Part shown: positions 1 through 64,000 of the stretch, one piece after another
Layout of the letters: each line of letters starts with the position of its first letter
Numbering within the stretch: the stretch's first letter is position 1
Assembly: GCF_008831085.1 (NCBI RefSeq)
Contig: NZ_WBJY01000001.1
Coordinates: 248,001-312,000, forward strand
Direction: 5' to 3'
Length of the DNA stretch: 64,000 nt
Source of the DNA: Pseudoclavibacter endophyticus
GTDB lineage: Bacteria; Actinomycetota; Actinomycetes; Actinomycetales; Microbacteriaceae
Notes under the pieces: generated by a model
Databases searched by the model: none
What the model was told of the DNA's origin: nothing
Seen by the model: only the letters and a program-made list of their open reading frames with translations
Position numbers and translations under genes: made by a program

Positions 1-2
1 TC

Positions 3-395
3 GAACCGATGAATCGTTTCGAGGGCCGCCGCATGAGCGGGCGTTATAGCGCGCTGCGCCGCCCCTCGAACTGGCGCCACGTCTGGAATCCTGCCCGGCC
101 GTCGTGGGGCGAGCCCTATTCGAGCATCCGCGACCGCATGCGTGCAGCGGCGCTCGACGCGATCAGGCTGGCGGAGGGCGGCGACGTTATTATGGTGTCG
201 CATCAGCTGCCGATCTGGACCGTGCACCGGGCGCTCGCGCGAAAACCGCTCGCCCACAATCCCCGGCAGCGCCGATGCTCGCTCTCGAGCATCACGATCC
301 TCGAATACCACCCGGCGACGGGCTTCCGCGAGGTCGGCTATCGAGAGCCCGCCGTGAGCGAACTCGCGGCATCGACCGACCAAGGAGCAGTGTGA
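3..395 (+). CDS. Histidine phosphatase family protein, 3' part only
   Basis: The reading frame enters from the left edge, so the N-terminus with the RHG catalytic motif is outside the window. What remains is about 130 residues of the C-terminal half of a phosphoglycerate-mutase-like histidine phosphatase. The segment MVSHQLPIW holds the second conserved histidine of the superfamily, preceded by a helix rich in Ala and Arg. The stop overlaps the GTG start of the next gene (392), so it is translationally coupled to the cytochrome c maturation genes, a position this phosphatase often has in actinobacteria. The substrate cannot be told from this piece. Confidence 0.8.
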   Translation, partial: EPMNRFEGRRMSGRYSALRRPSNWRHVWNPARPSWGEPYSSIRDRMRAAALDAIRLAEGGDVIMVSHQLPIWTVHRALARKPLAHNPRQRRCSLSSITILEYHPATGFREVGYREPAVSELAASTDQGAV

Positions 396-991
396 TCCTT
401 TCCCGCCGTGCCGTCATGGGCGGTGTGCTCTCGGTCGCGCTCGTCGCATCGCTGACGGCGTGCTCGGGCGACGACCTCGGCTTCACCGAGCAGCCGCCAG
501 ACGGCGGCCAGTTCGCCGGTGACGGCAGCTGGGGTGTCTTCGAGCCCGATCAGCGCGGTGCCGCCGTGGAGTTCTCGGGCGAGACCGAGACGGGAACGAC
601 CCTCGGGTCTGCCGAACTGGCGGGTGACGTCGCCGTGGTGAACTTCTGGTACGCGGCGTGCCCGCCCTGCCGGGTCGAGGCGGAAGACCTCGAGTCGGTC
701 TGGCAGCAGTACGCCGACGACGGCGTCCAGTTCGTCGGGGTGAACATCTATGACCAGGTGGCGACCGTCGAGAGCTTCAACGCGCAATTCGGCATCACCT
801 ACCCCTCGATTCTCGATGTCAGCTCGGGCAGCGTGCTCGCGGCCTTCGCCGACAACGTGCCGCCACAGGCGATCCCGTCCACCCTCGTGCTCGACCGCGA
901 TGGCAAGGTCGCCGCCTACATCCTCGGCATCGCCGACCCGGGCGTGCTCGGCCCCATGATCGACGACGTCCTCGCCGAGTCGTCCACGTGA
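392..991 (+). CDS. TlpA/ResA-like thioredoxin-fold lipoprotein
   Basis: This 199-residue protein begins with a signal peptide ending in the lipobox LTAC (cysteine near residue 26), so it should be an exported lipoprotein. The mature part has the thioredoxin-like motif WYAACPPCR, a CxxC redox pair, and a later cis-proline region (AIPSTLVLD). Proteins of this kind reduce apocytochrome c haem-binding cysteines on the outer face of the membrane. The GTG start at 392 is chosen because AGGAG lies at 383-387 and the start overlaps the previous stop. A longer frame opening at 104 is only an out-of-frame extension over the phosphatase gene. It is followed with a 4-bp overlap by ccdA, its expected electron donor. 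Confidence 0.9.
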   Translation: MILSRRAVMGGVLSVALVASLTACSGDDLGFTEQPPDGGQFAGDGSWGVFEPDQRGAAVEFSGETETGTTLGSAELAGDVAVVNFWYAACPPCRVEAEDLESVWQQYADDGVQFVGVNIYDQVATVESFNAQFGITYPSILDVSSGSVLAAFADNVPPQAIPSTLVLDRDGKVAAYILGIADPGVLGPMIDDVLAESST

Positions 992-1968
992 TCTCGTCGG
1001 CGGCAGCGCACGTGGGTTCGGTGCTCGCCGCGCCGCCGCTCGGCGCGTCCGCGGCCGAGCTGTCCGGCGCCCTCGCGGCCGGTCCCGGCGAGATCATCGT
1101 GCAGGGCCAGCTCCTCATCGCGCTGCCGCTTGCCGTGCTGGCCGGTCTCATCTCGTTCGCGTCGCCGTGCGTGTTGCCGGTCGTGCCGGGGTACCTCGGC
1201 CTCGTCGGCGCGACCTCGACGGCGGCGCCGGCCCACGGTGCGCCCACTCAGGACGCGTCGGCCCGGGCCCGGGCCGAGTCCTCCACGGGCGCGGCACATG
1301 CCGCCGTCAGCGCATCCGCCACCGACGTATCCGCGGCGTCCACAATCACGACGGCGACCGCCGTCGCGGGGCGCCCCGGCTACCGGCTCGGCTCACGCGG
1401 CCGCGTCGTGCTCGGGGCGGTGCTGTTCGTGCTCGGCTTCTCGCTCGTCTACGTGCTCACCGGCGCCGCCTTCGGGCAACTTGGCGTGTGGCTGCTGCAG
1501 TATCAGGACATCGTGCTCCGGATGCTGGGGGCCATCGTCCTGCTGATGGGTCTCGTCTTCATCGGTCAGGTGACCTTCTTGCAGCGACAGTGGAAGCCCA
1601 CCTCGAAGCCCATCGGGCTCATCGGCGCGCCACTGCTCGGCGTGATCTTCGGTGTCGGCTGGGCGCCATGCGTTGGCCCGACCCTCATCGCGATCCAGTC
1701 GCTCAGCTTCCAATCGGCGAGCGCAGGGCGTGGCGCGCTGCTCGCGTTCGCGTACTGCCTCGGCCTCGGCATCCCGTTCGTGCTCGCGGCAGTCGGATTT
1801 GGGGCGGCCGCCCGGTGGAGCACCTGGCTGCGCCGCAACATGCGCCACATCAACGTCATCGGCGGCGTGCTGCTCATGGTCATCGGCCTGCTCATGGTGC
1901 TCGGCATCTGGCAGTCGTTCATCTCGTGGATCGGATTCCTGCTTCCCGGCTATGTCTCGCCCCTCTGA
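988..1968 (+). CDS. ccdA: Cytochrome c biogenesis protein CcdA (transmembrane thiol relay)
   Basis: This 326-residue polytopic membrane protein carries the two cysteine motifs of CcdA/DsbD-beta: SFASPCVLPVVPGYLG near residue 60 and GVGWAPCVGPTL near residue 230. These cysteines pass electrons from cytoplasmic thioredoxin to extracytoplasmic TlpA/ResA. Residues of roughly 80-135 form an Ala/Ser/Thr-rich insert in the loop after the first helix that is not part of the conserved fold. The GTG start overlaps the tlpA stop by 4 bp. The N-terminal 30 residues before the first conserved helix are poorly conserved, so a later start is possible but less likely given the coupling. Confidence 0.93.
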   Translation: MISSAAAHVGSVLAAPPLGASAAELSGALAAGPGEIIVQGQLLIALPLAVLAGLISFASPCVLPVVPGYLGLVGATSTAAPAHGAPTQDASARARAESSTGAAHAAVSASATDVSAASTITTATAVAGRPGYRLGSRGRVVLGAVLFVLGFSLVYVLTGAAFGQLGVWLLQYQDIVLRMLGAIVLLMGLVFIGQVTFLQRQWKPTSKPIGLIGAPLLGVIFGVGWAPCVGPTLIAIQSLSFQSASAGRGALLAFAYCLGLGIPFVLAAVGFGAAARWSTWLRRNMRHINVIGGVLLMVIGLLMVLGIWQSFISWIGFLLPGYVSPL

Positions 1969-3718
1969 TCACATCGACGCCGGTCGCGACGGCTTCGAGC
2001 ACCGCGACCGCCCGCGCCGCACCGCCGCCGGCGGAGCGCGCGCCGGCGACGGCGATACACGGGACGCGCCGCCGCGCGACCGCACCGGCTCCCGCGACGG
2101 CGCGGGGGCATCCGGAGCATCCGGCCCCACGCTGCGGCCCGACCGCGCACTGGCCACGCTCCGCACGGTCTGGCGCCAGCTCACCAGCATGCGCGTCGCC
2201 CTGCTGCTGTTGCTGCTGCTCGCGGTCGCCGCCGTGCCGGGCTCGCTCGTGCCGCAGCGGACGAGCGACCCGAACGGGGTCGCCCAGGTGTTCGACACGT
2301 CGCCAGAGCTCGCCGAGTTCTACGACAGGGTCGGTCTCTTCGCCGTCTACTCTTCGCCGTGGTTCACCGCGATCTACCTCCTGCTGTTCGTGTCGCTCGT
2401 GGGCTGCATCATCCCTCGGGTCTCGCACCACTGGCGCGCGCTCCGCACGCCCCCGCCGACCACCCCGGCTCGGCTCGATCGCTTCGACGCCTACTCGGTG
2501 CTCCATCTCGACGCCGAGGCCGCCGACCACGCGGGGGAGATCATCGACGAGGCGGCGCGGACGCTCAAGGGGCGCGGCTATCGAACGGTGCTCGTCGATG
2601 GCGGGCGGCGCGGCATCAGCGTCTCGGCAGAGCGCGGGTACCTGAGGGAGACCGGCAACCTCGTCTTCCACATCGCGATGCTCGGCGTCATCATCACGGT
2701 CGGCGTGCTCGGCTCCTACGCCTGGCACGGGCAGCGCGTGCTCGTCGAGGGCCAGACGTTCGTGAACAGCCCCGTCGCCTATTCGTCGTTCAACCCCGGC
2801 CGGTTCTTCACGAACGACCAGCTCACGCCGTACTCGCTCACGCTCGACCGGTTCGACGTCGAGTACGAATCGGCGAACCCGAACGCGGTCGGTGCCGTCA
2901 ACGACTTCGCCGCCAACGTGACGGTGGCCGATGCCGACGGGACGACGACGCAGCAGACCGTGCGCGTGAACGACCCATTGCGCACGAACGGCACCGACGT
3001 CTATCTGCTCGGCAACGGCTACGCGCCGCAGCTGACCGTGCGCGACGCGGACGGCACTCCGGTTTTCTCCGACACGGTGCCGTTCCTGCCGCAGGACAGC
3101 AACCTCACGAGTCTCGGCGTCGTGAAGGTGCCTGACGGGCTCGCCGAGCAGGTCGGCATGATCGGGTTCTTCTACCCGACGGCTGCGACGCTCGACTCGG
3201 GCGCGCTGACGTCGTCGCATCCGGATCTCGGCGACCCCGTGCTCACACTGAACGTCTACACCGGCGACCTCGGCCTCGACGACGGCGTACCCATGAACGT
3301 GTACTCGCTTGACACCGACGACCTCACACAGGTCGCCGGCGGGGAGACGGGAGTCGAGTCGCTCCAGCTGCAGCCCGGAGAGACGACCGAGCTGCCGGGC
3401 GGCCTCGGGTCGATCGAGCTCGGCGAGATCCCCAGGTACGCGTCGTTCGACATCCACGACGATCCGACGCAGGTTCCCATGCTCGTGTTCGCCGCCCTCT
3501 GCGTCGGCGGGCTGGTGACAGGGTTGTTCGTGCCGCGCCGCCGCATGTGGGTGAAGGCGGTCACGCGGCGCGACGGCACGCTGCTCGTCGAGTACGCGGG
3601 TCTCGCGCGCGGCGACGACCCGCAGCTTGCCGGCGCCGTGAACGACCTCCTCGACGCTCACGCCGACGCGCTCGTAGGCTGGGGCCACGCACCATCCCTC
3701 TCAAAGGCCAGGCAGTGA
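1952..3718 (+). CDS. resB: Cytochrome c biogenesis protein ResB
   Basis: This 588-residue membrane protein is the ResB/Ccs1 half of the system II cytochrome c synthetase, which moves haem across the membrane and attaches it to apocytochromes. After a charged Arg/Gly-rich N-terminal tail of about 70 residues come a helix near residues 85-105 and the typical AVPGSLVPQRT turn, a second helix (FTAIYLLLFVSLVGCIIP), a third (NLVFHIAMLGVIITVGVLGSYAW), a large extracytoplasmic domain, and a last helix (PMLVFAALCVGGLVTGLF). The ATG at 1952 overlaps the ccdA end by 17 bp and keeps the operon coupled. Confidence 0.93.
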   Translation: MSRPSDHIDAGRDGFEHRDRPRRTAAGGARAGDGDTRDAPPRDRTGSRDGAGASGASGPTLRPDRALATLRTVWRQLTSMRVALLLLLLLAVAAVPGSLVPQRTSDPNGVAQVFDTSPELAEFYDRVGLFAVYSSPWFTAIYLLLFVSLVGCIIPRVSHHWRALRTPPPTTPARLDRFDAYSVLHLDAEAADHAGEIIDEAARTLKGRGYRTVLVDGGRRGISVSAERGYLRETGNLVFHIAMLGVIITVGVLGSYAWHGQRVLVEGQTFVNSPVAYSSFNPGRFFTNDQLTPYSLTLDRFDVEYESANPNAVGAVNDFAANVTVADADGTTTQQTVRVNDPLRTNGTDVYLLGNGYAPQLTVRDADGTPVFSDTVPFLPQDSNLTSLGVVKVPDGLAEQVGMIGFFYPTAATLDSGALTSSHPDLGDPVLTLNVYTGDLGLDDGVPMNVYSLDTDDLTQVAGGETGVESLQLQPGETTELPGGLGSIELGEIPRYASFDIHDDPTQVPMLVFAALCVGGLVTGLFVPRRRMWVKAVTRRDGTLLVEYAGLARGDDPQLAGAVNDLLDAHADALVGWGHAPSLSKARQ

Positions 3719-4920
3719 TTCCTTTCAGCACCGTGACCGCACTCTCGAATTGGTCGAACACCCTGCTCTACGCGGCCATGGCCGTGTACGCGGCGGCGTT
3801 CGTCTTCTTCGCACTCGACCTGGCCCGCCGGTCGGCCCGGACCGGGGCTGGGTCGGAATCGGCCGTCGGCGCGACGCGACGGCGGTCGCCCGTGGGTGCC
3901 AGTGTCGGCGGTGCGGGCGGGCGGTCCGCCGAGGTCGGGTCCGCGGGCCATGCGGACGAACTCGATGCCGGTGCCGGCGGCGCTGATGGCGTCGATGCCG
4001 CTGATGGCGTCGATGACGGGTCGACGCAAGCGCGCGATCATGTCGGCGATGTCAGCGGAGCATCCGGGGCGGGCGGGTCCGGTGGCAACGCGCCCAGGCG
4101 CGGCGTGCGGACGCTCGGCCGCACGAGGGCGCACGAAGCCGACGGCTGGCGCGACACGAAGGCAACGCCATCGCTCCGCGTCGCGATGTGGCTGACGATC
4201 GCGGCTTTCCTCGTGCACCTGGCGGCGACGGTGCTCCGTGGCATTGCGGCAGAACGCGTCCCGTGGGCCAACATGTTCGAGTTCTCGATGACGTTCACTC
4301 TGCTCATCGTGGTGGTGTTCCTCGCGGTCCGGTTCTGGGCCGATCTCCGCTTCCTCGGCACGTTCATCACGGGGTTCGTGACGCTGTGGCTCGGGGTTTC
4401 GACCGTGAGCTTCTACGTCGACGTGGTTCCGCTCGTGCCGGCGCTGCAGTCGGCGTGGCTCGTGATCCATGTGTTCGTGGCCTCGCTCGGCACAGGATGC
4501 CTCGCGCTCGGCTTCGGCCTGTCGTTGCTGCAGCTACTCCAGCAGCGGCGCGTCGCACGGGCACTTGCGGGGAAGCCGTCGGGACTGCGTTTCCTGCAGG
4601 CGCTGCCGAGGGCCGAGCGGCTGGAAGACCTCGCCTACCGCATCAACGTGGTCGGGTTCATCCTGTGGACCTTCACGCTCATCGCCGGGGCCATCTGGGC
4701 CGAGCGGGCGTGGGGCCGCTACTGGGGCTGGGACACGAAGGAGGTGTGGACGTTCATCATCTGGGTCGTCTACGCCGGTTACATCCACGCTCGAGCAACC
4801 CGCGGCTGGCGGGGCACGCCCAGCGCGTGGTTGTCGATCGTGGGCTTCGCGACGGTCATCTTCAACTTCGCGATCGTGAACGTCTTCTTCAACGGTCTGC
4901 ACGCGTACTCGGGGCTGTAG
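3715..4920 (+). CDS. ccsB: Cytochrome c biogenesis protein CcsB/CcsA
   Basis: This 401-residue protein is the haem-handling partner of ResB. The C-terminal two thirds have several membrane helices and the family's tryptophan-rich haem segment, seen here as WGRYWGWDTKEVWTFI followed by a conserved histidine (YIHARA). Between the first helix and the second, residues of about 43-155 are a Gly/Ala/Asp-rich insert not expected in the family and likely a disordered loop. The GTG at 3715 forms a 4-bp GTGA overlap with the resB stop. The operon appears to end here, as the next gene is 242 bp away and has its own control region. Confidence 0.93.
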   Translation: MIPFSTVTALSNWSNTLLYAAMAVYAAAFVFFALDLARRSARTGAGSESAVGATRRRSPVGASVGGAGGRSAEVGSAGHADELDAGAGGADGVDAADGVDDGSTQARDHVGDVSGASGAGGSGGNAPRRGVRTLGRTRAHEADGWRDTKATPSLRVAMWLTIAAFLVHLAATVLRGIAAERVPWANMFEFSMTFTLLIVVVFLAVRFWADLRFLGTFITGFVTLWLGVSTVSFYVDVVPLVPALQSAWLVIHVFVASLGTGCLALGFGLSLLQLLQQRRVARALAGKPSGLRFLQALPRAERLEDLAYRINVVGFILWTFTLIAGAIWAERAWGRYWGWDTKEVWTFIIWVVYAGYIHARATRGWRGTPSAWLSIVGFATVIFNFAIVNVFFNGLHAYSGL

Positions 4921-5069
4921 GGCGGCTCCCCCACCGGGAGGGCGACTGAGCGCCGTACCCCCGGCACGGGAACGGCTTGGCGGCGCGCTCGCGGCCGGTT
5001 CGGAGCTCGGAGGATCGTCGGCACGTGGTACGACCTCATCGCCGACGCTCGCGAGTTATCGTTTCAGTT

Positions 5070-5106
5070 GATGCAATGCATCGAATGCGTGTGCTTGGTC
5101 GATGCA
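5070..5106 (+). promoter_or_regulatory. Candidate operator upstream of the aldehyde dehydrogenase gene
   Basis: A perfect inverted repeat GATGCA-A-TGCATC lies at 5070-5082 and a third GATGCA half-site follows at 5101-5106. The rest of the 242-bp gap from 4921 holds no reading frame of note. The spacing and the position about 60-90 bp before the start fit a regulator binding site, but no regulator is assigned. Confidence 0.35.
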
Positions 5107-5162
5107 AGCAGCTGCAGCACAGTGGGACGAGAGAGTCCAGCCACGTTCGATAGGAGCATTCG

Positions 5163-6686
5163 ATGGCCGAGCACGACATTGCAGCCGACGCGGCCAACGC
5201 ACCAGAGTCGATCGACTGGCACGCGCGTGCCGCCGCCGCCCGCCCCGATGGCCGGATGCACGTCGGTGGTCAACGCCGCGACGCATCGGATGGCACGACG
5301 ACCCGGAGTGTGAATCCCGCGACGGCGGCATCCATCGCCGAGATCGCCGCGGGCACCGCCGACGACGTAGACTCGGCCGTCGGGGCTGCGCGGGCGAGCT
5401 TCGAGTCAGGGGCCTGGAGCCGGCTCGCCGCGGCAGACCGAGGCCGCATCATGCAGCGGTGGGCCGACCTCATCGAGGCGAACGCCGACGAGCTCGCGCT
5501 GCTCGAGACCCTTGACATGGGCAAGCCCATCGCGCAGTCGATGACGATCGATGTGCCCGGAACGGCCGCGACCATCCGCTGGTACGCCGAGCTCGCCGAC
5601 AAGCTGGCCGATGAGATCCCATCGACCCCACCCGGGTCGATGGCGACGGTGACACGCGCCCCCCTCGGCGTCGTCGCGGCGATCACGCCGTGGAACTACC
5701 CGATGGAGATCGCGAGCTGGAAGCTCGCCCCGGCACTCGCGGTCGGCAACAGCCTCGTGCACAAGCCGGCATCCGAGTCGTCGCTGACGGCCCTGCGCCT
5801 CGCTGACCTGGCGCTCGAGGCAGGGATTCCCGAGGGCGTGCTCAACGTCATCACCGGCTCCGGCCGCCTCGTCGGCGAGGGGCTCGCGCGGCACCGCGAC
5901 GTCGACATGCTGACGTTCACCGGCTCGACGGGCGTCGCCAAGCGACTGCTCGTCGCCTCGGGCGAGACGAACATGAAGCGCCTCGCGCTCGAGGCAGGCG
6001 GCAAGAGCGCCAACCTTGTCTTCGCCGACACCGAGTCGATCACGCTCGCGGCCGAGAAGGCCGCGTTCGGCGCCTACTACAACCAGGGAGAGGTCTGCTC
6101 GGCGAACTCGCGCGTCTACGTCGAGCGCCCGATCCTCGATGACTTCCTTTCGGCCTTCCGCGAGGCGGCGAAGGGGTACGCGCCGGGCGACCCGCTCGAC
6201 TGGGCCTCACCCACAGGGGCGCTCATCAACGAAGGGCACGCCGACGACGTCGAACGAGCCGTCGACGAGGCACGAGTCAGCGGGGACATCGCATTCGGCG
6301 GCGAGCGACAGCAGCGCGGTGATTCGCGCGCGTTCTACACGCCGACCGCCGTCGTCGGTCTCAGCGCTGAGCATCCACTCGTCACCGACGAGCTCTTCGG
6401 CCCCGTCGCGACCGTGACGGTGTTCGACGACGAGGACGATGCGGTCCGACAGGCGAACGACACCCGCTACGGCCTCGCGGCCTCCGTGTGGACGTCGAAC
6501 CTCTCCCGGGCGCACCGGGTGAGCGAGCGACTCGTTGCCGGCACCGTTTCGGTCAACACGGTCGATGCGCTCGGCGTCACGACACCGTTCGGCGGCTTCC
6601 GCGAGTCCGGGTTCGGCCGGGATCTTTCGGCGCACGCGATCGACAACTACGTCGGGCTCAAGACCACCTGGTTCCAGCACGGCTGA
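5163..6686 (+). CDS. NAD(P)-dependent aldehyde dehydrogenase (PuuC/aminoaldehyde type)
   Basis: This 507-residue enzyme is a full-length aldehyde dehydrogenase. It shows the Asn-containing motif TPWNYP, the general-base glutamate in LEAGGKSANLVF (E277) and the nucleophile in NQGEVCSANS (C312). The NQGEVC context is typical of enzymes acting on gamma-glutamyl-gamma-aminobutyraldehyde and related aminoaldehydes. The ATG at 5163 has GATAGGAG just upstream. It sits in front of a copper amine oxidase, so the simplest reading is that amine oxidation gives an aldehyde that this enzyme turns into the acid. A strong hairpin follows, so the two genes are probably transcribed separately. Confidence 0.88.
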   Translation: MAEHDIAADAANAPESIDWHARAAAARPDGRMHVGGQRRDASDGTTTRSVNPATAASIAEIAAGTADDVDSAVGAARASFESGAWSRLAAADRGRIMQRWADLIEANADELALLETLDMGKPIAQSMTIDVPGTAATIRWYAELADKLADEIPSTPPGSMATVTRAPLGVVAAITPWNYPMEIASWKLAPALAVGNSLVHKPASESSLTALRLADLALEAGIPEGVLNVITGSGRLVGEGLARHRDVDMLTFTGSTGVAKRLLVASGETNMKRLALEAGGKSANLVFADTESITLAAEKAAFGAYYNQGEVCSANSRVYVERPILDDFLSAFREAAKGYAPGDPLDWASPTGALINEGHADDVERAVDEARVSGDIAFGGERQQRGDSRAFYTPTAVVGLSAEHPLVTDELFGPVATVTVFDDEDDAVRQANDTRYGLAASVWTSNLSRAHRVSERLVAGTVSVNTVDALGVTTPFGGFRESGFGRDLSAHAIDNYVGLKTTWFQHG

Positions 6687-6692
6687 TCACCG

Positions 6693-6740
6693 GTGTGCGC
6701 GCCCGGGCCCTTCCTCGCGAAGGGGGCCGGGCGCGCACAC
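6693..6740 (+). terminator. Hairpin terminator after the aldehyde dehydrogenase gene
   Basis: The arms 6693-6706 and 6727-6740 are perfectly complementary over 14 bp, with a further partial inner stem around GCCCTT/AAGGGG. There is no long T tract, as is usual in GC-rich actinobacteria. It begins 7 bp after the stop codon. Confidence 0.75.
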
Positions 6741-6756
6741 TGCATTCGGCACGCAC

Positions 6757-6823
6757 ATGACGCGATCGGGCCACGCGCAGCTGGCCCGCAGATGACGCGA
6801 ACGGGCCACGCGTAGCTGGCCCG
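6757..6823 (+). repeat. Two 32-bp direct repeats, each a small hairpin
   Basis: Copies at 6757-6788 and 6792-6823 differ at two positions out of 32. Each contains a 7-bp inverted repeat, CGGGCCA and TGGCCCG, with an 8-nt spacer. They end 18 bp before the amine oxidase start, so they could be operators or structured leader RNA, or simply a duplicated intergenic palindrome. Confidence 0.7.
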
Positions 6824-6841
6824 AGAAAGACGGTAGGCGCA

Positions 6842-8866
6842 ATGACCACCATCGAACCACTGCACACGAGCGGCCAGCGCGTCTCGCACCTCGACGAGGC
6901 GCGGCATCCGCTCGACTCGTTGACTGCAACCGAGATCGAGCGCGGCCGGGCCGTGCTCGAGCGGGCGGGCCTGCTCACCGAGCACAGCCGGTTCCCGAGC
7001 GTCATGCCCGTTGAGCCGCCGAAGGCGTTCGTTCGGGAATGGCGCGAGGGCGATGCGCTGCGGAGGCGCATCGAGTTCGTCGTGCTCGAGGCCGATACGG
7101 GCGTCTCGACGGAGCACGTCGTCGAGCTGGACGAGGGCGAAGCCGACGCCGACCGGTTGCTGTCGAGCGAGCTGATCCCGTCCGGCGAATTCCCGTACGG
7201 CCAGCCGGCGTACCTCGTCGAGGAGTACGACCGCGCGATGGCGATCGCCAAGGCGAGCGAGGAGTGGCAGGCCGCCATGCGCCGTCGCGGCCTCTCGGAC
7301 AGGATTGAGGATGCGTTCTGCTCGCCGCTCGCCCCCGGCTACTTCGGGTACGAGGATGAGATCGGTCGCCGCTTGATCCGCTCGCTCACCTTCCTGCGCG
7401 ATCACCCGGACGATGTCGCGTGGGCGCACCCCGTCGAGGGGCTGCTCGTGACGATCGACCTCACCGAGGGCAAGGTCGTGAGCGTGTACGACGAGGGCGA
7501 CGTGGTGACGGCCGCCACCTCGGGGCGCTACGACGACGAGTCCGTCGGGCCTGCGCGCGAAAGCCTGAAGCCGATCGAGATCACTCAGCCGGAAGGCCCG
7601 AGCTTCTCCGTCGACGGGTCGCTCGTGGAATGGGAGGGGTGGCGGTTCCGGGTCGCATTTAATGCGCGGGAGGGGCTCGTGCTGCATCAGCTGAGCTATC
7701 TCGACGGCGACGAGCGGCGTCCCATCCTCTACCGCGGCTCCGTGCCAGAGATGATCGTGCCCTACGGCGACACCTCGCGGAACCGGTACTGGATCAGCTA
7801 CTTCGACGCCGGTGAGTACTACCTCGGGAAGAGCGCGAACTCGCTGGCCCTCGGCTGCGACTGTCTCGGCGTCATCCACTACTTCGACGGAATGAGCCAC
7901 GACGACCACGGCAACCCCCTCAGGGTGCCGCAGGCCGTGTGCATGCACGAGGAGGACTACTCGATCCTCCACAAGCACACCGAGATCGGCTACGCCACCG
8001 ACGTGCGCCGCCAGCGTCGCCTCGTGATCTCCTACATCGCGACGATCGGCAACTACGACTACGGCTTCTACTGGCACCTGTACCTCGACGGCACGATCGA
8101 GGTCGAGGCGAAGGCGACGGGCCTCGTGTTCAACGGATCCGGGGAACCCGGTGCGAGCGAGCCGCACCGGCTCGAGATCGCCCCGGGCCTCTTCGCGCCG
8201 GTGCACCAGCACATCTTCTGCGCCCGCCTGGACGTCGAGATCGACGGCCCGGACAACTACGTCGAGAAGTCCGAGGTGCGCCGCATCCCAATGGGGGAGC
8301 GGAACCCGTACGGCAACGCCTTCACGTTCGTGCGCGAGCGCGTCGAGACCGAGGGCGGCTTCGACGAGGACCGCACCGTTCGCCGCACCTGGCACATCGG
8401 CTCGAACCGTCGCCGCAATGCCATTGGCAAGCCCACCGAGTACGAGCTGCTCGGCGAGGGATGGCCGACGCTGCTCGCCGACCCGGAGTCGAGCGTGCAC
8501 GCCCGCGCCAACTTCGCGACGCACCACACCTGGGTCACCAGGTACCACGAGGATGAGCGCTGGCCCGCGGGCAAGTACCCCAACCAGCACGCCGGCGGCG
8601 CCGGCCTGCCCACGTACGTCGCCGACGAGGAACCGGTCGATGGTGGCGACATCGTGCTGTGGCACTCGTTCGGGCCGACGCACCTGCCTCGCCCGGAGGA
8701 CTTCCCGATCATGCCGGTGGATGCGTACCGGTTCCAGTTGAAGCCATACGGCTTCTTCGACCGTAACCCGGCCCTGGACGTGCCCGACTGGACGACGCGC
8801 GGCGGTGACCACTGCTGCGCCCACGGTGACCGTCTGCCCCGCTACGGGGCGGTTGCCGAGCGCTGA
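6842..8866 (+). CDS. Copper-containing primary amine oxidase (topaquinone enzyme)
   Basis: This 674-residue protein has the full set of catalytic features of copper amine oxidases. The cofactor precursor is Y405 in TIGNYDYG (consensus NYD/E), the catalytic base is D322 in SYFDAGEYY, and the copper ligands are H455 and H457 in HQHIF and H614 in THLPRPEDFP. The spacings match bacterial phenylethylamine and histamine oxidases. Such enzymes convert primary amines to aldehyde, ammonia and hydrogen peroxide. No signal peptide is seen, so it is probably cytoplasmic. The upstream aldehyde dehydrogenase gives a plausible next step. The precise amine cannot be read from sequence. Confidence 0.95.
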   Translation: MTTIEPLHTSGQRVSHLDEARHPLDSLTATEIERGRAVLERAGLLTEHSRFPSVMPVEPPKAFVREWREGDALRRRIEFVVLEADTGVSTEHVVELDEGEADADRLLSSELIPSGEFPYGQPAYLVEEYDRAMAIAKASEEWQAAMRRRGLSDRIEDAFCSPLAPGYFGYEDEIGRRLIRSLTFLRDHPDDVAWAHPVEGLLVTIDLTEGKVVSVYDEGDVVTAATSGRYDDESVGPARESLKPIEITQPEGPSFSVDGSLVEWEGWRFRVAFNAREGLVLHQLSYLDGDERRPILYRGSVPEMIVPYGDTSRNRYWISYFDAGEYYLGKSANSLALGCDCLGVIHYFDGMSHDDHGNPLRVPQAVCMHEEDYSILHKHTEIGYATDVRRQRRLVISYIATIGNYDYGFYWHLYLDGTIEVEAKATGLVFNGSGEPGASEPHRLEIAPGLFAPVHQHIFCARLDVEIDGPDNYVEKSEVRRIPMGERNPYGNAFTFVRERVETEGGFDEDRTVRRTWHIGSNRRRNAIGKPTEYELLGEGWPTLLADPESSVHARANFATHHTWVTRYHEDERWPAGKYPNQHAGGAGLPTYVADEEPVDGGDIVLWHSFGPTHLPRPEDFPIMPVDAYRFQLKPYGFFDRNPALDVPDWTTRGGDHCCAHGDRLPRYGAVAER

Positions 8867-8892
8867 CCCGCCCCGGAGCGCATCCCGCGATC

Positions 8893-8924
8893 AGGTCCCC
8901 GGCGCCCCTCGGCGCCGGGGACCT
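8893..8924 (+). terminator. Perfect hairpin terminator after the amine oxidase gene
   Basis: Two 14-bp arms (8893-8906 and 8911-8924) are perfectly complementary with a 4-nt loop, 26 bp after the stop codon. Only a short CTTG follows, so release may not rely on a U tract. Confidence 0.8.
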
Positions 8925-9025
8925 CTTGCGTGCGCGGAGTGGCGCAGGACGGAGACGCGCTGCGGCGACATGCGCCCGGCGCGAAGCGGGCGCAGCGCAG
9001 CATCGAAGGCCGTGCTCGCGAAACC

Positions 9026-9067
9026 AGCAGGGGCCGGTTCTCGCGGGATGCGAGAACCGGCCCTGCT
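9026..9067 (-). terminator. Hairpin terminator of the NCS1 permease gene
   Basis: A long inverted repeat (arms about 9026-9044 and 9050-9067, one bulged G) lies 31 bp beyond the permease stop on the minus strand. Together with the hairpin at 8893-8924 it separates two convergent genes. The rest of 8867-9097 holds nothing else I can identify. Confidence 0.75.
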
Positions 9068-9097
9068 CTGTGCGCGTTCGTCAGCGCGACGGCGCCA

Positions 9098-10531
9098 TCA
9101 GCGCGACGGCAACATCGCGGCGCTCTCGTCATCGGCCGCGGCCTTCAGACGCTTGCCCGTCGCCGTGACGCGCGAGAGCACGAGGTACACCGCGGCGGTG
9201 ACCGCGAAGCCGACGAGCCACGCGATGTCGACGTTCTGCAACGCCTCGGCCAACGGGCTCGTGAAGAACGGTGTGATCATGAACGGCACCTGTGCCGCGA
9301 GCCCGACCGCGTAGCTCGTGAGGCCGACCCAGTTCCAGCGGCCGTACCGTCCGCCGTCGCGCCTGAACAGGTCGCCGACCTTGTAGTGCCCCTTGACGAC
9401 GATGAAGTAGTCGGCCAGGTTGATCGCCGACCACGGGATCAGCACATAGAGCAGCAGCATCAGGAAGCTCTCGAAGGTCGTCATGAAGTCACCCTGTCCG
9501 AGCAGCGCGATGACGGTCGCGACGGCACCGAGCCCGATCGTCGTCAGCACGCGCGTGCGCGTCGTGATGACGAGGCGTTTGAAGCTCGTCTGCAGCACGG
9601 TGAGGCCGTTCATGACCGCCGAGTACAGCTCCACGCCGTTGATGAGCACCGAGGTGACGGCGAAGATGACGAGAATGACCACGCCGATGCCGCCGAGGTG
9701 ATCCGAGAGCGCCATCAGCGGGTTGCCGGCGTTGGCCGCGCCGAGCAGCACGCCGAGCATCATGACGAACACCGAGCTTGCCACGAGACCTGTGTAGGTC
9801 ATCCAGAACGCCCGCTTGGGGCCCGTCTTGCTCGGCAGGTAGCGCGTGTAGTCGGAGACATAGGGGGCGTAGGCGAGCTGCCAGACGACGCCGATCGCGA
9901 CCATCGCGAAGAAGCCCTCAGAGCTGAAGGCGGCTTCGGCGTGCTGCGAGGTGACCTCGGGCTGCATCCACATCATCACCATCGAGACGATGATGGTGAC
10001 GCCGATCAGCATCGACAGGTAGATCATCATCTTCTGCAGCAGGTCGTATCCGACGATGCAGATCAGGATGCCGATTGCGGCGAATCCGATGATGACCCAG
10101 GTCCCGTCGAGCTCCGGGATGACGATGACGAGGGCTTCCTTCGCCACGATGAGGATGCTGACGAACAGCCCGACGAACATCACCAGGGCGATGAGCGCGA
10201 AGAGGCTGCCGCCCTGGTAACCGAACTGACCGCGTGCCTGCAGCATTTGTGGGATACCGAGGTGCGGGCCCTGCGAAGCATGCAGCGCCGCACCGAAGCC
10301 GCCGATCACATTGCCGAGCAGGATCGCGAAGATGCTCCAGCCGATCGGCAATCCGTAGGCGCCGCTGGCCACCGCGCCGGTCACGACGGTGAGCGGCATC
10401 ATGTTGAGGCCGAACCAGATCGCAAACAGCCCCCAGCTCGTACCACGCCGTTCGGACTCGGGAATCGGCATGATGTGCTCGGTCTCGAATTTCACGAATG
10501 ATTGCGTCGTGACCGGTGGCTCGTTCGACAT
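9098..10531 (-). CDS. NCS1 family nucleobase:cation symporter (cytosine permease-like)
   Basis: This 477-residue protein has about twelve hydrophobic segments and the pattern of the cytosine/purine/hydantoin permease family, including the N-terminal stretch WGLFAIWFGLNMMPLTVVTG and a GNVIGG turn. It should import a nucleobase or another small N-heterocycle. The ATG at 10531 is preferred because GAGGAG lies just upstream; a frame 48 residues longer has no ribosome site. A LysR gene lies upstream on the same strand with a 288-bp gap, and a catabolic operon is divergent beyond it. I infer that the permease supplies that operon's substrate. Confidence 0.9.
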   Translation of the reverse strand: MSNEPPVTTQSFVKFETEHIMPIPESERRGTSWGLFAIWFGLNMMPLTVVTGAVASGAYGLPIGWSIFAILLGNVIGGFGAALHASQGPHLGIPQMLQARGQFGYQGGSLFALIALVMFVGLFVSILIVAKEALVIVIPELDGTWVIIGFAAIGILICIVGYDLLQKMMIYLSMLIGVTIIVSMVMMWMQPEVTSQHAEAAFSSEGFFAMVAIGVVWQLAYAPYVSDYTRYLPSKTGPKRAFWMTYTGLVASSVFVMMLGVLLGAANAGNPLMALSDHLGGIGVVILVIFAVTSVLINGVELYSAVMNGLTVLQTSFKRLVITTRTRVLTTIGLGAVATVIALLGQGDFMTTFESFLMLLLYVLIPWSAINLADYFIVVKGHYKVGDLFRRDGGRYGRWNWVGLTSYAVGLAAQVPFMITPFFTSPLAEALQNVDIAWLVGFAVTAAVYLVLSRVTATGKRLKAAADDESAAMLPSR

Positions 10532-10759
10532 GGGTTCTCCTCGGGCTTCATTGCCAGTCGGCGACACGGGTGGCGCGGGTGCGGTCGCGCGCATGATCGT
10601 TGAAGCGATGGTCTCCGCGTACTCAGCGGGGAATCGATTGCAAAAAGAGGGATCGTCACCGCACGCGACGCTCACCTGTCCCTACCCGGTATTTCGCGCT
10701 CGCAGCAAGGTGATCGTGTACTGCGATGTTAGGCCGGATGGAGGAAGCCGGGAATTCTC

Positions 10760-10773
10760 GAGTGTCGATACTC
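10760..10773 (-). promoter_or_regulatory. Weak palindrome in the permease promoter region
   Basis: GAGT-GTCGAT-ACTC is an imperfect palindrome about 30 bp upstream of a candidate minus-strand -10 hexamer TAACAT (10726-10731). The 288-bp gap 10532-10819 has no other clear feature. Confidence 0.25.
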
Positions 10774-10819
10774 TCGATCATCTCAAGTGATGCCCTATCC
10801 GGATCGGCATCTGCTCGAA

Positions 10820-11770
10820 CTATGCCTCGGCGGGTGCGTCATCCGACATCGGGTCGAACTGGTCGGCGACATCGCGGCACGCGTCGATGAAGGTCTGTGC
10901 TTTTCGTGAGAGTGGTTGATCGGCGCGGTACAGGCAGTCGATCTCGAGTGCCGGTGGGCCGTCGGTCACCTTGATGTGCTTGACGACCCGGCCGTCGTAC
11001 GTGAGGTCGTGCGCCGGTATCTGGTTGAGGAGTGAGAACGAGTTGCCACGGGCGACCATCGCGCGCACGGCCTCGTAGTTGCCGAAGCGATGCAGGATCT
11101 CGGGCGGTCGTTCGACCGCGTTGATCGCGGATGCGAAGTACGGCGCGCTGCCCTTCAGGTCGAGCATGACGTACGGCGAGAGCTCGGCGAGCTCGGCGAT
11201 GCTCGTCACATCGCGGTCGGCGAGCGGGTGCGATTCGCCGACGATCGCATACGACTCGACCGTCGCGATCGGCGTCGCGGTGATGTACTCGGGCATCGGG
11301 TGGAACTTGTAGGCGAGCGCGACCTCGAGACGGCCCGAACGGAGGGTCTCGAGCACGTCGTCGTCATGCACCTCTTCGACGTGCGTGTGCAGGCCCGGAT
11401 GCTCCATGGCGATGGCATCGCAGACCGAGGGCATCCAGAACGGGATCAGCGTCGGGAAGCACCCCGCCGTGAACTCGCCCGCGAGCGAACTGGCGTCGAC
11501 CTCCTGCACGGCGGTGTCGACGGCGCGGAGCACCAGCCGGCTGCGCGTGAGGAACTGCTCTCCGACGGACGTGAGCTCGAGGCCGCGCGCGCGCTGCCTG
11601 ATGAAGAGCGTGACCCCGAGTGCACGCTCGAGGTTGGCGATCGACGTCGAGACCGCGGATTGCGCTACGAAGAGCGACGCTGCGGCGCGGCTCATGCTGC
11701 CGAGCTCGGCAGCCCGCACGAAATACCGGATCTGAGTCAGCGAGATGTCACTGCGAAGCCCCTGCGCCAT
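10820..11770 (-). CDS. LysR-type transcriptional regulator
   Basis: This 316-residue protein has the N-terminal LysR winged helix-turn-helix (residues of about 8-66, with RYFVRAAELGSMSRAAASL and QSAVSTSIANLE) and a C-terminal substrate-binding domain. It lies divergent from the monooxygenase operon, the usual arrangement for a LysR regulator and its target, and upstream of the permease on its own strand. It probably controls both in response to a pathway metabolite. The effector is unknown. Confidence 0.92.
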   Translation of the reverse strand: MAQGLRSDISLTQIRYFVRAAELGSMSRAAASLFVAQSAVSTSIANLERALGVTLFIRQRARGLELTSVGEQFLTRSRLVLRAVDTAVQEVDASSLAGEFTAGCFPTLIPFWMPSVCDAIAMEHPGLHTHVEEVHDDDVLETLRSGRLEVALAYKFHPMPEYITATPIATVESYAIVGESHPLADRDVTSIAELAELSPYVMLDLKGSAPYFASAINAVERPPEILHRFGNYEAVRAMVARGNSFSLLNQIPAHDLTYDGRVVKHIKVTDGPPALEIDCLYRADQPLSRKAQTFIDACRDVADQFDPMSDDAPAEA

Positions 11771-11816
11771 GATCCCCTCCCGATCCCGACGAGAATCAAC
11801 TGAGATGATTCAGTGT

Positions 11817-11830
11817 TTCAAGTTTGTGAA
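11817..11830. promoter_or_regulatory. Candidate LysR binding site between the regulator and the monooxygenase operon
   Basis: TTCA-AGTTTG-TGAA is a palindrome with TTCA/TGAA arms and fits the broad T-N11-A LysR pattern. It lies 46 bp from the regulator start and about 70 bp from the monooxygenase start in the 129-bp divergent gap. Confidence 0.45.
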
Positions 11831-11899
11831 CTGTACAGATGCAATCCGTGCCTCAACCATAGAGGTCAGCCAATCACCACGGCACCGAAGGAGGAACAG

Positions 11900-13276
11900 A
11901 TGACGAGCGAAGCCATCGAGGTGCTCATCGTCGGGGGCGGACAGGCGGGGATCGCGATGAGCGAGCACCTGACCGAGCGCGGGATCCGTCACGTCGTGCT
12001 CGAACGCGAGCGCGTCGCCGAGCGCTGGCGCTCGGAACGATGGGACTCGCTCGTCGCGAACGGACCCGCCTGGCACGACAGGTTCCCCGGCATGGAGATC
12101 CCCGGCGTCGCGCCCGACGCCTTCGCGTCGAAGGAACAGGTCGCGGACTACCTCGCCGCATACGCCGACCGAATCGGCGCACCCATCCGAACGGGCGTCG
12201 AGGTCAACTCGGTGCGCAAGCGCGAGGGAGCGAACGGCTTCCACGTCGAGACCAACGCCGGCGCCTATGACGCCCGCTACGTCGTCGCAGCGACGGGGCC
12301 GTTCCAGCTGCCGAGCATTCCGCCCATCATTCCGGAGGCGGCCGGCGTGACCCAGCTGCACTCGAGTGCCTACCGCAACCCGAGCCAGCTGCCCGAGGGC
12401 AACGTGCTCGTCGTCGGCGCCGGCTCGTCCGGCGTGCAGATCGCCGACGAACTGCAGCGGTCCGGGCGTCAGGTGTACCTCGCCGTCGGTCCGCACGACC
12501 GTCCCCCGCGCAGCTACCGCGGCCGCGACTTCTGCTGGTGGCTCGGCGTGCTCGGCCTGTGGGAGCTGAACGCGCCCCCTGCGGGCGCCGAGCACGTCAC
12601 GATCGCCGTCAGCGGCGCACACGGCGGCCGCACCGTCGACTTCCGCGAGCTGGCGGCCGGCGGGATCACGCTGGTGGGGCGCGCCAACGCATACGAGAAC
12701 GGCAAGGTGCGCTTCGGCGCCGACCTCGCGAAGAACGTCGAAGAGGGTGACGCGAATCTCTTCGCACTGCTCGACGCGGCCGACGCCTACGTCGAGCGCA
12801 ACGGCATCGATCTGCCCGAGGAACCGGAGGCTCGGCGCCTGCTGCCGGCCCCTGCCAGTATGACCAATCCGCTCGCAGAGCTCGACCTCGCCGAGGCAGG
12901 CGTTTCGTCGATCGTGTGGGCGACGGGCTTCCGCGCCGACTACGGCTGGCTGCAGGTCGACGCGCTCGATGAGCACGGCAGGCCCCGCCACCAGCGCGGC
13001 GTCTCGACCGAGCCCGGCGTCTATTTCCTCGGCCTGCCCTGGCAGTCGCGTCGCGGCTCGAGCTTCATCTGGGGGGTGTGGCACGATGCGAAGTACATCG
13101 CCGACCAGATCTCCATTCAGCGCGGCTATCTCGTCAACGAGCCCGCGCCCGACTCGCAGCCGTACGCGTCGCTCCGTGCGGGAGCGGCGAGACCCAGTGC
13201 CGTCGACGCGGACGCGGTGCCAGGCAGCGCCGCGCCCGCTCCCGTGACCGCTCAGACGACAGGAACGCACGCATGA
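11900..13276 (+). CDS. Flavin-dependent monooxygenase (FMO-like, NAD(P)H)
   Basis: This 458-residue protein has an N-terminal FAD-binding GxGxxG motif (VGGGQAGIAMS, residues of about 11-21) and a second nucleotide-binding motif for NAD(P)H (VVGAGSSGVQIADEL, near residue 175). The order matches group B flavin monooxygenases and their YUCCA/CzcO-like relatives. The ATG at 11900 has AAGGAGG at 11887-11893; an upstream in-frame ATG at 11813 lacks a site and falls in the control region. It heads an operon with 4-bp or longer overlaps to three further genes, so it probably catalyses the first oxygenation of a catabolic route. Confidence 0.9.
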   Translation: MTSEAIEVLIVGGGQAGIAMSEHLTERGIRHVVLERERVAERWRSERWDSLVANGPAWHDRFPGMEIPGVAPDAFASKEQVADYLAAYADRIGAPIRTGVEVNSVRKREGANGFHVETNAGAYDARYVVAATGPFQLPSIPPIIPEAAGVTQLHSSAYRNPSQLPEGNVLVVGAGSSGVQIADELQRSGRQVYLAVGPHDRPPRSYRGRDFCWWLGVLGLWELNAPPAGAEHVTIAVSGAHGGRTVDFRELAAGGITLVGRANAYENGKVRFGADLAKNVEEGDANLFALLDAADAYVERNGIDLPEEPEARRLLPAPASMTNPLAELDLAEAGVSSIVWATGFRADYGWLQVDALDEHGRPRHQRGVSTEPGVYFLGLPWQSRRGSSFIWGVWHDAKYIADQISIQRGYLVNEPAPDSQPYASLRAGAARPSAVDADAVPGSAAPAPVTAQTTGTHA

Positions 13277-13707
13277 CCGTCCACACGCGCATCCGGCCCT
13301 TCAACACGAAGGACACGTACCCGGAGCAGAACCTCGACAATGACCTGTGTCAGGCCGTCGTCGCGAACGGTGTCGTCTACCTTCGCGGCCAGATCGGGCA
13401 GGACCTCGAAACCCGTGCCTCGGTCGGCATCGGCGACGTCGAGGCGCAGACCGAGCGGGCCATGGAGAACATCGCCACGCTGCTCGATGAGTCGGGCTCC
13501 AAGCTCGAGCACATCGTGAAGGTCGTCGTCTATCTCACGGACATCCGCTACCGCGAGACGGTCTACCGCACGATGGGGAAGTGGCTGAAGGGCGTGTACC
13601 CCGTGTCGACGGGCATCGTCGTCGACTCGCTCGCCCGTCCCGAATGGCTGGTCGAGATCGACGCGACCGCCGTCATCCCCGATGGCTCGGGGGCGGATGC
13701 CTCATGA
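13273..13707 (+). CDS. RidA/YjgF/YER057c family protein
   Basis: This 144-residue protein is a Rid-family member. Conserved features include the central GQIG loop (YLRGQIGQD), the segment NIATLLDESGSKLEHIVKVVVYLTD and the C-terminal LARPEWLVEIDATAV. Canonical RidA has an arginine in an R-P-E/D context that binds the substrate carboxylate, seen here as LARPEW. Such proteins hydrolyse reactive enamines or imines, and many subfamilies are tied to one catabolic pathway. The ATG overlaps the monooxygenase stop (ATGA), so I infer that it processes an unstable nitrogenous product of the oxygenase. Confidence 0.93.
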   Translation: MTVHTRIRPFNTKDTYPEQNLDNDLCQAVVANGVVYLRGQIGQDLETRASVGIGDVEAQTERAMENIATLLDESGSKLEHIVKVVVYLTDIRYRETVYRTMGKWLKGVYPVSTGIVVDSLARPEWLVEIDATAVIPDGSGADAS

Positions 13708-14378
13708 CGTTCTCGCTCGTGGCGCGCGACGCGCAGACCGGTGCGTTCGGCATGATCATCAGCTCGTCGAGTCCCGCCGTCGCCTCGCGCTGCCTCAACC
13801 TTCGCGCCGGCGTCGGCGCGGCGTCATCGCAGAACGTGACCAATCCCGCGCTCGGGGGCTTCGTGCTCGACCGGCTTGCGCGCGGCGAGAGCTCGGAGGC
13901 GGCCGTTTCCGCGTCGGCCGCCTCCGACCCATACCCCGAGTACCGTCAATTGACGGCCGTCGACGCCCAGGGGCGTGCGGCGGTGTTCTCCGGGGAGAAG
14001 TCCCTCGGCGTGCACACCGAGCGCATCGGTCAGGGTGCGGTCGCGGCCGGCAACCTCCTCGCGTCGGAGCGCACGATCGACGAGTTGCTCGAGGGGTACC
14101 TGCGCAGCAACGCCACGACGTTCGAAGCCCGCCTGCTCGACGGCGCGCTCGCCGCGCTCGCGGCCGGCGGTGAGGCAGGTCCCGTGCGCTCGGCGGGGCT
14201 CGCCGTCGTCGAGAACGAACCATGGCGGGTCACCGACCTGCGCGTCGACGACCACGACGCGCCGATCGGCGAGCTCGCCCGGCTCCTCGAGCTGTGGCTG
14301 CCGCAGAAGGAGGCGTATCGGGCCCGCGCGCATGACCCCCGCGAAGCGCCCTCGTACGGAGTCCCCGGCGATGAGTGA
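13704..14378 (+). CDS. DUF1028 family protein
   Basis: This 224-residue protein starts MTFSLVARDAQTGAFG and has SSQNVTNPALG, both typical of DUF1028, a family with an Ntn-hydrolase-like fold whose chemistry is unsettled. The start ATG overlaps the RidA-like stop by 4 bp. DUF1028 genes are often found with Rid proteins and amidohydrolases in catabolic operons, as here. A hydrolytic or maturation role in the same pathway is an inference. Confidence 0.88.
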   Translation: MTFSLVARDAQTGAFGMIISSSSPAVASRCLNLRAGVGAASSQNVTNPALGGFVLDRLARGESSEAAVSASAASDPYPEYRQLTAVDAQGRAAVFSGEKSLGVHTERIGQGAVAAGNLLASERTIDELLEGYLRSNATTFEARLLDGALAALAAGGEAGPVRSAGLAVVENEPWRVTDLRVDDHDAPIGELARLLELWLPQKEAYRARAHDPREAPSYGVPGDE

Positions 14379-15519
14379 CGCCCGCGCCGGGCTCAAGCGG
14401 CGCGTCGCCGGCGTCGTCGCCGAATCCCGCGACGAGCTCATCGGCATCAGCCGGCACCTGCACGCGAACCCCGAGATCCGTTGGCAGGAGCACGGATCCG
14501 TGACATACCTCGCCGATCGGCTGCGCGCATCCGGCTTCGCGGTCGAGGTCGGCGCGGGAGGGCTTGAGACGGCGTTCGTCGCCAGCCGGGGAACGGGAGC
14601 GAGGAAGGTCGCGTTCGTCGCCGAATACGATGCCCTCGAAGGGCTCGGTCACGCGTGCGGTCACAACATCATCGCCGCGGCCGGCGTCGGCGCGGGCATC
14701 GCGCTCGCGTCGCTCGCCGACGAGCTCGATCTGACCGTGATCGTTGTCGGCACGCCGGCCGAGGAGGGCGGCGGCGGCAAGATCCCCATGCTCGAGGCCG
14801 GCGTGTTCGACGATCTTGAGTTCGCCATGATGGTGCACCCCGGCCCCGCCGACAGCGTGTACGCGCGGCCCTTCGCCGTGGCCCACTTCGACGTCGGCTA
14901 TGAGGGGTTCTCGGCACACGCCGCCGCCTACCCGCACCTCGGTGTGAACGCCTCCGACGCCATGCTCGTCGCGCAGGTCGCGATCGGCCTGCTTCGACAG
15001 CAGCTGCCGTCGACCGTGCGGGTGCACGGCATCGTGCGCGAGGCCGGAACGGCGCCGAATGCGATCCCGGACAGCGCACGCGGCTCGTGGTACGTGCGTG
15101 CCTCGTCGATGGAGGAACTGCAGGCGACCCTGGAGCGGGTCTCGCGCTGCTTCGAGGCCGGGGCGATCGCTACCGGTTGCTCATGGAACCTCACCGAGAC
15201 GAGCCCCCGGTACGACGTGTTCCGAAACGACGAACCGCTCGCGCGGGCGTTCGCCGCGAACGCCGCGGAACTCGGGCGCGACATGGATCTCCACGAGCGA
15301 GGAGCCGGTGGGATGAACACCGCCTCCACCGACATGGGCAACATCTCCCAGCGCGTTCGCGCGATCCACCCGTACCTGTCCATCGATTCGCTGCCGGTCG
15401 TGAACCACCAGGCCGGGTTCGCCGACGCGGCGATCACGCCTGCCGCCGACCGGGCGCTCCTCGAGGGGGCGACGCTGCTCGCGCAGACCGCCGTCGACGG
15501 GTTGATCGCAGCGGACTGA
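14371..15519 (+). CDS. M20 family amidohydrolase/peptidase (AbgB-like)
   Basis: This 382-residue protein has M20D metallohydrolase features: ISRHLHANPEIRWQE near the N-terminus, the metal-ligand motif GLGHACGHN near residue 93, and TPAEEGGGGKIPM near residue 130. Members cleave amide bonds of N-acyl amino acids or aromatic amides. The ATG at 14371 overlaps the DUF1028 gene end by 8 bp. It closes the four-gene operon and probably performs the hydrolytic step. No signal peptide is seen. Confidence 0.92.
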   Translation: MSDARAGLKRRVAGVVAESRDELIGISRHLHANPEIRWQEHGSVTYLADRLRASGFAVEVGAGGLETAFVASRGTGARKVAFVAEYDALEGLGHACGHNIIAAAGVGAGIALASLADELDLTVIVVGTPAEEGGGGKIPMLEAGVFDDLEFAMMVHPGPADSVYARPFAVAHFDVGYEGFSAHAAAYPHLGVNASDAMLVAQVAIGLLRQQLPSTVRVHGIVREAGTAPNAIPDSARGSWYVRASSMEELQATLERVSRCFEAGAIATGCSWNLTETSPRYDVFRNDEPLARAFAANAAELGRDMDLHERGAGGMNTASTDMGNISQRVRAIHPYLSIDSLPVVNHQAGFADAAITPAADRALLEGATLLAQTAVDGLIAAD

Positions 15520-15530
15520 GGCTTCGGCTT

Positions 15531-15553
15531 CCGAGCGGGGGTCGCATGCTCGG
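15531..15553. terminator. Possible hairpin between convergent genes
   Basis: CCGAGC (15531-15536) and GCTCGG (15548-15553) pair with an 11-nt loop in the 74-bp gap between the M20 gene and menC. It is weak and overlaps an alternative stem. Confidence 0.3.
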
Positions 15554-15593
15554 CTCCCGCTGCGGTGGAGCGACGACAGGCACGCCCGAGCCG

Positions 15594-16703
15594 TCAGGCG
15601 GTCGCGGAAAGCAGCGCGTGGCACCGCCGCAGGCGCTCGCGCCACCACCCGTCGCGCTCGGGCGGCGCGGCCAGGCGCGCGAGGGCGTCGCGGTCGGGGG
15701 AGACGGGGGCGAGCGGGATGCGGCCCCCGCGCGGACGAAGCGGCGGCGCCGTCACGTCGTCGGTGAACAGTGATGCCGTGCCGAGCCCAGCGTCGAAGCC
15801 GCCCGCCGGCGCACCGAACTCCTCCGAGAATCCCGCGACCGCGGCGGCGAGCTGCGCCCCCATGGCAATGCCGACCGACGTGTCGAGCGCGCTCGACACG
15901 GTCGCGGGCAGCCCGGCCGCGCGGGCGACGGCGGCCGCGCGTCGCACGCCACCGAGCGGTTGCGCCTTCACGATGATGACGTCGGCTGCGCCGGCGCGGG
16001 CAACCGCGAGCGGGTCGGTGGCCTTGCGGACGGCCTCGTCGGCGGCGACGCGCACCGGAACCCCGCGTGCGCGCAGCACTCGCCGCACCTCGGCGAGCGC
16101 CCCGATGCCGGGGACAGGCTGCTCCGCGTACTCGAGCTCGAATTCGGCGAGCGCGGTGAGGGCATCGACGGCCTCGGGAACGCCCCAGCCCGCGTTCGAG
16201 TCGACGCGCAGGCGGGCATCCGGCCCCATGATCCGGCGCACCTCGGCGACGCGGGCCAGATCGTCGGCGAGGGACTGCCCGCGCTCGGCAACCTTGACCT
16301 TGGCCGTTCGGCAGCCGTCGTAGCGCGCAAGCACGCCGGCGACATCGGCGGCAGGAACGGCGGGCACGGTTGCGTTGACCGCAACGGCTCCGTCGGCCAG
16401 TCGTGCCAGTGACGGGTCGAAACCGAACTCGAGAGCCGCTGCGAGCCACGTGGTCGCCTCGGCGTCGTCGTACTCGCTGAATGGCGACCATTCGCTCCAG
16501 GCGACCGGTCCGTCGAAGAGCATGGCCTCGCGCACGGTGACGCCGCGGAAGCGCGCGGCCAGGGGGAGGGCGACGACGTGCGCCCGCGTCAGTAGCTCGT
16601 CGAGCGGCGGCACACCGGGCGACGTCGAGTCGGGCCGCGGCGAGCCATGGTGCGGCACGTCGAGCGGCGCGGTCGCATGTTCTGGGCGAGCTGGAATCGG
16701 CAC
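15594..16703 (-). CDS. menC: o-Succinylbenzoate synthase
   Basis: This 369-residue enolase-superfamily enzyme dehydrates SHCHC to o-succinylbenzoate in menaquinone synthesis. It shows the KVKV segment with the catalytic lysine, VDSNAGW, LEYAEQP, and ADEAV, followed by VIIVKAQPLGG with the second lysine. These give the expected metal ligands and acid/base pair. The GTG at 16703 is supported by a minus-strand GACAAT hexamer 6 nt upstream, as in other leaderless genes here. However, the first 30 residues are unlike the family, and GTG 16613 (beginning VPPLDELL) is the start expected by homology. The other men genes lie to its right on the opposite strand. Confidence 0.92.
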   Translation of the reverse strand: MPIPARPEHATAPLDVPHHGSPRPDSTSPGVPPLDELLTRAHVVALPLAARFRGVTVREAMLFDGPVAWSEWSPFSEYDDAEATTWLAAALEFGFDPSLARLADGAVAVNATVPAVPAADVAGVLARYDGCRTAKVKVAERGQSLADDLARVAEVRRIMGPDARLRVDSNAGWGVPEAVDALTALAEFELEYAEQPVPGIGALAEVRRVLRARGVPVRVAADEAVRKATDPLAVARAGAADVIIVKAQPLGGVRRAAAVARAAGLPATVSSALDTSVGIAMGAQLAAAVAGFSEEFGAPAGGFDAGLGTASLFTDDVTAPPLRPRGGRIPLAPVSPDRDALARLAAPPERDGWWRERLRRCHALLSATA

Positions 16704-16709
16704 GGCCTC

Positions 16710-16715
16710 ATTGTC
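16710..16715 (-). promoter_or_regulatory. Leaderless-type -10 of menC
   Basis: On the minus strand GACAAT lies 6 nt before the GTG at 16703. No ribosome site is present. Confidence 0.45.
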
Positions 16716-16759
16716 GCGCGCGGCGCGGCCCCACGTCTCGTGGCCGGCCCAGGCCGCGC

Positions 16760-16765
16760 TAGGCT
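16760..16765 (+). promoter_or_regulatory. Candidate -10 for the small membrane protein gene
   Basis: TAGGCT lies 44 bp before the ATG at 16810, implying a short leader of about 35-40 nt. No good ribosome site is seen in that leader. Confidence 0.4.
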
Positions 16766-16809
16766 GTGGCAGGCGTTTCGCGACCTTCCGTCACATCCGC
16801 CCCACGCAT

Positions 16810-17280
16810 ATGACGATCCACGACTCTTCCGATCCAGCCATCAAGCGCTTTCTCGAGGCCGACGGAACCCCCGACGGCCAGATGCGGCGACCCCAGTACC
16901 GGCATGGCACCGTGCTGCCGGAAGCCTGGTACGCGGTCCTGTTCAACCCGGGCGCGTGGGGCGTCGGCGGCTGGGCGATGTTCGGGGCGCTCCTGACGGC
17001 CATCGCCGACTTCGTCGCGTTCCTCTACATCTCGAACCTGCTCGGAATCGGTGCAAAGGTCGAGATCGAGGTGTGGCTGCTGCTTGCGGGCATCACCGGC
17101 TTCGTCACGATCACGGCGTCGCTCTGGGCCATCTGGAAGAACGATCGCCGCGTGACCGCCGTGTTCGCCCTCATCTTCGGTCTCATGTTCGGCGCGCTGC
17201 CGGCATGGCTGGTCGGCAACACGATCATCCAGTTCATCGTGAACGGCGGCACCCTCCCGGTCGCGCCCCCGCTCTGGTAG
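16810..17280 (+). CDS. Small membrane protein of unknown function
   Basis: This 156-residue protein has a soluble N-terminus of about 45 residues and three hydrophobic segments (roughly 55-80, 85-110 and 118-145) separated by charged turns, e.g. WKNDRRVTA. I do not recognise the family. It sits between menC (divergent) and menB, 59 bp before menB, in a place where small membrane proteins are often found next to the menaquinone genes of actinobacteria. The start is the first ATG after the TAGGCT hexamer. Confidence 0.7.
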   Translation: MTIHDSSDPAIKRFLEADGTPDGQMRRPQYRHGTVLPEAWYAVLFNPGAWGVGGWAMFGALLTAIADFVAFLYISNLLGIGAKVEIEVWLLLAGITGFVTITASLWAIWKNDRRVTAVFALIFGLMFGALPAWLVGNTIIQFIVNGGTLPVAPPLW

Positions 17281-17326
17281 CGGGTCGGTCGGTCGGACGC
17301 GTCCACCCGGGGTCCGAGGGTTCCAC

Positions 17327-17332
17327 TACCGT
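17327..17332 (+). promoter_or_regulatory. Leaderless-type -10 of menB
   Basis: TACCGT lies 7 nt before the ATG at 17340, and no ribosome site is present. Confidence 0.5.
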
Positions 17333-17339
17333 CGTCGGT

Positions 17340-18254
<915 letters not shown>

Positions 18255-18261
18255 GACGGCG

Positions 18262-19728
18262 ATGTCGGCACGGCCTCTTCGCGTCGTCGACGCGTCGCGC
18301 CCCCTCGAGGTGCGCGACGCGATCGCGGATGCCCTCGCAGGGGGTGCGCCCGTGCTTCCGAGGTCCGGGGCGGCATCGGCCGGGGGCTCACGCCCCGCAC
18401 CGGCTGCGCTCTCGCTCGGTGGCGAGTGGCCCGGCGATGCCTGCCTGGTCATTGAAACGAGCGGGTCGACCGCGACGCCCAAGCGGGTCGTGCTGACGGC
18501 GACGTCGTTGCGCGCCTCGGCAGCGGCGACCGCGGCGCGGCTGAGTGGGGCGCCGCAGGCCGGCGATAGCGGCGGCGACGGGGCCAGGTGCTTCGGACAT
18601 GCGCAGTGGATGCTGTGCCTGCCGGCCGAGTACGTGGCCGGCGCGCAGGTGCTCGCGCGGTCGATCATGGCCGAAACCGAGCCGGTCGTCTCGACACCCG
18701 GGCCCTTCGACGCCCTGCGCTTCGCGGCCGACGTCGACCGCATGCACGAGGGCCTGCGCCGCACGTCGATCGTGCCCGCTCAGCTCGGGCGCCTGCTCGA
18801 CGCGGCTGAGGGCGTCGGCGTCGCGGGCGGAGCGGGCGGAGCGGGCGGTGACGAGGCCGCGCGTGTCCGCGCGGCCGTCGCCAGTCTCGACGCGGTGCTC
18901 GTCGGCGGGCAGTCGACGCCGTTGGCCCTGCGGGAGCGGGCGGCGCGCCTGGGGTGGCGGCTCGTGACGACCTATGGCGCGAGCGAGACCTCGGGCGGGT
19001 GCGTCTACGACGGGGTGCCCCTCGACGGGGTGGAGGCGCGCGTCGTCGACGGCGAGGTGCAGCTGTCGGGGGAGGTGCTCGCGGCCGGGTACCTCGGCGA
19101 TCCCGAGCGAACGGCGCAGGCCTTCGTGTGCGACGGCGGTCGCCGCTGGTACCGAACGGGCGACGGTGGCACGGTCGAGGTGCGTGCGAAGGTTGCATGT
19201 GCGGAGGGCGAGCGCGCGGAGGGCGAGCGTACGGACGGCGCAGGTGCGGGCGACGCAGGTGTCGGCGATGTACGTGCCGGCCCTGTACGTGCCGGCGACG
19301 GCAGCGGGGAGCAGCGCATCTCCATCGCAGGGCGGCTCGACAACGTCATCATCTCCGGGGGCGAGAAGGTGTCGCTCGATCGCGTCGAGCGCCTCGTGCG
19401 TGAGGTCGCCGGCTACGAGGAGAGCGTCGTCGTGGGCGTGCCGTCGGCCGAGTGGGGCGAGGTGCCGGCGGTCGTCCTCGCCGGCCCGGCGGCGCTCACG
19501 CACCCGGAGGCGCCATCCGGTCGCACGGGCGTGTGCGTCGATGCCCCGGAAGCTCTCGCGGCCGATCCCGGGTGGAAGGTGGTCAGGGCCGCCGCCGAGG
19601 CCGCGGGCAGGGCGGCCAGACCGGCACACCGCATTCGCCTCGCGACGATGCCGCGCCTCGTGAGCGGCAAGCCCGATCGGCGAGAGGTCACCGACCTTGC
19701 ACGGCGAGCCCTCGCCGAGGGTGCGTGA
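18262..19728 (+). CDS. menE: o-Succinylbenzoate-CoA ligase
   Basis: This 488-residue protein is an adenylate-forming acyl-CoA ligase. It shows the phosphate-binding motif ETSGSTATPKRV near residue 70, YGASETSGGCVYDG (A5 motif), YRTGDGG (A7 motif) and a C-terminal lysine region LVSGKPDRREV. It activates o-succinylbenzoate for MenB. A Gly/Ala/Glu repeat tract near residues 310-350 (19195-19310) lengthens the hinge before the C-terminal lid, and a short Gly/Ala run lies near residue 190. Position between menB and menA supports the call over a generic AMP ligase. Confidence 0.92.
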   Translation: MSARPLRVVDASRPLEVRDAIADALAGGAPVLPRSGAASAGGSRPAPAALSLGGEWPGDACLVIETSGSTATPKRVVLTATSLRASAAATAARLSGAPQAGDSGGDGARCFGHAQWMLCLPAEYVAGAQVLARSIMAETEPVVSTPGPFDALRFAADVDRMHEGLRRTSIVPAQLGRLLDAAEGVGVAGGAGGAGGDEAARVRAAVASLDAVLVGGQSTPLALRERAARLGWRLVTTYGASETSGGCVYDGVPLDGVEARVVDGEVQLSGEVLAAGYLGDPERTAQAFVCDGGRRWYRTGDGGTVEVRAKVACAEGERAEGERTDGAGAGDAGVGDVRAGPVRAGDGSGEQRISIAGRLDNVIISGGEKVSLDRVERLVREVAGYEESVVVGVPSAEWGEVPAVVLAGPAALTHPEAPSGRTGVCVDAPEALAADPGWKVVRAAAEAAGRAARPAHRIRLATMPRLVSGKPDRREVTDLARRALAEGA

Positions 19729-19822
19729 TGGGAGGAGGGCGAGGCCCCTCCGCGGGCGTTCGTCGGCGACCCTTCGGCGTACGTCCCTGACGCGACGTGC
19801 GAGGTGTTGCCCCGCACCCCCG

Positions 19823-19828
19823 TAGAAT
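19823..19828 (+). promoter_or_regulatory. Leaderless-type -10 of menA
   Basis: TAGAAT lies 6 nt before the GTG at 19835. It is one of the best -10 matches in the window. Confidence 0.6.
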
Positions 19829-19834
19829 CCCCGC

Positions 19835-20953
19835 GTGGCGAAATCGCAGCGAAGCAAGAGCGGCAAGTCGGGTCGGGGCGCGTCGAACGATGGCGCCCCA
19901 GCGAAGCGCGGGGCGACGCCGCGGCGTTCCTCGCCCGGCGCGAGTACGACCCGCGGGGGTGGCGCGTCGACCCGCGGGCGCGGCACGCGCATCGAGCGCG
20001 GCAACCCGACGCAGCGCCCCGGCAAGCGGGCGCGGGGCACGGGCGCGGGGCTCGGCGCCTGGATCGGCGGTGCGCGCCTGCGCACGCTTCCGCTCGCCAT
20101 CTCGCCGGTCATCCTCGGCACCGCCGGCGCGCAGACCGTCAGCGCGGAGGGCGAATACCACTGGGTGCGCGCGCTCGTCTGCCTCGTCGTCGCCGTCTTC
20201 CTGCAGATCGGCGTGAACTACGCGAACGACTACTCCGACGGCATCCGGGGCACCGACGACCATCGAGTCGGCCCCGCGCGCCTCACCGCCTCGGGTCGCG
20301 CCACCCCCACGACCGTGCGCAACGTCGCCTTCGCCTGCTTCGGCATCGCGGCGCTCGGTGGCCTCTTCCTCGCCTGGCGCACCGAGCAGTGGTGGCTCAT
20401 CGCCATCGGCGCGGCCGCGATTCTCGCCGCCTGGTTCTACACGGGCGGCAAGCGGCCGTACGGCTACTACGGCCTCGGCGAGGTGTTCGTCTTCGTCTTC
20501 TTCGGGCTCGTGGCGACCGCGGGCACCATGTACGTGCAGGTGCTGCAGGTGACCAACGACGGCTGGTTGCTCGCCGCGGCCGCCGGCAGCTTCGCCTGCG
20601 CCGTGCTCATGGTGAACAACCTGCGCGACATCCAGCAGGACCGCGCCGCGGGCAAACGCACCCTCGCCGTGCTCATCGGTCATGTCGCGAGCCGGTGGGT
20701 GTTCGGTGTGCTCGCGCTCGCGCCGTACGTCGTGACGGTGCTGTTCATGCTGCTCTATCCCAACGCGCTGTACAGCTTCTTCTCGCTCATGCTCATCGGG
20801 CCGGCGGTGCTCATCACGGCGACTGCGGTGCGGGCGAAGGAGCTGGTGCTCGCGTTGCTGCTCACCAGCCTCGGCTCGCTCGCCTACGCCGTGCTGCTCG
20901 GCCTGGCGGTCGCGTTCGGCCCGTACCTCGGTGTCGCCGAGTCGGCGTACTAG
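19835..20953 (+). CDS. menA: 1,4-Dihydroxy-2-naphthoate polyprenyltransferase
   Basis: This 372-residue UbiA-superfamily membrane enzyme joins DHNA to a polyprenyl chain. The first Asp-rich motif is NYANDYSDGIRGTDD near residue 130 and the second is NNLRDIQQDRAAGKRT near residue 265; both bind the prenyl diphosphate through magnesium. About eight hydrophobic segments follow. The first 70 residues are a basic Arg/Gly/Ser-rich tail not found in the core fold. The GTG start is fixed by the -10 hexamer just upstream. Confidence 0.95.
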   Translation: MAKSQRSKSGKSGRGASNDGAPAKRGATPRRSSPGASTTRGGGASTRGRGTRIERGNPTQRPGKRARGTGAGLGAWIGGARLRTLPLAISPVILGTAGAQTVSAEGEYHWVRALVCLVVAVFLQIGVNYANDYSDGIRGTDDHRVGPARLTASGRATPTTVRNVAFACFGIAALGGLFLAWRTEQWWLIAIGAAAILAAWFYTGGKRPYGYYGLGEVFVFVFFGLVATAGTMYVQVLQVTNDGWLLAAAAGSFACAVLMVNNLRDIQQDRAAGKRTLAVLIGHVASRWVFGVLALAPYVVTVLFMLLYPNALYSFFSLMLIGPAVLITATAVRAKELVLALLLTSLGSLAYAVLLGLAVAFGPYLGVAESAY

Positions 20954-21064
20954 GAGCCGCGCCGCTGCGTGATTCGCACAGCGCTGTGGCCGGATGCTGC
21001 CGGTCGCGTTGGCTGACCCGGCGAACATCCGCCGCGGAGCCGCTCCGATGTCGGCGGTCGGGCC

Positions 21065-21070
21065 TACCCT
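21065..21070 (+). promoter_or_regulatory. Leaderless-type -10 of the thioesterase gene
   Basis: TACCCT lies 6 nt before the GTG at 21077. The preceding gap 20954-21064 has no other feature. Confidence 0.5.
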
Positions 21071-21076
21071 GACCGG

Positions 21077-21742
21077 GTGAGAATCTCGCTGCGCCTCGTC
21101 ATCGTGCTCCTTCGCGCCTTCCTGCGTTCCCGCCGCGCAGCCGCAGACGTCTCGCGCATCCCGATGCGCGTCGGCCCCGGCGACCTCGACCTCAACGGCC
21201 ACATGAACAACGGCACGTACCTCACGCTGCAAGACCTCGGCCGCATCGACTATCTCGTTCGCACGGGCATCTTCGAGCGCACGCGAGCGCGCACGTGGAA
21301 CGCCGTCGTCGTCGCCCAGACCATCACGTATCGTGCCTCGCTGCATCTCGGTGAGCGTTTCCTCGTTGAGACCCGCTATCTCGGCTACGACGACTACGGC
21401 GTGTACATGGAGCAGCGCTTCACGGTCGACGGCCAGCTGCGATCGACGTCGTACGTGCGCGCCAGGTTCGTCGGGCCCGACGGTCCCATCGGCGCCGCCG
21501 AACTCGTCGAGGTGCTCCCCGAGATGAGCCGGCTGCCCGACCGGGTGCCGGCGTGGGTGCGCGAGTGGGCCGAACACGTCCGACTGCCGTCGCGCCGGAG
21601 CGACGCGCCGAGCGTGTGGGAGCGATTCATGGATGGCGGAGCCGCGGGAGCGGGTGGAACAGCGGGAGCGGGTGGAGACGCGGGGCTCATCGCCGATCCG
21701 GGCGACGCGCCCGAGCGCCGTGCGCGCGCCGGCAACGAGTAG
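21077..21742 (+). CDS. Hotdog-fold acyl-CoA thioesterase
   Basis: This 221-residue protein has a short basic/hydrophobic N-terminus and then a 4HBT-type hotdog domain (about residues 28-150). The segment GDLDLNGHMNNGTYLTLQDLGR carries the conserved Asn/His/Asn pattern of the TesC/Them6-like branch. It should hydrolyse an acyl-CoA. Menaquinone synthesis needs a DHNA-CoA hydrolase between MenB and MenA, and this gene sits 123 bp after menA, so it is a candidate for that step; the family is broad and this is inference. The C-terminal 40 residues are Gly/Ala-rich. Confidence 0.85.
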   Translation: MRISLRLVIVLLRAFLRSRRAAADVSRIPMRVGPGDLDLNGHMNNGTYLTLQDLGRIDYLVRTGIFERTRARTWNAVVVAQTITYRASLHLGERFLVETRYLGYDDYGVYMEQRFTVDGQLRSTSYVRARFVGPDGPIGAAELVEVLPEMSRLPDRVPAWVREWAEHVRLPSRRSDAPSVWERFMDGGAAGAGGTAGAGGDAGLIADPGDAPERRARAGNE

Positions 21743-21745
21743 GGT
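21740..21745 (+). promoter_or_regulatory. Leaderless-type -10 of the glycosylase gene
   Basis: TAGGGT lies 6 nt before the ATG at 21752 and overlaps the thioesterase stop codon. Confidence 0.55.
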
Positions 21746-21751
21746 CGCCGG

Positions 21752-22792
21752 ATGCCTCCGCAGCCGAGCCCCGTGCCGCGCTCGCGGGGCAGTCGCCATT
21801 CGCGCCGCATCGCCGGCGAGCTCGCCCGCGCGACGTCGAACGCGCCGCAGGCGGAGCCGTCCCCACGGGCCGAGACGGTCTACCGCCCGCGCGCGCCGAT
21901 CGACGTCGCGCGCACCCTCTCGCCCCTCGAGCGGGGTCACAGCGATCCGACCTTGACCGTCGATCGTGTGACCGGCGACCGCTGGCTCGCGGTGCGCAAC
22001 GACCAGGGCGACGCGACCCTGTGCATCCGGCCCGTCACCGAGGGCGCTCGCATCGTGGCGTTCGGCCGCGGTTCGGACCGGGCGATCGAACTCGCCCCGG
22101 AGCTGCTGGGCCGCGGCGATGACTGGAGCGGCCTCGACCTGCGCCGCGTGCCGTGGCTGGCGGAGGTTCGGCGGCGGCACCCCGGGCTGCGGCTGTGCCG
22201 CACGAACGCGGTGTTTCCCGCCATCGCGCAGGCCATCATCGAGCAGCGGGTGACCGGTACCGAGGCGCACGGGGCGTGGGCGTGGCTGCACCGGCGCTAT
22301 GCCGACCGCGCGCCGGGGCCGACGAACCTCGTGCCGCGGGGGCTGTTGCTGCCGCTGACGCCTCGGCAGTGGCTCGGCATTCCGTCGTGGGACTGGCACC
22401 GGGCCGGTGTCGACCATGCCCGCTCGACCGCGCTGCTTCGGGCTGCCGCCGTCGCCGACGGTCTGGAGCGCACGCTCCGCCTCGGCCGCGGCAGCGACGA
22501 GATCACCGCCAGGCTGCGCAGTGTGCCCGGTGTCGGCGTGTGGACGGCCGCCGAGACGACACAGCGATCCCATGGCGACCCCGACGCCCCCAGCTTCGGC
22601 GACTTCCACGTTGCGCACTGGGTCGGCTACGCGCTCAGGGGCGAGCGCACCGATGACGTGGGCATGCGAGATTTGCTCGAGCCGTGGCGAGGCCACCGGC
22701 AGCGGGTCGTGCGCCTGATCGCCCTCTCGGACCGCCGCCGCGAGCCGCGGCGCGCCCCACGGCTCGAACCCGCCGATCACCGCAGGAGGTAG
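21752..22792 (+). CDS. AlkA-like DNA-3-methyladenine glycosylase
   Basis: This 346-residue protein has a helix-hairpin-helix/GPD glycosylase core in its C-terminal half. The hairpin is LRSVPGVGVWTAAET near residue 255 and the catalytic aspartate is expected in PSFGDFHVAHWVG near residue 285. Family members remove alkylated purines in base excision repair. The N-terminal 150 residues are less conserved, as in actinobacterial AlkA-like enzymes. No iron-sulfur cysteine cluster is seen, which argues against endonuclease III. Confidence 0.85.
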   Translation: MPPQPSPVPRSRGSRHSRRIAGELARATSNAPQAEPSPRAETVYRPRAPIDVARTLSPLERGHSDPTLTVDRVTGDRWLAVRNDQGDATLCIRPVTEGARIVAFGRGSDRAIELAPELLGRGDDWSGLDLRRVPWLAEVRRRHPGLRLCRTNAVFPAIAQAIIEQRVTGTEAHGAWAWLHRRYADRAPGPTNLVPRGLLLPLTPRQWLGIPSWDWHRAGVDHARSTALLRAAAVADGLERTLRLGRGSDEITARLRSVPGVGVWTAAETTQRSHGDPDAPSFGDFHVAHWVGYALRGERTDDVGMRDLLEPWRGHRQRVVRLIALSDRRREPRRAPRLEPADHRRR

Positions 22793-22922
22793 GCGGGCAT
22801 TCGCGTGCGTGCGGCCGGTGTCCGCGAGACCGTCTCGTCGCGCGCATCCGCGTTGCTCCAGCGCCTACTGGTCACGGACGCGCGGCCCGACACGCCCGTG
22901 TGCGGGCTTCGCATCCGTTTGA

Positions 22923-22928
22923 CACAAT
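22923..22928 (+). promoter_or_regulatory. Leaderless-type -10 of the PfkB kinase gene
   Basis: CACAAT lies 7 nt before the GTG at 22936. No ribosome site is present. Confidence 0.4.
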
Positions 22929-22935
22929 TCCCCGC

Positions 22936-23943
22936 GTGCCTCCCCTGAGCTCGCCGCAGGCGATTCCGAACGTGACGGCCCCTGTCGCGGTGATCGGTGA
23001 CGTCTACATCGACGAGGTCTTCGAAGGCGACGATCGACGGGGTGCGAGCACCGAGCACCTGGGGGGTTCGGGCCTCGCCGTCGCCACCGACCTCGCGTTG
23101 CTCGGCGTCGAGTGCATGCTCATCGCGTCGGTCGGAGACGATGCCGCTGGGCGCCGCGTGCGGGCGCACCTTGACGAGCACGGCATCCAATTCCTGCCGA
23201 CGGTCGGCAGCCACCCGACAGGTCACGTGCGCAGCGTGCACGTCCAGGGGCGCACGCACTCCCGATACGACGAGTCGACACGGCTTCGGCGCGTCGACTT
23301 CGACGACGCCCAGCTCGCCGCGATCGGTGACGCCCCCTACGTCGCGGTCGCGGGCTTCGCGTTCGACGATAAGAAGCAGCAGCGCAAGCTGCTCGCGGCA
23401 GTGCGCCAGCCGCAGAACCGTCTCGTGCTCGACCCGAACCCGCGCGAGGGTCTCTTCATCGACCAGGGGCGGTTTCGCCGGCACTTCGAGCGGCATGCGT
23501 CGAGCGCACTGCTCGTGCACCTCGGGTCAGGCGACGCCGAGCTGATCTTCCGGTCGCCCGTCGACGAGGTCACGAGCGATCTGCTCGACCTCGGTGCTGG
23601 GCACGTTTTGGCGACCGAGGGGCGCAATGGCAGCCGCTGGGTCAACAGGGCGGGCCTCGACGTGTCGGCGCCCATCGCGTACTTCGATGGCCCCGTCGTC
23701 GACACGCTCGGCGCGGGCGACGCGGTGCTCGCGGTCGCGATCGCCGCCCTCGTGCGCGAGGGCGTGCCGAGGCGGGAGCTCGACGCGCGTGCCATCCTGC
23801 ACCGGGCGATGGCACTCGCGGGCGCGACGATCCGTAACCGCGGCCCGCACCTGCAGGACGCCGACGAGGTGCCCATCTCAGCCAAACGGACGTCGAACGC
23901 GTTCCGGGTGCTCGAAGAACCGCGTCACCGCCTCGTTCGGTAG
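22936..23943 (+). CDS. PfkB family carbohydrate kinase
   Basis: This 335-residue protein has the ribokinase-family layout: an N-terminal substrate motif (HLGGSGLAVATDLALLG near residue 40) and the C-terminal ATP/catalytic motif DTLGAGDAVLAVAIAAL near residue 258, whose aspartate is the base. The substrate is unclear; sequence alone does not separate ribokinase, fructokinase or adenosine kinase types. The GTG start follows from the -10 just upstream. Confidence 0.88.
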   Translation: MPPLSSPQAIPNVTAPVAVIGDVYIDEVFEGDDRRGASTEHLGGSGLAVATDLALLGVECMLIASVGDDAAGRRVRAHLDEHGIQFLPTVGSHPTGHVRSVHVQGRTHSRYDESTRLRRVDFDDAQLAAIGDAPYVAVAGFAFDDKKQQRKLLAAVRQPQNRLVLDPNPREGLFIDQGRFRRHFERHASSALLVHLGSGDAELIFRSPVDEVTSDLLDLGAGHVLATEGRNGSRWVNRAGLDVSAPIAYFDGPVVDTLGAGDAVLAVAIAALVREGVPRRELDARAILHRAMALAGATIRNRGPHLQDADEVPISAKRTSNAFRVLEEPRHRLVR

Positions 23944-23978
23944 CGGCGCGCGATGCGACGACTCCAGGATCGCGTCGA

Positions 23979-23984
23979 TACGCT
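23979..23984 (+). promoter_or_regulatory. Leaderless-type -10 of the PutA-like gene
   Basis: TACGCT lies 7 nt before the ATG at 23992, which supports the far-upstream start of this long gene. Confidence 0.45.
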
Positions 23985-23991
23985 CTGACGC

Positions 23992-26900
23992 ATGTGTCCT
24001 GCGCGCGAGAATGACGGCGACGCCCGCGACGCCGCCGACCCGGGACGGGAGCCGGCACGTCGCGACGTGCCCGCCGATGCCGGGGGGACGACGGGCGGAT
24101 TCTCACGGCGTGACTTCGAGGTGATCGACACCCGCCGGGTGGAGCGGGCCGACCTCGTGCGCGACGTGCTCCGCCGCCGGCGCGACGCGGTCCGCGCCGG
24201 CGCCGACGAGTCCGGCGAGGTGCGCGACGCGGGCGTGGAGTCGAGCGGTGGGGATGCTCGGGGCGATGCCGTCACGTCGGCGGCGGGCGGCGCCGCAGCG
24301 GGCGACGACGACACCATCGCTCTCGCCCGCGACGCGAAAGGCCGTGTCGAGGCGGCGTCGGCGGTGGTCGCGAGCCAGCCGGAACGCGACAGCGCCGGCG
24401 ACGCTCCGGATGAGCCGGCACCGCGACGCGGGGCAGTCCGCGTCACCCTGACCGACGCCGTGCCCACGTTCGACGACACCGTCCGACTGTCGCGCGACCC
24501 GTTCATGAGAAACCGTTCCGACCGCCTCGAGCCGGGTGCTCCGCGAACGCGCCTGCAACAGACGCCGCCAGCGGCCGCCGGAGCCCCGGGTGCGCCGAGT
24601 TCCGGTGGCCCTGGCCCGCACCGACGGCGGCCGCCAAGACCGAACGCCACCCCCTCGGACGCGTCGGGGGCTGCGCTGGCGATGCTGCGCGGCTGGCGCG
24701 CCGAGGCCGAGTCGCGCGCCGCGACGGTCGCGGAAGCCCAGCTGAAGGCCCGGACCGAGCGAGGCCGCGACCGGCTCGATCCCACGTCGGAGCTGCGGCG
24801 GGCGGTCGAGGGGGAGGGCGGGCGCGAGTTCCTTCGCGACCTGCTCGACAACGTCATCCGCCCCGATGATCGCATCGTCGCCGGGAACGGCCTCGGCGAT
24901 CTCGCGGACCGCATCCCGACCACCATCTCGGTGCAGGCGCGCCGGGCGTTCCGGGTCGGCGTGTTCGCGGGGCCAGGGGTGCCGTGGCTCGCCGTGCCGG
25001 CGCTGCGACGCACGGCGCGCGCGTTCTTCGGCGCCGAGGTGGTCTCCGACTCGTCCGAGGAGCGCGGAGGGTCGGCGGCGCACGCGCACGAGGCCGGTGC
25101 GACGCCCCGCGCGACGCCGCTCGGCGATCCCATCGTGGGCCGCGCGCGTGCGGCCGAGCGACTGCGTCGCCTCGGCGAACTCGTCGACGACCCGGCCTTT
25201 CCCGAGGTCGAGTTCACCATGAGCGATCTCGAGCCGAACCCGAACCTCTGGAACCTCGATGGCGAGGTGGAGCGCATCGCGACGGCCCTCGCGCCGCTGT
25301 GCGCAGCGGCGCTCGGATCGCCGTCGACGAAGGTCGGGCCGACGCGGCTCATGCTTCGCGCGACCTCATCGCGCGACCTCGAGCTCACGGTTCGGGTGTT
25401 CACCCGCCTGCTCGACGAGCCGGCGCTGCGCGACTTGCACGCGGGCATCGCCCTGCCCGCGCAGTTTCCCGAGACGACGAGCTTGCTGCGTCGTGTCGCC
25501 GGGCTCGCGCACATTCGCCGCGAAGACGGGGGAGCGCCGGTCACCGTCGCAATCACGCGCGCGGGCGACATCCAGCTCGAGCGCGTGGACGCCGTCATGA
25601 ACGGCTGGCGGCTCGCCACCTTCGCGGAAGCGCGCGACGTCGACGCGAGTGTGATCCGCCTGCTCGAGCAGGCACTCCACGCGGACAACGCCGAAGCCGT
25701 GCGCGTCGAGCTCGACGGCGACGTACTGCGAGATGTGGCGATGGCGATCGCGCTCGCGGAGGCCAGGGGCATGCCTCCCGTGCGCGTCGTCGTGCCCGTC
25801 GGTCGGGGAGACGAGGCGGTCGCTCGCCTCCGGGCCGCGGGCGCCGAGGTCATCCAGCGGCTGCCGATCGTGCCGGACGAGTCGATGCGTGCAGCGGTGC
25901 CCTACCTGCTGCGTCGCGTCGACCAAGAGGCCGACGCGGTAGCCCGGCAGGAGCTCAGCGAGGCGACCCTCGCGGGGCGCGACGCTCTGCATCCCGAAGA
26001 CGAGCGCCTGCTCGACGCCGTCAGTCGCATGTTCCAGCTGCCGGGCGGTGCCAACCGGCAGCAGGAGCGCGTGCACGCCGACGACGCCGCGACGGTCACC
26101 GCGAGCATCGGGCTCGAGCTCTTCCCCGAGGGAGTGCTCGGCGATGAGCTTGGGGTCGACAACGCCGAAACGCAGGCGATCCCCGCGGGGCGGGCGGCCG
26201 TGGCGCCGCAGGATGCCCGGGCCGCCATGCGCGCCCGCATCGAATCGCGGGGCGGTACCGACGACATCGCCGATGACGGCACCGCCGGCGACGACATCGC
26301 CAATGATGGCACCGCCGGCGACGACACGGTTGGCGATGACACGGTTGGTGACGACACGGTTGGCGACGACATCGGCGCCGACGAGCCGGCCCCGTCCGCG
26401 CCGCCGAACCGGCCCCCCGTGACCGAGTCCGTGATTCCCGAGCTCGAGCTCGAGCTCGAGCTCGAGGCCGATGTCGTCGTTCCGCCGGGTGCCAACGAGC
26501 GCCAGAAGCGCGCGGCACCGAGCGCCACCGAGCAGTTCGGGCCCCTGTCGACCGCGAACCCGGCCGACACGGGCCCGAGCGCCCGCCTCACAGAGATCGT
26601 GCTCGGCCTTCGTCGCGGTCGCTACCTGCGGAATACCTTCCGCAACGCGCCGGACACCGATCCATCGATTCCCGTCAATCGCGAGTGGGCCGCGCGCATC
26701 CAGCGACGCGTCGTTCGGGGCCAGCTGGGCGAGGCCGAGGCGGCCGAGGCCCGCATCACGGGGCCGGAGCAGGTCGAGGCGCTCCTGCAGCGTGCCGTCG
26801 AGGCGGCGCCGGGGTGGAATACCCGACCCGGCTGGGAGCGCGCCGCCCACCTCGAGCGTGCCGCGAAGGCGGTCGAGGCGAACCGGGCCCGGCTGGTCGA

Positions 26901-28728
26901 GGTCGCCGTCAGCGAGTTCGGGGTACCGCTCGTCGACGCGGATGCCGACGTGAGCCGCACCGTCGACGTCGCCAATCATGCTGCCTACCTGGCACGGCAG
27001 CTCGACCGCATGCAGGGCGCCGCGTTCCACCCCGTCGGCGTCACGGTGGTGCTGCCGCCGTCGTCGCCGCCCGTCACCGGATCGGCCGGCGGCGCGCTCA
27101 CGGCGCTTGCGGCGGGATCGGCCGTCATCCTCAAGGCGTCACCCAAGACCCGGCGCACGGCAGGCGTGCTCGCGGGGGTGCTCTGGGCGGCCGAGCTGCC
27201 CCGTGATCTCGTGCAGCTCGCGGTCATCGACGAGGCCCGGCTCGCGGAGGAGCAGCTCGCGCGAACGCTCGTCACCGACGACCGCGTCGGTCGCGTGCTG
27301 CTCACGGGCACGCTCGAGTCGGCCCGCACGATGCTCGGCTGGCGGCCCGATCTGCCGCTCATCGCGGGCACGTCGGGAAAGAACTCCATCATCGTGACAC
27401 CGGCCGCCGACCTTGATCAGGCCGCCGTCGACGTTGCGCGAAGCGCGTTCGCTTCGACCGGGCAGCGCACCGGGCACGCCGGCAACGTGATCCTCGTGGG
27501 ATCGGTCACCCGCTCCCGCCGCTTCCTGCAGCAGCTCGCCGACGCCGTCACGTCGATCCCCGTCGGCTACCCCTCCGATGCGGGCGCGGTCGCGGGTCCC
27601 CTCGTGCATCCCGCCGACGCGCAGTTGCGCTTCGCGCTCACCCATCTCGGCGAGGGCGAACGGTGGCTCGTCGAGCCGCGTCAGCTCGACGACACGGGCA
27701 GGCTGTGGACGCCCGGCATTCGGCTCGGCGTGCAGCCCGGCAGCTACGCGCACGTGACCGAGTTCTTCGGCCCCGTGCTCGGCGTCATGCACGCGCGCAC
27801 GTTCGGCGAGGCTATTGCCATGCAGAACGCGACGCAGTACGGGCTCGCGGCGGGGCTCCAGTCGCACGACCGCGCAGAGATCGGGCGATGGCTGCAGGAG
27901 GTCCAGGCGGGCAATCTCTACGTCAACCGCGACACCCTCGGGGCGACCGTGCAGCGGCAGCCGCTCGGCGGGTGGCGCCGCAGCGCCGTCGGCACGCTGC
28001 AGAAGTCGGGCGGCCCCAACGCGATCATGCCGCTCGGTGAATGGCGCATCGACCCGGGACAGCCATCGCCGACACTGCACTTGCGCGGCATGGACCCGAA
28101 GGCGGTCCGCCTCATCGAGGCGGCCCAGCCCGCGCTCGACTACGAGGCCTTCGACCGCGTGCGCCGCACCGCACTGAGCACCCAGATCGCCTGGAACGAG
28201 GAGTTCGGCGAGGTGAGCGACGTTACATCCCTCACGTTCGAACGCAACCTCTTCCGCTACCTGCCGGCCGCGGTCACGGTCAGGCTCGCCGAAGGCGCCC
28301 CGTTCGACGAGCTCGTGCGGGCGCTCGTGGTCGCGCGCATCGTCCGGGCCGTGCCGGACGTCTCGACAGCGCAGCGCTTGCCGGATGCCGTGGTCGCCGT
28401 GCTCGACGACCTCCAGTTCCCCGTCCGCGTCGAGAGCGATGCCGCGTTCCTCGAGCGGCTCCGCATGAAGCAGCTCGATTCGCTGCGCATCCGTCTCATC
28501 GGCGGCTCCAGGCGCGAGGTCGCGCTCGCGCTCGGTGGCGACCCCGATGTGGCCGTGTGGAGCGACCCCGTCACGTTCGCGGGCCGGGTGGAGGCGCTGC
28601 CGTTCCTCCGGGAGCAGTCGATCTCGATCACGGCGCACCGCAACGGCCGGCCCGATCCCCGCGTCACATCGCTCTTCGCGCACGAGAAGCTCCTCGACCC
28701 GGACAAGCCCTTCGGCGACCTCGCCTGA
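23992..28728 (+). CDS. PutA-like protein with degenerate proline dehydrogenase and ALDH domains
   Basis: This 1578-residue protein has the layout of actinobacterial PutA (proline dehydrogenase, then P5C dehydrogenase) but is unusually long. Residues 1-230 are low-complexity and charged; about 260-680 resemble the dehydrogenase barrel; about 740-860 are a spacer with Asp/Gly/Thr repeats and a Glu-Leu run; about 890-1380 form an ALDH domain; a 200-residue tail follows. Catalytic positions look lost: S1025 where the ALDH Asn is expected (PPSSPP for PPWNFP), G1126 for the base Glu (AGTSGKN for AETSGKN) and T1160 for the nucleophile Cys (GQRTG for GQKCS), the last two at the normal 34-residue spacing. 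In the barrel, the usual RLVKGA and GHN motifs are also altered (AITRAG, ELDGD). I infer a pseudoenzyme, perhaps structural or regulatory. The frame is intact and codon bias normal, so it is not simple decay. Confidence 0.85.
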   Translation: MCPARENDGDARDAADPGREPARRDVPADAGGTTGGFSRRDFEVIDTRRVERADLVRDVLRRRRDAVRAGADESGEVRDAGVESSGGDARGDAVTSAAGGAAAGDDDTIALARDAKGRVEAASAVVASQPERDSAGDAPDEPAPRRGAVRVTLTDAVPTFDDTVRLSRDPFMRNRSDRLEPGAPRTRLQQTPPAAAGAPGAPSSGGPGPHRRRPPRPNATPSDASGAALAMLRGWRAEAESRAATVAEAQLKARTERGRDRLDPTSELRRAVEGEGGREFLRDLLDNVIRPDDRIVAGNGLGDLADRIPTTISVQARRAFRVGVFAGPGVPWLAVPALRRTARAFFGAEVVSDSSEERGGSAAHAHEAGATPRATPLGDPIVGRARAAERLRRLGELVDDPAFPEVEFTMSDLEPNPNLWNLDGEVERIATALAPLCAAALGSPSTKVGPTRLMLRATSSRDLELTVRVFTRLLDEPALRDLHAGIALPAQFPETTSLLRRVAGLAHIRREDGGAPVTVAITRAGDIQLERVDAVMNGWRLATFAEARDVDASVIRLLEQALHADNAEAVRVELDGDVLRDVAMAIALAEARGMPPVRVVVPVGRGDEAVARLRAAGAEVIQRLPIVPDESMRAAVPYLLRRVDQEADAVARQELSEATLAGRDALHPEDERLLDAVSRMFQLPGGANRQQERVHADDAATVTASIGLELFPEGVLGDELGVDNAETQAIPAGRAAVAPQDARAAMRARIESRGGTDDIADDGTAGDDIANDGTAGDDTVGDDTVGDDTVGDDIGADEPAPSAPPNRPPVTESVIPELELELELEADVVVPPGANERQKRAAPSATEQFGPLSTANPADTGPSARLTEIVLGLRRGRYLRNTFRNAPDTDPSIPVNREWAARIQRRVVRGQLGEAEAAEARITGPEQVEALLQRAVEAAPGWNTRPGWERAAHLERAAKAVEANRARLVEVAVSEFGVPLVDADADVSRTVDVANHAAYLARQLDRMQGAAFHPVGVTVVLPPSSPPVTGSAGGALTALAAGSAVILKASPKTRRTAGVLAGVLWAAELPRDLVQLAVIDEARLAEEQLARTLVTDDRVGRVLLTGTLESARTMLGWRPDLPLIAGTSGKNSIIVTPAADLDQAAVDVARSAFASTGQRTGHAGNVILVGSVTRSRRFLQQLADAVTSIPVGYPSDAGAVAGPLVHPADAQLRFALTHLGEGERWLVEPRQLDDTGRLWTPGIRLGVQPGSYAHVTEFFGPVLGVMHARTFGEAIAMQNATQYGLAAGLQSHDRAEIGRWLQEVQAGNLYVNRDTLGATVQRQPLGGWRRSAVGTLQKSGGPNAIMPLGEWRIDPGQPSPTLHLRGMDPKAVRLIEAAQPALDYEAFDRVRRTALSTQIAWNEEFGEVSDVTSLTFERNLFRYLPAAVTVRLAEGAPFDELVRALVVARIVRAVPDVSTAQRLPDAVVAVLDDLQFPVRVESDAAFLERLRMKQLDSLRIRLIGGSRREVALALGGDPDVAVWSDPVTFAGRVEALPFLREQSISITAHRNGRPDPRVTSLFAHEKLLDPDKPFGDLA
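26260..26364 (+). repeat. In-frame tandem repeats in the PutA-like spacer
   Basis: Two 30-bp units (26260-26289, 26290-26319) are followed by three 15-bp units encoding GDDTV-like peptides up to 26364. An imperfect GAGCTC run follows at 26440-26466, giving a Glu-Leu stretch. All keep the reading frame. Confidence 0.85.
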
Positions 28729-28795
28729 CCGGCTCGGCGTGCCTGACCGGCTCGGCGTGCCCGACCGGCTCGGCGTGCCTGACCGGCTCGGCGTG
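28724..28795 (+). repeat. Four 18-bp tandem repeats across the PutA-like stop codon
   Basis: Units at 28724-28741, 28742-28759, 28760-28777 and 28778-28795 differ by a single C/T, with a partial fifth copy after. The first contains the stop codon. They could form a structured transcript end; no perfect hairpin is seen. Confidence 0.85.
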
Positions 28796-28820
28796 CCCGA
28801 CCGTGCAGCCGGGTCCCCGT

Positions 28821-28826
28821 TAGCCT
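28821..28826 (+). promoter_or_regulatory. Leaderless-type -10 of the FAD oxidase gene
   Basis: TAGCCT lies 6 nt before the ATG at 28833. Confidence 0.55.
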
Positions 28827-28832
28827 CGAGGT

Positions 28833-30206
28833 ATGAGTGCTGACGTCGTCGCGCGCCTCGAGCGCAAGCTGCCCGGCCGGGTCGTCACCGACCCCGAGGC
28901 CCTCGAACCGCTTCGGCGAGACCGATCGGGGGCCGTGGCCCCCGGGCGCCCCCTCGCGGTCGTATTCGCGGAGTCGGTTGGCGACGTGCAGGCCGTGTGC
29001 CGGACCGCCAACGAGACGGGCACGCCGCTCGTCACGCGCGGCGCCGGGTCAGGGCTCGCCGGCGGTGCGATCGCCGGGGACGGCGAACTCGTGCTGTCGA
29101 CGGAACGCATGACGCGCATCCTCGAGATCTCGATTCCGAACCAGCTCGCCGTCGTCGAGCCCGGTCTCTTTAACGGTGACCTCAACCGCCAGCTCGCGGC
29201 GCACGGACTCTGGTGGCCGCCGGACCCGGCGTCGAAGGAGTTCTCCACGGTCGGCGGCAACATCGCGATGAACGCCGGCGGCCTGCTCTGCGCCAAGTAC
29301 GGCGTCACTCGCGAATCGGTGCTCGCCCTGAAGGTCGTGCTCGCCGACGGATCGCTGCTCGAGGTCGGTCACCGCACGGTCAAGGGCGTGACGGGCTACG
29401 ACCTGTGCGCGCTCATGATCGGCTCGGAGGGCACGCTCGGCGTCATCGTCGAGGCCACGCTCAAGGTGCGGCCGGCGGTGACGGGCACGGTTCCCACGAT
29501 CGGCGCCTACTTCGATTCGATTCCGGATGCCGCGGCCGCGTCGGCGGCGGTGACGGCGGCGGGCCTGCGCCCGGCCATCATGGAGCTCCTCGACACGTAC
29601 ATGCTGCAGACCGTGGGCGATTACCACGGAATCGACCTGATCTCCGCCGGCGCGGCGTACCTGCTGATCCAGACCGACGGCCCAGGCGCGCTCGATGAGG
29701 CCGAGCGCATCCTGGCGGAGGTCACCAGGGTCGGTGGCCGCGCCGAGCTGACGACCGATCCCGAAACCGCGGCTTCGCTCGTCGACGTGCGTCGCTCGGG
29801 GTTCATCGCGCTCGAGGCGACGGGCAGGGCGATGCTCGTGGAAGACGTGGCCGTGCCGCGCGATCGCATGCCAGACATGTACGCCCGCATCGCCGAGATC
29901 TCGGCGAAGTACGGTGTCGACATTCCGGCCCCGTCGCATGCGGGCGACGGCAACCTGCATCCCTCGTTCCTGTTCGATGGGTCGTCGTCCGAGGTGCCCG
30001 AGTACGTGTGGCAGGCGGCGGAGGAACTCTTCACGGCGGCGCTCGAACTCGGCGGCACGCTGTCGGGGGAGCACGGCATCGGCACGCTCAAGCGGCGCTT
30101 CCTTGGCGCAGAGCTCGGGGCCGAGCAGTACGAGTTGCAGCGGCGCATCAAGCAGGTGTTCGACCCGAAGGGCATTCTCAACCCCGGGAAGGTGTTCGCG
30201 GCCTGA
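28833..30206 (+). CDS. FAD-linked oxidase of the glycolate/D-lactate oxidase type (GlcD-like)
   Basis: This 457-residue protein has an N-terminal PCMH-type FAD domain (VTRGAGSGLAGGAI near residue 68 and STVGGNIAMNAGG near residue 137) and the vanillyl-alcohol-oxidase-type C-terminal domain with HAGDGNLHPSFLFD and GEHGIGTLKRRFL. Such enzymes oxidise D-2-hydroxy acids (glycolate, D-lactate) and pass electrons to quinone or a partner subunit. No GlcE/GlcF partner genes are adjacent, so it probably works alone. The ATG is fixed by the -10 hexamer 6 nt upstream. Confidence 0.92.
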   Translation: MSADVVARLERKLPGRVVTDPEALEPLRRDRSGAVAPGRPLAVVFAESVGDVQAVCRTANETGTPLVTRGAGSGLAGGAIAGDGELVLSTERMTRILEISIPNQLAVVEPGLFNGDLNRQLAAHGLWWPPDPASKEFSTVGGNIAMNAGGLLCAKYGVTRESVLALKVVLADGSLLEVGHRTVKGVTGYDLCALMIGSEGTLGVIVEATLKVRPAVTGTVPTIGAYFDSIPDAAAASAAVTAAGLRPAIMELLDTYMLQTVGDYHGIDLISAGAAYLLIQTDGPGALDEAERILAEVTRVGGRAELTTDPETAASLVDVRRSGFIALEATGRAMLVEDVAVPRDRMPDMYARIAEISAKYGVDIPAPSHAGDGNLHPSFLFDGSSSEVPEYVWQAAEELFTAALELGGTLSGEHGIGTLKRRFLGAELGAEQYELQRRIKQVFDPKGILNPGKVFAA

Positions 30207-30244
30207 CGATGCGGGAGCACCGGGGCCGGTCGCGATTCCTCCTC

Positions 30245-30250
30245 TAGGCT
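30245..30250 (+). promoter_or_regulatory. Candidate -10 of the ABC ATPase gene
   Basis: TAGGCT lies about 60 bp before the ATG at 30309; a normal ribosome site (GGGGAGGAG, 30292-30300) fits this leadered promoter. Confidence 0.45.
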
Positions 30251-30308
30251 TGCGCCACTACCTTCCAACGGATCGTCCGGTGCGTACCGCCGGGGAGGAG
30301 CGAGAGTC

Positions 30309-31379
30309 ATGGCATCGGTGACGTTCGATCGGGTGACGCTGCAGTATCCGGGGGCGACCAGGCCGGCCGTCAGCGGCCTCGACCTCGAGATCCACGACGG
30401 CGAGTTCCTCGTGCTCGTCGGGCCGTCCGGGTGCGGGAAGTCGACGAGCTTGCGAGTGCTCGCGGGGCTCGAGCAGGTCACGAGCGGCTCGATCCTCATC
30501 GACGGTGAGGACGTCACGGAGGTCGACCCCAAGGACCGCGACATCGCCATGGTGTTCCAGAACTATGCGCTCTACCCGCACATGTCGGTCGCCGAGAACA
30601 TGGGGTTCGCGCTGAAGCTCGCCAAGCGGCCGAGCGCCGAGATCCGTGAGCGCGTCAGGGAGGCGGCGGAGATGCTCGACCTCGTGCCGTACCTCGATCG
30701 CAGGCCGAAGGCCCTCTCGGGCGGACAGCGGCAGCGCGTGGCGATGGGGCGCGCGATCGTGCGGCAGCCCAGGGTGTTCTGCATGGACGAGCCGCTGTCG
30801 AACCTCGACGCGAAATTGCGCGTTCAGACTCGTGGCGAGATCGCGAGGCTGCAGCACCGGCTCGGCACGACGACGTTGTACGTGACCCACGATCAGGTCG
30901 AGGCGCTCACGATGGGCGACCGCGTCGCGGTGCTGAAGGACGGGGTGTTGCAGCAGGTCGCGGCGCCGCGCGAGCTCTACCGCGAGCCCGCGAACGTCTT
31001 CGTCGCGGGCTTCGTGGGCTCGCCGGCCATGAACCTGTTCGACGGCACCCTCGATGCCGACGGCGCAGCGCACCTCGGCGACCTTCGCATCCCGGTCCCC
31101 TCCGAGGGGCTGCAGCGCGGTGGCGGGGTGACGATCGGCGTGCGGCCGGAACACGTCGCGCTCGACTCGGACGGGCCGATCGAGGCGACCGTTGACATGA
31201 CCGAGGAACTCGGCAGCGACTCCTACGTTTACGCCCGCGCGAAGCTCCCCGGCGAGCCGCCGATCATCGTGCGCGTGCGCTCGCAGGAGCCGCCGACGAC
31301 CGGCGACACGATCCGGGTCGCGGTCGACACCGCCCACGTGCACTTCTTCGACGCGGTCTCGGGCGAACGCGTGCGCTGA
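30309..31379 (+). CDS. Sugar ABC transporter ATP-binding protein (UgpC/MsmK type)
   Basis: This 356-residue ATPase has Walker A GPSGCGKST (near residue 39), the Q-loop NYALYPHMSV, signature LSGGQRQR, Walker B VFCMDEPLSNLDAK and the switch histidine VTHDQ. The C-terminal 120 residues are the TOBE/regulatory domain of the MalK/UgpC/MsmK group (IGVRPEHV). Such ATPases can serve several carbohydrate importers. No permease genes are adjacent, only a broken binding-protein remnant downstream, so it either energises importers encoded elsewhere or is the survivor of a lost operon. Confidence 0.95.
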   Translation: MASVTFDRVTLQYPGATRPAVSGLDLEIHDGEFLVLVGPSGCGKSTSLRVLAGLEQVTSGSILIDGEDVTEVDPKDRDIAMVFQNYALYPHMSVAENMGFALKLAKRPSAEIRERVREAAEMLDLVPYLDRRPKALSGGQRQRVAMGRAIVRQPRVFCMDEPLSNLDAKLRVQTRGEIARLQHRLGTTTLYVTHDQVEALTMGDRVAVLKDGVLQQVAAPRELYREPANVFVAGFVGSPAMNLFDGTLDADGAAHLGDLRIPVPSEGLQRGGGVTIGVRPEHVALDSDGPIEATVDMTEELGSDSYVYARAKLPGEPPIIVRVRSQEPPTTGDTIRVAVDTAHVHFFDAVSGERVR

Positions 31380-31400
31380 GAGGCCGCGCGTTCGTCCGTC

Positions 31401-31829
31401 GTGGCTCGTCGCCGGGCGAAGGCGATCAACGCGTGGGGCGGAAGCGTCATCGGTGACAACGGCGAGACGCCGACGGTCAACTCGCCGGAAGCGGCCGCCG
31501 GTCTGCAGGCCCTCGCCGACGCGGTCGCCGCCGGGTTCGAGTTCATCCAGTTCGTCCAGAGCGAGGAGAACCAGGCGTCGTTCGCCGAGCAATCCTTCCC
31601 GCCCGTGCTCGCGTCGGTCTACGACGACCCGGAGCTCATCGAGCAGCACCCGTATCTCTCGGCGCTCAAGGAGGCGCTCGAGAACGCGCAGCCACGACCG
31701 ATCTCGCCCTTCTGCGCTGCCATCTCCAAAGCCATCCACGACAACGCCACTGCCGCGATAACGGGCTCCGTGCCCGTGGAGCAGGCCCTGGCAGACATGG
31801 AGTCGGCCATCTCGGCGGCCGGTCAGTGA
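31401..31829 (+). pseudogene. Remnant of an ABC sugar-binding protein gene
   Basis: The frame encodes about 142 residues resembling only the C-terminal part of a family 1 solute-binding protein (ThuE/maltose-binding type). The stretch INAWGGSVIGDNGETPTVNS is followed by ALADAVAAG and then jumps directly to FEFIQFVQSEENQ, which in full proteins lies roughly 80 residues further on. The end LYDD-type segment and QALADMESAI match the family C-terminus. The signal peptide and N-terminal lobe are absent. It lies 22 bp after the ABC ATPase, so a permease-containing operon has probably been deleted, leaving this scar. A GTG at 31401 opens the frame but no ribosome site is clear. Confidence 0.75.
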
Positions 31830-31962
31830 TGACCGGGCCGAGCGGAGCATCCGGGACCGCGAGGCAGACGACGCCGAGCGAGGCCTGATACTGCGGCGAT
31901 GGCGCGGCGACTGCGGCGCTGCTGTGCAGTGCCCACTCGAGTCGGTCACCCCTCGTGCTCAC

Positions 31963-31968
31963 TAGACT
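31963..31968 (+). promoter_or_regulatory. -10 hexamer upstream of the ornithine aminotransferase region
   Basis: TAGACT lies 6 nt before an ATG at 31975, the leaderless geometry. The same promoter would give the aminotransferase start at 32010 a leader of about 35 nt. Confidence 0.55.
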
Positions 31969-31974
31969 GACGCG

Positions 31975-32085
31975 ATGACCGGACAGAGCCGGTCGATTGA
32001 GAGGTCTCCGTGTCGACGACGCTTCCGAGTACGCCAGCTTCGCCATCGCCCGCGTACGAGCCGTCCGCGGCCCAGCGGGCCGTGA
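31975..32085 (+). CDS. Possible Arg-rich leaderless short reading frame overlapping the aminotransferase start
   Basis: An ATG 6 nt after TAGACT opens a 36-residue frame with 12 arginines that runs past the GTG of the aminotransferase gene (32010) in another frame and stops at 32083-32085. If translated, it would couple to and perhaps sense arginine for an arginine/ornithine catabolic enzyme. Caution: frames shadowing Ala/Ser/Pro-rich GC-rich genes are often Arg-rich by chance, so only the promoter geometry is real support. Confidence 0.3.
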   Translation: MTGQSRSIERSPCRRRFRVRQLRHRPRTSRPRPSGP

Positions 32086-33275
32086 TCGACCGCGAGCTCG
32101 CCCACTCGCCGAAGAACTACGCGCCGCTCCCGCTCGTCATCGACCGCGGCGAGGGCGCGTGGGTGTGGGACGTTGACGGCAACCGCTACCTCGACTGCAT
32201 GGCGGCCTACTCCGCGGCGAACTTCGGTCACGCCAACGAGCGGTTCCTGGCGGCGGCGAAGGCGCAGCTCGAGCGCGTCACGATCACGAGCCGCGCGCTG
32301 CATGCGACGCCGCTCGGTCCCTTCCTCGAGGCGCTCGCGTCGCTGGCGGGCAAGGAGCTCGTGCTGCCCATGAACACGGGCGCCGAGGCGAACGAGACCG
32401 CCGTCAAGATCGCCCGCAAATGGGGATACACGGTCAAGGGTGTCGCGGAGGGCCGCGCGAAGGTCGTGGCCATGCGCAAGAACTTCCACGGTCGCACGAC
32501 GACGATGATCTCGATGAGCGACGACCCGCTCGCGCGCGAGAACTACGGCCCGTACACGCCGGGCTTCGAACTCGTCGACTTCGGCGACGTCGATCAGCTG
32601 CGGGCGGCGATCGACGACGACACGGTCGCCGTCATGCTCGAGCCCATACAGGGGGAGGCCGGCATCATCGTGCCGCCGGACGGCTACCTGCAGAAGGTGC
32701 GCGAGTTGACGCGCGAGCGCAACGTGCTGCTCGTCTGCGACGAGGTGCAGACGGGCCTCGGCCGCACCGGAGCGACGTTCCGGCACCAGGCGGAAGGAAT
32801 CGAGGCCGACCTCATCACGGTTGGCAAGTCGCTCGGCGCGGGCATCGTTCCCGTGTCCGCGGTCATCGGTGACAGCGACGTCATGGGCGTGCTCGCACCC
32901 GGAACGCACGGCTCGACCTTTGGGGGCAATCCGATGGCCGCCGCGATCGCGCTTGCGGTGTGCCAGGAGTTGGCGACCGGCGAGCCTCAGGAGCGAAGCC
33001 GCACGCTCGGCGAGCGCCTGCACGCCGGGCTCGCCCGCCGCGTCGGGTCGGGCGTGAGCGAGGTGCGCGGCATGGGCCTCTGGGCGGGCGTCGACATCGA
33101 CCCGGCCTACGGCTCCGCGAAAGACATTTGCCTCGGGCTTCTGGCCCGCGGCGTGCTGGCGAAGGACACGCAGGCGAGGACGATCCGGTTCGCGCCGCCC
33201 TTCGTCGTCGGCGCCGACGAGATCGACCTGCTGCTGCGGGAGTTCGGGGCGGTGCTCGACGCACGCCGCCCGTAG
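32010..33275 (+). CDS. rocD: Ornithine aminotransferase (class III)
   Basis: This 421-residue PLP enzyme converts ornithine and 2-oxoglutarate to glutamate semialdehyde and glutamate. Features include the N-terminal motif HSPKNYAPLPLVIDRGEG, MNTGAEANETAVK, the FHGRTTTMISMS segment, CDEVQTGLGRTG, and the PLP-binding lysine in TVGKSLGAGIVPVSA. The opening motif is more like RocD than ArgD. The GTG at 32010 has GAGAGG at 31999-32004. Its product, P5C, is the substrate of a normal PutA ALDH domain, which makes the degenerate PutA-like gene nearby notable. Confidence 0.92.
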   Translation: MSTTLPSTPASPSPAYEPSAAQRAVIDRELAHSPKNYAPLPLVIDRGEGAWVWDVDGNRYLDCMAAYSAANFGHANERFLAAAKAQLERVTITSRALHATPLGPFLEALASLAGKELVLPMNTGAEANETAVKIARKWGYTVKGVAEGRAKVVAMRKNFHGRTTTMISMSDDPLARENYGPYTPGFELVDFGDVDQLRAAIDDDTVAVMLEPIQGEAGIIVPPDGYLQKVRELTRERNVLLVCDEVQTGLGRTGATFRHQAEGIEADLITVGKSLGAGIVPVSAVIGDSDVMGVLAPGTHGSTFGGNPMAAAIALAVCQELATGEPQERSRTLGERLHAGLARRVGSGVSEVRGMGLWAGVDIDPAYGSAKDICLGLLARGVLAKDTQARTIRFAPPFVVGADEIDLLLREFGAVLDARRP

Positions 33276-33798
33276 CGCCGCGGTCTCTACCACACGTAAC
33301 GCGGGCGGATGCTTGGACCGGGCACCCGAGCATTCGTCACCTTCGCCGTGCGCGTGCTTCGCCGAAGCGCGACAGCCCTGTCGTCGCGCGCGACAGCGGG
33401 TTCGGCCAGGTCCCTGGGTCGGACGACGAAACCGTCCGATCGGACAGGATGCGCGACCCGCGGTGTGATGAAATCGTTACAAAGCCGCGTCCGGCAGAGC
33501 AATGGGTGGCTCACCTGCAGAAATGCTGCCAATTGTTGGGGCTGGACAACACCCGCCGATGTGTGCTTGGTCCAAACTTCGTGACCGAACGATGGAAAGT
33601 CGCTGAACATACCTCCTAACCTGGCCGTGGGTACCGGCGCCACTCCCCGGGCGAAGACCGGACCCGACTGCGAGAAGAGGAACTGCCGTTGCGAGACCCC
33701 AGCGCTCCACCACAATCACGACGATCGCGATGGACGCCGGGCTACGACGCCGTGCCGTCTCACGCTGAACGCATTTCAATGAGGAAGAGGTACATCTG
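33276..33798. other. 523-bp gap without a gene
   Basis: No frame here has credible coding character. It is less GC-rich than its neighbours (notably 33470-33620), which fits a control region for the large surface protein downstream. I see no convincing -35/-10 pair; TAACCT near 33615 is a possible -10. The ribosome site AGGAAGAGG lies 8-10 nt before the GTG at 33799. Confidence 0.5.
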
Positions 33799-36700
33799 GT
33801 GAACTCTCGTTTAAGCACTCCCAGCGTGATCGGGAGGAGGTGGAAGCGCACCACGGCACTCTTCGTCGGGGGAGCGGTCGCCGTCGCAGCAAGCGGGGTC
33901 CTATTCTCAGGTTCCCTCAACACCGCACACGCGCTCCCGACCGATGACTCAGAGGCCGAGGGCCGTCTGATCACCGGCGATGCCGGTGCCATCAATCTCA
34001 ACACCATCGCGGACCTCGAGGGTGCGTACAGCGCGAACCCCAGTGCTCCCGGCGCGGTCAACAACCCGCTGTCGCTCGAAGTCCTGAACGCCCTCGACAT
34101 CGACCTCGCCGACGGCGTCGAGCTGTTCGGCCCGAACGGCGTCCTGGGCGTCGGTGCGCTCAGCCAGTACGCGTCGACCGGCCCCGACGAGGTGCCGCTC
34201 GCCTCATCGGGTCTCATCAACGACGACGGCACCATCGCCGTCGGCTCCGACGACCCGTCCGAGAACGCCTACGTCGATCTCGGCCCGATTCTCGGTGCTG
34301 CCGGCCTCGACGCGCTCCTCGATGACGCGCGTCTCGAGCTCGGCGCCATCTCCGCGCTCGCGACGTACGACGAGAACGGCAACCCCGCCGGTGACTACCA
34401 GATCGCAGGCGGCAGCCTCGTGCTTTCGAGCCCGACGGTCGCCGGACTGTCGGACGAGCTACTCGAGGCGCTCGGCGGCGTGTCAGGCACGGCCAATGGA
34501 CTCGTTGGTGAAGAGGGCGTCGTCGATCAGACGGTCACCCCTTTGCTCGACGATCTCTCGTCGATCATCAACGGGGTTCTTACCCTTCCCATCCTCGGGC
34601 CGATTGGTTCCGTTGAGGGGCTTGGCGTGACTGCGACGCTCGACCTCGATCTCGAGGCGGCGCTCGACTCGGTGCTCAACCAAGAGCTGCTCGACGAGGC
34701 AGGCATCCTTTCGGTCAACCTCAGCACGGGCACCGTCGAGGTCGACCTCGCCCAGCTCGTCGCGACCGCGAACGGCAGTGCGTACGACGGCACGTTGAAC
34801 GGGCTGCCGGTGAACTACGAGGTGCTCGATTCCGAGATCATGCAGCCGCTGCTGCAGGGCGCCCTCGTCGACGTGCTCGACCAGGTGCCCGCCCTCGTCG
34901 CGACCGCTGTCAGCGAAGCCCTCGAGAACGCGACCCTGAACATCGCGATCGATGGCACCGTGAATCTGGTCGTCGGCGGGCTCGGAGTCATTGACATCGA
35001 CGTTTCCGGTACTCTCGCTGGTTTTGCGGGGCTCGAAGGGGCCGCTACACCGACGACCGACCTCAGCGGTACATCGATCGCTGGGCTGCCCGTTGGCTCC
35101 CTGCTCACTCCCGTCACGAATTTCGTCGTCGGAGAGCTGCTTCCGGCGCTCGTGCAGCCGGTTCAGAACGTCCTGGTCAGCGAGGACGCGCTCAACGACC
35201 TGCTCGCCCCGGCCGTCGACGCACTCGAGCCCGTGCTCGAGCCGATCTTCGAGCTCGTCACCAACAACCTGCTCTCGCTCACGGTCAACGTGCAGGAGCA
35301 GCCGGGCGACTTCGTCGAGGAGTCCGCTCAGGACGCCGGCTCGTTCACGCAGCGGGCGCTGCAGCTGACGCTGCTGCCCGCCGCCGCGACGCCGCTGCTC
35401 GAGGTCTCGCTCGCCTCGGCGACCGTGCGTCTCGCTCCCGAGGACGCCGACGCGAACACGAACGCCTCGGCTTCGGCTGCGGCGTCGGCGAACGCCGACG
35501 ACGAGTCGAACGCAGCGGCGCAGGCCGCCGCAGAGGCTGCCGCGCAGGCTGACGCGACGACGACGGCTTCGGCTGCGGCTGACGCGAACGCCGAGGCGGC
35601 AGCGTCCGCAGCGGCGGACGAGGACGCCTCGACGACCGCGTCGGCTGACGTGACGGCCGACGCGAACGCATCGGCCGCTGTGGCTGCCCAGGCGTCCGCG
35701 CAGGCTGACGCGACGGACTCGACGAACGCGGACGCGACGGCGGCGGCTACGGCCGAGGCCGACGTGAACGCTGACGCGGCGTCGGCCGCGGCTGCGGAGG
35801 CCGCGTCGACCGCCGACTCCTCCAACGACGCATCGTCGGAGGCCACCGCCACCGCGAACGCGGCGACCGACCCGGACGCTGCCGCTGACCCGGATGCCAC
35901 GGCGGACGTGAACGCGAATGCTGCTTCTTCGGCTGCGGCGTCGGCGACGGCGGATGACCAGTCGAACGCTGCGGCGCAGGTTGCTGCGCAGGCCGCGGCT
36001 CAGGCGGATGCGACGACCACGGCTTCGGCCGCGGCGGACGCGTCGGCACAGGCCGCTGCTGAGGTTGCTGCCACGGCGGATGCCTCGACGACGGCTTCGG
36101 CTGACTCGACCACCGACGTGAACGCTGCGGCGCAGGTTGCCGCGCAGGCGGCGGCGCAGGCTGACGCGACGGACTCGACGAACGCGAACGCGTCGTCGGC
36201 GGCCGATGCGGCTGCGACGCCTGACGCTGACGCGTCGGCTGCTGCTGCTGCGCAGGCCGCGGCAACGGCGGACTCGTCGACCGACGCGTCGCAGGAGGCT
36301 TCGGCCACTGCTGACGCGGCGACCGACCCGGATGCTGCTGCTGACCCGGATGCCACGGCTGACGTGAACGCGAATGCTGCTTCTTCGGCTGCGGCGTCGG
36401 CGACGGCGGACGACCAGTCGAACGCTGCGGCGCAGGTTGCGGCGCAGGCCGCGGCTCAGGCGGATGCGACGACCACGGCTTCGGCCGCGGCGGACGCGTC
36501 GGCTCAGGCCGCTGCTGAGGTTGCTGCTACGGCGGATGCCTCGACGACGGCTTCGGCTGACTCGACCACCGACGTGAACGCTGCGGCGCAGGTTGCCGCG
36601 CAGGCGGCGGCGCAGGCTGACGCGACGGACTCGACGAACGCGAACGCGTCGTCGGCGGCCGATGCGGCTGCGACGCCTGACGCCAACGCGTCGACGGCTG

Positions 36701-37137
36701 CTGCTGCGCAGGCCGCGGCAACGGCGGACTCGTCGACCGACGCGTCGCAGGAGGCCTCGGCCACTGCTGACGCGGCGACCGACCCGGACGCTGCTGCTGA
36801 CCCGGACGCTGCCGCTGACCCGGACGCCACTGCTGACGACTCGGCCACGGCTGATGACTCGGCCACGGCCGACGACTCGGCAACGGCTGACGACTCGGCC
36901 ACGGCGACCAGCGCATCCACGTCGACCTCGTCGGCGAACGCGAGTGCGTCGACGAGCGGCTCGACGAGCTCGAAGGCTTCGGCCTCGAGCAACGCGAACG
37001 CGTCGACCCACGGAGGCCTCGTGCCGACGGGTGACGACAACGGTCTGCTGATGTGGTTCGCCGCAGGCGGCGTGCTCCTCGCCCTCGTGGGCGCTGGTGT
37101 GCTGCGCTGGACGGCACGGAAGTCGACCGACGTGTAG
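33799..37137 (+). CDS. Repeat-rich, wall- or membrane-anchored surface protein (choice-of-anchor G-like)
   Basis: This 1112-residue protein has a signal peptide (basic start, then a hydrophobic run to about residue 48). Residues of about 50-545 form a globular region of Leu/Asp/Gly-rich repeats (e.g. DLGPILGAAGLDALLDD, LLTPVTNFVVGELLPAL) resembling choice-of-anchor G proteins. Residues of about 550-1060 are almost only Ala, Asp, Ser, Thr, Asn, Gln and Glu, in three 152-residue repeats, probably an extended stalk. The end is a sorting signal: LVPTGDDNG, a hydrophobic helix and RWTARKSTDV. LVPTG is a variant of LPXTG, so sortase handling is inferred. The GTG start has AGGAAGAGG upstream. A perfect hairpin follows the gene. 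Confidence 0.85.
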   Translation: MNSRLSTPSVIGRRWKRTTALFVGGAVAVAASGVLFSGSLNTAHALPTDDSEAEGRLITGDAGAINLNTIADLEGAYSANPSAPGAVNNPLSLEVLNALDIDLADGVELFGPNGVLGVGALSQYASTGPDEVPLASSGLINDDGTIAVGSDDPSENAYVDLGPILGAAGLDALLDDARLELGAISALATYDENGNPAGDYQIAGGSLVLSSPTVAGLSDELLEALGGVSGTANGLVGEEGVVDQTVTPLLDDLSSIINGVLTLPILGPIGSVEGLGVTATLDLDLEAALDSVLNQELLDEAGILSVNLSTGTVEVDLAQLVATANGSAYDGTLNGLPVNYEVLDSEIMQPLLQGALVDVLDQVPALVATAVSEALENATLNIAIDGTVNLVVGGLGVIDIDVSGTLAGFAGLEGAATPTTDLSGTSIAGLPVGSLLTPVTNFVVGELLPALVQPVQNVLVSEDALNDLLAPAVDALEPVLEPIFELVTNNLLSLTVNVQEQPGDFVEESAQDAGSFTQRALQLTLLPAAATPLLEVSLASATVRLAPEDADANTNASASAAASANADDESNAAAQAAAEAAAQADATTTASAAADANAEAAASAAADEDASTTASADVTADANASAAVAAQASAQADATDSTNADATAAATAEADVNADAASAAAAEAASTADSSNDASSEATATANAATDPDAAADPDATADVNANAASSAAASATADDQSNAAAQVAAQAAAQADATTTASAAADASAQAAAEVAATADASTTASADSTTDVNAAAQVAAQAAAQADATDSTNANASSAADAAATPDADASAAAAAQAAATADSSTDASQEASATADAATDPDAAADPDATADVNANAASSAAASATADDQSNAAAQVAAQAAAQADATTTASAAADASAQAAAEVAATADASTTASADSTTDVNAAAQVAAQAAAQADATDSTNANASSAADAAATPDANASTAAAAQAAATADSSTDASQEASATADAATDPDAAADPDAAADPDATADDSATADDSATADDSATADDSATATSASTSTSSANASASTSGSTSSKASASSNANASTHGGLVPTGDDNGLLMWFAAGGVLLALVGAGVLRWTARKSTDV
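35447..36814 (+). repeat. Three tandem 456-bp coding repeats in the surface protein
   Basis: Landmarks recur exactly 456 bp apart (for example TCGAAC at 35506 and 35962, and AACGCGAATG at 35911 and 36367), giving units of about 35447-35902, 35903-36358 and 36359-36814. Units two and three are almost identical in DNA, while unit one has diverged, so the last duplication is recent. The unit is 152 codons long, so copy change keeps the frame. Confidence 0.9.
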
Positions 37138-37157
37138 TCACGCGTCAACCACCACCG

Positions 37158-37201
37158 GCGGCCGGTTTGCTTCGCGCTCAGGCGCGAAGCAAACCGGCCG
37201 C
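37158..37201 (+). terminator. Perfect 20-bp hairpin after the surface protein gene
   Basis: Arms 37158-37177 and 37182-37201 are perfectly complementary with a 4-nt loop. It lies 20 bp after the stop and cleanly separates the surface protein from the next operon. Confidence 0.85.
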
Positions 37202-37250
37202 TGTGGGCCGCAGGCCCAGTTCCCTTTGAGTAACACCGAGGCGGGAGCCG

Positions 37251-38039
37251 ATGTCGAAGAAGAGACCCGTGCGAATGACGAGGGGTCGGCGCATCGTCGT
37301 CGTGCTTCTCAGCGCCTTCGCCGCGTGGCACGTGTTTGCGTCGTTCCTCTGGATCGGCCCCTACTCGGGCATTCGCCAGGCCGTCCCCGGTGATTTGCTG
37401 CAGCAGTACATGATCCCGATGTTCGGACAGAGCTGGAGCGTCTTCGCGCCCGACCCGATCAACGGCGACTACCGGCTGCAGATCCGCGCAACGCTCGGCG
37501 AGGATGAAGATGCGCGCGAGACGGAGTTCGTCGACGCGACGGCTGCCGAGCTCGCCATGCTGAGCCACAACCTGACTCCGCCCCGCGCGGCGATCCACGC
37601 GAACGAGGTCACCTCGAACCTGTTCAACGCGTTCAATCGGCTCTCGAACGAGCAGAAGGAGATCGCCGCGCTCGGCTACTACAACGGCGACGACTGGAAC
37701 GACCGTTTGTCGGCCGCCCTCGCCGTGACCGGCGATCCCGCGCTCGCGACGGCGTATTTCGAGGCCGAGCAGACGGTGACGGCCTACGCCACGCAGGTCG
37801 CCCACGCGGTGTGGGGCGAGGAGGTCGCGTTCGTGCAGTTCGTCGTCAGTCGCCAGAACGTCGTGCCGTACGCCGACCGCGACGACCCCGACGTCCAGCG
37901 ACCCCCCGTGCAATCCGTGCCCACCGGCTGGCGGGGACTGCTCGAGCACGAGGGGCAGTCACGCGAGAACTTCACGAACGTCTTCCTGCGCGGCATGGAG
38001 TTGTCGGGCCAGGCCGAGCTGATCGAGACCAGGGCATGA
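37251..38039 (+). CDS. DUF5819-like membrane-anchored protein
   Basis: This 262-residue protein has a basic N-terminus, one hydrophobic segment near residues 14-35 and then an extracytoplasmic part with IRQAVPGDLLQQYMIPMFGQSWSVFAPDPINGDYRLQIRA, a pattern seen in DUF5819 proteins. These are commonly paired with HTTM proteins, as here: its TGA overlaps the next ATG. The function is not known; a partner or assembly role for the HTTM protein is an inference. Confidence 0.75.
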   Translation: MSKKRPVRMTRGRRIVVVLLSAFAAWHVFASFLWIGPYSGIRQAVPGDLLQQYMIPMFGQSWSVFAPDPINGDYRLQIRATLGEDEDARETEFVDATAAELAMLSHNLTPPRAAIHANEVTSNLFNAFNRLSNEQKEIAALGYYNGDDWNDRLSAALAVTGDPALATAYFEAEQTVTAYATQVAHAVWGEEVAFVQFVVSRQNVVPYADRDDPDVQRPPVQSVPTGWRGLLEHEGQSRENFTNVFLRGMELSGQAELIETRA

Positions 38040-39475
38040 GCACGGAGAATCGCACGAAGCAGCGCCCGAGCCGCGACGGCCGCGCACGCTCCTCGCATCC
38101 GCGCGCGAGCGGCGCATCCAGCGGCATCGGTCTCGGCACGATCGTGCGCGCCATCGGCATCGCGATCGGTGTCTTTGCCCGCGGCGCATACGAGGTCGTG
38201 CGCGACGCCCTGATGACGGTTTTCACCTTCGTCGAGCGCTGGCTCGTCGACGCGAAGCACGCGCGCTACGGGTTCGCCGTCACGCGCATCCTCGTGGGCG
38301 CGACCGGCCTCGGCCTGCTCGCGGCCAACTTCACGACGCGCCTGTACACCTTCGGCAGCGGATCGGCGTGGAACGGCGAGGCCGCGGCCCCGCGCAGCGA
38401 GTTCCCCAACATCTGGATCTTCAGCCTCTTCAACCGCATCGCCCTCAACGACGTGCTGTTCACGATCTGCTACGTCCTGCTGGCTGTGCTTGCGGTCCTC
38501 GTGCTCGTGGGGTGGCGGAAGCGCTTCGTGCTGCCGGTCTACTTCGTCGGCTGGGTGTCGTTCATCGAGATGAACGATCTCGTCGGCGACCAGGGCGACA
38601 ACATGTATCGCATCACCCTGCTCACGCTGCTCTTCACCGACTGCGCCAGCCGGTGGTCGCTGGACGCAAGGCGTCGACGTCGACAGCGTGGCGAGCGGCG
38701 CTCGCCCAACTTCCTGCGCGAACTGTGGAACGGCGACGCCCTCGTGCCGGCCTGGCTCACGAATCCGGTGCACAACCTGGCGCTCGTGACGTTGACGGCG
38801 CAGGTCAGCTTCATCTACGTCTCGGGTGCGCTGTACAAGGCGGCCGGCACCACCTGGCAGAACGGCACCGCGATCTATGCGCCCCTTCAGACCCAGCGAT
38901 TCGGGCCGTGGCCCGAGCTGAACGAGCTCGTCGTGGCGTGGCCGCCCGTGCTCGCGGCGCTCGCGTGGGGATCGATCCTCCTGCAGCTGTCGTTCCCGTT
39001 CATGCTTCTCCGGCGGCCGACCCGCATCATCGCGCTCGTCGGCATTTGCGGCTTCCACGTCGGCATCGCCGTGCTCATGGGCCTGCCGTGGTTCTCGCTT
39101 GCGATGATCGCCGTCGACGCCGTCTTCGTGCGCGACTCGACGTGGCGCGGGTTCGGCGAACGCCTCAAACGGGCCTGGCAGGAGGGCCGCGCCCGGGCGG
39201 CGGGCGCTCCCGCGACCCGCGATGCCGCGCCCGGTGACGCCGATCAGCCCCCCGAACTCGAGAACGTCGAGCATCCGGACCCGGACGACCTCGACGACGA
39301 TCCCGCCGCCGACGAGCTCGACGAGCGTCGCGCGCGTGACGAGTTCGACGGCGACGAGTTCGCCGACGAGGACCCCGCCGAAGGAGACCCCGATGAAGGC
39401 GGGCCCGAGCGTGCCGGCAGCGGCGCCGAAAGGCCCGTGACTTCGGGGGGCGGGAACCGCGGGTCGCGCTCGTGA
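38036..39475 (+). CDS. HTTM-domain (vitamin K-dependent carboxylase-like) membrane protein
   Basis: This 479-residue protein has a basic tail, then several membrane helices between about residues 30 and 375 with the HTTM pattern (ARYGFAVTRILVGATGLGLLA, FVGWVSFIEMNDLVGDQGDN, FIYVSGALYKAAGTTWQNG). HTTM is the transmembrane domain shared with vitamin K-dependent gamma-glutamyl carboxylase; no carboxylase activity is implied in bacteria. The last 90 residues are highly acidic (Asp/Glu/Pro). It overlaps both neighbours by 4 bp and so belongs to one operon with the DUF5819-like protein and the FAD oxidoreductase. Confidence 0.85.
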   Translation: MSTENRTKQRPSRDGRARSSHPRASGASSGIGLGTIVRAIGIAIGVFARGAYEVVRDALMTVFTFVERWLVDAKHARYGFAVTRILVGATGLGLLAANFTTRLYTFGSGSAWNGEAAAPRSEFPNIWIFSLFNRIALNDVLFTICYVLLAVLAVLVLVGWRKRFVLPVYFVGWVSFIEMNDLVGDQGDNMYRITLLTLLFTDCASRWSLDARRRRRQRGERRSPNFLRELWNGDALVPAWLTNPVHNLALVTLTAQVSFIYVSGALYKAAGTTWQNGTAIYAPLQTQRFGPWPELNELVVAWPPVLAALAWGSILLQLSFPFMLLRRPTRIIALVGICGFHVGIAVLMGLPWFSLAMIAVDAVFVRDSTWRGFGERLKRAWQEGRARAAGAPATRDAAPGDADQPPELENVEHPDPDDLDDDPAADELDERRARDEFDGDEFADEDPAEGDPDEGGPERAGSGAERPVTSGGGNRGSRS

Positions 39476-40935
39476 TCGATGCCGTCGTCGTCGGTTCCGG
39501 CCCCAATGGCTTGGCGGCCGCGGTGACCCTCGCGCGCGCCGGCCTGTCGGTCGAGGTGATCGAGGCTGAGGAGACGATCGGCGGGGGCGCACGCACGCTC
39601 CCCTCGACGACGCACGAGGGCATCGAGCATGACGTCTGCTCGGCCGTGCAGCCGATGGCGCTCGCCAGCCCGTTCTTCCGCGAGTTCGACCTGGTCGCGC
39701 GCGGCGTCGGCATGGTCGCGCCCGACCTCGCGTACGCGCAGCCGTTCGACGACGGCCCCGCCGCGCTCGCGTACCGCTCGCTCGAGAAGACCGCTGACGG
39801 GCTCGGCGAGGACGGCCCCGCCTGGCACGACCTGTTCGGCGCGCTCGTGCGGCACGCCGATACGTTCGTGCAGCTGGCCCTCGGCGATCGGACGCAGCTG
39901 GCGCGGACGCTCGCGCGGGCCGACGGCATCCCGGCAGCTGTGCATGCGGGCCTGCGCGTGCTCGAGACGGCCACGCCGGCCTGGAACGCGCGCTTCGAGA
40001 CCGAACGGTCACGCGCGCTCATCACGGGCGTCGCCTCGCACTCGATCTCGCCACTGCCCGGCTTCACGGCGGCGGGCACGAGCCTGCTGCTCGCGACGCT
40101 CGCGCACCACGTCGGGTGGCCGATCCCGACGGGCGGCTCGCAGTCGATCATCAACGCCATGGTCGACGATCTCGAGCGCCACGGCGGCCGGGTCGTGACG
40201 GGCAGGCGCATCCGATCTGCCGCCGATCTGCCGGCCGCGCGGGTCGTGCTGGCCGACCTCCCGCCGGGCGCCGCGCTCTCCATCTGGCGCGAGCGACTCC
40301 CGAGTCGTGTGCGTCGGGGGCTCGCGAGATTCCGGCACGGCCACGCCGCCGCCAAGGTCGACTTCGTGCTTCGCGGCCCAGTGCCGTGGCGCGACGAGCG
40401 CGTCGGCGCCGCGGCGACCGTGCACGTCGCGGGGACGCGGGCCGACATGGTGACGGCCGAGTCGAAGGTGCAGCGGGGGCGACTCCCCGAGCGACCGGTC
40501 GTGCTGTTCTCGGATGCAGCAGTGGCCGATCCGGGGCGCGAGCGCGATGGCCTCCGACCCGGCTGGGCGTACGCCCACGTGCCGGCGGGATGCCCCGTCG
40601 ACCCGGTCTCGCTCGTCACGGCGCAGATCGAGCGGTTCGCGCCCGGGTTCCGCGACGTCGTCGCCTCGGCGACCGGCACGCCGGCCTCCCGCATGCACGA
40701 GCACAACGCCAATCTCGTGGGCGGCGACATCGCCGGTGGCGCGACCGGCATGCTCGGCTTCCTGCTGCGGCCGAGGCCCGCAATCGACCCGTATGAGCTG
40801 TCGCCCGACGGGATCTACCTGTGCTCGGCGAGCGCCCCGCCCGGCCCGGGCGTACACGGCATGCCCGGCTGGATCGCGGCGCGTCGCGCCCTGCGCGACC
40901 AGTTCGGGCTTCCCGCGCCGTCGCTCGCGCCCTAG
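39472..40935 (+). CDS. Phytoene desaturase-like FAD-dependent oxidoreductase
   Basis: This 487-residue protein begins with a dinucleotide-binding motif (VVVGSGPNGLAAAVTLARAG) followed by IEAEETIGGGAR, the typical start of the carotenoid desaturase/NAD(P)-FAD oxidoreductase family. Further features are GGSQSIINAMVDDLERHGGRV near residue 220 and a C-terminal GPGVHGMPGWIAARRAL. It may oxidise an isoprenoid or another lipid. It is unlikely to be CrtI itself because no other carotenoid genes are present. The GTG overlaps the HTTM stop. Confidence 0.88.
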   Translation: MIDAVVVGSGPNGLAAAVTLARAGLSVEVIEAEETIGGGARTLPSTTHEGIEHDVCSAVQPMALASPFFREFDLVARGVGMVAPDLAYAQPFDDGPAALAYRSLEKTADGLGEDGPAWHDLFGALVRHADTFVQLALGDRTQLARTLARADGIPAAVHAGLRVLETATPAWNARFETERSRALITGVASHSISPLPGFTAAGTSLLLATLAHHVGWPIPTGGSQSIINAMVDDLERHGGRVVTGRRIRSAADLPAARVVLADLPPGAALSIWRERLPSRVRRGLARFRHGHAAAKVDFVLRGPVPWRDERVGAAATVHVAGTRADMVTAESKVQRGRLPERPVVLFSDAAVADPGRERDGLRPGWAYAHVPAGCPVDPVSLVTAQIERFAPGFRDVVASATGTPASRMHEHNANLVGGDIAGGATGMLGFLLRPRPAIDPYELSPDGIYLCSASAPPGPGVHGMPGWIAARRALRDQFGLPAPSLAP

Positions 40936-40952
40936 CGCCGCATCCTCCGGCC

Positions 40953-40985
<33 letters not shown>

Positions 40986-41165
40986 CGCCCCCGTCCCTCA
41001 GCCCCGCCCTCCGTCCCTCAGACCCGGCCTCCGTGCCCGGGGCTGACCGTCTGAGTGCATCGTTCCTCGCGACATGCCGCAGGACCGCCCAGTGGCGGCA
41101 CCAGCTGCACTCGTTCTGCCACGCGTGCGCGCCCACCACGCAAGCTCCCGGTAACACCGACACAT

Positions 41166-41171
41166 TAGGCT
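41166..41171 (+). promoter_or_regulatory. Leaderless-type -10 of the ATP-grasp gene
   Basis: TAGGCT lies 7 nt before the ATG at 41179. No ribosome site is present. Confidence 0.55.
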
Positions 41172-41178
41172 CGCCGCC

Positions 41179-43116
41179 ATGGGTGACCTCTTCGACGGCT
41201 ACAGCGAGGCCCTCGCTCGTCAGAACGCCACGGCGATCGTGCCGCCGTTCGACGAAATGTTCGCGGGCGAGGATGAGGCCGGCGAGCTCGTTCCCCGGCG
41301 CGCGTACGGCGACCTGCACGAGGTGCTCGCCGACATGACGCAGGATCAGATCCGACACCGATCGGATGCCCTGGCCGATTCGTACCTGGCGCAGGGCGTC
41401 ACGTTCGACTTCGCGGGCGAAGAGCGGCCGTTCCCGCTCGACGTCGTGCCGCGGGTCATCGAGCGCAGCGAGTGGCAGGAGCTCGAGATCGGCCTCAAGC
41501 AGCGCGTGCGGGCCCTCGAGCAGTTCCTCGACGACATCTACGGCTCGCAACGGGCCATCCACGACGGGCTCATTCCCGCCAACCTCATCGCCACCTCGTC
41601 GCAATTCCATCGGGTCGCGATGGGCATCCGCGCCTCAAACGGTGTGCGCATTCAGGTGAGCGGCATCGACCTGGTGCGCGACGAGGACGGCGTCATGCGC
41701 GTGCTGGAAGACAACGTGCGCGTGCCATCGGGCGTCAGCTACGTCATCTCGAACCGCCGGGCCATGGCGCAGACGCTCCCCGAGCTGTTCACCCGCATGC
41801 GCGTGCTGCCGATTGGCGACTACGCCTACCGGCTGCTCGGGGCCCTGCGAGCCGCGGCGCCAGAGGGCATCGACGACCCGACCGTCGTGGTGCTCACCCC
41901 CGGTGTCTACAACTCCGCCTACTTCGAGCACACGCTGCTCGCCCGCATGATGGGCATCGAGCTGGTCGAGGGCCGCGATCTCTTCTGCTCGGGAGGCCGC
42001 GTCTACATGCGCACGACCGCGGGGGCGCGCCGGGTCGACGTCATCTACCGCCGGGTCGACGACGACTATCTCGACCCCATGCAGTTCCGGCAGGACTCCA
42101 TGCTCGGTGCCCCGGGCCTCATGACGGCCGCCCGCCAGGGGAACGTGACAATCGCGAATGCCGTCGGCAACGGTGTCGCCGATGACAAGCTCGTCTACAC
42201 CTACCTCCCCGACCTGATTCGCTACTACCTGGCCGAGGAGCCGATCATCCCCAACGTCGACACGTGGCGTCTCGAAGAGCCTGAGGCGCTCGAGGAGGTG
42301 CTCGATCGGCTCGACGAACTCGTCGTCAAGCCCGTCGACGGTTCGGGCGGCAAGGGCCTCATGATTGGCCCGCGAGCGACGGTGCAGGAGCGCGACCAGA
42401 TGCGCAAACGGCTGCTCGCCGATCCCCGCGGCTGGATCGCGCAGCCCGTCGTGCAGCTCTCGACCATCCCGACGCTCGTCGACGAGGGCATGCGGCCCCG
42501 CCACGCCGACCTGCGCCCCTTCGCCGTCAACGACGGCAGCGACGTGTGGGTGCTGCCCGGTGGGCTCACGAGGGTGGCGCTGCCGGAGGGGCAGCTCGTC
42601 GTCAACTCGTCGCAGGGCGGGGGCTCGAAAGACACGTGGGTCGTGAGCACCGAGGCGAGCATGACGCCCACCCCGCAGCACGGGGTCGAGCAACTGCTCG
42701 ACGATCAGACCGACCTGAGCGACACCCCGCACCCCGCGACCGGCATGATCCGCGTCGTGCCCGATACCGCGATGACGCCCGGAGCCGTGGTCGGCGAGCC
42801 GGGCGGCCCGGGTTCGCAGGGAATGGCCGCGCCAGCCGCGGGCGCACCGCCGGCGGCTCACGGGCCCCGCGGCGCGGATGCCCCCGCCGCCCAGACCGCC
42901 CCGGATCCGGCGCCGCGCCGACGCGAAGCGGCCGAGGGCGACGGACCGCGGCCGCGGCGCGAGCAGCAGGAGCAGGAGCTGCGGTTGCGGCAGAGCCAGG
43001 GTCAGAGCCAGCAGCAGTCGCGGCAGGACAGCCCCCGGCGCGACAGTCCTCGCCACGGAGCCCCGCTGTCAAGGGAGGGCGCCCCCAGCGCCGCGGAGGG
43101 AGAAGCGCCATGCTGA
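41179..43116 (+). CDS. Circularly permuted type 2 ATP-grasp protein
   Basis: This 645-residue protein matches the DUF404/DUF407 circularly permuted ATP-grasp family over about residues 20-490. Landmarks are DDIYGSQRAIHDGLIP, VLEDNVRVPSGVSYVISNR, LTPGVYNSAYFEHTLLAR, VVKPVDGSGGKGLMIGP (nucleotide loop) and RPFAVNDGSDVWVLPGGLTRVA. Such enzymes are predicted amide or peptide ligases. About 155 residues at the C-terminus are a Pro/Ala/Gln/Arg-rich tail without a fold. The alpha-E and transglutaminase genes follow with overlaps, a known conserved association, so it acts with them on a peptide or amide substrate not yet defined. Confidence 0.93.
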   Translation: MGDLFDGYSEALARQNATAIVPPFDEMFAGEDEAGELVPRRAYGDLHEVLADMTQDQIRHRSDALADSYLAQGVTFDFAGEERPFPLDVVPRVIERSEWQELEIGLKQRVRALEQFLDDIYGSQRAIHDGLIPANLIATSSQFHRVAMGIRASNGVRIQVSGIDLVRDEDGVMRVLEDNVRVPSGVSYVISNRRAMAQTLPELFTRMRVLPIGDYAYRLLGALRAAAPEGIDDPTVVVLTPGVYNSAYFEHTLLARMMGIELVEGRDLFCSGGRVYMRTTAGARRVDVIYRRVDDDYLDPMQFRQDSMLGAPGLMTAARQGNVTIANAVGNGVADDKLVYTYLPDLIRYYLAEEPIIPNVDTWRLEEPEALEEVLDRLDELVVKPVDGSGGKGLMIGPRATVQERDQMRKRLLADPRGWIAQPVVQLSTIPTLVDEGMRPRHADLRPFAVNDGSDVWVLPGGLTRVALPEGQLVVNSSQGGGSKDTWVVSTEASMTPTPQHGVEQLLDDQTDLSDTPHPATGMIRVVPDTAMTPGAVVGEPGGPGSQGMAAPAAGAPPAAHGPRGADAPAAQTAPDPAPRRREAAEGDGPRPRREQQEQELRLRQSQGQSQQQSRQDSPRRDSPRHGAPLSREGAPSAAEGEAPC

Positions 43117-44051
43117 GCCGCATCGCCGAGTCGCTCTTCTGGATCGGCCGCTACATCGAGCGCACCGACGGCACTGCGCGCCTGCTCGATGTGCACCTGC
43201 AACTCCTGCTCGAAGACCCGTGGATCGACGAGCCGACGGCCTGTGCCAGCATCCTGGGCGTCATGGGCGTCGGGAACGTCGACACGGGAAGGCCGCTCAG
43301 CGGCGGCGACGTGCTGGCCATCATGGCCGTCGATCGCTCTCAGCCCGCCTCGATCGCCTACTCGATCAAGGCCGCCCGCGAGAACGCGCGGCAGGCGCGC
43401 GAGATCGTGCCGACCGAACTGTGGGAGTGCCTCAACGCCACCTACGGCCGGATGCCGTTCGGCGTGCGCCGCGAGAAGGTGCACGAGCTGTTCCAGTGGG
43501 TGCGCGAGCGCTCGGCGCTCGCGGTCGGCATCGTCGAGTCGGCGTCGAGCCGCGACGACGCGTACCAGTTCCTGCTGCTCGGCCGGGCCATCGAGCGGGC
43601 TGACATGACGGCGCGCCTGCTCGCCACGCGATCGCTCACCGAGGCGAGCGGAGCATCCTGGACCTCGATCCTGCGCTCCTGCGGCGCCTACGAGGCGTAC
43701 ATCCAGACGTACCGCGGCATCCCCTCAGCCACCCACGCCGCCGAGTTTCTGCTGCTCGACCGGCTTTTCCCCCGCTCGGTGCTGTATTCGGTCTCGACGG
43801 CGCTCACAAGCCTGTACGACCTGCAGCCCCGGCACGAGCAGCGCGGGCGCGTCGGCTTCGAAGACCAGGCCCAGCGGTTGCTCGGGCAAGTGCGCAGCGA
43901 GCTCGAATACCGACCCGTGAGCGAAACGATCAGCGACCTGCCCCGATACATGGACCAGGTGCAGGTCGCCATGAGCGACGCGAGCGAGGCCATCAGGCAC
44001 CGCTACTTCCCGTCGATCACGGCCCCGAGCTGGGTGGGAGACAACGTATGA
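43110..44051 (+). CDS. Alpha-E domain protein (DUF403)
   Basis: This 313-residue, almost entirely helical protein begins MLSRIAESLFWIGRYIERTDGTAR, the hallmark of the alpha-E (DUF403) family, and has LLGRAIERADMTARLL near residue 155. It is found nearly always beside the circularly permuted ATP-grasp protein and a transglutaminase. Its own chemistry is unknown; a substrate-binding or scaffold role is inferred. The ATG overlaps the ATP-grasp gene by 7 bp and the stop overlaps the next ATG. Confidence 0.94.
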   Translation: MLSRIAESLFWIGRYIERTDGTARLLDVHLQLLLEDPWIDEPTACASILGVMGVGNVDTGRPLSGGDVLAIMAVDRSQPASIAYSIKAARENARQAREIVPTELWECLNATYGRMPFGVRREKVHELFQWVRERSALAVGIVESASSRDDAYQFLLLGRAIERADMTARLLATRSLTEASGASWTSILRSCGAYEAYIQTYRGIPSATHAAEFLLLDRLFPRSVLYSVSTALTSLYDLQPRHEQRGRVGFEDQAQRLLGQVRSELEYRPVSETISDLPRYMDQVQVAMSDASEAIRHRYFPSITAPSWVGDNV

Positions 44052-44896
44052 GCCGCATCCGCATTCACCATCTCACGGGCTACCGGTATGACGGCACCGC
44101 CGACACCTCGTACAACGAGGCGCGCATGCTGCCGTCGTCGTCGGACGAGCAGTTCGTGCTGCTCTCTCACCTCGAGGTCTCGCCGAGCACCTCGACGCAC
44201 AGTTACGTCGACTACTGGGGCACGCGCGTCACCGCATTCGAGGTGCTCTCGCCGCACGAGGAGCTTTCGATCACCGCGTCGAGCCTGGTCGAGATCGCCC
44301 CGCAGCAGGCGACGGCCGACGAGGGATTGTCGTTCGATGAGGTCGCGGAGGCGCGGTCGCGTTCGGTCGGTCTCGTCGAGCTCTCGACCCAGACCGAGCT
44401 CACGATGCCGCCAGACGAAGTCATCGACCTCGCGTTCGAGGCCAAGGCCCGCAGCTCGTCGCCCGCCGACGCGGCGCGAGGCATCGCGTCAGCGGTGTGG
44501 GATGCGGTCGACTACGAGACCGGCGTGACCGGCGTGCGCACGACCGCGCGCGAGGCCTGGGCACACCGTCGCGGCGTGTGCCAGGACATCACGCACATCG
44601 CGCTCGGCGCGCTGCGGCGCGTCGGCATCCCCGCGCGCTACGTCTCGGGTTACCTCCATCCCCGCCCGAGCGCAGGCATCGGCGAGACGGTCACCGGCGA
44701 GTCGCACGCGTGGATCGAGTACTGGGACGGTGCGTGGCACGGCTGGGACGTCACCAACGACATCGCGATCGGTAGCCGGCACGTGCACGTCGGCCGCGGC
44801 CGCGACTACAACGACGTGCCCCCGCTCCGGGGCGTCTACGCCGGGTCGAGCACCTCGGAGCTGTTCGTGAAGGTCGACATCACTCTCGAGGCGTAG
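44048..44896 (+). CDS. Transglutaminase-like cysteine peptidase family protein
   Basis: This 282-residue protein has an N-terminal bacterial transglutaminase-like domain (about residues 4-85) and the catalytic core with Cys in HRRGVCQDITHIALGALRR, His in TGESHAWIEYWDG and Asp in WDVTNDIAIG. Arg-Gly-Val-Cys-Gln-Asp is the usual motif of this branch. It could be a peptidase, amidase or crosslinker. Overlap with the alpha-E gene marks one operon. Confidence 0.94.
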   Translation: MSRIRIHHLTGYRYDGTADTSYNEARMLPSSSDEQFVLLSHLEVSPSTSTHSYVDYWGTRVTAFEVLSPHEELSITASSLVEIAPQQATADEGLSFDEVAEARSRSVGLVELSTQTELTMPPDEVIDLAFEAKARSSSPADAARGIASAVWDAVDYETGVTGVRTTAREAWAHRRGVCQDITHIALGALRRVGIPARYVSGYLHPRPSAGIGETVTGESHAWIEYWDGAWHGWDVTNDIAIGSRHVHVGRGRDYNDVPPLRGVYAGSSTSELFVKVDITLEA

Positions 44897-44898
44897 AC

Positions 44899-45843
44899 AT
44901 GCACGCAGTCGTCAACGGCGATGCCGCCGAGTCCGGCGAAGTGCCCCAGCACGAGGTCGCGACCGTGCAGATCGCGCTGCGCTGGCGACGCCCCCGCGAC
45001 GAACGGGTGCACCTGTACCGCTGGCGGCATCCGGCCCCCCGCGCGCACGTCGTCATCGCGCACGGTGCTGGCGATCACGGGATGCGCTACTCGGGGCTCG
45101 CGCGGAGACTCGTCTCCGCGGGATGCTCCGTCGTCGCGTTCGACAACCTCGGCCACGGCCGCACGGGTCACGACGGCGCGGGGCTCGGCGTGCTCGGGCC
45201 CGGGCAGAACCGGGCGGCGATCGCGTGCCTGGGCGAGGTCGTCCAACGCGAGCGCGAGGTGAACCCGGGCGTGCCGCTCGTACTGTTCGGACACAGCTGG
45301 GGCGCCCTGCTGGCGCAGCGGCTGTTCGCCGTTCGCAGCGACCACGTGCAGGGCCTCATGCTGTCGGGCACCTCGCTCGCCGTTCCTGGGTTGCTCAACC
45401 CGGGCGACCTCGACAAGCCATGGCGGACGGACGACCTCGAGGGCACGCAGTGGCTGAGCCGCGATCCTGAATCGCGCGCCGCGTTCACCGCCGACCCGTT
45501 CACCTTCGACATCCGGATGCAGCCGGTCTGGTCGCCGCTCGGCGCGCTTCAGCTCATGACGCTGCCGCCCGTCGCGCTCGTTGGTCGGGTCGACGACGTT
45601 CCCGTGCTCATCCTGGCGGGAGAGCTCGACACCGTCGGGTACGGCACCCGGGGGCCGAGCGCCCTCGCGCGGAGCTACCGGCGCCGCTCGGCGCTGAGCG
45701 ACGTGACCCTGCGCGTGTATGAGGGCGCCAGGCACGAAGTCATGCACGAGACGAACCGGGATGTGGTTATGGCCGACGTCGCCGCGTGGATCCGCCTGCG
45801 CTTCGCCGCTCCGCCGCAACCGACGCGCGCGGAAGCGCACTAG
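44899..45843 (+). CDS. Alpha/beta hydrolase (monoacylglycerol lipase-like)
   Basis: This 314-residue hydrolase has the nucleophile elbow FGHSWGALLAQ (Ser near residue 138), the acid in LAGELDTVG and the His in GARHEVMHE. The arrangement resembles lysophospholipase/monoacylglycerol lipase proteins (HGAGDHGMRYSGLARRLV). It starts 2 bp after the transglutaminase stop, so it is probably co-transcribed with that set and may process the same or a lipid-linked substrate. Confidence 0.88.
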   Translation: MHAVVNGDAAESGEVPQHEVATVQIALRWRRPRDERVHLYRWRHPAPRAHVVIAHGAGDHGMRYSGLARRLVSAGCSVVAFDNLGHGRTGHDGAGLGVLGPGQNRAAIACLGEVVQREREVNPGVPLVLFGHSWGALLAQRLFAVRSDHVQGLMLSGTSLAVPGLLNPGDLDKPWRTDDLEGTQWLSRDPESRAAFTADPFTFDIRMQPVWSPLGALQLMTLPPVALVGRVDDVPVLILAGELDTVGYGTRGPSALARSYRRRSALSDVTLRVYEGARHEVMHETNRDVVMADVAAWIRLRFAAPPQPTRAEAH

Positions 45844-45885
45844 CATCCGAAGCGCCCGGTCCGGCGGACGACGAAGGGAACACGA

Positions 45886-46989
45886 GTGAGCGACAAGACC
45901 GAGACCATGCACGCCGAGACCATGCACGCCGAAACCATGCACGCCGAATACAAGGTGCCGGGCGGCAAGCTCGTGGTCGTCGACCTCGAAGCCCGAGACG
46001 GCCGCATCGCCGAGGCCCGGGTCGCCGGCGATTTCTTCCTGGAGCCCGACGAAGCGCTCGATGACATCAACGGGGCGCTGAACGGCCTCCCGGTCGACGC
46101 GCCGGGCGAGCAGATCGCCGCTGCTGTCGAGCGCGCTCTTCCCGAGGGGGCGCAGCTGCTCGGATTCTCACCGGAGGCGGTCGCGATCGTCGTGCGCCGC
46201 GCGATCACGCGGGCCCGCGACTGGCGCGAGTACGACTGGCAGATCGTGCGCACGGGCGCGCTCGAGCCCCGCGTGCACGTCGCCCTCGACCAGGTGCTCG
46301 CGGAGGAGGTCGGCGCAGGCCGCCGCGCGCCGACCCTGCGGTTCTGGCGGGACTGGGAACAGTCGGCCGCCATCATCGGCTCGTTTCAGTCGGTGCGCAA
46401 CGAGGTCGACGTCGACGAGGCAGAGGCCCGCGGCGTGCAGGTGATTCGACGCATCACGGGCGGCGGGGCCATGTTCATGGAGGCGGGCACGATCGTCACC
46501 TACTCGCTGTACGTGCCCGTCGAGCTCGTGCAGGGCATGAGCTTCGCGGAGTCGTACGCCTACCTCGACTCCTGGGTGCTCGACGGCCTCCAGGAGCTCG
46601 GCATCGACGCGGTCTACCAACCCCTCAACGACATCGCCTCACCACAGGGCAAGATTGGCGGCGCCGCGCAGAAGCGCCTCGGTTCGGGGGCAGTCCTGCA
46701 CCACGCGACGCTCAGCTATGACATTGATGCCGATGCCATGGTTCGGGTGCTGCGCATCGGCCGCGAGAAGCTCAGCGACAAAGGCACGGCGTCGGCCAAG
46801 AAGCGCGTCAGCCCGTTGAAGTCGCAGACGGGTCTGCCGCGCGAGAAGATCATCGATCGCCTCGAGAGGACCTTCATCGCGCAGCACGGGGGAACGGTCG
46901 CCGGCGTCACGGACGCCGAGCTCGAGCGGGCACGCGAGCTTGCGCAGACCAAGTTCGCGTCGTCGGCGTGGACGAATCGCGTCCCGTAG
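45886..46989 (+). CDS. lplA: Lipoate-protein ligase, LplB-like domain fused in front of LplA
   Basis: This 367-residue protein has a short accessory domain first (about residues 20-90, GGKLVVVDLEARDGRIAEARVAG) and then the lipoate ligase catalytic domain, with RRITGGGAMFMEAGTIVTYS and the lysine-bearing DIASPQGKIGGAAQKR. In many ligases the accessory domain is C-terminal or separate, so the order is permuted. The GTG at 45886 has AAGGGAA at 45873-45879. Three 15-bp repeats supply in-frame ATGs at about 45907, 45922 and 45937, all possible alternative starts. It attaches lipoate to 2-oxoacid dehydrogenase or GcvH proteins. Confidence 0.9.
   Translation: MSDKTETMHAETMHAETMHAEYKVPGGKLVVVDLEARDGRIAEARVAGDFFLEPDEALDDINGALNGLPVDAPGEQIAAAVERALPEGAQLLGFSPEAVAIVVRRAITRARDWREYDWQIVRTGALEPRVHVALDQVLAEEVGAGRRAPTLRFWRDWEQSAAIIGSFQSVRNEVDVDEAEARGVQVIRRITGGGAMFMEAGTIVTYSLYVPVELVQGMSFAESYAYLDSWVLDGLQELGIDAVYQPLNDIASPQGKIGGAAQKRLGSGAVLHHATLSYDIDADAMVRVLRIGREKLSDKGTASAKKRVSPLKSQTGLPREKIIDRLERTFIAQHGGTVAGVTDAELERARELAQTKFASSAWTNRVP
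45901..45945 (+). repeat. Three 15-bp tandem repeats at the 5' end of the lipoate ligase gene
   Basis: Units at 45901-45915, 45916-45930 and 45931-45945 encode ETMHA three times, with one base difference. Each carries an in-frame ATG. Confidence 0.92.
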
Positions 46990-47070
46990 CGACGCCCAGG
47001 CCGCGCCGACGGCATCGAGCGGTGCGCTGACCGCACTGACCGCGTGGCGCGGGCGGCCGCGGGTGATCGG

Positions 47071-47358
47071 CTACGTCCGGGTGGTGAGGTCGGCGTACTC
47101 GGGGTGGCGCTGCAGGTAGTCGACCACGTAGCTGCAGTTGGGCTCGACCCGCTTGGTGGTCGTGTCGCGCAGGTCATCGAGGACGTGCTTCACGAGCCGA
47201 CCCGCGATCCCGCGTCCCTGGTATTGGGGAAGCACGACGGTCGAATCGAGCGACACCGCATCCTCTCGTGTCGAGTAGGAGAGCATGCCGAGCCGCTCGT
47301 CGCCGTCGGCGATGACGTAACGCTGATGCTCGGCGTCGTGCGTGATCTGTTCAGACAT
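47071..47358 (-). CDS. Small GNAT-type N-acetyltransferase
   Basis: This 95-residue protein matches the small YjdJ/NATD1-like acetyltransferase group. The acetyl-CoA loop is LPQYQGRGIAGRLVKHVLDD near residue 42, and the segment VEPNCSYVVDYLQRHPEY follows. The ATG at 47358 is chosen over one 10 codons upstream because TACTCT lies 6 nt before it on the minus strand. It is convergent with the lipoate ligase; the 81-bp gap has no clear terminator. Confidence 0.88.
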   Translation of the reverse strand: MSEQITHDAEHQRYVIADGDERLGMLSYSTREDAVSLDSTVVLPQYQGRGIAGRLVKHVLDDLRDTTTKRVEPNCSYVVDYLQRHPEYADLTTRT

Positions 47359-47364
47359 GCGCCG

Positions 47365-47370
47365 AGAGTA
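47365..47370 (-). promoter_or_regulatory. Leaderless-type -10 of the GNAT gene
   Basis: On the minus strand TACTCT lies 6 nt before the ATG at 47358. Confidence 0.55.
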
Positions 47371-47461
47371 CGGCGCGGTCCTGAGCATCCGATCCCGGCC
47401 GGGAGATGAAGGTCGCTCACTTCATCCGGCTCGGCACCCGGGGATCCGGAGCGGGGTGTGC

Positions 47462-47467
47462 AACGCT
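47462..47467 (+). promoter_or_regulatory. Possible leaderless-type -10 of the VanY-like gene
   Basis: AACGCT lies 7 nt before the ATG at 47475. It is a weak hexamer, but the spacing matches other genes here. Confidence 0.35.
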
Positions 47468-47474
47468 TGACCTC

Positions 47475-48521
47475 ATGGCTGCGAGCGAAGACACGGGGGT
47501 TCCCGGCGACGGGGTTCCCGGCGACGGGGCTGTCGGCGGCGGGGCACCCGGCGACGGAGCGGTCGGCGACGGCGCGCACGGTGGTGTCGCCGCCGACGAG
47601 ATCCTCGTCGGCGAACGTCGCGGCCGGGTCGCGGCAGAGAAGCACTCGCGCCGAACGCGGCGCGGGCGCGCGGCAATGCTCGTCGTCGCCACCGTGACGG
47701 TCGTCGCCGTCTTGACAGGCGTCGTCGCGGCGCTGGCGCAGCCACGCGACGTCGTGCAAATGGTGGAGCCGACCGCCACAACCCCGGTCGCGGCGCCCAC
47801 GTCGACGCCCCCCGCGCCGACCGAGACGGCGGGGCCCACCGAGACGGTCGTGGCGACGCCCACTCCGACGTCGACGCCCACTCCCACGTCGACCGCCGGC
47901 GGCACCCCGTCCGTCGCGGGCGACATCACCGCTGCCTCGAGCATCACCGTGCTCGTGAACAAGCTCACGCCGCTCGAGCCGATCGAGTACGAGCCGGCCG
48001 ATCTCGTGCCGGTCACGACCCTGGGTATCCCGAGCATGAACGGTCACTCGCTGCGCTCCGAAGCAGCGAGCGCCGTGCAGACGATGTTCACCGCAGCGTC
48101 GGCGGCGGGGTACGCGCTCGACATGACCAGCGGCTACCGCTCGGCCGAATCGCAGACTCAGTTGTACGAGGGCTACGTCGCCGATCTCGGCCAGGAGGGC
48201 GCCGATGCGACGAGCGCGCGCCCCGGGTACTCCGAGCACCAGACGGGCCTCGCCGCCGACATCTCGGCGCCCGACGCCGGGTGCGTGCTCGAGGCCTGCT
48301 TCGGGGCCACCGAGGCGGGGCAGTGGCTCTCGGCGAACGCCTGGCAGTATGGTTTCATCCTCCGCTATCCGGACGGCGTCACGCACATCACGGGCTACGA
48401 GTACGAGCCGTGGCACTTCCGCTACGTGGGCGCGGAGGTCGCGACGGCCATGCACGAGCAGGGCATCGTCACCTACGAGGAGTTTCTGGGTAAGCCGGAG
48501 GCGCCCGACTACGCGGGCTGA
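47475..48521 (+). CDS. D-alanyl-D-alanine carboxypeptidase, VanY type (M15B)
   Basis: This membrane-anchored peptidase has a Gly/Asp/Val-rich cytoplasmic tail, one membrane segment (AAMLVVATVTVVAVLTGVVAALAQ), a Thr/Pro-rich linker and a VanY domain. Zinc-site motifs are SGYRSAESQTQLYEGYV, YSEHQTGLAADIS (His and Asp) and EPWHFRYVG (His). It should trim cell-wall peptides outside the membrane. The ATG at 47475 (348 residues) is preferred; an ATG at 47406 would add 23 residues but lacks a properly spaced ribosome site. Confidence 0.88.
   Translation: MAASEDTGVPGDGVPGDGAVGGGAPGDGAVGDGAHGGVAADEILVGERRGRVAAEKHSRRTRRGRAAMLVVATVTVVAVLTGVVAALAQPRDVVQMVEPTATTPVAAPTSTPPAPTETAGPTETVVATPTPTSTPTPTSTAGGTPSVAGDITAASSITVLVNKLTPLEPIEYEPADLVPVTTLGIPSMNGHSLRSEAASAVQTMFTAASAAGYALDMTSGYRSAESQTQLYEGYVADLGQEGADATSARPGYSEHQTGLAADISAPDAGCVLEACFGATEAGQWLSANAWQYGFILRYPDGVTHITGYEYEPWHFRYVGAEVATAMHEQGIVTYEEFLGKPEAPDYAG
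47496..47570 (+). repeat. Five 15-bp in-frame repeats in the VanY-like gene
   Basis: Units at 47496, 47511, 47526, 47541 and 47556 encode GVPGD-like pentapeptides in the cytoplasmic tail. The first two are identical and the rest degenerate. Confidence 0.85.
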
Positions 48522-48586
48522 CGCGACGAACCGGCGCAGCCCCACGCACGGAGCGGATTTTGCCGCGGAAACGGAACGCAACGGCC

Positions 48587-48600
48587 GTCACTCTGGTGAC
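48587..48600 (+). promoter_or_regulatory. Palindrome upstream of the zinc-ribbon protein gene
   Basis: GTCAC-TCTG-GTGAC is a perfect inverted repeat about 65 bp before the ATG at 48665 and just upstream of a possible -10 (AATACT, near 48607). It may be an operator. Confidence 0.35.
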
Positions 48601-48664
48601 ATCGTGAATACTGGGGTGATGCGGCCGAGGATCGGTCGCTGGCCAGCAGCCCGGGGAGGAAGAG

Positions 48665-50971
48665 ATGCGTTATTGCCCGACGTGCGGTCATGAGGTCGGC
48701 GACACCCAGAAGTTCTGCCCCGAATGCAGCACAAAGCTCGTCGGTGCGAGCGCGCCCATGGCCGAGCCGCCGGCCGACGTCTCGAACGCCGTGCCGCGTC
48801 GCCCCGGGCCCGGCTGGGCGCTCCAGGGCGATGACGCGGGCCTCGACGATGTCGACGACTTTTTCTCGAGCTACCGGCGCAAGGGACCGAGCGGGCAGAC
48901 GTCGCAGGTCGCGGACGACGATGACGTCGTGTTCCCCACGCGGCGCTCGCGCCGTCGTTTCCAGCCCGATCTCGGCTACGAGAGCGCCCCTCTCCCCGCG
49001 GCGCCGCAACCGGAGGCGCCGCGCCCGGCGGTTCCAGGGGCGTCCGACACCGAGCCGCCGCGGTACCGCGACGAGATCGACGACGAGCGCGAGGGAATCG
49101 ATGATCCCGCGCCGGAGCCGAAGCCCGCGTATGACCCGTCGTTGCCCGCGTTCGACCCCGAGCTCGATCTGACCCGGCCCGCACCGATCATGTACGAGGC
49201 GAAGCAACCCGAGCCCGTCGCAGCCCCGCAGGCAGATGAGGCGCAAGTGCCGCATTGGTTCGAAGAGCTCGACCAGCCGGAGGACGCCAGCCCGGAGCGG
49301 GATGCGCCTGCCGCGCCCGTGCCGCGCTCGCCGCGGGCGGAGGCGGCTCCCGCGCGGCCTCAGCCGCCCCAGTGGCCCGCGCAGCCAGAGCAGGACGGCG
49401 CCGGCGCAGAAGGGCGCGACTTCGAAGAGGTGCTTTCGGGCGGTGAGCCCGGGACCGAGACGTCCGACCAGCCGATCGTGGCGCGCGACTTCGAGCGCAC
49501 CGGCATCGTGCACGTGCCCCGGCTCGACGACGGCCGGACGCCCGCGCCGACTGGCGAGGCCGACGTGGAGCGCGGGAGTCAGCCGGCGTCCCAGCGACCG
49601 GCCGGCGACGAGGCCTGGCAGGCGCCGAGGACGGGGCAGGGGCCCGCGGTCGCGCCGTTACCCGAGCAGCGGGGGGGCGACGCATCGCGCGGCGCGGCAC
49701 CGTCGCCCTTCCAGCCGCCGGCGGACGCGCAACAGCGCGGTGACTCCGCGACCCCGCACCAGCCGGACCGGCCGACCTCGCCGGCCGATGCGCCGCAGCC
49801 CGGGCCGTCGCAGGCACGGGAGGCCGCCGGTCGCGAAGACCCGCGCGAGATTTTCGCCGACTGGTTCGGCGAAGACACCCATGTCGACGACGAGCCGACG
49901 ATCGCCGTCACGCGCACACCCGCGGGCCGCGGCCCTCAGGACACCCACTCCGGGCCTTCGGGAAGGCCGCCCGCCGAGGCGTACGACGCGAGCGACCCCG
50001 GCACGGTGGAGCGCCAGCGGCCATGGTACGAGCAGGGCCTCGACGGCACCGAGACGTCCGAACAGGCGCCTCCGTTCGGCGCAGCAGCACGAGCATCCGC
50101 CGCCGCCGCCGCGGGTGTCGCCGGGGCCGCCGCGGGGCCACGGGCACAGGGGGCGCCGACGTCGGCGCCGACGTACCGCCAGCCGCCGTCGGGCGGTCAC
50201 GCGCCCCGCGGCCACGACGCGCGCGGCGGGGCACCCGTCGACGCGCGCGGGGCCGGGGGCGGGCCCGCGGGCCCTCGCGGACCGGGCAACCGTGGCCGCG
50301 ACGGGAGCGGCAGCGGTGACGGAGGCGGCGTCCGAGGTGCCGTGGCGGGCCTGGACCCGACAAAGAGACGCCGGCTGCTCACGATCGCCATCGCGGCTTT
50401 CGGCGCCGTGCTGCTCGTCGTCTCGGCCGTCATCATCGGCAACGCGCTCGGCGCCCGCGACGGCGACGACCAGGCCGCGCCGACCGAATCGGCGGCCGCC
50501 ACCGACGATGCCGAATCGCCCTCGGGCGATCCCACGGAGGCCGCGCCGCCGCCGCCCGTCGCCGACCCCAGCTTCGAGCCGGTCGCGTTCCAGAGCGAGT
50601 CGGGCAACCTGCGGTGCATCATCACGCCCGAGTTCGGCGTCGCCTGCCAGCACTCGGACCCCGCGTTCCCGATCCCGCCAGAGGTCTGCACGACGACGGG
50701 GCAGTCCGGCGCCGTCATCGGTCTCGACTCGAACGGGTACACCTACCCCTGCCTGGAACAGGACATCCCGTACGGGCAGGAAACCCTCCCCATGGGCCAG
50801 CCGATCCACGCGGGCGAGTTCGCGTGTTCGATCACGCTCGAGACGGGCGTGAGCTGCTTCAACGCGGCCGGCGACATCATCGGGCTCGAGTTCCAGCTCG
50901 GTATCGGCCTCGTCGGCAACCCGAGCTCGAGCCCTCAGCCGACGATCGCGCTGCCCGACGTGGCGCTGTAG
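48665..50971 (+). CDS. Zinc-ribbon, proline-rich single-pass membrane protein
   Basis: This 768-residue protein starts with a zinc ribbon (MRYCPTCGHEVGDTQKFCPEC, residues 1-21). Residues of about 35-565 are Pro/Ala/Asp/Gln-rich and probably disordered. One membrane helix follows (LLTIAIAAFGAVLLVVSAVIIGNAL, near 572-596), then a linker and an extracytoplasmic domain of about 120 residues with six cysteines (NLRCIITPEFGVACQHSD, VCTTTGQSG, YPCLEQ, FACSITLETGVSC). The external domain resembles small secreted actinobacterial domains such as DUF6636, which I cannot confirm. The ATG has GGGGAGGAAG upstream. The layout suggests a scaffold or sensor linking cytoplasm and envelope. Confidence 0.85.
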   Translation: MRYCPTCGHEVGDTQKFCPECSTKLVGASAPMAEPPADVSNAVPRRPGPGWALQGDDAGLDDVDDFFSSYRRKGPSGQTSQVADDDDVVFPTRRSRRRFQPDLGYESAPLPAAPQPEAPRPAVPGASDTEPPRYRDEIDDEREGIDDPAPEPKPAYDPSLPAFDPELDLTRPAPIMYEAKQPEPVAAPQADEAQVPHWFEELDQPEDASPERDAPAAPVPRSPRAEAAPARPQPPQWPAQPEQDGAGAEGRDFEEVLSGGEPGTETSDQPIVARDFERTGIVHVPRLDDGRTPAPTGEADVERGSQPASQRPAGDEAWQAPRTGQGPAVAPLPEQRGGDASRGAAPSPFQPPADAQQRGDSATPHQPDRPTSPADAPQPGPSQAREAAGREDPREIFADWFGEDTHVDDEPTIAVTRTPAGRGPQDTHSGPSGRPPAEAYDASDPGTVERQRPWYEQGLDGTETSEQAPPFGAAARASAAAAAGVAGAAAGPRAQGAPTSAPTYRQPPSGGHAPRGHDARGGAPVDARGAGGGPAGPRGPGNRGRDGSGSGDGGGVRGAVAGLDPTKRRRLLTIAIAAFGAVLLVVSAVIIGNALGARDGDDQAAPTESAAATDDAESPSGDPTEAAPPPPVADPSFEPVAFQSESGNLRCIITPEFGVACQHSDPAFPIPPEVCTTTGQSGAVIGLDSNGYTYPCLEQDIPYGQETLPMGQPIHAGEFACSITLETGVSCFNAAGDIIGLEFQLGIGLVGNPSSSPQPTIALPDVAL

Positions 50972-51040
50972 GCGTCGACGATCGCGCTCCCCGAGGCAGC
51001 GGGGATCCTGCTTGCCGAGGAACCGACGAAAGAGGCGTCA

Positions 51041-51055
51041 CGAGGGGAGCCCTCG
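51041..51055. terminator. Small hairpin between convergent genes
   Basis: CGAGGG-GAG-CCCTCG is a perfect 6-bp stem with a 3-nt loop in the 98-bp gap between the zinc-ribbon gene and pgm. Confidence 0.35.
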
Positions 51056-51069
51056 CGTGCCCGACGGGG

Positions 51070-52698
51070 CTAAGCGCCCGCGAGGGCGGCGTCGACGATC
51101 GACTTCGCTTCGGCCTGGACCTCGGCCAGGTGACCCGGCCCCTTGAACGACTCCGCGTAGATCTTGTAGACGTCTTCCGTGCCGCTCGGTCGCGCGGCGA
51201 ACCACGCCGACTCGGTGGCGACTTTGACGCCCCCGATCGCGGCGCCGTTGCCGGGCGCGTGCGAGAGCTTGGCGACGATCGGTTCGCCCGCGAGCTCGGT
51301 GGCCGCGATCGCCTCGCCGTCGAGCTTCTTGAGCACGGCCTTCTGCTCGGGCGTGGCGGGCGCGTCGATGCGCTGGTACGCGGGCTCGCCGAACTGCTCC
51401 GTGAGTTCGCGGTAGCGCTGCGACGGCGTCTTGCCCGTGACGGCGATGATCTCGGCCGCCAGCAGGGCGAGCAGGATGCCGTCCTTGTCCGTTGTCCACG
51501 CGGTGCCGTCGAGGCGCAGGAACGACGCTCCGGCCGATTCCTCGCCGCCGAACAGCATCGTGCCGTCGGAAAGCCCCGGAACGAACCACTTGAAGCCGAC
51601 GGGCACCTCGACCAGGTTCCGCCCGAGCGACTCGACGACGCGGTCGATCATCGAGCTCGACACCAGCGTCTTCCCGAGGCCCGCATCGGCCGACCAGCCG
51701 GGGCGGTTCGAGGCGAGGTAGTCGATCGCGACGGCGAGATAGTGATTGGGATTCATGAGGCCGCCGTCGGGCGTGACGATGCCGTGCCGATCGGCGTCGG
51801 CGTCATTGCCCGTCAGCACGTCGTACTCGTCCTTGCGCGCGAGCACCGAGGCCATCGCCGAGGGTGACGACGGATCCATCCGGATCTTGCCGTCCCAGTC
51901 GAGGGTCATGAAGGGCCAGCGCGCGTCGACCTCGGGGTTCACGACGGTGAGGTCGAACCCGTACTCGTTGGCGATCGCCTGCCAGTAACGGACCGCCGAG
52001 CCGCCGAGCGGATCGGCCCCAATGCGCACGCCCGCCCGCCTGATCGCATCCACGTCGATGATGTTCCGCAGGTCGCGCACGTAGTCGCCCATGAAGTCGT
52101 GCCGCTCGACGGCACCGGCGGCCGCGTCGACACGGCGGACGCCGTCGAGCCCGGAAGCGATGAGCGCATTGGCGCGGTCCGCGATCCAGCTCGTCGCGTC
52201 GGTGTCGGCCGGCCCGCCGTGCGGCGGGTTGTACTTGAAGCCGCCATCCTGCGGCGGGTTGTGGCTCGGCGTGATCACGATCCCGTCGGCGACGTCGTCG
52301 TGGCCGGCGGCGTTGTAGCCGATGATCGCATGCGACAGCGCCGGCGTCGGCACCCACGCGTCGTCGAGATCGGCACGCACGCGCACGCCGTTGGCGACGA
52401 GCACCGAGAGCGCCGTCTGCTCAGCCGGCGCACTGAGCGCGTGCGTGTCGCGACCGATGAACAGCGGGCCGGTGATGCCCTGCTCGGCGCGATACTCACA
52501 GATGGCCTGTGTGATGGCGAGGATGTGCGCCTCGTTGAACGAGGTCTTGAGGCTTGATCCCCGGTGTCCCGACGTGCCGAAGGCGACGGCCTGCGCCGGA
52601 TCGCTCGGGTCGGGCGCCAGTTCCGTATAGGCCCGCAGGAGGGCGTCGACGTCGATGAGGTCTTCGGGCGTGGCAACGGTTCCGGCGCGCTCGTGCAT
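51070..52698 (-). CDS. pgm: Phosphoglucomutase, alpha-D-glucose phosphate specific
   Basis: This 542-residue enzyme interconverts glucose 1- and 6-phosphate. It has [12 protein letters not shown] near residue 38, the phosphoserine loop [23 protein letters not shown] near residue 140, the metal loop [10 protein letters not shown] near residue 300 and the sugar-binding loop GGEESAG near residue 385. The long form with the N-terminal GTSGHRG matches bacterial Pgm. The ATG at 52698 is chosen because AAGACT lies 6 nt upstream on the minus strand; a frame extending 53 residues further would run into pheA. Confidence 0.96.
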
Positions 52699-52704
52699 GC
52701 GCTC

Positions 52705-52710
52705 AGTCTT
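52705..52710 (-). promoter_or_regulatory. Leaderless-type -10 of pgm
   Basis: On the minus strand AAGACT lies 6 nt before the ATG at 52698, inside the 36-bp gap shared with pheA. Confidence 0.45.
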
Positions 52711-52722
52711 CCATCTGCGCCC

Positions 52723-52728
52723 TAAACT
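52723..52728 (+). promoter_or_regulatory. Leaderless-type -10 of pheA
   Basis: TAAACT lies 6 nt before the ATG at 52735. It is 12 bp from the opposing pgm -10, so the two promoters overlap. Confidence 0.6.
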
Positions 52729-52734
52729 AAGCCA

Positions 52735-53709
52735 ATGCCCGCGACGCACGACGAACGCAGCGGCGATCCAGCCGCCGAGACCATTTCCTACCTCGGTCCC
52801 GCCGGCACCTTCACCGAGGCGGCGCTCCGCGTCGCCCCGCAGGCGCGCGGGCACCACTGGAAGCCGGTCAACAACGTCGGCGAAGCACTTGCCGACGTGA
52901 CGGCCGGCCGCAGCCGAGCGGCCATGATCGCCATCGAGAACAGCATCGAGGGCGGCGTGACGGCATCACAGGATGCGCTTGCCGCCATCCCGGGGCTCCG
53001 CATCGAGGGGGAGTTCGTCGTCCCGATCCGCTTCTCGCTCGCCGTGCGCCCGGGCACGATGCTGGTCGACGTGCGCACGATCGCCGCGCACCCCGTCGCC
53101 TATGGCCAGTGCCGCCGCTGGCTGGGCGCCAACGTGCCCGGCCACACGCACCTGCCCGCTGCCTCCAACATCGCGAGCGCCGCTGCGCTGTTCCCCGATG
53201 ACGGTGACGAACGCGCACCGGCCGACGCCGCGATCACGCCGCCGACGATCCGCGACTACGTCGACGTCGAGGTGATCGCCGACGGGCTCGAAGACAACTC
53301 GACGGCGCGCACGCGCTTCGCGCTGGTCGGCATGCGGCGCACCGTGCCACCGCGCACGGGGGCCGACAAGACGAGCCTCATCGTCGAGCTGCCGGACGAA
53401 CGGCCGGGTGCACTGATGGACATGCTCGAGCAGTTCGCGACGCGCGGCGTCAACCTCTCGATGATCGCGTCGCGCCCCATCCCGGAGCGGCCGGGCTCCT
53501 ACCGCTTCGTCATGGACCTCGACGGACACGTCGACGACGCGCGCGTCGCCGACGCCCTCCGCGGCCTTCGCCGGTTCAGCCCGCACGTGATCTTCCTCGG
53601 CTCCTATCCACGCGCCGACGGTGCCCCCGTCGATGTCTCGAGCGCCTACACCGACGCGCACTACGCCGAGGCCGACGCCTGGTTCCGCGGCCTCGTGGAT
53701 CGCGAATAA
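52735..53709 (+). CDS. pheA: Prephenate dehydratase
   Basis: This 324-residue enzyme turns prephenate into phenylpyruvate for phenylalanine synthesis. It has an N-terminal periplasmic-binding-like catalytic domain ([25 protein letters not shown] and the catalytic [12 protein letters not shown] near residue 195, containing the TRF motif) and a C-terminal ACT domain for Phe feedback ([26 protein letters not shown]). No chorismate mutase domain is fused. Confidence 0.96.
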
Positions 53710-53776
53710 TCCACGTCGTCAACCCGAAGGATGAGATTCACGAACATTCATCGACCTCCAAGGCTCGTGTCGGAAG

Positions 53777-53791
53777 GGATGCGTAGCATCC
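53777..53791 (+). terminator. Possible hairpin after pheA
   Basis: GGATGC-GTA-GCATCC is a 6-bp stem 68 bp after the pheA stop. A second stem (GCGCCGCG/CGCGGCGC, 53834-53860) lies further on. Either could end the pheA transcript. The rest of 53710-53952 shows nothing clear. Confidence 0.35.
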
Positions 53792-53952
53792 GACAAGGCT
53801 GACCAGTACGCCATCTGGAGTGGCCACGCAGGAGCGCCGCGAGGCTACGCCCCGCGGCGCAAGGGGGTTGGCGCGCGTCGCTCCCGCGACCCGTGACGAC
53901 CGGCCGGCGGCAGCAGGTGCGCCGGTAACGATGATTCGGAAGCCGGTGACAT

Positions 53953-55674
53953 ATGGACAACGAGATTCCTCTCGGAGCGCGTACTCGCCCTTACCGTTTC
54001 TTCGAGATCGTCCCCGCGGCCCTCAGTCTCGGGGGCTTTGTCGTGTTGGGCACGCTTTCCGTCGTTGCCCCCGTATGGGCCGGTGTCTTCGTGCTGGTCG
54101 TCGTCGGCTACATGTTCGTGAAGGGTGTTCGCCTGGGGGTGCACGCAATCCGGGGCTCGGCCAACATGCGCGCCACCATGCGCGTGCCGTGGCACCAGCG
54201 TCTCGCCGAGCTCGAGCGCGCGCAGCGTGGCGGCGGGCTGGCGACCGGGGAGTCGGTCGAGGCCCACCGCATCGGCGAGCACCTCGACAACCTTCGCCTT
54301 ATATCCGGGGCGCCCGATGCTTACCCCAACGTCGGCGGCCTCTACAACGCGGTCATCGTGCCCGCATACAACGAGTCGTTCGACCTGATCGCGCCGACCA
54401 TGCAGTCGCTCATCGACACGACGTTCGACAACGACCGGCTCATCGTGGTCTTCGCCTACGAGGCGCGCGGCGGCGTCGAGATGCAGCGCACGGCCGAGCG
54501 CCTCGAGCGTATGTACGGTCACCGCTTCGCGTCGTTTCAGCTCGTGCAGCATCCGGCGGACCAGCCCGGCGAGGTGCCGGGCAAGGGCGCCAACATCACG
54601 TACGCGGCACGGCGGCTGCGCGACTGGCTTGACCTGCAGGGCATCGGCTACGACCGCGTTATCGTGACTTCACTCGACTGCGACAACCGTCCGCATCCCG
54701 CCTATTTCGACCTGGTCACCTACGAGTATGTGCTGCGCTCCGACCGCAAGCGCCTGTCGTTCCAGCCCATCTCGATCTTCACCAACAACATCTGGGACGC
54801 CCCCGCACCGAGCCGCGTCATCGCCAGCGGAAACTCGATCTGGAACATCGTCTCGTCGCTTCGCCCGCGCGCCCTTCGCAACTTCGCCTCGCACGCGCAG
54901 CCGATGGATGCCCTGGTCGAGATGGACTTCTGGAGCACCCGAACGATCGTCGAGGACGGGCACCAATACTGGCGCAGCTGGTTCCACTTCGATGGTGACT
55001 ACCGGGTCGTGAGCGTTCCCGTGCCGATCTACCAGGACGTCGTGCTCGCCGAGACGTTCTGGCGCACCATGAAAGCCCAGCTCAGCCAGTTGCGGCGGTG
55101 GGCGTACGGGGCGTCGGATGTGCCGTTCGTGGCCGTGCGCGTGTTGAGCCGGCGACGTCGAGTTCGCCTCGGTGAAGGCCTCTTCAAGCTTGTGCAGCTG
55201 CTCGAGAGCCACGTCACGCTCAGTTGTGTCGCCCTCATCATCATGTGCGGCCCGTGGGTGCCACTCGTGGTCAACGGGTTCGATAGGAACCTGCCCGCCT
55301 TCGTCGTGGGGCTTCCCTTCATCGTCGGCACGGTGCAGCAGTTTGCAATGTTGCTGCTGATCATCTCGATCTGGGTGTCGATGACCCTGTTGCCGGCACG
55401 CCCCGAGCGCGTCGCCCCCATCCGCACGCTGTTCATGGTGGTGCAGTGGGTGCTGTTTCCCGTCACGACGATCCTCTTCAACGCGTCGAGCGCGATCATC
55501 TCGCAGTCGCAGCTCGCGATCGGGAAGTACCGCGAGGTGTTCGTCGTGACCGAGAAGTTCGCCGTCGTACCGGTCGCCGCCACGGCGACGGCCACTGCCC
55601 CCGCCACCGGGCCGATCGCCGTCGAAGACGCGTTGGCGGGCCCGACCGGCGCCGCGGAGCGCAGCGCCGCCTAG
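53953..55674 (+). CDS. Membrane-embedded processive GT2 glycosyltransferase
   Basis: This 573-residue protein has two N-terminal helices (about 17-55), a cytoplasmic GT-A domain and about four C-terminal helices. GT2 motifs are VIVPAYNES near residue 136, the Asp-rich SLDCDNRPHP near residue 240 and the processivity motif Q379-L-R-R-W. The layout is that of cellulose/hyaluronan synthase-like polymerases that extrude a polysaccharide or glycolipid. The acceptor is unknown and no export partners are adjacent. GGAAG 14 nt before the ATG is a weak ribosome site. The last 30 residues are Ala/Thr-rich. Confidence 0.88.
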   Translation: MDNEIPLGARTRPYRFFEIVPAALSLGGFVVLGTLSVVAPVWAGVFVLVVVGYMFVKGVRLGVHAIRGSANMRATMRVPWHQRLAELERAQRGGGLATGESVEAHRIGEHLDNLRLISGAPDAYPNVGGLYNAVIVPAYNESFDLIAPTMQSLIDTTFDNDRLIVVFAYEARGGVEMQRTAERLERMYGHRFASFQLVQHPADQPGEVPGKGANITYAARRLRDWLDLQGIGYDRVIVTSLDCDNRPHPAYFDLVTYEYVLRSDRKRLSFQPISIFTNNIWDAPAPSRVIASGNSIWNIVSSLRPRALRNFASHAQPMDALVEMDFWSTRTIVEDGHQYWRSWFHFDGDYRVVSVPVPIYQDVVLAETFWRTMKAQLSQLRRWAYGASDVPFVAVRVLSRRRRVRLGEGLFKLVQLLESHVTLSCVALIIMCGPWVPLVVNGFDRNLPAFVVGLPFIVGTVQQFAMLLLIISIWVSMTLLPARPERVAPIRTLFMVVQWVLFPVTTILFNASSAIISQSQLAIGKYREVFVVTEKFAVVPVAATATATAPATGPIAVEDALAGPTGAAERSAA

Positions 55675-55738
55675 GCGTCCGCGACGCCGCGCGGTGCTCC
55701 GTGAGCGCGCCGCGCGGCGTTGCGCGCGCCCCGGCCTT

Positions 55739-55787
55739 CATGCAGGCCGAACCTCATGCAGGTTGAACTGCTCAACATCGTGCAGTT
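55739..55787 (+). promoter_or_regulatory. Direct and inverted repeats upstream of the NTF2-like gene
   Basis: A 14-bp direct repeat CATGCAGGYYGAAC occurs at 55739-55752 and 55756-55769 (17-bp period). Overlapping it is an inverted repeat, AACTGC at 55766-55771 and GCAGTT at 55782-55787. Tandem sites one and a half turns apart suggest a regulator-binding region. The gap 55675-55880 has no gene. Confidence 0.45.
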
Positions 55788-55880
55788 GCTCAGCGTGGAG
55801 CGAATCGAGCAGCCGGGGCCGGCGCTCCTGACCACCGCACCGGCACGAGCCGTGTCATCGCAATGACGAAAGGAACACGC

Positions 55881-56273
55881 ATGACCATCACAACTGAGAA
55901 ATCGAAGGAGATCGTGCTCGCCTTCTACGAGCGCTACAACGCGCGCGACGTCGAGGGGGCCGTCTCGTACCTCGGCGAGACCTACATGCAGCACAATCCG
56001 TGGGTGACGGATGGTCCGGAGGGCTTTCGGCGCTTCGTCACGTTCCTGCGCGACAATTTTCCCGACGGCCGCAATGAGGTGAAGCGCGTCATCGCAGAAC
56101 ACGACATCGTGTGCCTGCACGTCCACTCGCGCCGCGTCCCGGGCGAGACGGGCCGGGCGATCATGGACGTCTTCCGCGTCGACGAGCGCGGCAAAATCGT
56201 CGAGCACTGGGACGTCATCCAGGCGATCCCTGACAACATCTATCCGCCCGTCAACGACAACGGCTACTTCTGA
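55881..56273 (+). CDS. NTF2/SnoaL-like protein
   Basis: This 130-residue protein has the cone-shaped SnoaL fold pattern: a helix (KEIVLAFYERYNARDVEGAVSYLGETYMQHNP), then strands with VCLHVHSRR, and a last strand GKIVEHWDVIQAIPD. The family includes cyclases, isomerases and proteins of unknown role. The ATG at 55881 is chosen because AAAGGAA lies 6 nt upstream; an ATG at 55863 would overlap that site. Its 3' end overlaps the convergent lipid kinase gene by 10 bp. Confidence 0.85.
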   Translation: MTITTEKSKEIVLAFYERYNARDVEGAVSYLGETYMQHNPWVTDGPEGFRRFVTFLRDNFPDGRNEVKRVIAEHDIVCLHVHSRRVPGETGRAIMDVFRVDERGKIVEHWDVIQAIPDNIYPPVNDNGYF

Positions 56274-57808
56274 GCGGGTTCCTTCCGGGGATCGCCGACG
56301 GCGGCAAGCCCCGCCGACTCTGCCGGTTCCGTGATGGCGTCGCGAGCGGCCTCGGCGGCGTCGCCCGCGGCGGTACTGACCGTCGACGCGCCCTCGGCGA
56401 CCGCGGTGCCGACCGTCGACGCGCCCTCGGCGACCGCGGTGCCGACCGTCGACGCGCCCTCGGCGACCGCGGTGCCGACCGTCGACGCGCCCTCGGCGAC
56501 CGCGGTGCCGACCGTCGACGCGCCCTCCGCGACGGCGGTACCGACCGCGTCGGCGCCCTCGGTGACTGCCTCGTTCGTCGCCCGCGCAGCCGTGCTCAGG
56601 CGGGATCTGGCCCGGGCCATCCGCCTCCGCATCCGTCGCCGTTGCAGGTCAGACCGCGCGACGACCTCGTCGAGGAGCAGCCGCTGGCGACTCGCCTTGC
56701 CCGTCGGCGTGCGGACCGTGAGGGCGAGTGGCTGGACCTGCAGGCGCGCCGCGACGATCTCGCCGACGGCCTCGCCATCGATCTCGAACTCTTGCGGGCC
56801 CGACGTGAGCCGGAAGACGACCTCGGCGCCCTGCTCGTACCGCAGGGCGCGGATGTCCCGGGAGCGGCCGAAGACCGTTCGGCCGCTCTGCTGATGGCTG
56901 CGAGCGACGAGTGTCTGCCACGAAATGCGAGCCCAGACCTTGACCCAGCCGAGCAACCCCCTCGGACGCAGGACGCACATGTCGAGCAGCCCGTCATCGG
57001 TCGACGCGTCGGGCAGCAGCATCATGCCACCGGGCATGAGCCCGCAGTTGCCGACCATGATGCTCTGCGCACGGACCGGGTGCGAATGGTCGACACCGAC
57101 GCGCACGCGTGCCGTGAAATGCGCGCCCGCCCTGATCGAGCGCACGATGCCGGTCAGGTAGGCGAGCCAGCCAACCTTCCTCTTCAGACCGGAGGGCGTG
57201 TTGGCGATCATGCCGGCGTCGATACCGACCCCGCCGAGCACCGTGAAGACGAAGTCCTCGCGCGTGCCGTCGGGGCGCTCAGCGGTCGCCAGGCCCGTGT
57301 CGATACGCGCGTCATTGCCGGCGAACGCGGTCTCGACTGCGGCCGCGACGTTGTTCACATCGATGCCGAGGTTCCGCGCGAGGAGGTTGCCCGTGCCCGC
57401 CGGCACGATCCCGAGCGGTATGCCGGTGTTCTGCAGCGTCGCAGCGACCGCGCGAACCGTGCCGTCACCCCCCGCCGCGATCACCAGGTCGGGCTTTGGC
57501 GGGTGCGTGACGTCGTCGACGGCGGCCTCGCTCTCGGCGGCAGCATTCTCGGCGCGGGGCGGTTCGCCGTCCGTGTCGTCGTCGTCGTGCGGGCCGTCAC
57601 CGCCGGCGGGGTGGAAGCCGAGTGCCTCTCGGGCCAGGGCATCACCCAGTCGTTCCGGCGTCGTCTCGTACCAGGCTGACTCGTGCCACCCGTAGCGACG
57701 TTCCGCGGCTCGCACCGCCGAGTGGAGGGCGTCCATATCGACTTTGCCCGGATGCGCGATGATCGCTGCTCGGGGGGCGTTGCCAGTGGGCTGCGGGTCA
57801 TTCGGCAC
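56264..57808 (-). CDS. Diacylglycerol/sphingosine kinase-like lipid kinase with repeat tail
   Basis: This 514-residue protein has the DAGK catalytic domain with the ATP loop [15 protein letters not shown] near residue 110, [15 protein letters not shown] near residue 137 and the C-terminal beta-sandwich [10 protein letters not shown] charged insert of about 45 residues (residues 67-105) precedes the ATP loop. The last 100 residues include five 11-residue repeats (consensus [11 protein letters not shown]), perhaps an amphipathic surface segment. It should phosphorylate diacylglycerol or a related lipid at the membrane. GAGGGG lies 7 nt before the ATG. Confidence 0.9.
56382..56546 (-). repeat. 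Five 33-bp in-frame repeats in the lipid kinase gene
   Basis: Units begin at 56382, 56415, 56448, 56481 and 56514. The first four are identical in DNA and the fifth differs at a few positions, indicating recent expansion. Each encodes 11 residues. Confidence 0.95.
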
Positions 57809-57927
57809 CCCTCAAGAGTACGTTGACGCGCATGCGAGCGCGCCGCACGACGGGCGGCCCCTGCTGCGGCCCTGCTGCCGTCCGTCCCTCCAGGGGAGCA
57901 CGCAGCAGCCCCGTTGCGACGGGCCGT

Positions 57928-57933
57928 TACCAT
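57928..57933 (+). promoter_or_regulatory. Leaderless-type -10 of serS
   Basis: TACCAT lies 6 nt before the GTG at 57940. Confidence 0.55.
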
Positions 57934-57939
57934 TCACGT

Positions 57940-59205
57940 GTGATCGACCCCCAAGTGCTCCGAGACAATCCCGACCAGGTGCGGCGATCGCAGGCCGCAC
58001 GCGGCAACGATCCCGCGCTCGTCGAGGCCGCGATCGAGGCCGACGCGCGGCGCCGCGCCGCGATCAGCGACTACGAGTCGCTTCGTGCCGAGCAGAACGC
58101 CGCGTCGAAGCGTGTCGCCGCCGCGTCGAAGGAGGACAAGCCCGCGATCCTGGCCGAGGTGAAGGAGCTGGCTGGCCGCGTCAAGACTGCTGAGCAAGCT
58201 GCGAAAGACGCCGACCACGCATCCGCGGAAGCCCTTGGGCGCATTCAGAACCTCATCATCGAGGGCATTCCCGAAGGCGGGGAGGAGAACTTCGCCACGC
58301 TCAAGGTCGTCGGCGAGAAGCCGGCGTTCGACTTCGACGTGCGCGACCACCTCGAGATCGGCGAGGGGCTGCGGGCGATCGACGTGAAGCGGGGCACGAA
58401 GGTGTCGGGCGCTCGGTTCTACTACCTGCGCGGCATCGGCGCCCGCCTCGAGCTCGCCCTCATGACGATGGCGCTCGACAAGGCGCTCGCCAACGGCTTC
58501 ACGATGCTCACGACACCGACGCTCGTGAAGCCCGAGATTATGGCCGGCACTGGATTCCTCGGCGAGCACGCCGACGAGGTGTACTTCGTGCCCGGCCAAG
58601 ACCTCTACCTCACCGGAACGAGCGAGGTGGCGCTCGCCGGCTACCACGCCGACGAGATCATCGACGTGGCGGACGGTCCCGTCCGGTACGCGGGATGGTC
58701 GACCTGTTACCGGTCGGAGGCCGGTTCATACGGCAAAGACACGCGCGGCATCATCCGCGTGCACCAGTTCAACAAGCTGGAGATGTTCTCGTACTGCGAC
58801 CCGGCTGAAGCCGAGGCCGAACACGAGCGGCTGCTGGGCTGGCAGGAGGAGATGCTCCAGGAACTCGGGCTCCACTACCGGGTCATCGACACGGCGGCCG
58901 GCGATCTCGGCTCGAGCGCGGCACGGAAGTTCGACATCGAGGCGTGGGTGCCGACGCAGGGCGCCTATCGCGAGCTCACGAGCACGTCGAACTGCACGAC
59001 CTTCCAGGCACGCCGCCTGCAGACACGGTTCCGCGGCGAGTCGGGCAAGACCGCGCCCGTCGCCACCCTGAACGGCACGCTCGCGACGACCCGCTGGCTC
59101 GTGGCCATTCTCGAGACGCACCAGCGCGCCGACGGGTCGGTCGTCATCCCAGCGTCGCTGCGCCCCTACCTCGGGGGACTCGAGGTCGCCGAGGTCACGG
59201 CATGA
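57940..59205 (+). CDS. serS: Seryl-tRNA synthetase
   Basis: This 421-residue class II synthetase has the N-terminal coiled-coil arm that grips the long tRNA-Ser variable arm (residues of about 30-100), class II motif 2 ([22 protein letters not shown]) and motif 3 ([15 protein letters not shown]). The start beginning [14 protein letters not shown] is the family's usual N-terminus and fits the -10 just upstream. Both serine tRNA genes in this window lie within 4 kb downstream. The next gene overlaps its stop. Confidence 0.97.
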
Positions 59206-60011
59206 GTCTGGCCGATCGCCTGCTCATCGCCCTCGACATCGATGGCACGATCCTCGATCACGACGGCACGATTCCCCACGCCACGCACGAACAGGTCGAG
59301 CGGTTGCGCGGCGAGGGGCACGAGATCATGCTCGCCACCGGGCGCTCGGCGGCCGACACCCTGCCGATCCACCGGCGGCTCGGGCTCGACTCGCGATTCG
59401 TCGTCAGCGCCAATGGGGCGACCGTGCTCGAACGCGACCCCGCGGCCGACGACGGCTACTCGCGCCGGTGGGTCGAGACCTTCGATCCCCATGACGTGCT
59501 GCTGCGCTTGCGCGATGGTCTGCGCGGGGCCATGTACGCCGTCGAGAGCGCCGAGGGCGTCTTTCGCTACAACGGGCGATTTCCCGACGGCTCGTTCGAG
59601 GCCTCTGGCCGCGAGGTGTCATTCGAGGAGTTGCTCGAACAGCCGGTGCAGCGACTCGTGGTCGTCGCCCCCGACCAGACGACGGAGGAGTTCGCGTCGG
59701 CGGTCGAGGCGATCGGCCTGCATCATGTGAGCTATTCGGTCGGCTGGACCAACTGGCTCGACATCGCCCCCAACGGCGTCAACAAGGGCACGGCGCTCGA
59801 GCGCGTGCGGGCCGCCCACGAGATCCCGCGCGACCGCGTCGTCGTGGCCGGCGACGGCCGCAACGACATCGAGATGCTGCGTTGGGCTGGGGAGTTCGGC
59901 ACGGCGATCGTCATGGGCGGCTCGCCGCAAGACGTCATCGACGCCGGCACCACGCTGGCCGGCAGTTTCCACAATGACGGTCTCGGGCGGGCGCTCGCCG
60001 CACTCGAGTGA
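59202..60011 (+). CDS. HAD superfamily (Cof-type) phosphatase
   Basis: This 269-residue protein has HAD motif I ([15 protein letters not shown], Asp nucleophile near residue 11), a lysine region ([13 protein letters not shown]) and motif IV ([14 protein letters not shown]). The large C2-type cap between motifs marks the Cof branch, which dephosphorylates sugar phosphates or cofactors. The ATG overlaps the serS stop by 4 bp, a frequent pairing in actinobacteria. Confidence 0.92.
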
Positions 60012-60126
60012 CGCGCCCGTGATCGGATGCACGTCCGTCGTGCGTGCGCTCCCGGGCGAATCCGTCAGTTACGATATTCATCACCGAGCACACAGGAACG
60101 ATATGAAATCGTTGCGTTCGGTTTTC

Positions 60127-60211
60127 GGAGGGCTGTCCGAGCGGCCGATGGAGCTGGTCTTGAAAACCAGTGGGTAGCAATGCCTCGTGGGTTCGAATCC
60201 CACGCCCTCCG
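60127..60211 (+). tRNA. tRNA-Ser (anticodon UGA)
   Basis: The 85-nt sequence has a 7-bp acceptor stem (GGAGGGC with GCCCTCC), discriminator G, a long variable arm typical of serine tRNAs, T-loop GGTTCGAATCC and an anticodon loop with TGA. CCA is not encoded. It lies 115 bp after the HAD gene. Confidence 0.95.
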
Positions 60212-60273
60212 CGCATCCAGTCAGCCCCCCAGCACGCCTGGCATCCGCGCATCCAGAAGGAGGATCGACGCAC

Positions 60274-61698
60274 GTGAGCTTCGACGGGCAGAGCCCCGGG
60301 CATCGCGGTCCTCAACGACGCGGTGATGCCGAGGGCGGCGCGCATTTCTCCTCGCGCGCCGAGCGCCGCCATGCGCAGGCCGCGGCCGGCGCGGTTTCGG
60401 CGCGCGAGAGCGACCGCGACCGCGACCGACCGAGCCTGCGTTACGGCAATCGATCGATCGCGCGGCACGGCAAGCTGCCCGTCACCTCGCCCGCCCGGAC
60501 GATCGGGAAGGGTGTCGGCATCGTCGCGTCGGTGCTCGTGCTCGCCATGGTCGTCGTCGGAAGCGTCGCGTTCGTCCGGCTCTGGTCGGCGCTCGGTGAT
60601 CGGCCGACCATCGATGAGACGCCCCCGCCCGCGCTCGCGCAGATCGAGGGCGGCGCGAACGTCCTCCTGATCGGCAGTGACTCGCGCATCGGGCAGGGTG
60701 AGGAGTTCGGCGAAGGCACGGAAGAGGCATCCGGTGTGCTGAACGACGTGAACATCCTGATTCATATGTCGGAGGACCAGTCGTCCGTGACAGCCATCAG
60801 TATTCCTCGCGACACCGTCGTCGATACGCCTGGGTGCACGAACGACAACGGTGATTGGATCGAGGAGAAGTACGACGTCGCGTTCAACAGCATCCTGAGT
60901 GAAGGTGGCATGGCGTGCGTCGTCGCCGCCGCGGAGGCCATGTCGGGCGTTGACGTGCAGTACGCGGCAATGGTGCAGTTCCGCGGCGTCATCGAGATGT
61001 CGAACGCCGTCGGCGGCGTCGAGGTGTGCGTCGCCAATGAGATCTCCGACGACTACGTCGGCCTCTACCTCGAGCCCGGCATGCACTCGCTGCAGGGTGA
61101 GAACGCGCTGAAATTCCTGCGGTCGCGCCACGGGGTGGGCGACGGCTCGGATCTCGCCCGCATCAGCAGCCAGCAGGTGTTCCTCTCGGCGCTGATCCGC
61201 GAAGTGCAGAGCGCCAACACGCTGACGAACCCCGGCAAACTGTACGGTCTCGCCACGGCGGTGACCAATAACATGACGCTCTCGTCGTCGCTCGACATCG
61301 ACACGCTCATCGGATTCGCCAGCGCACTGGGCAAGATCGATCCCGCAGAAATCGTCTTCGCGCAGCTGCCGGTTGCCGAGTCGTGGCAGGCGGGCAAGGT
61401 TGAGCCGCTCGAGCCCGATGCGTCGCACATGTGGGAGCTGATTCTCAACGATCAGCCGATCGCGGTCGAGACACCCAACGAGGTCGGGCCGGACGAGACC
61501 GGCGGAGCAGACGGGGCAGACGGTGTCGATGGCGCCGATGGCACTGACGGCGTCGAAGACCCTGGGGTTGCCGACGACTCGGCGGTCGACGGAAACGACG
61601 ACTCGGCCGCGACGGGCGGCTCGACGCCCATCCCAACACCCGTTCCGACCCTGCAGGGACAGACGGCCGCGCAAGAGACCTGCTCGAACGTCAACTAG
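60274..61698 (+). CDS. LytR-CpsA-Psr (LCP) family cell-wall ligase
   Basis: This 474-residue protein has a basic cytoplasmic tail, one membrane helix (near residues 80-105) and an external LCP domain (about 125-350). Landmarks are NVLLIGSDSR, the arginine/aspartate motif ISIPRDTVVD, VGGVEVCV, LQGENALKFLRSRHGVGDGSDLARISSQQ. LCP enzymes move wall polymers from lipid carriers to peptidoglycan. A Gly/Asp-rich low-complexity stretch ends the protein. The GTG at 60274 has AGAAGGAGG at 60256-60263; an upstream in-frame GTG would run through the tRNA. Confidence 0.92.
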   Translation: MSFDGQSPGHRGPQRRGDAEGGAHFSSRAERRHAQAAAGAVSARESDRDRDRPSLRYGNRSIARHGKLPVTSPARTIGKGVGIVASVLVLAMVVVGSVAFVRLWSALGDRPTIDETPPPALAQIEGGANVLLIGSDSRIGQGEEFGEGTEEASGVLNDVNILIHMSEDQSSVTAISIPRDTVVDTPGCTNDNGDWIEEKYDVAFNSILSEGGMACVVAAAEAMSGVDVQYAAMVQFRGVIEMSNAVGGVEVCVANEISDDYVGLYLEPGMHSLQGENALKFLRSRHGVGDGSDLARISSQQVFLSALIREVQSANTLTNPGKLYGLATAVTNNMTLSSSLDIDTLIGFASALGKIDPAEIVFAQLPVAESWQAGKVEPLEPDASHMWELILNDQPIAVETPNEVGPDETGGADGADGVDGADGTDGVEDPGVADDSAVDGNDDSAATGGSTPIPTPVPTLQGQTAAQETCSNVN

Positions 61699-61760
61699 CG
61701 CCGTTTTGCGTGGCGTTCGCCGTGCGCGTGCACCGATTCGAGGGCGACGGGTTTTGTGGT

Positions 61761-61766
61761 TAGGAT
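61761..61766 (+). promoter_or_regulatory. -10 of the tRNA-Ser(GCU) gene
   Basis: TAGGAT lies 11 nt before the mature 5' end of the tRNA. Confidence 0.55.
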
Positions 61767-61777
61767 GGGTCGCGCTT

Positions 61778-61867
61778 GGAGACGTCGCATAGTCCGGCCG
61801 AGTGCACCACCCTGCTAAGGTGGAGTCCCCTTTGTGGGGACCGAGGGTTCAAATCCCTCCGTCTCCG
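61778..61867 (+). tRNA. tRNA-Ser (anticodon GCU)
   Basis: The 90-nt sequence has acceptor stem GGAGACG/CGTCTCC, discriminator G, anticodon stem CCACC/GGTGG around CTGCTAA, a long GC-rich variable arm and T-loop GGTTCAAATCC. CCA is not encoded. Confidence 0.95.
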
Positions 61868-61885
61868 CCCAGTGAGTCAAGATAG

Positions 61886-61921
61886 AACTCCCGGCAAGCG
61901 AAAGCTTGTCGGGAGTTTTTT
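61886..61921 (+). terminator. Rho-independent terminator after tRNA-Ser(GCU)
   Basis: Arms 61886-61899 and 61904-61917 pair over 14 bp (one G-T) with loop GAAA and run into six T residues. It is the only classic T-tract terminator I see in the window. Confidence 0.9.
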
Positions 61922-62110
61922 CGTGTTTCCCGCCTTCTCGCGGCGTGTGGCGTCCATGACTGCCGCGACCGGCCCCGTGAAGGCCGTGTCTGTGCGACAG
62001 GGTCGAAGTGGGCGCGGGATGCGTGATCCACAGCGATAGGGGCAGTCGATTTCGTAGCAGGAAGTTCCTGCGCACTCTGACCCGTCACCGAATGGTCGTA
62101 TCGATGGGCT
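61922..62110. other. Gap between the tRNA terminator and the Rx4H protein gene
   Basis: No credible gene or repeat of the tRNA 3' end is seen here. Base composition becomes less GC-rich from about 62000 onward. Confidence 0.4.
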
Positions 62111-63307
62111 CTATTCCGACTTCCCTTGGGCGGCCTCGATGATCTCGGCAGCTTGCACCTGTTCCAGCGTGAGCGCCGCCAGGAAGTTGCTCACGATGAG
62201 AGCTGCCCAGGCCGCGTTCCTCTTCGTGTATTGGCTCGCGCGCACCGCGTGAGCTGACGCATGGCGCAGGAAGACTCTCGGAGCAGCAGGCTTTTCGGCG
62301 GTGTAGTCGAAGTAGTCGTAGGCATGCCACACCGGTAACCAGATGTAGACGGTCTGCACGCCTAGGTCGTCGAAGTAGCGATGGCGCTGCGCCGCGTAGC
62401 GCGCCTTGTTGACTGTCTTCCCCCGATTGTTGCCAATGACCTTCACCATGACGCTCTCCAGCACAGAAGCGAGAAGCGCCTGGCCCGACTCGTAATGCCC
62501 ATGCTGCGCTGCTTCGATGGCTCGGACAGCGAATCCTGCGAGAGGTGTCCACTTCGACTTCGGGAGACCCGCAAGTAGATCGTGACAATCAGAAAGAATG
62601 TCTGGAGCGCGACGGCCGATCACCTCACGACGGGCCTTGCTGTCTCGTGCCTGCACGAGTGCGAGCACGATTGGCGCGCGCGGTGCGCTCCAGATCGGCA
62701 GACCTTCCTCGACGACGAGGGACATGACTTCGCTCGGGTTGAGCTCTGCTCGCTCTGCCGAGAGCGTCGGTGGAAGCAAGCCTCGGTGGAAGCTCAGAGG
62801 AGGTGGCGTTACCTGCCACAAGCTGCTCAGCGTGCCGGCAATGGCTCGCGCGGTTTCTGTCAGTGCGCTCGTTGAGGTACCAAATGCCGCTGCAGTATCA
62901 AAGTTCCACAGCACGTTCTCAGCCTGAGACTGGAAGAGACCCACCTGGGCGGCCATCGCCTCTTGAGCAACTCCAGGGAACGCAACAGAGGGAATCGCGT
63001 CCGCAAGCCAAGTCGGAGTCGTCTTGAATGCGGGAAGGGTCGACCAGACTTGCTTCATGAAGTCGCCCATGAACGACGGTGCGATGTTTTGCCAGTAGTC
63101 GGTGAAGAGGCTCTCGTCTAACGGTGCCATGGAGTCCTTGTAGAACGCGCTGATCGCGTCCAAGGTGGGCTGGTTCAGTGACGCCCAGAGGTTCGCAGTC
63201 AGGCCTTGGGCGGCGTACCAGTCGTCAGAACTCGGTTGCTCTGGCTCGCCACTGTCGTCCGCACCATCGGGGTCGTCTGCGCGTTCGCCGTCCTCTTCGT
63301 GCGCCAT
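62111..63307 (-). CDS. Uncharacterised protein with a HEPN-like Rx4H motif
   Basis: This 398-residue protein is not one I can name. The N-terminal 35 residues are acidic; the rest is mostly helical. Near the C-terminus (about residues 345-380) it has FLRHASAHAV, SQYTKRNA and a hydrophobic helix AALIVSNFLAAL. R348 and H353 form an R-x4-H pair as in HEPN ribonuclease domains of abortive-infection and toxin proteins, where such a motif is followed by a Tyr/Asn-Ala helix. I infer a possible defence role; a conserved hypothetical without nuclease activity is equally possible. Codon use is visibly less GC-rich than in its neighbours. The ATG at 63307 is chosen because TAGCGT lies 7 nt upstream; another ATG adds 10 residues. 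Confidence 0.75.
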   Translation of the reverse strand: MAHEEDGERADDPDGADDSGEPEQPSSDDWYAAQGLTANLWASLNQPTLDAISAFYKDSMAPLDESLFTDYWQNIAPSFMGDFMKQVWSTLPAFKTTPTWLADAIPSVAFPGVAQEAMAAQVGLFQSQAENVLWNFDTAAAFGTSTSALTETARAIAGTLSSLWQVTPPPLSFHRGLLPPTLSAERAELNPSEVMSLVVEEGLPIWSAPRAPIVLALVQARDSKARREVIGRRAPDILSDCHDLLAGLPKSKWTPLAGFAVRAIEAAQHGHYESGQALLASVLESVMVKVIGNNRGKTVNKARYAAQRHRYFDDLGVQTVYIWLPVWHAYDYFDYTAEKPAAPRVFLRHASAHAVRASQYTKRNAAWAALIVSNFLAALTLEQVQAAEIIEAAQGKSE

Positions 63308-63314
63308 GCTTATG

Positions 63315-63320
63315 ACGCTA
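63315..63320 (-). promoter_or_regulatory. Leaderless-type -10 of the Rx4H protein gene
   Basis: On the minus strand TAGCGT lies 7 nt before the ATG at 63307. Confidence 0.4.
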
Positions 63321-64000
63321 CCGGTAGCTCCGCGCATCGTCGGTGCCGATCACCACGCCAGCTCGAGGCTCCATCGCGCGCCGTCGAACTTCAGATCCAA
63401 CGACTCCTGCTCCTCGTTCATTCCGCCGCGCGCGGCTCTGACGCGCCAGAACTAGTCGTCGAGCCGAGCGGCGTGGCTTCGCCCGTCCATCAACGGTCAA
63501 GCTTTCGGCGGTGCAATGAGGATTGTCTGCCTTCAATGGCACAGGGGAAGCGTTTGCACCAGAATGACGACTGGTTGTCCATCGACCGGCTCGACGGCGC
63601 TCTCATCGTCGAGGGTGCGGGTGAGCGTGGCAGTGGCGGCATACGCGGATGCTCGCACCGGCTACCGACAGTGCGGTCAAAACCCGACTCCGCGTCAGGT
63701 CCGCCAAGCCATCGAGTCGGTCGCCTCACCGATTGCTAGTCTTCGAACCTCGATGTGGAGGCGCGGTCCGGTCGATCCGCCGGTGTTTCCGACAGGGTTG
63801 AGCTAAGTGTCCGCCTGTACGGCCTGTGATCGCCGTGGGCGCCCACATCGCCGATCTCCTCGACAGCGACTCCGAGCGTCTCGTCTGGACCACCGTTGCG
63901 ACCTACCGGCGGCATGCGGACGCGGCGCGCTCGGGTGAGGGACGGGCCGGGTGACGCACCGAGTGCCGCGCGCATCACTCGCCGTCGCCACTCCAGAGCT
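63321..64000. other. 680-bp right-hand end without a convincing gene
   Basis: Short frames occur on both strands but none has a ribosome site, promoter and recognisable sequence together. The only coding-like stretch is 63826-63954 (+), about 42 residues opened by GTG and ending in TYRRHADAARSGEGRAG; I cannot assign it. The region may be decayed DNA or the edge of an element that continues beyond the window. Confidence 0.4.

Follow-up and report, generated by a model that had tools for sequence, protein, structure and literature searches.

A PutA homologue without catalytic residues in either half: a very probable clade-wide pseudoenzyme of Pseudoclavibacter and Gulosibacter

Pseudoenzymes and non-catalytic domains with the aldehyde dehydrogenase (ALDH) fold are already known. 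ALDH16A1 of animals, which lacks the catalytic Cys of ALDHs, is a long-lived pseudoenzyme of this family and has no proline dehydrogenase (PRODH) half. Long PutA proteins carry a C-terminal ALDH-superfamily domain that is a non-catalytic, ALDH-derived fold, while the catalytic domains of these proteins stay active. Pseudoenzymes are usually thought to come from a spare duplicate, with the original enzyme still working. The solved structure 5ux5, the PutA of Corynebacterium freiburgense, is presumably a class 3B PutA.

The window, which means here the whole 64,000-nucleotide stretch of Pseudoclavibacter endophyticus DNA that was analysed, encodes a PutA homologue that is called pseudo-PutA below (Table 1). 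The initial annotation had described an intact frame of 1578 codons, the architecture of PutA and a normal codon bias, and all three descriptions hold. The frame runs from ATG to stop with no break; Pfam finds Pro_dh (residues 432–644, E = 1e-12) followed by Aldedh (residues 917–1343, E = 8e-71), so that a PRODH barrel and an ALDH domain share one chain as in catalytic PutA (the two parts were modelled apart); and the codon bias, checked through third-position GC alone, is 0.88, which lies inside the 0.85–0.94 of seven neighbouring genes. The closest solved protein by sequence is 5ux5 (E = 3e-138). The protein stays below the curated cut-off of the NCBIfam PutA and P5CDH equivalogs, with 181 bits for the best model against 747. 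The proposal of DNA binding found no support: the N-terminal ribbon-helix-helix domain of trifunctional PutA was not detected (two Pfam families; 25 of 40 NCBIfam matches listed), nor was any other DNA-binding domain in these searches except for the NCBIfam trifunctional PutA model itself, which matches at residues 922–1434 only. Tandem repeats of 15/30 bases at 26259–26384 encode an acidic linker of the GDDTV type, and the linkers of other members differ there. Another tandem array (28723–28803; 18-base unit, 4.5 copies, 95% matches) begins across the stop codon of the gene.

Table 1. Features of the pseudo-putA locus, in positions of the window.
Feature	Position	Strand	Remarks
Thioesterase-like gene	21077–21742	+	Pfam
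Gene without Pfam/NCBIfam match	21752–22792	+	Next after the thioesterase-like gene
Pseudo-PutA open reading frame	23992–28728	+	1578 aa, ATG to stop
Conserved N-terminal segment, ARRVERADLVR-type	24109–24189	+	Residues 40–66; candidate helix (a guess)
Low-conservation linker	24190–24663	+	Residues 67–224; conservation 0.00–0.21 per 25-residue block from residue 76
Proline-dehydrogenase-like part	24664–26154	+	Residues 225–721; canonical-invariant residues replaced along barrel strands; AF2 pLDDT 91.3
R373, canonical N	25108–25110	+	On predicted strand; 16/16 pseudo
R456, canonical D	25357–25359	+	17/17 pseudo
P489, canonical Q	25456–25458	+	17/17 pseudo
R523, canonical K	25558–25560	+	16/17 pseudo
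E573, canonical G	25708–25710	+	17/17 pseudo
R623, canonical Y	25858–25860	+	17/17 pseudo
R633, canonical D	25888–25890	+	16/16 pseudo
Interdomain linker, short repeats	26155–26583	+	Residues 722–864
ALDH-like domain and C-terminal domain	26584–28725	+	Residues 865–1578; AF2 pLDDT 87.2; Foldseek 5ux5
LTEIVLGLRRG motif	26587–26619	+	Residues 866–876; common to 19/25 Microbacteriaceae PutA rows
S1025, catalytic Asn position	27064–27066	+	Alignments
G1126, catalytic Glu position	27367–27369	+	Alignments
T1160, catalytic Cys position	27469–27471	+	Alignments
GlcD-like FAD oxidase gene	28833–30206	+	Pfam, NCBIfam; downstream of pseudo-putA
rocD, ornithine aminotransferase	32010–33275	+	Over TIGR01885 cut-off

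The alignment with 5ux5 is free of gaps around the ALDH catalytic sites and pairs S1025, G1126 and T1160 with N, E and C, as had been claimed from the sequence of the window. The claimed spacing of 34 residues between G1126 and T1160 is that of E732 and C766 in the intact PutA of the same genome. Catalytic residues at shifted positions were ruled out by these gap-free alignments and by the lack of Cys in the ALDH part; the only Cys residues in the whole protein are 2 and 437, therefore a shifted catalytic Cys is impossible. Among the 120 best database sequences (the alignment includes the window protein), the N/E/C columns are intact in 77, and E and C are absent from 43, of which 42 also lack N and one (P0022) retains it. 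The median length is 1462 aa for the 43 triad-less sequences and 1218 aa for the 77 intact ones. The triad is wholly missing in 17/17 pseudo-PutA rows of the set used for the tree and is NEC in the 57 others. Loss of further residues was counted in this 74-row alignment, with 16 pseudo rows (the incomplete locus L008 was excluded) set against the 57 other rows, and with columns called invariant at 96% or more in canonical PutA. On this basis, 12 of the 138 invariant columns of the ALDH domain are missing from every pseudo row, compared to none of the 16 of the C-terminal domain, where 13 are kept. Lys column 1048 and Glu column 1257, which presumably have a role in NAD binding or use, are retained in 13/17 and 7/17 pseudo rows, respectively. 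The family motif EFFGPVLG, which had been listed as kept, stands in part of the family and fails elsewhere, since E1257 occurs in 7/17 and G1260 in 8/17 pseudo rows.

The PRODH half has changed more than the ALDH half. Its motifs had been described as altered, and indeed 39 of its 118 canonical-invariant columns are lost in every one of the 16 pseudo rows. K, D, Y, Q and R at positions 523, 456, 460, 489 and 520 are each found in 57/57 canonical rows and are presumably involved in catalysis or flavin binding in PutA; the window protein has R, R, S, P and A at these positions. The replacements N373R, Y405E, S407E/D, D456R, Q489P, K523R, G573E, Y623R and D633R lie along the predicted barrel strands. 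Those at 373, 456, 489, 573, 623 and 633 are fixed among the pseudo rows, most of them on predicted strands, and the acidic ones at 405 and 407 are found in 15/16 (Glu) and 16/16 (Glu or Asp). Because several replacements are fixed, they are read here as the likely mark of a new constraint on the barrel and not of drift. Judged from its residues only, the window protein would have no enzymatic activity.

Both halves are nevertheless predicted to keep the folds of PutA. AlphaFold (AF2) models of residues 225–721 and 865–1578, made separately, have pLDDT values of 91.3 and 87.2. Their top Foldseek match is 5ux5 in each case (E = 2e-16 for the first; E = 2.7e-52, TM 0.79, rmsd 2.9 for the second), and a C-terminal domain follows the ALDH domain as in 5ux5, in the manner of class 3B. 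Selection, which had been suggested for the gene, was followed through omega (dN/dS) among four Pseudoclavibacter relatives, all pairs being of species other than that of the window. It was found that omega is far below 1, which speaks against neutral decay: two pairs gave 0.032 and 0.081 in the PRODH part, and 0.036 and 0.033 in the ALDH and C-terminal part. The value for the whole gene (0.105–0.142, six pairs) is higher than that for the whole catalytic PutA paralogue (0.055–0.073, three pairs from three of the four relatives), the fast portion being the N-terminal linker part (0.26–0.29 in the relatives). An enzyme homologue whose catalytic residues are gone and which is maintained by selection, here as measured in relatives, answers to the description of a pseudoenzyme, and the sequences make it very probable that the whole clade is one. 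The non-catalytic role put forward by the initial annotation is supported as probable, because the catalytic residues were lost yet the protein is under selection, and this role is probably a novel one.

The family is confined to a small part of the Microbacteriaceae in the genomes searched. The named genome collection yielded 17 loci. Sixteen of them belong to it, from Pseudoclavibacter, Gulosibacter and Zimmermannella as well as a MAG labelled 'Microbacteriaceae bacterium', and the last one is a remote match to ALDH from an Arthrobacter MAG. When 299 genomes of the bacterial family were searched, a match of more than 1300 bits was obtained in 12/12 genomes from Pseudoclavibacter (six) and Gulosibacter/Zimmermannella (six); the remaining 287 all stayed below this score, the best of them at 1157. 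Eleven of the 12 matches span most of the model, and the remaining one (G188) covers positions 684–1418 within a frame of 1558 aa. All 25 of the lower-scoring Microbacteriaceae matches that were read (18 + 7) have N/E/C. The copy of Gulosibacter sediminis (L019:9323–13802) is divided between two frames and contains an unresolved base, owing to a poor assembly or draft error or to decay; its first frame opens with a piece of an FAD monooxygenase-like gene. By eye, such a gene is located just upstream of pseudo-putA in two genomes (L087, L090), and P0088 has a PF01494 domain and an ALDH domain within one protein. In the databases, a number of members bear the name 'proline dehydrogenase family protein' or '1-pyrroline-5-carboxylate dehydrogenase', which calls for caution in annotation.

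A check for a second, intact putA in the genome of the window was positive (G000:C1:838039–841665, NEC triad), and an intact PutA is present in 10/12 genomes that have pseudo-PutA. The tree indicates that these catalytic copies are not close relatives of the pseudoenzyme. In a 74-row mixture tree, the 17 pseudo rows are monophyletic (SH-aLRT 100), with 1.4 changes per site along their stem, and are nested with 23 of the 25 Microbacteriaceae PutA rows (supports of 98 and 91), although the exact sister of the pseudo clade is not fixed by the tree. The 10 catalytic copies from the two genera lie outside this grouping: they make up two sets close to other families, and the other two Microbacteriaceae rows fall there as well. 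The working PutA of the genome (L003:8039–11668; 1209 aa, intact triad), which by eye adjoins putative glyA and folD genes, groups with one Gulosibacter copy, away from the other Gulosibacter copies. The catalytic copies are placed differently in an LG+G4 tree of 30 rows than in the mixture tree. Using 30 of the 74 rows, and with groups defined after the first tree had been seen, the AU test rejected pseudo and catalytic copies as a single clade (p-AU = 2e-8), and gave a p-AU of 0.006 for all Microbacteriaceae as a single clade. Tree and AU test thus rule out that pseudo-PutA arose by recent duplication of the PutA of its own genome. The second value makes an older duplication with subsequent losses less likely.

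The linker motif and the gene order point in the same direction. The motif LTxxVLGL is found in 17/17 pseudo rows and 19/25 Microbacteriaceae PutA rows, and in 0/10 catalytic copies of the two genera and 0/22 rows from other families. Within regions of about 20 kb, a homologue of the thioesterase gene is found near 5/11 pseudo, 9/20 canonical and 0/10 catalytic genes of the two genera; for the gene that follows it, the counts are 2/11, 9/20 and 0/10. The rocD gene, present in the window, occurs in 5/11 other pseudo regions, 6/20 canonical regions and 0/10 regions of the catalytic copies. The 20 canonical regions were chosen from high-scoring matches and not at random, and each shared neighbour is present in less than half of them. 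A gap of 48 bases separates the pseudo-putA start from the end of an upstream PfkB-type sugar kinase gene (22684–23943), a homologue of which is found near 5/11 other pseudo genes. As tree, linker motif and gene order agree, the dead gene has the appearance of a Microbacteriaceae PutA that was inherited and stayed in its original place, and the working copy that of a replacement, the lineage of which was probably acquired from outside the family.

The explanation favoured here starts from the PutA inherited by the ancestor of Pseudoclavibacter and Gulosibacter, in which the catalytic residues of both halves would have disappeared on a single long branch. The dead protein would then have been retained as a folded, non-catalytic protein, with proline oxidation left to PutA copies that belong to a different lineage and sit at different loci. 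The dead barrel, the ALDH-like domain and the C-terminal domain would provide a platform in which the old flavin cavity could be filled by the fixed set of Arg and Glu, an idea that rests on strand positions, and the N-terminal segment, on its long flexible linker, would recruit a putative partner. The main positive clue for such a scaffold or adaptor is the conservation of this segment: ARRVERADLVR and its variants are full in 14/17 pseudo rows, shortened (ERADLVRGVLARR) in two, and outside the range of one incomplete row that begins too late to show it, and the segment was not found in any of the 57 non-pseudo rows. The linker that follows is variable in length and poorly conserved among pseudo members. 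In four Pseudoclavibacter relatives (L081, L083, L084, L018), this linker contains a repeated peptide, ETVAVDDSIVxALRAEGRT, which by eye looks like a candidate repeated binding or phosphorylation motif. The scaffold or adaptor mechanism was reached by elimination and is put forward tentatively, at rather less than an even chance. The explanation as a whole, in which an inherited PutA turned into a pseudoenzyme and was kept as a scaffold or adaptor, is considered evenly balanced between right and wrong. A bolder version is possible but doubtful: that the bifunctional enzyme, once displaced by other copies, was rebuilt as a clade-defining hub, with a new charged site in the barrel and an N-terminal segment that recruits a putative partner for a task unrelated to proline, and was kept even in 2-Mb genomes.

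The chief rival to the scaffold or adaptor is a new ligand site in the barrel. The remodelled barrel would then have a new ligand-binding or catalytic function, as a sensor or a new enzyme, and the Arg residues at the old flavin/proline site may bind an anionic molecule. The strong constraint on the barrel, as seen from omega, agrees with this proposal, as do five Arg that are fixed or nearly so at canonical-invariant positions (R373, R456, R523, R623 and R633). However, acidic residues are conserved on other barrel strands (E405, E/D407 and E573, the last in 17/17), and therefore the Arg and Glu charges may merely pair and fill the cavity. A new function of this type is considered unlikely. 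A slowly decaying pseudogene, or an artefact of annotation or alignment, is scarcely credible: the split Gulosibacter sediminis copy and one stop counted inside the G020 match (open frame of 1382 aa) could be taken as signs of it, but the low omega of 0.03–0.08 in the folded parts, the high-confidence fold predictions and the presence of pseudo-PutA in 12/12 genomes of the two genera all argue to the contrary.

The remaining proposals concern metabolic partners. The initial annotation had suggested a regulator of proline/ornithine use, which could act beside rocD as a P5C-binding switch or else serve the working PutA as a decoy subunit. The proximity of rocD in the window and in the other pseudo regions, and the working PutA in most of the genomes, would fit this suggestion. 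However, rocD is also near canonical putA and may therefore be an inherited neighbour, and the working PutA comes from another lineage. Furthermore, searches of the two small genomes G136 and G211 found pseudo-PutA but neither an intact PutA nor a separate proline dehydrogenase; with the Pro_dh profile, the pseudo copy is the sole match in G136 (27 bits), and G211, which is a single contig and 99% complete, gives no match. RocD exceeds the curated cut-off in 6/12 genomes, G136 and G211 not among them, and other class-III aminotransferases match below the cut-off. That these two genomes keep the protein without the detected pathway argues against a role tied to proline or ornithine use, and such a regulator is regarded as improbable. 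A partnership with the downstream GlcD-like FAD oxidase is very improbable, even though glcD lies downstream on the same strand in 9/12 genomes (window included) and, at 50% identity or more, was found in 0/20 regions around canonical putA. In G161 and G211, which both have pseudo-PutA, GlcD gives no match at 1e-80, and glcD is present in 10/10 other genomes of the family searched, all of which are without a match at the level of pseudo-PutA. Of intact PutA, RocD, GlcD and pseudo-PutA, only the last is found in 12/12 genomes, which rules out each of the other three as an obligate partner.

Compared with the described systems, 5ux5 is the best match of the window protein in both sequence and fold, and the domain order, the ALDH-like domain and the C-terminal domain are alike. 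The differences are that 5ux5 has N, E, C and the Asp at the position of R456, none of which is found in the window protein, and that the N-terminal arm and the long linker are extra in the latter. The PutAs of other Microbacteriaceae are nearest in the tree and have the linker motif and some neighbours in common, but their triad is intact in 25/25 rows read. Relative to canonical PutA rows in general, the 39 PRODH and 12 ALDH invariant columns are gone from all 16 pseudo rows and, in contrast to the long PutAs, the window protein has lost the catalytic residues of both catalytic domains. A limited literature search joining PutA, proline dehydrogenase and pseudoenzyme found no paper. As far as this search allows, a PutA that is dead in both halves throughout a clade, at an apparently inherited locus and with other copies doing the chemistry, is new. 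Throughout the 16–17 copies that were counted, both halves of a bifunctional enzyme are affected, and two genomes without a detected pathway still keep the protein. Pseudo-PutA points the opposite way from the usual view of pseudoenzymes: the inherited enzyme lost its catalytic residues yet was kept, and it is the copy of another lineage that works.
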